In this document: positions 1 through 6,021 of the stretch, in pieces
Position numbering within the stretch: position 1 is the first letter of the stretch
How the letters are laid out: every line of letters starts with the position of its first letter
DNA from: Candidatus Avelusimicrobium faecicola
Lineage (GTDB): Bacteria > Elusimicrobiota > Elusimicrobia > Elusimicrobiales > Elusimicrobiaceae
Assembly: GCA_900540405.1 (NCBI GenBank)
Contig: UQFW01000063.1
Location: forward strand, 1-6,021
Length of the DNA stretch: 6,021 nucleotides
Direction of reading: 5' to 3'
Translations under genes and position numbers: made by a program
The notes under the pieces: generated by a model
Databases searched by the model: none
Told to the model about the DNA's origin: nothing
The model's input: only the letters and a program-made list of their open reading frames with translations

Positions 1-1857
1 TTATTGCGCCTCCCCTTGCGGTACAGATACCTGGATTTGCTGTAAACGCTGTTGGGCGCGCTCCTGGATTTGCTTGGCTTCTTCCTCGTAAGATTTTTGG
101 TCTTTGGCATTTACCGAGGCTTGCGCCAATTCTTTAGCCATGCCGTCCAAAATAGCGCGGGCCTGTTTTTCATAGGATTTTTTGGCTTGCGCGGGCCATT
201 GGCGCATTTCGTCGCTGGTCATAATTTGGTTGATAACCGTTTCGTTCTGTTTTTTGACGGCCTGTTCCATTTGCTTGGCCTGTTTCTTTTTGGTTTCCGG
301 GTTGTTTTTGGCTTTTTCCAGCAGTTGCTGGACGGCCTTGTTGCGCTTTTCCACGGCGGCCTGGTTTTTTTCGTTCACCGTCAGGCGGCCTTCGTCGCTG
401 GAGAGGTTTTCCAGCACTTCGCGTTCGTATTCTTCGTCAATAGCGGCGAACTGTTGGGCCACGTCCGCGCCGTAGGCATCCGCCACGGATTTTTGGTCTT
501 TTTTACGTTGGGCGGCAAACTGGTCTTTGTATTTTTGTTTTACTTCTTCCGAAACCACCACCCGTTCGTCGCGCACTTTTCCGGCTTCCACGTCCTCTTT
601 TTGCTTGGCTAATTGTTCGTGCGCGGTTTGGTTGTTAATTTCGTTCAGCGTGCGCCCGGCGTTGGGGTCGGACGGGTTATTCTGAAAAACGGCTTCTTTT
701 ACTTTGTCGTCGCTTTCCTGTTTTAATTTTAAGTATTTTTCCTGATACTCCGCCGCCGGCAGGCCCTCTTTCATCAGGGCCATTTTTTTAGCGGTAAAAT
801 CGTCCAGTACCGCCCGGGCGGCCGCTTCCGTCTTGGGGTTGAATTTATCACGCAAGCGGGCTAAATAGGCTTCGTTTTCCTGGCGTTGGTCGGCCTCTAT
901 TTTATTGAAAGTTTCATCATGCGCCAGTTGCCCTAATTGCCGTTGGTATTTGCGGTTGATTTTGCGGATTTCGTTTCCTTTTTGCTGTTGGGTTAAATCC
1001 TTGCGGTTGGCGGTGGCGGCGGCTTCTTTGCGGAAATTATCCATAATTTTGCCCGCTTTGCGCCCCGCCGAGGCCCCAAAGTTGTTGGTCATTCCGTTTA
1101 CCACCGAGGCTTTTTGCGATTCAATTTGCGACAAGACAGACCCAAACGGCCCGCCCTGTTGGGCCACTGCTTCCGGCCCGCCGCCGCGGGTGTATTTTTC
1201 CACCATGGTTGCCCGTTTGGATTTAGGCGCCATGGCCCGGGCCACCGCGCGGTCTATGGCGCTGGAAATACCGGCCATTTGGCGGCGCAGGGCCTCTTGT
1301 TTGCGGCGGTCTTTTTTACTGCCCATATACGATAAAATGGCATCATTGGCGGCTTCGTAAGCGGTGGCGTTGGTTTCCCCGTTAAATACCGGGCGTTGGG
1401 TGCGGGATTCCGGGGCGTAGCTTGCCCCGCCTTTGCCTGCGGTGGAGGCCGAGTCCGACCCGCCCGCCAAATGCGCCTTTTGCGCCGAGGAGCCCGCCCG
1501 GCCGTTCCGGGCAGAGGGGCCCGGCAAACGCATGCCCGGTTCATAGCGCGGGGCATTTTTTAGGCTGCTGCGCCCGGAGGGATATTCCACCCGGGGCGTT
1601 GGGCGCAAAACCGGGGCGCTTTGTAAATCTGCCGCCGGGGCCGCGGTTGGCGTTTGCCGCGGGGCAAGCCCTAAAATTTCCTGTTCTTTTAATTCTTCCA
1701 GCGTGCTGGCTTGCGGGGGTTCCGGCGCGATAAGCCCCGGTTCCTGCGCCAAACGTGCTTGCGGTGCGGAGCCGGGCTGATTCAAAAACACAAAAGCAAG
1801 CGCCAACAAAATGACAATAAATAAACCGAAAGTAAATACGTTTTTTGTATCGCGCAT
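1..1857 (-). CDS. Membrane-anchored, linker plus helical-repeat envelope protein of unknown function (618 aa)
   Basis: I do not recognise the family. Seen from the ATG at 1855-1857: a short basic N-terminus (Arg2, Lys5), one hydrophobic segment at residues 9-25 (signal anchor, no lipobox or clear cleavage site), then a Pro/Ala/Gly/Ser-rich low-complexity linker to about residue 158. The rest is strongly helical and rich in Lys, Gln, Glu and Ala. Residues about 252-525 align module by module with the neighbouring lipoprotein, with an extra 35-40 residues near 396-432 and a partial fourth module at about 553-609. No cysteines were seen. Inferred topology is N-in, with a long extracytoplasmic stalk. 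A TTG two codons upstream (1861-1863) could extend the frame, but only two bases separate it from the G-run at 1866-1870, whereas the ATG has eight, so I chose the ATG. The gene starts 14 bases after the lipoprotein stop, so the two are very likely co-transcribed. The stop is TAA at 1-3. A TolA-like or other trans-envelope role is possible but unproven. Confidence 0.9.
   Translation of the reverse strand: MRDTKNVFTFGLFIVILLALAFVFLNQPGSAPQARLAQEPGLIAPEPPQASTLEELKEQEILGLAPRQTPTAAPAADLQSAPVLRPTPRVEYPSGRSSLKNAPRYEPGMRLPGPSARNGRAGSSAQKAHLAGGSDSASTAGKGGASYAPESRTQRPVFNGETNATAYEAANDAILSYMGSKKDRRKQEALRRQMAGISSAIDRAVARAMAPKSKRATMVEKYTRGGGPEAVAQQGGPFGSVLSQIESQKASVVNGMTNNFGASAGRKAGKIMDNFRKEAAATANRKDLTQQQKGNEIRKINRKYQRQLGQLAHDETFNKIEADQRQENEAYLARLRDKFNPKTEAAARAVLDDFTAKKMALMKEGLPAAEYQEKYLKLKQESDDKVKEAVFQNNPSDPNAGRTLNEINNQTAHEQLAKQKEDVEAGKVRDERVVVSEEVKQKYKDQFAAQRKKDQKSVADAYGADVAQQFAAIDEEYEREVLENLSSDEGRLTVNEKNQAAVEKRNKAVQQLLEKAKNNPETKKKQAKQMEQAVKKQNETVINQIMTSDEMRQWPAQAKKSYEKQARAILDGMAKELAQASVNAKDQKSYEEEAKQIQERAQQRLQQIQVSVPQGEAQ
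31..1104 (-). repeat. Protein-level helical modules in the membrane-anchored protein
   Basis: Residues about 252-609 of the 618-aa protein hold diverged helical modules. Module 1 is centred on Phe-Gly at 260-261, module 2 on Phe-Asn at 339-340, and module 3 on Tyr-Gly at 462-463. A partial module 4 follows at 553-609. Module 2 and module 4 share an ARA(V/I)LD core (residues 347-352 and 566-571) followed at the same distance by a Tyr-x-Glu. Modules 1-3 match modules 1-3 of the adjacent lipoprotein in the same order. The similarity is at protein level only; I saw no nucleotide repeat. Boundaries are by-eye estimates. Confidence 0.6.
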
Positions 1858-1865
1858 AAACAAAA

Positions 1866-1870
1866 CCCCC
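1866..1870 (-). promoter_or_regulatory. G-rich ribosome-binding site that decides the start of the 618-aa protein
   Basis: A GGGGG run lies in the 14-base gap after the lipoprotein stop. It is eight bases before the ATG at 1855-1857, a normal Shine-Dalgarno distance, and only two bases before the alternative in-frame TTG. It is not a perfect GGAGG, but its position supports the ATG and suggests translational coupling to the upstream lipoprotein gene. Confidence 0.5.
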
Positions 1871-1871
1871 G

Positions 1872-2918
1872 TTATTGGGCGGCCGCCGGACGGCGCCCCT
1901 TTTTCAAACGCGCATTAAAGTTATTTTGCATAGCCGCTAATTTTTGGCGGTAAATGGCATTTAAGCGGGCCAGTTCTTCCTTTTTATAACTTAAACGCGT
2001 GTTAGCCGCCCCCACGGCGGCGGCGTTTTTCAAAATTTGGTTAAAAAACGGGCGGATTTCCAGTACAGCCTCTTTGCCGTACAAATATTCAAACCGGGCT
2101 TCCACTTCCTGATACGCGGCTATCATTTCGGCGCGCATAGCTTGCAATTCTTCTTCGCTCATAGCGCCTTTCGGGTCCCCATATTTGGCCACCACTTGGC
2201 GCAGGGCCACGTCCGATTCTACCGATACCGCCCCCACCTGCTTTTCCAATTCTTCCACGTTTTGGGCGGCGGAAAGCGCGGTGAAATAATCTTCCAGTGC
2301 TTTATGCAGTACCGGGGCCGCCTTTTCGGCACAGGTGGCGCCGTATATCTTTTTGATTTCTTCCAGCATGGCCTTATTTTTGACGGTCATTTCCACGCGC
2401 GCTTTGGCTAATTGCTTTTTAGAGGGGGGAAACCACTCACGCAACGATTCTGTTTGCAAAAAAGCGTTTAATTTTTGCTGATAATGGCCGTCCAACTCTT
2501 TGAGTTTTTCCGCCAGTTGGGCGGGGGAATCGGACGTTTTGGCCGCTTGCGTGGCCGCCCGGTGATATTCCATAATCAGCGCACCGGCCCGCGCGGCGGC
2601 TTCTTCGCCATAGGCTTGGCGCACGCGGCGCTCCAAATTGGTTTTTACGGCTTGCATTTTGGCGGGCAAATCGGGTATTTCCTCGGGCGCAAGCGCCATA
2701 TTCAGCGTGGCGGTATCCACCGGGTTTTTAATGTCCAGCGGCTTGCGGCGCTCTTGGGCGCGCAAGTTGTTTTGTTTGGCCTTTTCCATATAGTGGGCCA
2801 CATTGGCCTGCCGGGTAGGGCGCACGGAAACGGCCTTTTCATCTGCGGGGGCTTTCCCGCCGCAGGCCATTAGAAAAAGAAGAAGAAAAACAGGGGAAAC
2901 AGGGATTAATTTTATCAT
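1872..2918 (-). CDS. Lipoprotein with three helical modules, unknown function (348 aa)
   Basis: I do not recognise the family. Seen: Lys3, a hydrophobic stretch at residues 4-18, and a lipobox Leu16-Met17-Ala18-Cys19, so Cys19 should be lipidated by Lgt and cleaved by LspA. Gly20 at position +2 is not an inner-membrane retention signal in the enterobacterial Lol rule, so outer-membrane location is the simplest inference. After a polar linker (about 20-90) come three helical modules with Tyr-Gly pairs at 103-104, 192-193 and 280-281, spaced 89 and 88 residues. The C-terminus is basic (Arg/Lys 337-343). The ATG at 2916-2918 puts the lipobox at the right distance. An in-frame TTG 36 bases upstream (2952-2954) would prepend 12 residues and overlaps a candidate -35 box, so I rejected it. 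The gene follows a terminator, has its own candidate promoter, and is paired with a paralogous membrane protein 14 bases downstream. Confidence 0.93.
   Translation of the reverse strand: MIKLIPVSPVFLLLFLMACGGKAPADEKAVSVRPTRQANVAHYMEKAKQNNLRAQERRKPLDIKNPVDTATLNMALAPEEIPDLPAKMQAVKTNLERRVRQAYGEEAAARAGALIMEYHRAATQAAKTSDSPAQLAEKLKELDGHYQQKLNAFLQTESLREWFPPSKKQLAKARVEMTVKNKAMLEEIKKIYGATCAEKAAPVLHKALEDYFTALSAAQNVEELEKQVGAVSVESDVALRQVVAKYGDPKGAMSEEELQAMRAEMIAAYQEVEARFEYLYGKEAVLEIRPFFNQILKNAAAVGAANTRLSYKKEELARLNAIYRQKLAAMQNNFNARLKKGRRPAAAQ
1899..2636 (-). repeat. Three ~88-residue helical modules in the lipoprotein
   Basis: Residues about 95-340 form three tandem modules. Each has a helix ending in a Tyr-Gly pair (103-104, 192-193, 280-281), an Ala-rich helix, a loop, and a further charged helix ending in a basic or Gln-rich segment. 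The regular 88-89-residue spacing of the Tyr-Gly pairs is the clearest sign. Sequence identity between the modules is low, so this is old internal duplication. The same module order is found in the neighbouring 618-aa protein. Confidence 0.6.
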
Positions 2919-2924
2919 ACTTTC

Positions 2925-2954
2925 ATTATGCAAAAATTGCGGCGTGTTTGCCAA
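2925..2954 (-). promoter_or_regulatory. Candidate sigma70-type promoter for the lipoprotein pair
   Basis: On the minus strand TTGGCA (2949-2954, one mismatch to TTGACA) is followed after 18 bases by CATAAT (2925-2930, one mismatch to TATAAT). Six bases separate the -10 from the ATG at 2918, so transcription would start at or next to the A of the start codon. No Shine-Dalgarno sequence lies between. It sits just after the aspS terminator, where a new promoter is expected. This is a prediction from motif match and position only. Confidence 0.5.
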
Positions 2955-2963
2955 CGCGCGCGT

Positions 2964-3004
2964 AAAGAAAAACCCCGGGGTGTTTTTTTACAAGGCCCCG
3001 GGGT
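2964..3004 (-). terminator. Intrinsic terminator after aspS
   Basis: Reading the minus strand just past the aspS stop, the arm ACCCCGGGG (2996-3004) pairs perfectly with CCCCGGGGT (2972-2980) across a 15-base loop. A T-rich tail follows (2964-2971, TTTTCTTT, after the last T of the stem). It begins about five bases after the aspS stop codon and should end the hisS-aspS transcript. The plus strand has no T-tract after the stem, so it does not look bidirectional. Confidence 0.85.
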
Positions 3005-3009
3005 GTAAA

Positions 3010-4752
3010 CTATTTGACGATAGACAACGCCAATTCTTTTAGCTGTGCTTCATCCACCACGTTGGGGGAATCGGTCAGCGGGCAAACCGCTTGCGCCGTT
3101 TTGGGGAACGCGATAACCTCGCGGATGGAATCTTCCCCGGCCAACAGGGCGGTAATGCGGTCTAACCCCAAGCCAATGCCGCCATGGGGAGGCGCGCCCG
3201 CTTCCAGCGCGTTTAAGAGCATACCGAAACGGCGTGCGGATTCTTCTTTGGAGTATTTCATCAAAGCCAAAATACGTTCCTGCACGTCACGGCGGCAGTT
3301 GCGCACGGAGCCGGAGGCTAATTCGTTGCCGTTCAGCACCAAGTCAAACTGATAGGAGCGCACGGAACCGGGGTCGGTTTCCAGCTTGTCCAAATCGTCC
3401 TCGTGGGCGGCGGTAAAGGGGTTGTGGGCGGCATCCCAGCGGCCTTCTTCCGGCAAGTATTCCAACAGCGGGAAGTCCGTAATCCACACGAAAGCCCATT
3501 TGCATTTGGGCGTTAAATTTTTTACCAATTCTTTGCGTAAAGCACCCATAAACGGGCAGACGGTGTCGTGCTTATCACTGCCGAGCAAGATTAAATCGCC
3601 CTCGGCGGCGCCGCTGGCTTCTTTTAAGGACTCCAATTCCTGCGCGGTAAAGAATTTGGCGGTCGGGCTTTCCAACTTGCCGTCTTTTACTTTGAGCCAC
3701 ACCAGGCCCTTGGCCCCGTTCTTTTTGGCCAGTTCGGTCAGCTTATCAATATGCCCGCGGGAGAGCGAGGCTCCGCCGGCAGCCACCAGGGAGCGCACTT
3801 CGCCGCCGTGGGCAAGCACATCCGCAAATACCTTGAAAGTGGTGTTTTTGAAAACGCCGGACACATTTTTCATTTGCAAATCATAGCGCAAGTCCGGCTT
3901 GTCGGAGCCGTATTTATCCATGGATTCGTTATACGGCAGTTTGGCAAACGGAATGGTTAATTCTTCGCCCGCGGTGGTGAACAATTCTTTCATCAAGCCT
4001 TCTACAATGGTGTGGATGTCTTCAATCGTCACGAAAGACATTTCCATATCAATTTGTGTATGTTCGGGCTGGCGGTCGGCGCGGAGGTCTTCGTCGCGGA
4101 AGCACCGGGCCAACTGGAAGTAGCGGTCAATGCCGCTGGCCATTAAGGTTTGTTTGAACATTTGGGGGCTTTGCGGCAGGGCGTAAAATTCCCCATGGTG
4201 TACGCGGGACGGCACCAAATAATCGCGTGCGCCCTCGGGCGTGGAGCGGGTTAAAATAGGAGTTTCCACTTCCAGAAAACCGTTTTTATCCAAATACCGG
4301 CGCGCGGCCTGGGCCAAGCGGTGGCGCAAATACAGGTTGGCAAACATTTTGGGGTTGCGCAAATCCAAATAGCGGTATTTCAAGCGGATTTCTTCCGCCA
4401 CGGAGCGGGAGTTTTCCACATCAAACGGCAGTTGGATAGAGGTGTTTAAGAGAACCAAATTATCCGTTAAAAGTTCCACTTCGCCGGTTTTTAAGTTTTT
4501 ATTTACGGCGCCTTCAATGCGCGGTTTTACCGTGCCGGAAACCTGCACCACATATTCGTTGCGCAAGGTGCTGGCCAGGGCAAAAAACGGGCTGGACGGT
4601 TCCACCACCACTTGCATAAGGCCGGTGCGGTCCCGCAAGTCAATAAATAACACGCCGCCGTGGTTGCGGTAGCTGTTTACCCAACCGCATATAGTTTGGT
4701 GCGTGCCGATGTGCGAGGCGTTCAAATCCCCGCAGTAGTTCGTTCTCTTCAT
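3010..4752 (-). CDS. aspS: Aspartyl-tRNA synthetase, bacterial type, possibly non-discriminating
   Basis: Class II synthetase that attaches Asp to tRNA in the cytoplasm. At 580 residues it has the usual bacterial length and domain order. An OB-fold anticodon-binding domain comes first (about 1-110; CGWV at 22-25, DLRDR at 38-42), then the catalytic core with the Asp-pocket stretch QSPQMFKQ (194-201) and motif 2 (FRDEDLRADRQPEH, 218-231). The bacterial GAD insertion spans about 285-415, and motif 3 is GLGLDR (527-532). His31 and Gly81 match positions linked in Pseudomonas aeruginosa AspRS (His31, Gly82) to relaxed tRNA-Asp/tRNA-Asn choice, so it may also make Asp-tRNA-Asn for a GatCAB amidotransferase. 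The stretch SGSVRNC (480-486) has Asn-Cys where many AspRS have Ile-His. The ATG overlaps the hisS stop by four bases (ATGA), and a weak GAGGT lies 12 bases upstream inside hisS. The stop is TAG. Confidence 0.98.
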   Translation of the reverse strand: MKRTNYCGDLNASHIGTHQTICGWVNSYRNHGGVLFIDLRDRTGLMQVVVEPSSPFFALASTLRNEYVVQVSGTVKPRIEGAVNKNLKTGEVELLTDNLVLLNTSIQLPFDVENSRSVAEEIRLKYRYLDLRNPKMFANLYLRHRLAQAARRYLDKNGFLEVETPILTRSTPEGARDYLVPSRVHHGEFYALPQSPQMFKQTLMASGIDRYFQLARCFRDEDLRADRQPEHTQIDMEMSFVTIEDIHTIVEGLMKELFTTAGEELTIPFAKLPYNESMDKYGSDKPDLRYDLQMKNVSGVFKNTTFKVFADVLAHGGEVRSLVAAGGASLSRGHIDKLTELAKKNGAKGLVWLKVKDGKLESPTAKFFTAQELESLKEASGAAEGDLILLGSDKHDTVCPFMGALRKELVKNLTPKCKWAFVWITDFPLLEYLPEEGRWDAAHNPFTAAHEDDLDKLETDPGSVRSYQFDLVLNGNELASGSVRNCRRDVQERILALMKYSKEESARRFGMLLNALEAGAPPHGGIGLGLDRITALLAGEDSIREVIAFPKTAQAVCPLTDSPNVVDEAQLKELALSIVK

Positions 4753-5978
4753 AATGCTTTTTTTACCTCATCAGTTAAAACGTCAAATGAAATTTTTTGT
4801 TGCTCCCCGGTGGAGAGATTTTTGAAAGTGGCTTGTTTTTGGGCCAGTTCGTCCGTACCCAAAATAATGGCATAAGCGGCGTGGCAACGGTCGGATTGCT
4901 TCATTTGCCCTTTTACATTTTTATCAAACAGGCCGCCTTCGGTGCGGATGCCCGCCGCGCGCAAAGATTGCATAATGTTGAATGCGGTTTCGTTGCAGGA
5001 TTTATCCATGGAAACCACATACACGCTTTTGACGGGCGCTACCGGGGTTTCCCCGCGGGCGGCAATTACGCGCTCCGCCCCCATGGCCCAACCGATAGCC
5101 GGGGTGGCCGGGCCGCCCATATTTTTAACCAGCGTATCATAACGCCCGCCCGCCGCAATGGCGTTTTGGGAAACATCCCCGGCTTGAAATTCAAACACGG
5201 TGCGGGAATAATAGTCCAGCCCGCGCACGAGCATAGGGTCTACCACAAAATCTATCTTGCCTTTAAGTAGTGCCTGTACTTCGTCAAAGTGGGATTGGCA
5301 CTCCGGGCACAGCTGCATGGTGGGCACGCGGCCTGCAAAGCGGGCGCCGTCTATTTTGCAATCCAACACGCGCAAGGGGTTTTTTTCCAAGCGGGTTTGG
5401 CAGTTTTCGCACAGGGTGTCTTTTTCTTTAGATAAAAAGTCAATCAAGGCTTGGCGGTAGAGCGGGCGGCATTTATCGCACCCTAAACTGTTGATTTTAA
5501 CGCAGTAATTTTTAGCGCCGAATTTGGAAACAATATCCTTGAGCATTAAAATTACTTCGGCATCTGCCGCGGGGGCCGAGTTGCCGATATATTCCGCGCC
5601 GATTTGTTCAAATTCGCGGTAGCGGCCGGCTTGCGGGCGTTCCGCGCGGAACATATTGCCCACATAATAAAATTTTTGCACCGGCGCATTTTGGGTGAAG
5701 TTATTTTCCAAATACGCACGCACCACGCCGGGGGTTCCCTCCGGGCGGATGGCCAGTTGGCGGTGGCCGGCATCTTCAAAGGCGTACATTTCTTTTTGCA
5801 CAATATCCGTCGTTTCGCCGGTGGATTTGACAAACAATTCTTTCAATTCCACGGTGGGCAGGCGCAGTTCGCCAAACCCATAAAGGGAAAACACGCCGCG
5901 GGCGCAGTTTTCAAGTTCAGTAAAATTTTTAGATTGGGGTTCAAATATATCGCGGAAGCCCCGTACAAGTTTAGCCAT
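4749..5978 (-). CDS. hisS: Histidyl-tRNA synthetase
   Basis: Class IIa synthetase that charges tRNA-His in the cytoplasm. The 409 residues are near the usual bacterial length. Seen: RGFRD near the N-terminus (6-10), RPEGTPGVVRAY (78-89), motif 2 with FRAERPQAGRYREFEQIG (110-127), the HisA signature LVRGLDYYSRTVFEF (250-264), motif 3 around GWAMGAER (296-303), and a C-terminal HGTP anticodon-binding domain (about 317-409; LGTDELA at 373-379). The insertion domain carries Cys pairs at 167/170, 190/193 and 224/227 plus Cys207. This arrangement is found in many bacterial HisRS and may bind a metal, but that is inference. The start ATG at 5976-5978 gives the canonical N-terminus. It has no Shine-Dalgarno sequence but a -10-like box six bases upstream. 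The gene is first in an operon with aspS, as in Bacillus and many other bacteria. The stop is TGA, overlapping the aspS start. Confidence 0.98.
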   Translation of the reverse strand: MAKLVRGFRDIFEPQSKNFTELENCARGVFSLYGFGELRLPTVELKELFVKSTGETTDIVQKEMYAFEDAGHRQLAIRPEGTPGVVRAYLENNFTQNAPVQKFYYVGNMFRAERPQAGRYREFEQIGAEYIGNSAPAADAEVILMLKDIVSKFGAKNYCVKINSLGCDKCRPLYRQALIDFLSKEKDTLCENCQTRLEKNPLRVLDCKIDGARFAGRVPTMQLCPECQSHFDEVQALLKGKIDFVVDPMLVRGLDYYSRTVFEFQAGDVSQNAIAAGGRYDTLVKNMGGPATPAIGWAMGAERVIAARGETPVAPVKSVYVVSMDKSCNETAFNIMQSLRAAGIRTEGGLFDKNVKGQMKQSDRCHAAYAIILGTDELAQKQATFKNLSTGEQQKISFDVLTDEVKKAL

Positions 5979-5984
5979 ATATTA

Positions 5985-5993
5985 ATTTTAGCA
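5985..5993 (-). promoter_or_regulatory. Candidate extended -10 promoter of hisS-aspS
   Basis: On the minus strand TGCTAAAAT (5985-5993) matches an extended -10 (TGn plus TAAAAT, one mismatch to TATAAT). The hexamer ends six bases before the hisS ATG, so the transcript would begin at about the start codon. No good -35 is visible at 16-18 bases, which an extended -10 can tolerate. The sequence is A+T-rich by chance expectation too, so confidence is modest. Confidence 0.4.
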
Positions 5994-6000
5994 TTTTAGC
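5985..6000 (-). repeat. Tandem 8-bp repeat GCTAAAAT x2 upstream of hisS
   Basis: Two perfect, adjacent copies of GCTAAAAT (minus strand; 5993-6000 and 5985-5992) sit immediately before the hisS start. Each contains a TAAAAT hexamer, and the proximal one is the candidate -10. It may be a small regulatory site, a duplicated -10 or chance. The remaining bases 6001-6021 show nothing I can assign. Confidence 0.45.
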
Positions 6001-6021
6001 GGGGAATAAGAATAGCCGCAC

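Follow-up and report, generated by a model that had tools for sequence, protein, structure and literature searches.

In the window, by which we mean the whole 6,021-nucleotide stretch of Candidatus Avelusimicrobium faecicola DNA (contig UQFW01000063.1), a lipoprotein and the transmembrane (TM) protein encoded next to it are homologous tandem paralogues. Each is built from tandem copies of a single module of about 80 residues, three in the lipoprotein and four in the TM protein. The original prediction, made from the sequence alone, had proposed a duplication followed by a change of anchor, and the latter is supported by a predicted lipid anchor on one protein versus a predicted transmembrane helix on the other. 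The features are as follows.

1872..2918, minus strand: lipoprotein gene, 348 aa, three modules (ORF list and homologues P0001-P0011)
2862..2873, minus strand: predicted lipobox LMAC, lipoprotein residues 16-19, read off the sequence
2775..2822, minus strand: lipoprotein NIEKY-like box RPTRQANVAHYMEKAK, residues 33-48, aligned to the TM-protein box
2433..2669, minus strand: lipoprotein module 1 (profiles; model helices 86-103, 105-128, 132-159)
2169..2426, minus strand: lipoprotein module 2 (profiles; model helices 167-192, 194-217, 221-246)
1890..2162, minus strand: lipoprotein module 3 (profiles; model helices 255-280, 282-304, 309-341)
1..1857, minus strand: membrane-anchored (TM) paralogue, 618 aa counted from the ATG
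1780..1845, minus strand: predicted N-terminal transmembrane helix of the TM protein (sequence; model helix 7-28, low confidence)
1372..1767, minus strand: Pro/Gly/Ala/Ser-rich linker of the TM protein, about 130 residues, predicted disordered (pLDDT <50, residues 1-184)
1177..1224, minus strand: TM-protein NIEKY-like box KSKRATMVEKYTRGGG, aligned to the lipoprotein box
898..1146, minus strand: TM-protein module 1 (model and profiles)
670..906, minus strand: TM-protein module 2 (model and profiles)
295..555, minus strand: TM-protein module 3 (model and profiles)
28..294, minus strand: TM-protein module 4, the most diverged copy (profiles)
2972..3004, minus strand: GC-rich hairpin followed by U5, 3' of aspS, terminator-like (folding)

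The TM-protein ORF was listed with 620 aa from a TTG start at 1863, two codons before the ATG; 11 of its 13 homologues (P0012-P0024) begin at, or adjoining, the ATG position. TM-protein residue numbers of the original prediction count from the ATG, and the 620-aa numbering is used for alignment ranges otherwise. Cys19 of the lipoprotein is invariant in an alignment of 19 sequences, and a loose lipobox pattern lies within the N-terminal 70 residues of 32 of the 38 family members. A GGSASAS-AGKGGAS stretch is conserved in the TM-protein linker, whose median length across the clade (139 with the lipoprotein, 131.5 without it) is stable, as a spacer would require. The hairpin after aspS folds at -20.2 kcal/mol (z -2.3), a stability equalled by 5 of 200 shuffles, and was not detected by a consensus scan. 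If it terminates transcription, the lipoprotein/TM pair would be its own transcription unit.

Compared as plain sequences by BLASTP, the two proteins gave a best E of 0.22, which is too weak. With sets of 12 and 14 close relatives, hhalign returned a probability of 69.5% in one run and 71.1% in another, which aligned lipoprotein 81-240 with TM protein 240-389 at a score of 45.6. For the latter, the reversed controls scored 19.7 and 20.1, and 60 shuffles each by column and by 14-column block reached at most 28.3 and 35.5 respectively. Wide alignments from across the clade (38 lipoproteins, 61 TM proteins) raised the probability to 99.3% (E 3.8e-20, score 158.8), in a collinear match of lipoprotein 33-332 with TM protein 214-520. 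By this calculation the homology covers three modules and the box upstream of them, and the three correspondences pointed out originally all fall inside the alignment: MSEEELQ...YLYG (253-281) with VSEEVKQ...DAYG (435-463), residues 183-192 with 330-339, running on to the common Glu-Ser-Asp, and AYGEEAAARAG with NFGASAGRKAG. In hmmsearch, the lipoprotein profile found 60 of the 61 TM proteins at E<1e-3 (51 at <1e-6), and the TM profile all 38 lipoproteins at E<1e-3 (27 at <1e-6). With TM relatives excluded, the strongest match of the other ORFs at the loci had E 0.5 for the lipoprotein profile and E 0.0087 for the TM profile.

The original prediction had named its own refutation, a resemblance due to mere coiled-coil composition. 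Both proteins are indeed helix-rich, the plain BLASTP is blank, the best of 50 seven-column block shuffles of the wide alignments reached 43.2, and the TM profile matched 8 of the 38 reversed lipoproteins, the strongest at E 0.039. However, the true score of 158.8 stands against 20.0 and 19.3 for the reversed alignments and at best 20.8 for 50 column shuffles, reversed TM proteins gave no match at E<=10, and the common NIEKY-like box sits outside the modules. The profile controls rule this reading out, and its probability is practically nil.

The NIEKY-like box belongs to the homologous region and is specific to the two proteins within their loci: a loose form of the pattern was present in 61/61 TM proteins and 36/40 lipoproteins, against 0/456 other ORFs of the same loci, and the strict form N[IVL]EKY in 45/61, 6/40 and 0/461 respectively. 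The module itself is predicted to consist of three helices with a 'YG' break. Its repetition was calculated by self-comparison, which gave 94.2% for the lipoprotein with the small alignment and 95.5% with the wide one; for the TM protein the small alignment gave nothing (0.3%) and the wide one 98.3%. Lipoprotein module 1 scored 58-63 in hhalign with TM module 1, against 34-40 with its own modules 2 and 3. Module 2 was nearest to TM module 2 (score 50), then to TM module 3 (44-46), and module 3 was ambiguous between TM modules 1 and 3. Judged on these profiles, the module order fits duplication of a multi-module ancestor. The proposal of one helical module in common holds as regards homology, but the unit is the repeat of about 80 residues in three or four copies, which had gone unnoticed.

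The gene order hisS-aspS-(lipoprotein)-TM protein is found in one Elusimicrobiota clade. A search for the pair in related genomes, suggested at the outset, revealed that it is kept: every one of the 40 lipoprotein loci has a TM-type gene directly downstream in the same orientation, with a gap of -47 to 71 bases. The lipoprotein is absent from 24 of the 64 loci bearing the TM protein. On the tree, both genes were most simply present in the clade ancestor, the lipoprotein appearing to have been lost later about eight times. As both are most simply ancestral, neither can be named as the older; of the statement that one arose from the other, the duplication stands, in either direction. A genome-contig scan with the single TM protein confirmed no relative, an alignment-based scan with the lipoprotein gave five loci, and a further protein search gave 12 matches, 11 already among the earlier lipoprotein homologues and one new. 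The new match, a hypothetical protein from an Elusimicrobiaceae bacterium, is the only one with a name.

A mirror-tree test on 30 pairs gave a partial r of 0.36 (permutation p 0.0005), no higher than the control partials with synthetase genes (0.25, 0.38 and 0.54), and does not count as coevolution of the pair. TM module 4 is shortened at 11 of the 24 loci that lack the lipoprotein and at none of the 39 that bear it (63 loci with a TM protein >450 aa; L084 was omitted as too short), but the 8 of these 11 placed on the tree fall within one clade, which amounts to about a single event rather than a correlation. In L047, a 926-aa ORF that looks like a CRISPR-type protein matched the module, which was judged to be chance. 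At L084, a frame adjoining the shortened TM protein gave E 0.0042 and 0.00045 with the two profiles, and may be a remainder of that protein.

A second lipoprotein/TM pair exists in the same clade, its partners having in common a helical module in one C-terminal copy each. The TM type occurs in 22 genomes, in 18 of which the lipoprotein adjoins it on the same strand, and tatD adjoins the pair at all six pair loci scanned (L165, L166, L167, L180, L183 and L051). The partners are homologous to each other (96.8-97.7%); 11 of 16 sequences carry a FLQIT-ED-like motif and 16 of 16 lack the NIEKY-like box. The anchor swap thus seems to have happened twice, and a recurrent lipid/TM split points to a function at both membranes.

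For the two proteins of the window, nothing reached the cut-off in Pfam (best 13.2 bits against 27) or NCBIfam (best 14.2 against 90), nor did the scanned homologues in Pfam (best 20.0 against 27), and the view that the module belongs to no named family is supported. Among Pfam matches at E <= 1 for the pair proteins there was neither a TolA C-terminal or OmpA-like domain nor LTXXQ, the family of the Spy/CpxP periplasmic chaperones. One DUF1311 chain (DUF1311/LprI) matched at E 0.039 over 27 profile positions; DUF1311 was not among the Pfam matches listed. The models are of moderate confidence (lipoprotein m37b3bee12de2, pLDDT 73.9, pTM 0.46; TM protein, pLDDT 65.6, pTM 0.45), and Foldseek with both, and VIA-align with the lipoprotein model, returned generic helical matches alone, such as serum albumin, dynein and designed repeats. 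In the literature on Elusimicrobiota lipoproteins and on the Elusimicrobium minutum genome and outer membrane, no title among the matches listed concerned these proteins.

What might the pair do? We consider it plausible, at close to an even chance, that these paralogues of one repeated module, with a predicted lipid anchor on one and a predicted helix anchor on the other, form a periplasmic scaffold linking the inner and outer membranes. The homology itself is all but certain, whereas the mechanism, a tether between the membranes, is possible rather than probable. With export predicted, the TM protein would be seated in the inner membrane and its disordered linker of about 130 residues would carry the module array through the periplasm, where the modules may pack on their homologues in the lipoprotein or in a second TM protein. 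The lipoprotein, which we assume to lie at the outer membrane, would be an optional partner for docking, with the TM protein as the core. That the two act together, perhaps as a hetero-oligomer, as proposed originally, is supported in part, by the 40/40 adjacency and by the second pair with the same anchor split; an obligate hetero-oligomer is unlikely, since the TM protein persists without the lipoprotein at 24/64 loci.

Other roles were weighed, not all of them exclusive of the scaffold. Somewhat unlikely is that the paralogues work separately and that their adjacency is a relic of duplication: the lipoprotein is dispensable, and the coevolution signal is not above controls, yet the order is kept clade-wide and the tatD-linked pair has the same anchor split. 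A periplasmic chaperone or quality-control pair, whose modules would cradle unfolded exported proteins, in the manner of Skp or Spy, with one copy near each membrane, is unlikely. Helical modules rich in charged residues would suit a holdase, and by sequence reading the module is fused to a thioredoxin-like CPWC domain in relatives at L168, L170, L174 and L178 (Pfam below cut-off: Thioredoxin_2 in three, best 2.2e-5, Glutaredoxin in one, 0.0038). However, these fusions occur in the tatD-type family and at other loci rather than in the hisS-aspS-linked pair, for which no known chaperone family reaches the Pfam cut-off. Quite improbable is a pair of regulators of peptidoglycan or envelope biogenesis, docking or activating wall enzymes, lipoprotein outside and TM protein inside. 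A convergent SpoIID-domain and TPR gene lies downstream in L003, the sole locus scanned for it, but on the opposite strand, hence outside the operon; a single gene separates the fusion in L174 from an LpoB homologue, a link seen at that locus only.

The two proteins define a clade-specific exported domain family, missed by the catalogues scanned, whose module connects at least three architectures: the lipoprotein with three modules, the TM protein with four, and the pair with one each. Paralogues with different anchors, which seem to have arisen twice, would offer evolution a simple way of building a trans-envelope connection. A stronger version, which we regard as doubtful, is that tandem duplication twice independently divided an undescribed Elusimicrobiota helical repeat domain between a lipoprotein of the outer membrane and a partner anchored in the inner one, so that two homotypic 'zippers' clamp the membranes to each other.

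Known envelope systems offer partial parallels. LolA and LolB are paralogous exported lipoprotein carriers, LolA soluble and LolB an outer-membrane lipoprotein; the likeness is that of a paralogous exported pair with one outer-membrane lipoprotein, but both are half beta-barrels, whereas our models are all-helical (the lipoprotein model has isolated bridge residues only) and the partner of the lipoprotein is predicted to carry a TM helix. The LptC/LptA/LptD bridge, a beta-jellyroll lipid channel, also uses homologous modules from an inner-membrane anchor to the outer membrane, in contrast to helical repeats with no known cargo here. In TolA-Pal, an inner-membrane protein with a long periplasmic part faces an outer-membrane lipoprotein; the TM protein resembles TolA in its predicted N-terminal TM helix and long periplasmic part (sequence and model), but TolA and Pal are not homologous, unlike the partners here. 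The tatD-linked pair differs in its single modules, its own motif and the lack of the box; like the present pair, it consists of a lipoprotein and a TM protein that both carry the same helical module.

The window holds four genes, all on the minus strand:

4749-5978, minus strand: hisS (identified by Pfam)
3010-4752, minus strand: aspS (identified by Pfam)
1872-2918, minus strand: open reading frame (ORF) of a predicted lipoprotein, 348 aa
1-1857, minus strand: ORF of a protein with a predicted N-terminal membrane helix (hereafter TM protein), 618 aa counted from the ATG

Neither the lipoprotein nor the TM protein matched a PDB entry at E 0.001, by sequence search or Foldseek. The species-genome collection yielded five loci, four on contigs labelled Elusimicrobiales and one on a contig labelled uncultured bacterium, and one database relative is annotated as a hypothetical protein from an Elusimicrobiaceae bacterium. 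A GC-rich hairpin followed by a U-run separates aspS from the lipoprotein gene (window 2972-3004, minus strand, -20.2 kcal/mol). It is absent from the output of a consensus scan, and is likely a terminator; its position 3′ of aspS suggests that the lipoprotein/TM pair forms a separate transcription unit.

The two proteins had been predicted to be tandem paralogs sharing a helical module. Compared as single sequences, they showed no detectable resemblance, and profiles of close relatives gave a modest match (69.5-71.1%, score 45.6; controls 20 for reversed profiles, 28 for column shuffles and 36 for block shuffles). Of 340 genomes, 54 gave a match to the lipoprotein profile at E ≤ 0.1; in 39 of these, a lipoprotein-type hit had E ≤ 1.9e-39. 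The same profile also picked up the TM protein itself in 23 genomes, as an open frame of 461-654 aa with E between 1.8e-9 and 3.9e-5. Matches to the TM profile came from 60 of the 340, one of them weak (E 0.05). Wide alignments of 38 lipoproteins and 61 TM proteins were collected across the phylum. At E<1e-3, the wide lipoprotein profile recovered all but one of the 61 TM proteins (60), and the wide TM profile all 38 lipoproteins. Aligned to each other with hhalign, the wide profiles matched at 99.3% (E 3.8e-20, score 158.8; lipoprotein 33-332 against TM protein 214-520). Reversed controls scored 20.0 and 19.3, the best of 50 column shuffles 20.8, and the best of 50 seven-column block shuffles, which retain fragments of true homology, 43.2. 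The TM profile matched 8 of the 38 reversed lipoproteins (best E 0.039), and the lipoprotein profile no reversed TM protein. The predicted homology is borne out by this comparison, and the three matches first offered as examples all lie inside the alignment.

Both proteins contain repeats of one module. With the wide alignments, self-alignment reached 95.5% for the lipoprotein, at an offset of ∼88 residues, and 98.3% for the TM protein; with the small alignments, the repeat was visible in the lipoprotein only (94.2%, versus 0.3%). In AlphaFold models, the module is built of three helices: the first two are separated by a break at or close to a conserved Tyr-Gly, and the third runs back. Mean pLDDT is 73.9 in the lipoprotein model and 65.6 in that of the TM protein, whose residues 1-184 score below 50. 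No Pfam or NCBIfam entry scored above cut-off for either protein. The module is undescribed; its fold may already be known, the structure comparison having covered the PDB. Lipoprotein modules 1, 2 and 3 match TM modules 1-3 in order, and module 1 is nearer its TM counterpart than the neighbouring modules of its own protein, so that module multiplication probably preceded gene duplication; the counterpart of module 3 is ambiguous. The homology includes a short box upstream of the modules, the NIEKY-like box, read at one locus (L057) as KSKREQNIEKYLARAR in the TM protein and KFQRQANIEKYVQKAR in the adjoining lipoprotein. A loose box pattern was found in 61/61 TM proteins, 36/40 lipoproteins and 0/456 other ORFs, and the strict form N[IVL]EKY in 45/61, 6/40 and 0/461, respectively.

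The gene pair recurs in related genomes. Of 64 loci compared (the window plus loci from 63 genomes, leaving out four duplicates and L048), 40 have the lipoprotein, and every one of these has a TM-type gene immediately downstream in the same orientation, at a distance of -47 to 71 bases. This gene was detected by the first profile at 37 loci, and only by the wider one at three (E 2.9e-57, 2.3e-49 and 1.5e-7, the last a shortened protein of 377 aa). The other 24 loci have the TM protein without lipoprotein, 20 of them with aspS upstream on the same strand (-20 to 357 bases). A tree built from HisS+AspS covered 56 taxa, 51 from the clade and 5 from the outgroup, with support below 75 on several branches. 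Its 32 lipoprotein-bearing genomes are distributed through the whole clade, which gives eight losses, assuming one gain and no regain by transfer. Around hisS-aspS, neither wide profile matched below E 0.09 at the five outgroup loci, and L163, a clade member with neither typical gene, has a 280-aa TM-protein relative nearby (E 6e-10). Taken together, these distributions are most simply read as both genes being ancestral to the clade, with the TM protein as the constant partner.

Three further observations concern these loci. At 11 loci without lipoprotein (L086, L088, L090, L116, L119, L120, L121, L122, L123, L125 and L129), the fourth-module region of the TM protein is reduced to 24-30 residues; the eight present in the tree form one clade. 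In one genome (L001:5426-6451), the lipoprotein frame is broken by a single TAA, either a real pseudogene or an assembly error. At L003:13099-15273, a convergent gene downstream of the pair encodes TPR repeats and a SpoIID domain.

A module profile matched 66 of the 340 genomes at E ≤ 0.001. Additional places among the matches listed revealed a second pair beside tatD, a lipoprotein and a TM-anchored protein with one C-terminal module each. Pfam scans of six such loci (L165, L166, L167, L180, L183 and L051) verified tatD in all of them. The profiles of the pair match each other at 97.7% and, in a second comparison, at 96.8%, where reversed controls scored 20 and none of 40 shuffles exceeded 18.7. 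Among 65 genomes searched at E ≤ 0.001, the lipoprotein-type profile matched 43 and the TM-type profile 44; the latter hit a TM-type protein in 22 (E ≤ 1.5e-29), and lipoprotein-type or other module proteins in the other 22. The tatD-type lipoprotein adjoins the TM type on the same contig and strand in 18 of the 22 genomes with the TM type (in G063 at a contig end), and lies on another contig in 4. A FLQIT-ED-like motif occurs in 11/16 tatD proteins versus 2/101 aspS-locus proteins, and the NIEKY-like box in 0/16 tatD proteins. Each pair has features of its own locus that both members share, which suggests that tandem duplication took place twice, independently and with the same anchor change; gene conversion may also have produced these shared features.

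Single-module lipoproteins also lie near tatD and murD at L043-L046 (gene labels verified for L043). In outgroup genomes, two small lipoprotein-like genes stand in tandem beside metK (L169:4480-5270 and L171:2602-3420), with a weak module match in both genes of L169 and in the second only of L171. At L182:1-4539, a 1512-aa ORF encodes a DnaJ domain and, towards the C-terminus, shows three weak matches to the module.

Joint action of the two aspS-locus proteins, perhaps as a hetero-oligomer, was part of the original prediction. Their invariable adjacency (40/40) speaks for joint action, but a strict two-part complex is disfavoured because the lipoprotein was lost repeatedly. Prediction places both proteins outside the cytoplasm, each anchored at a different membrane. 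We infer that the pair would act as a scaffold, in which the inner-membrane-anchored module arrays of the TM protein would pack with homologous arrays and the outer-membrane lipoprotein, where present, would join this packing. The predicted disordered linker of the TM protein, ∼130 residues long, varies little in length (median 139 at loci with the lipoprotein and 131.5 at those without). The main rival is a chaperone role, because a thioredoxin-like CPWC domain is fused to one C-terminal module at four loci (L168:4513-5541, L170:4164-5045, L174:3129-3911 and L178:4009-4770). LolA and LolB are likewise a paralogous exported pair, and the putative scaffold pair resembles them in principle; it combines an undescribed module with an anchor swap, which seems to have arisen twice.
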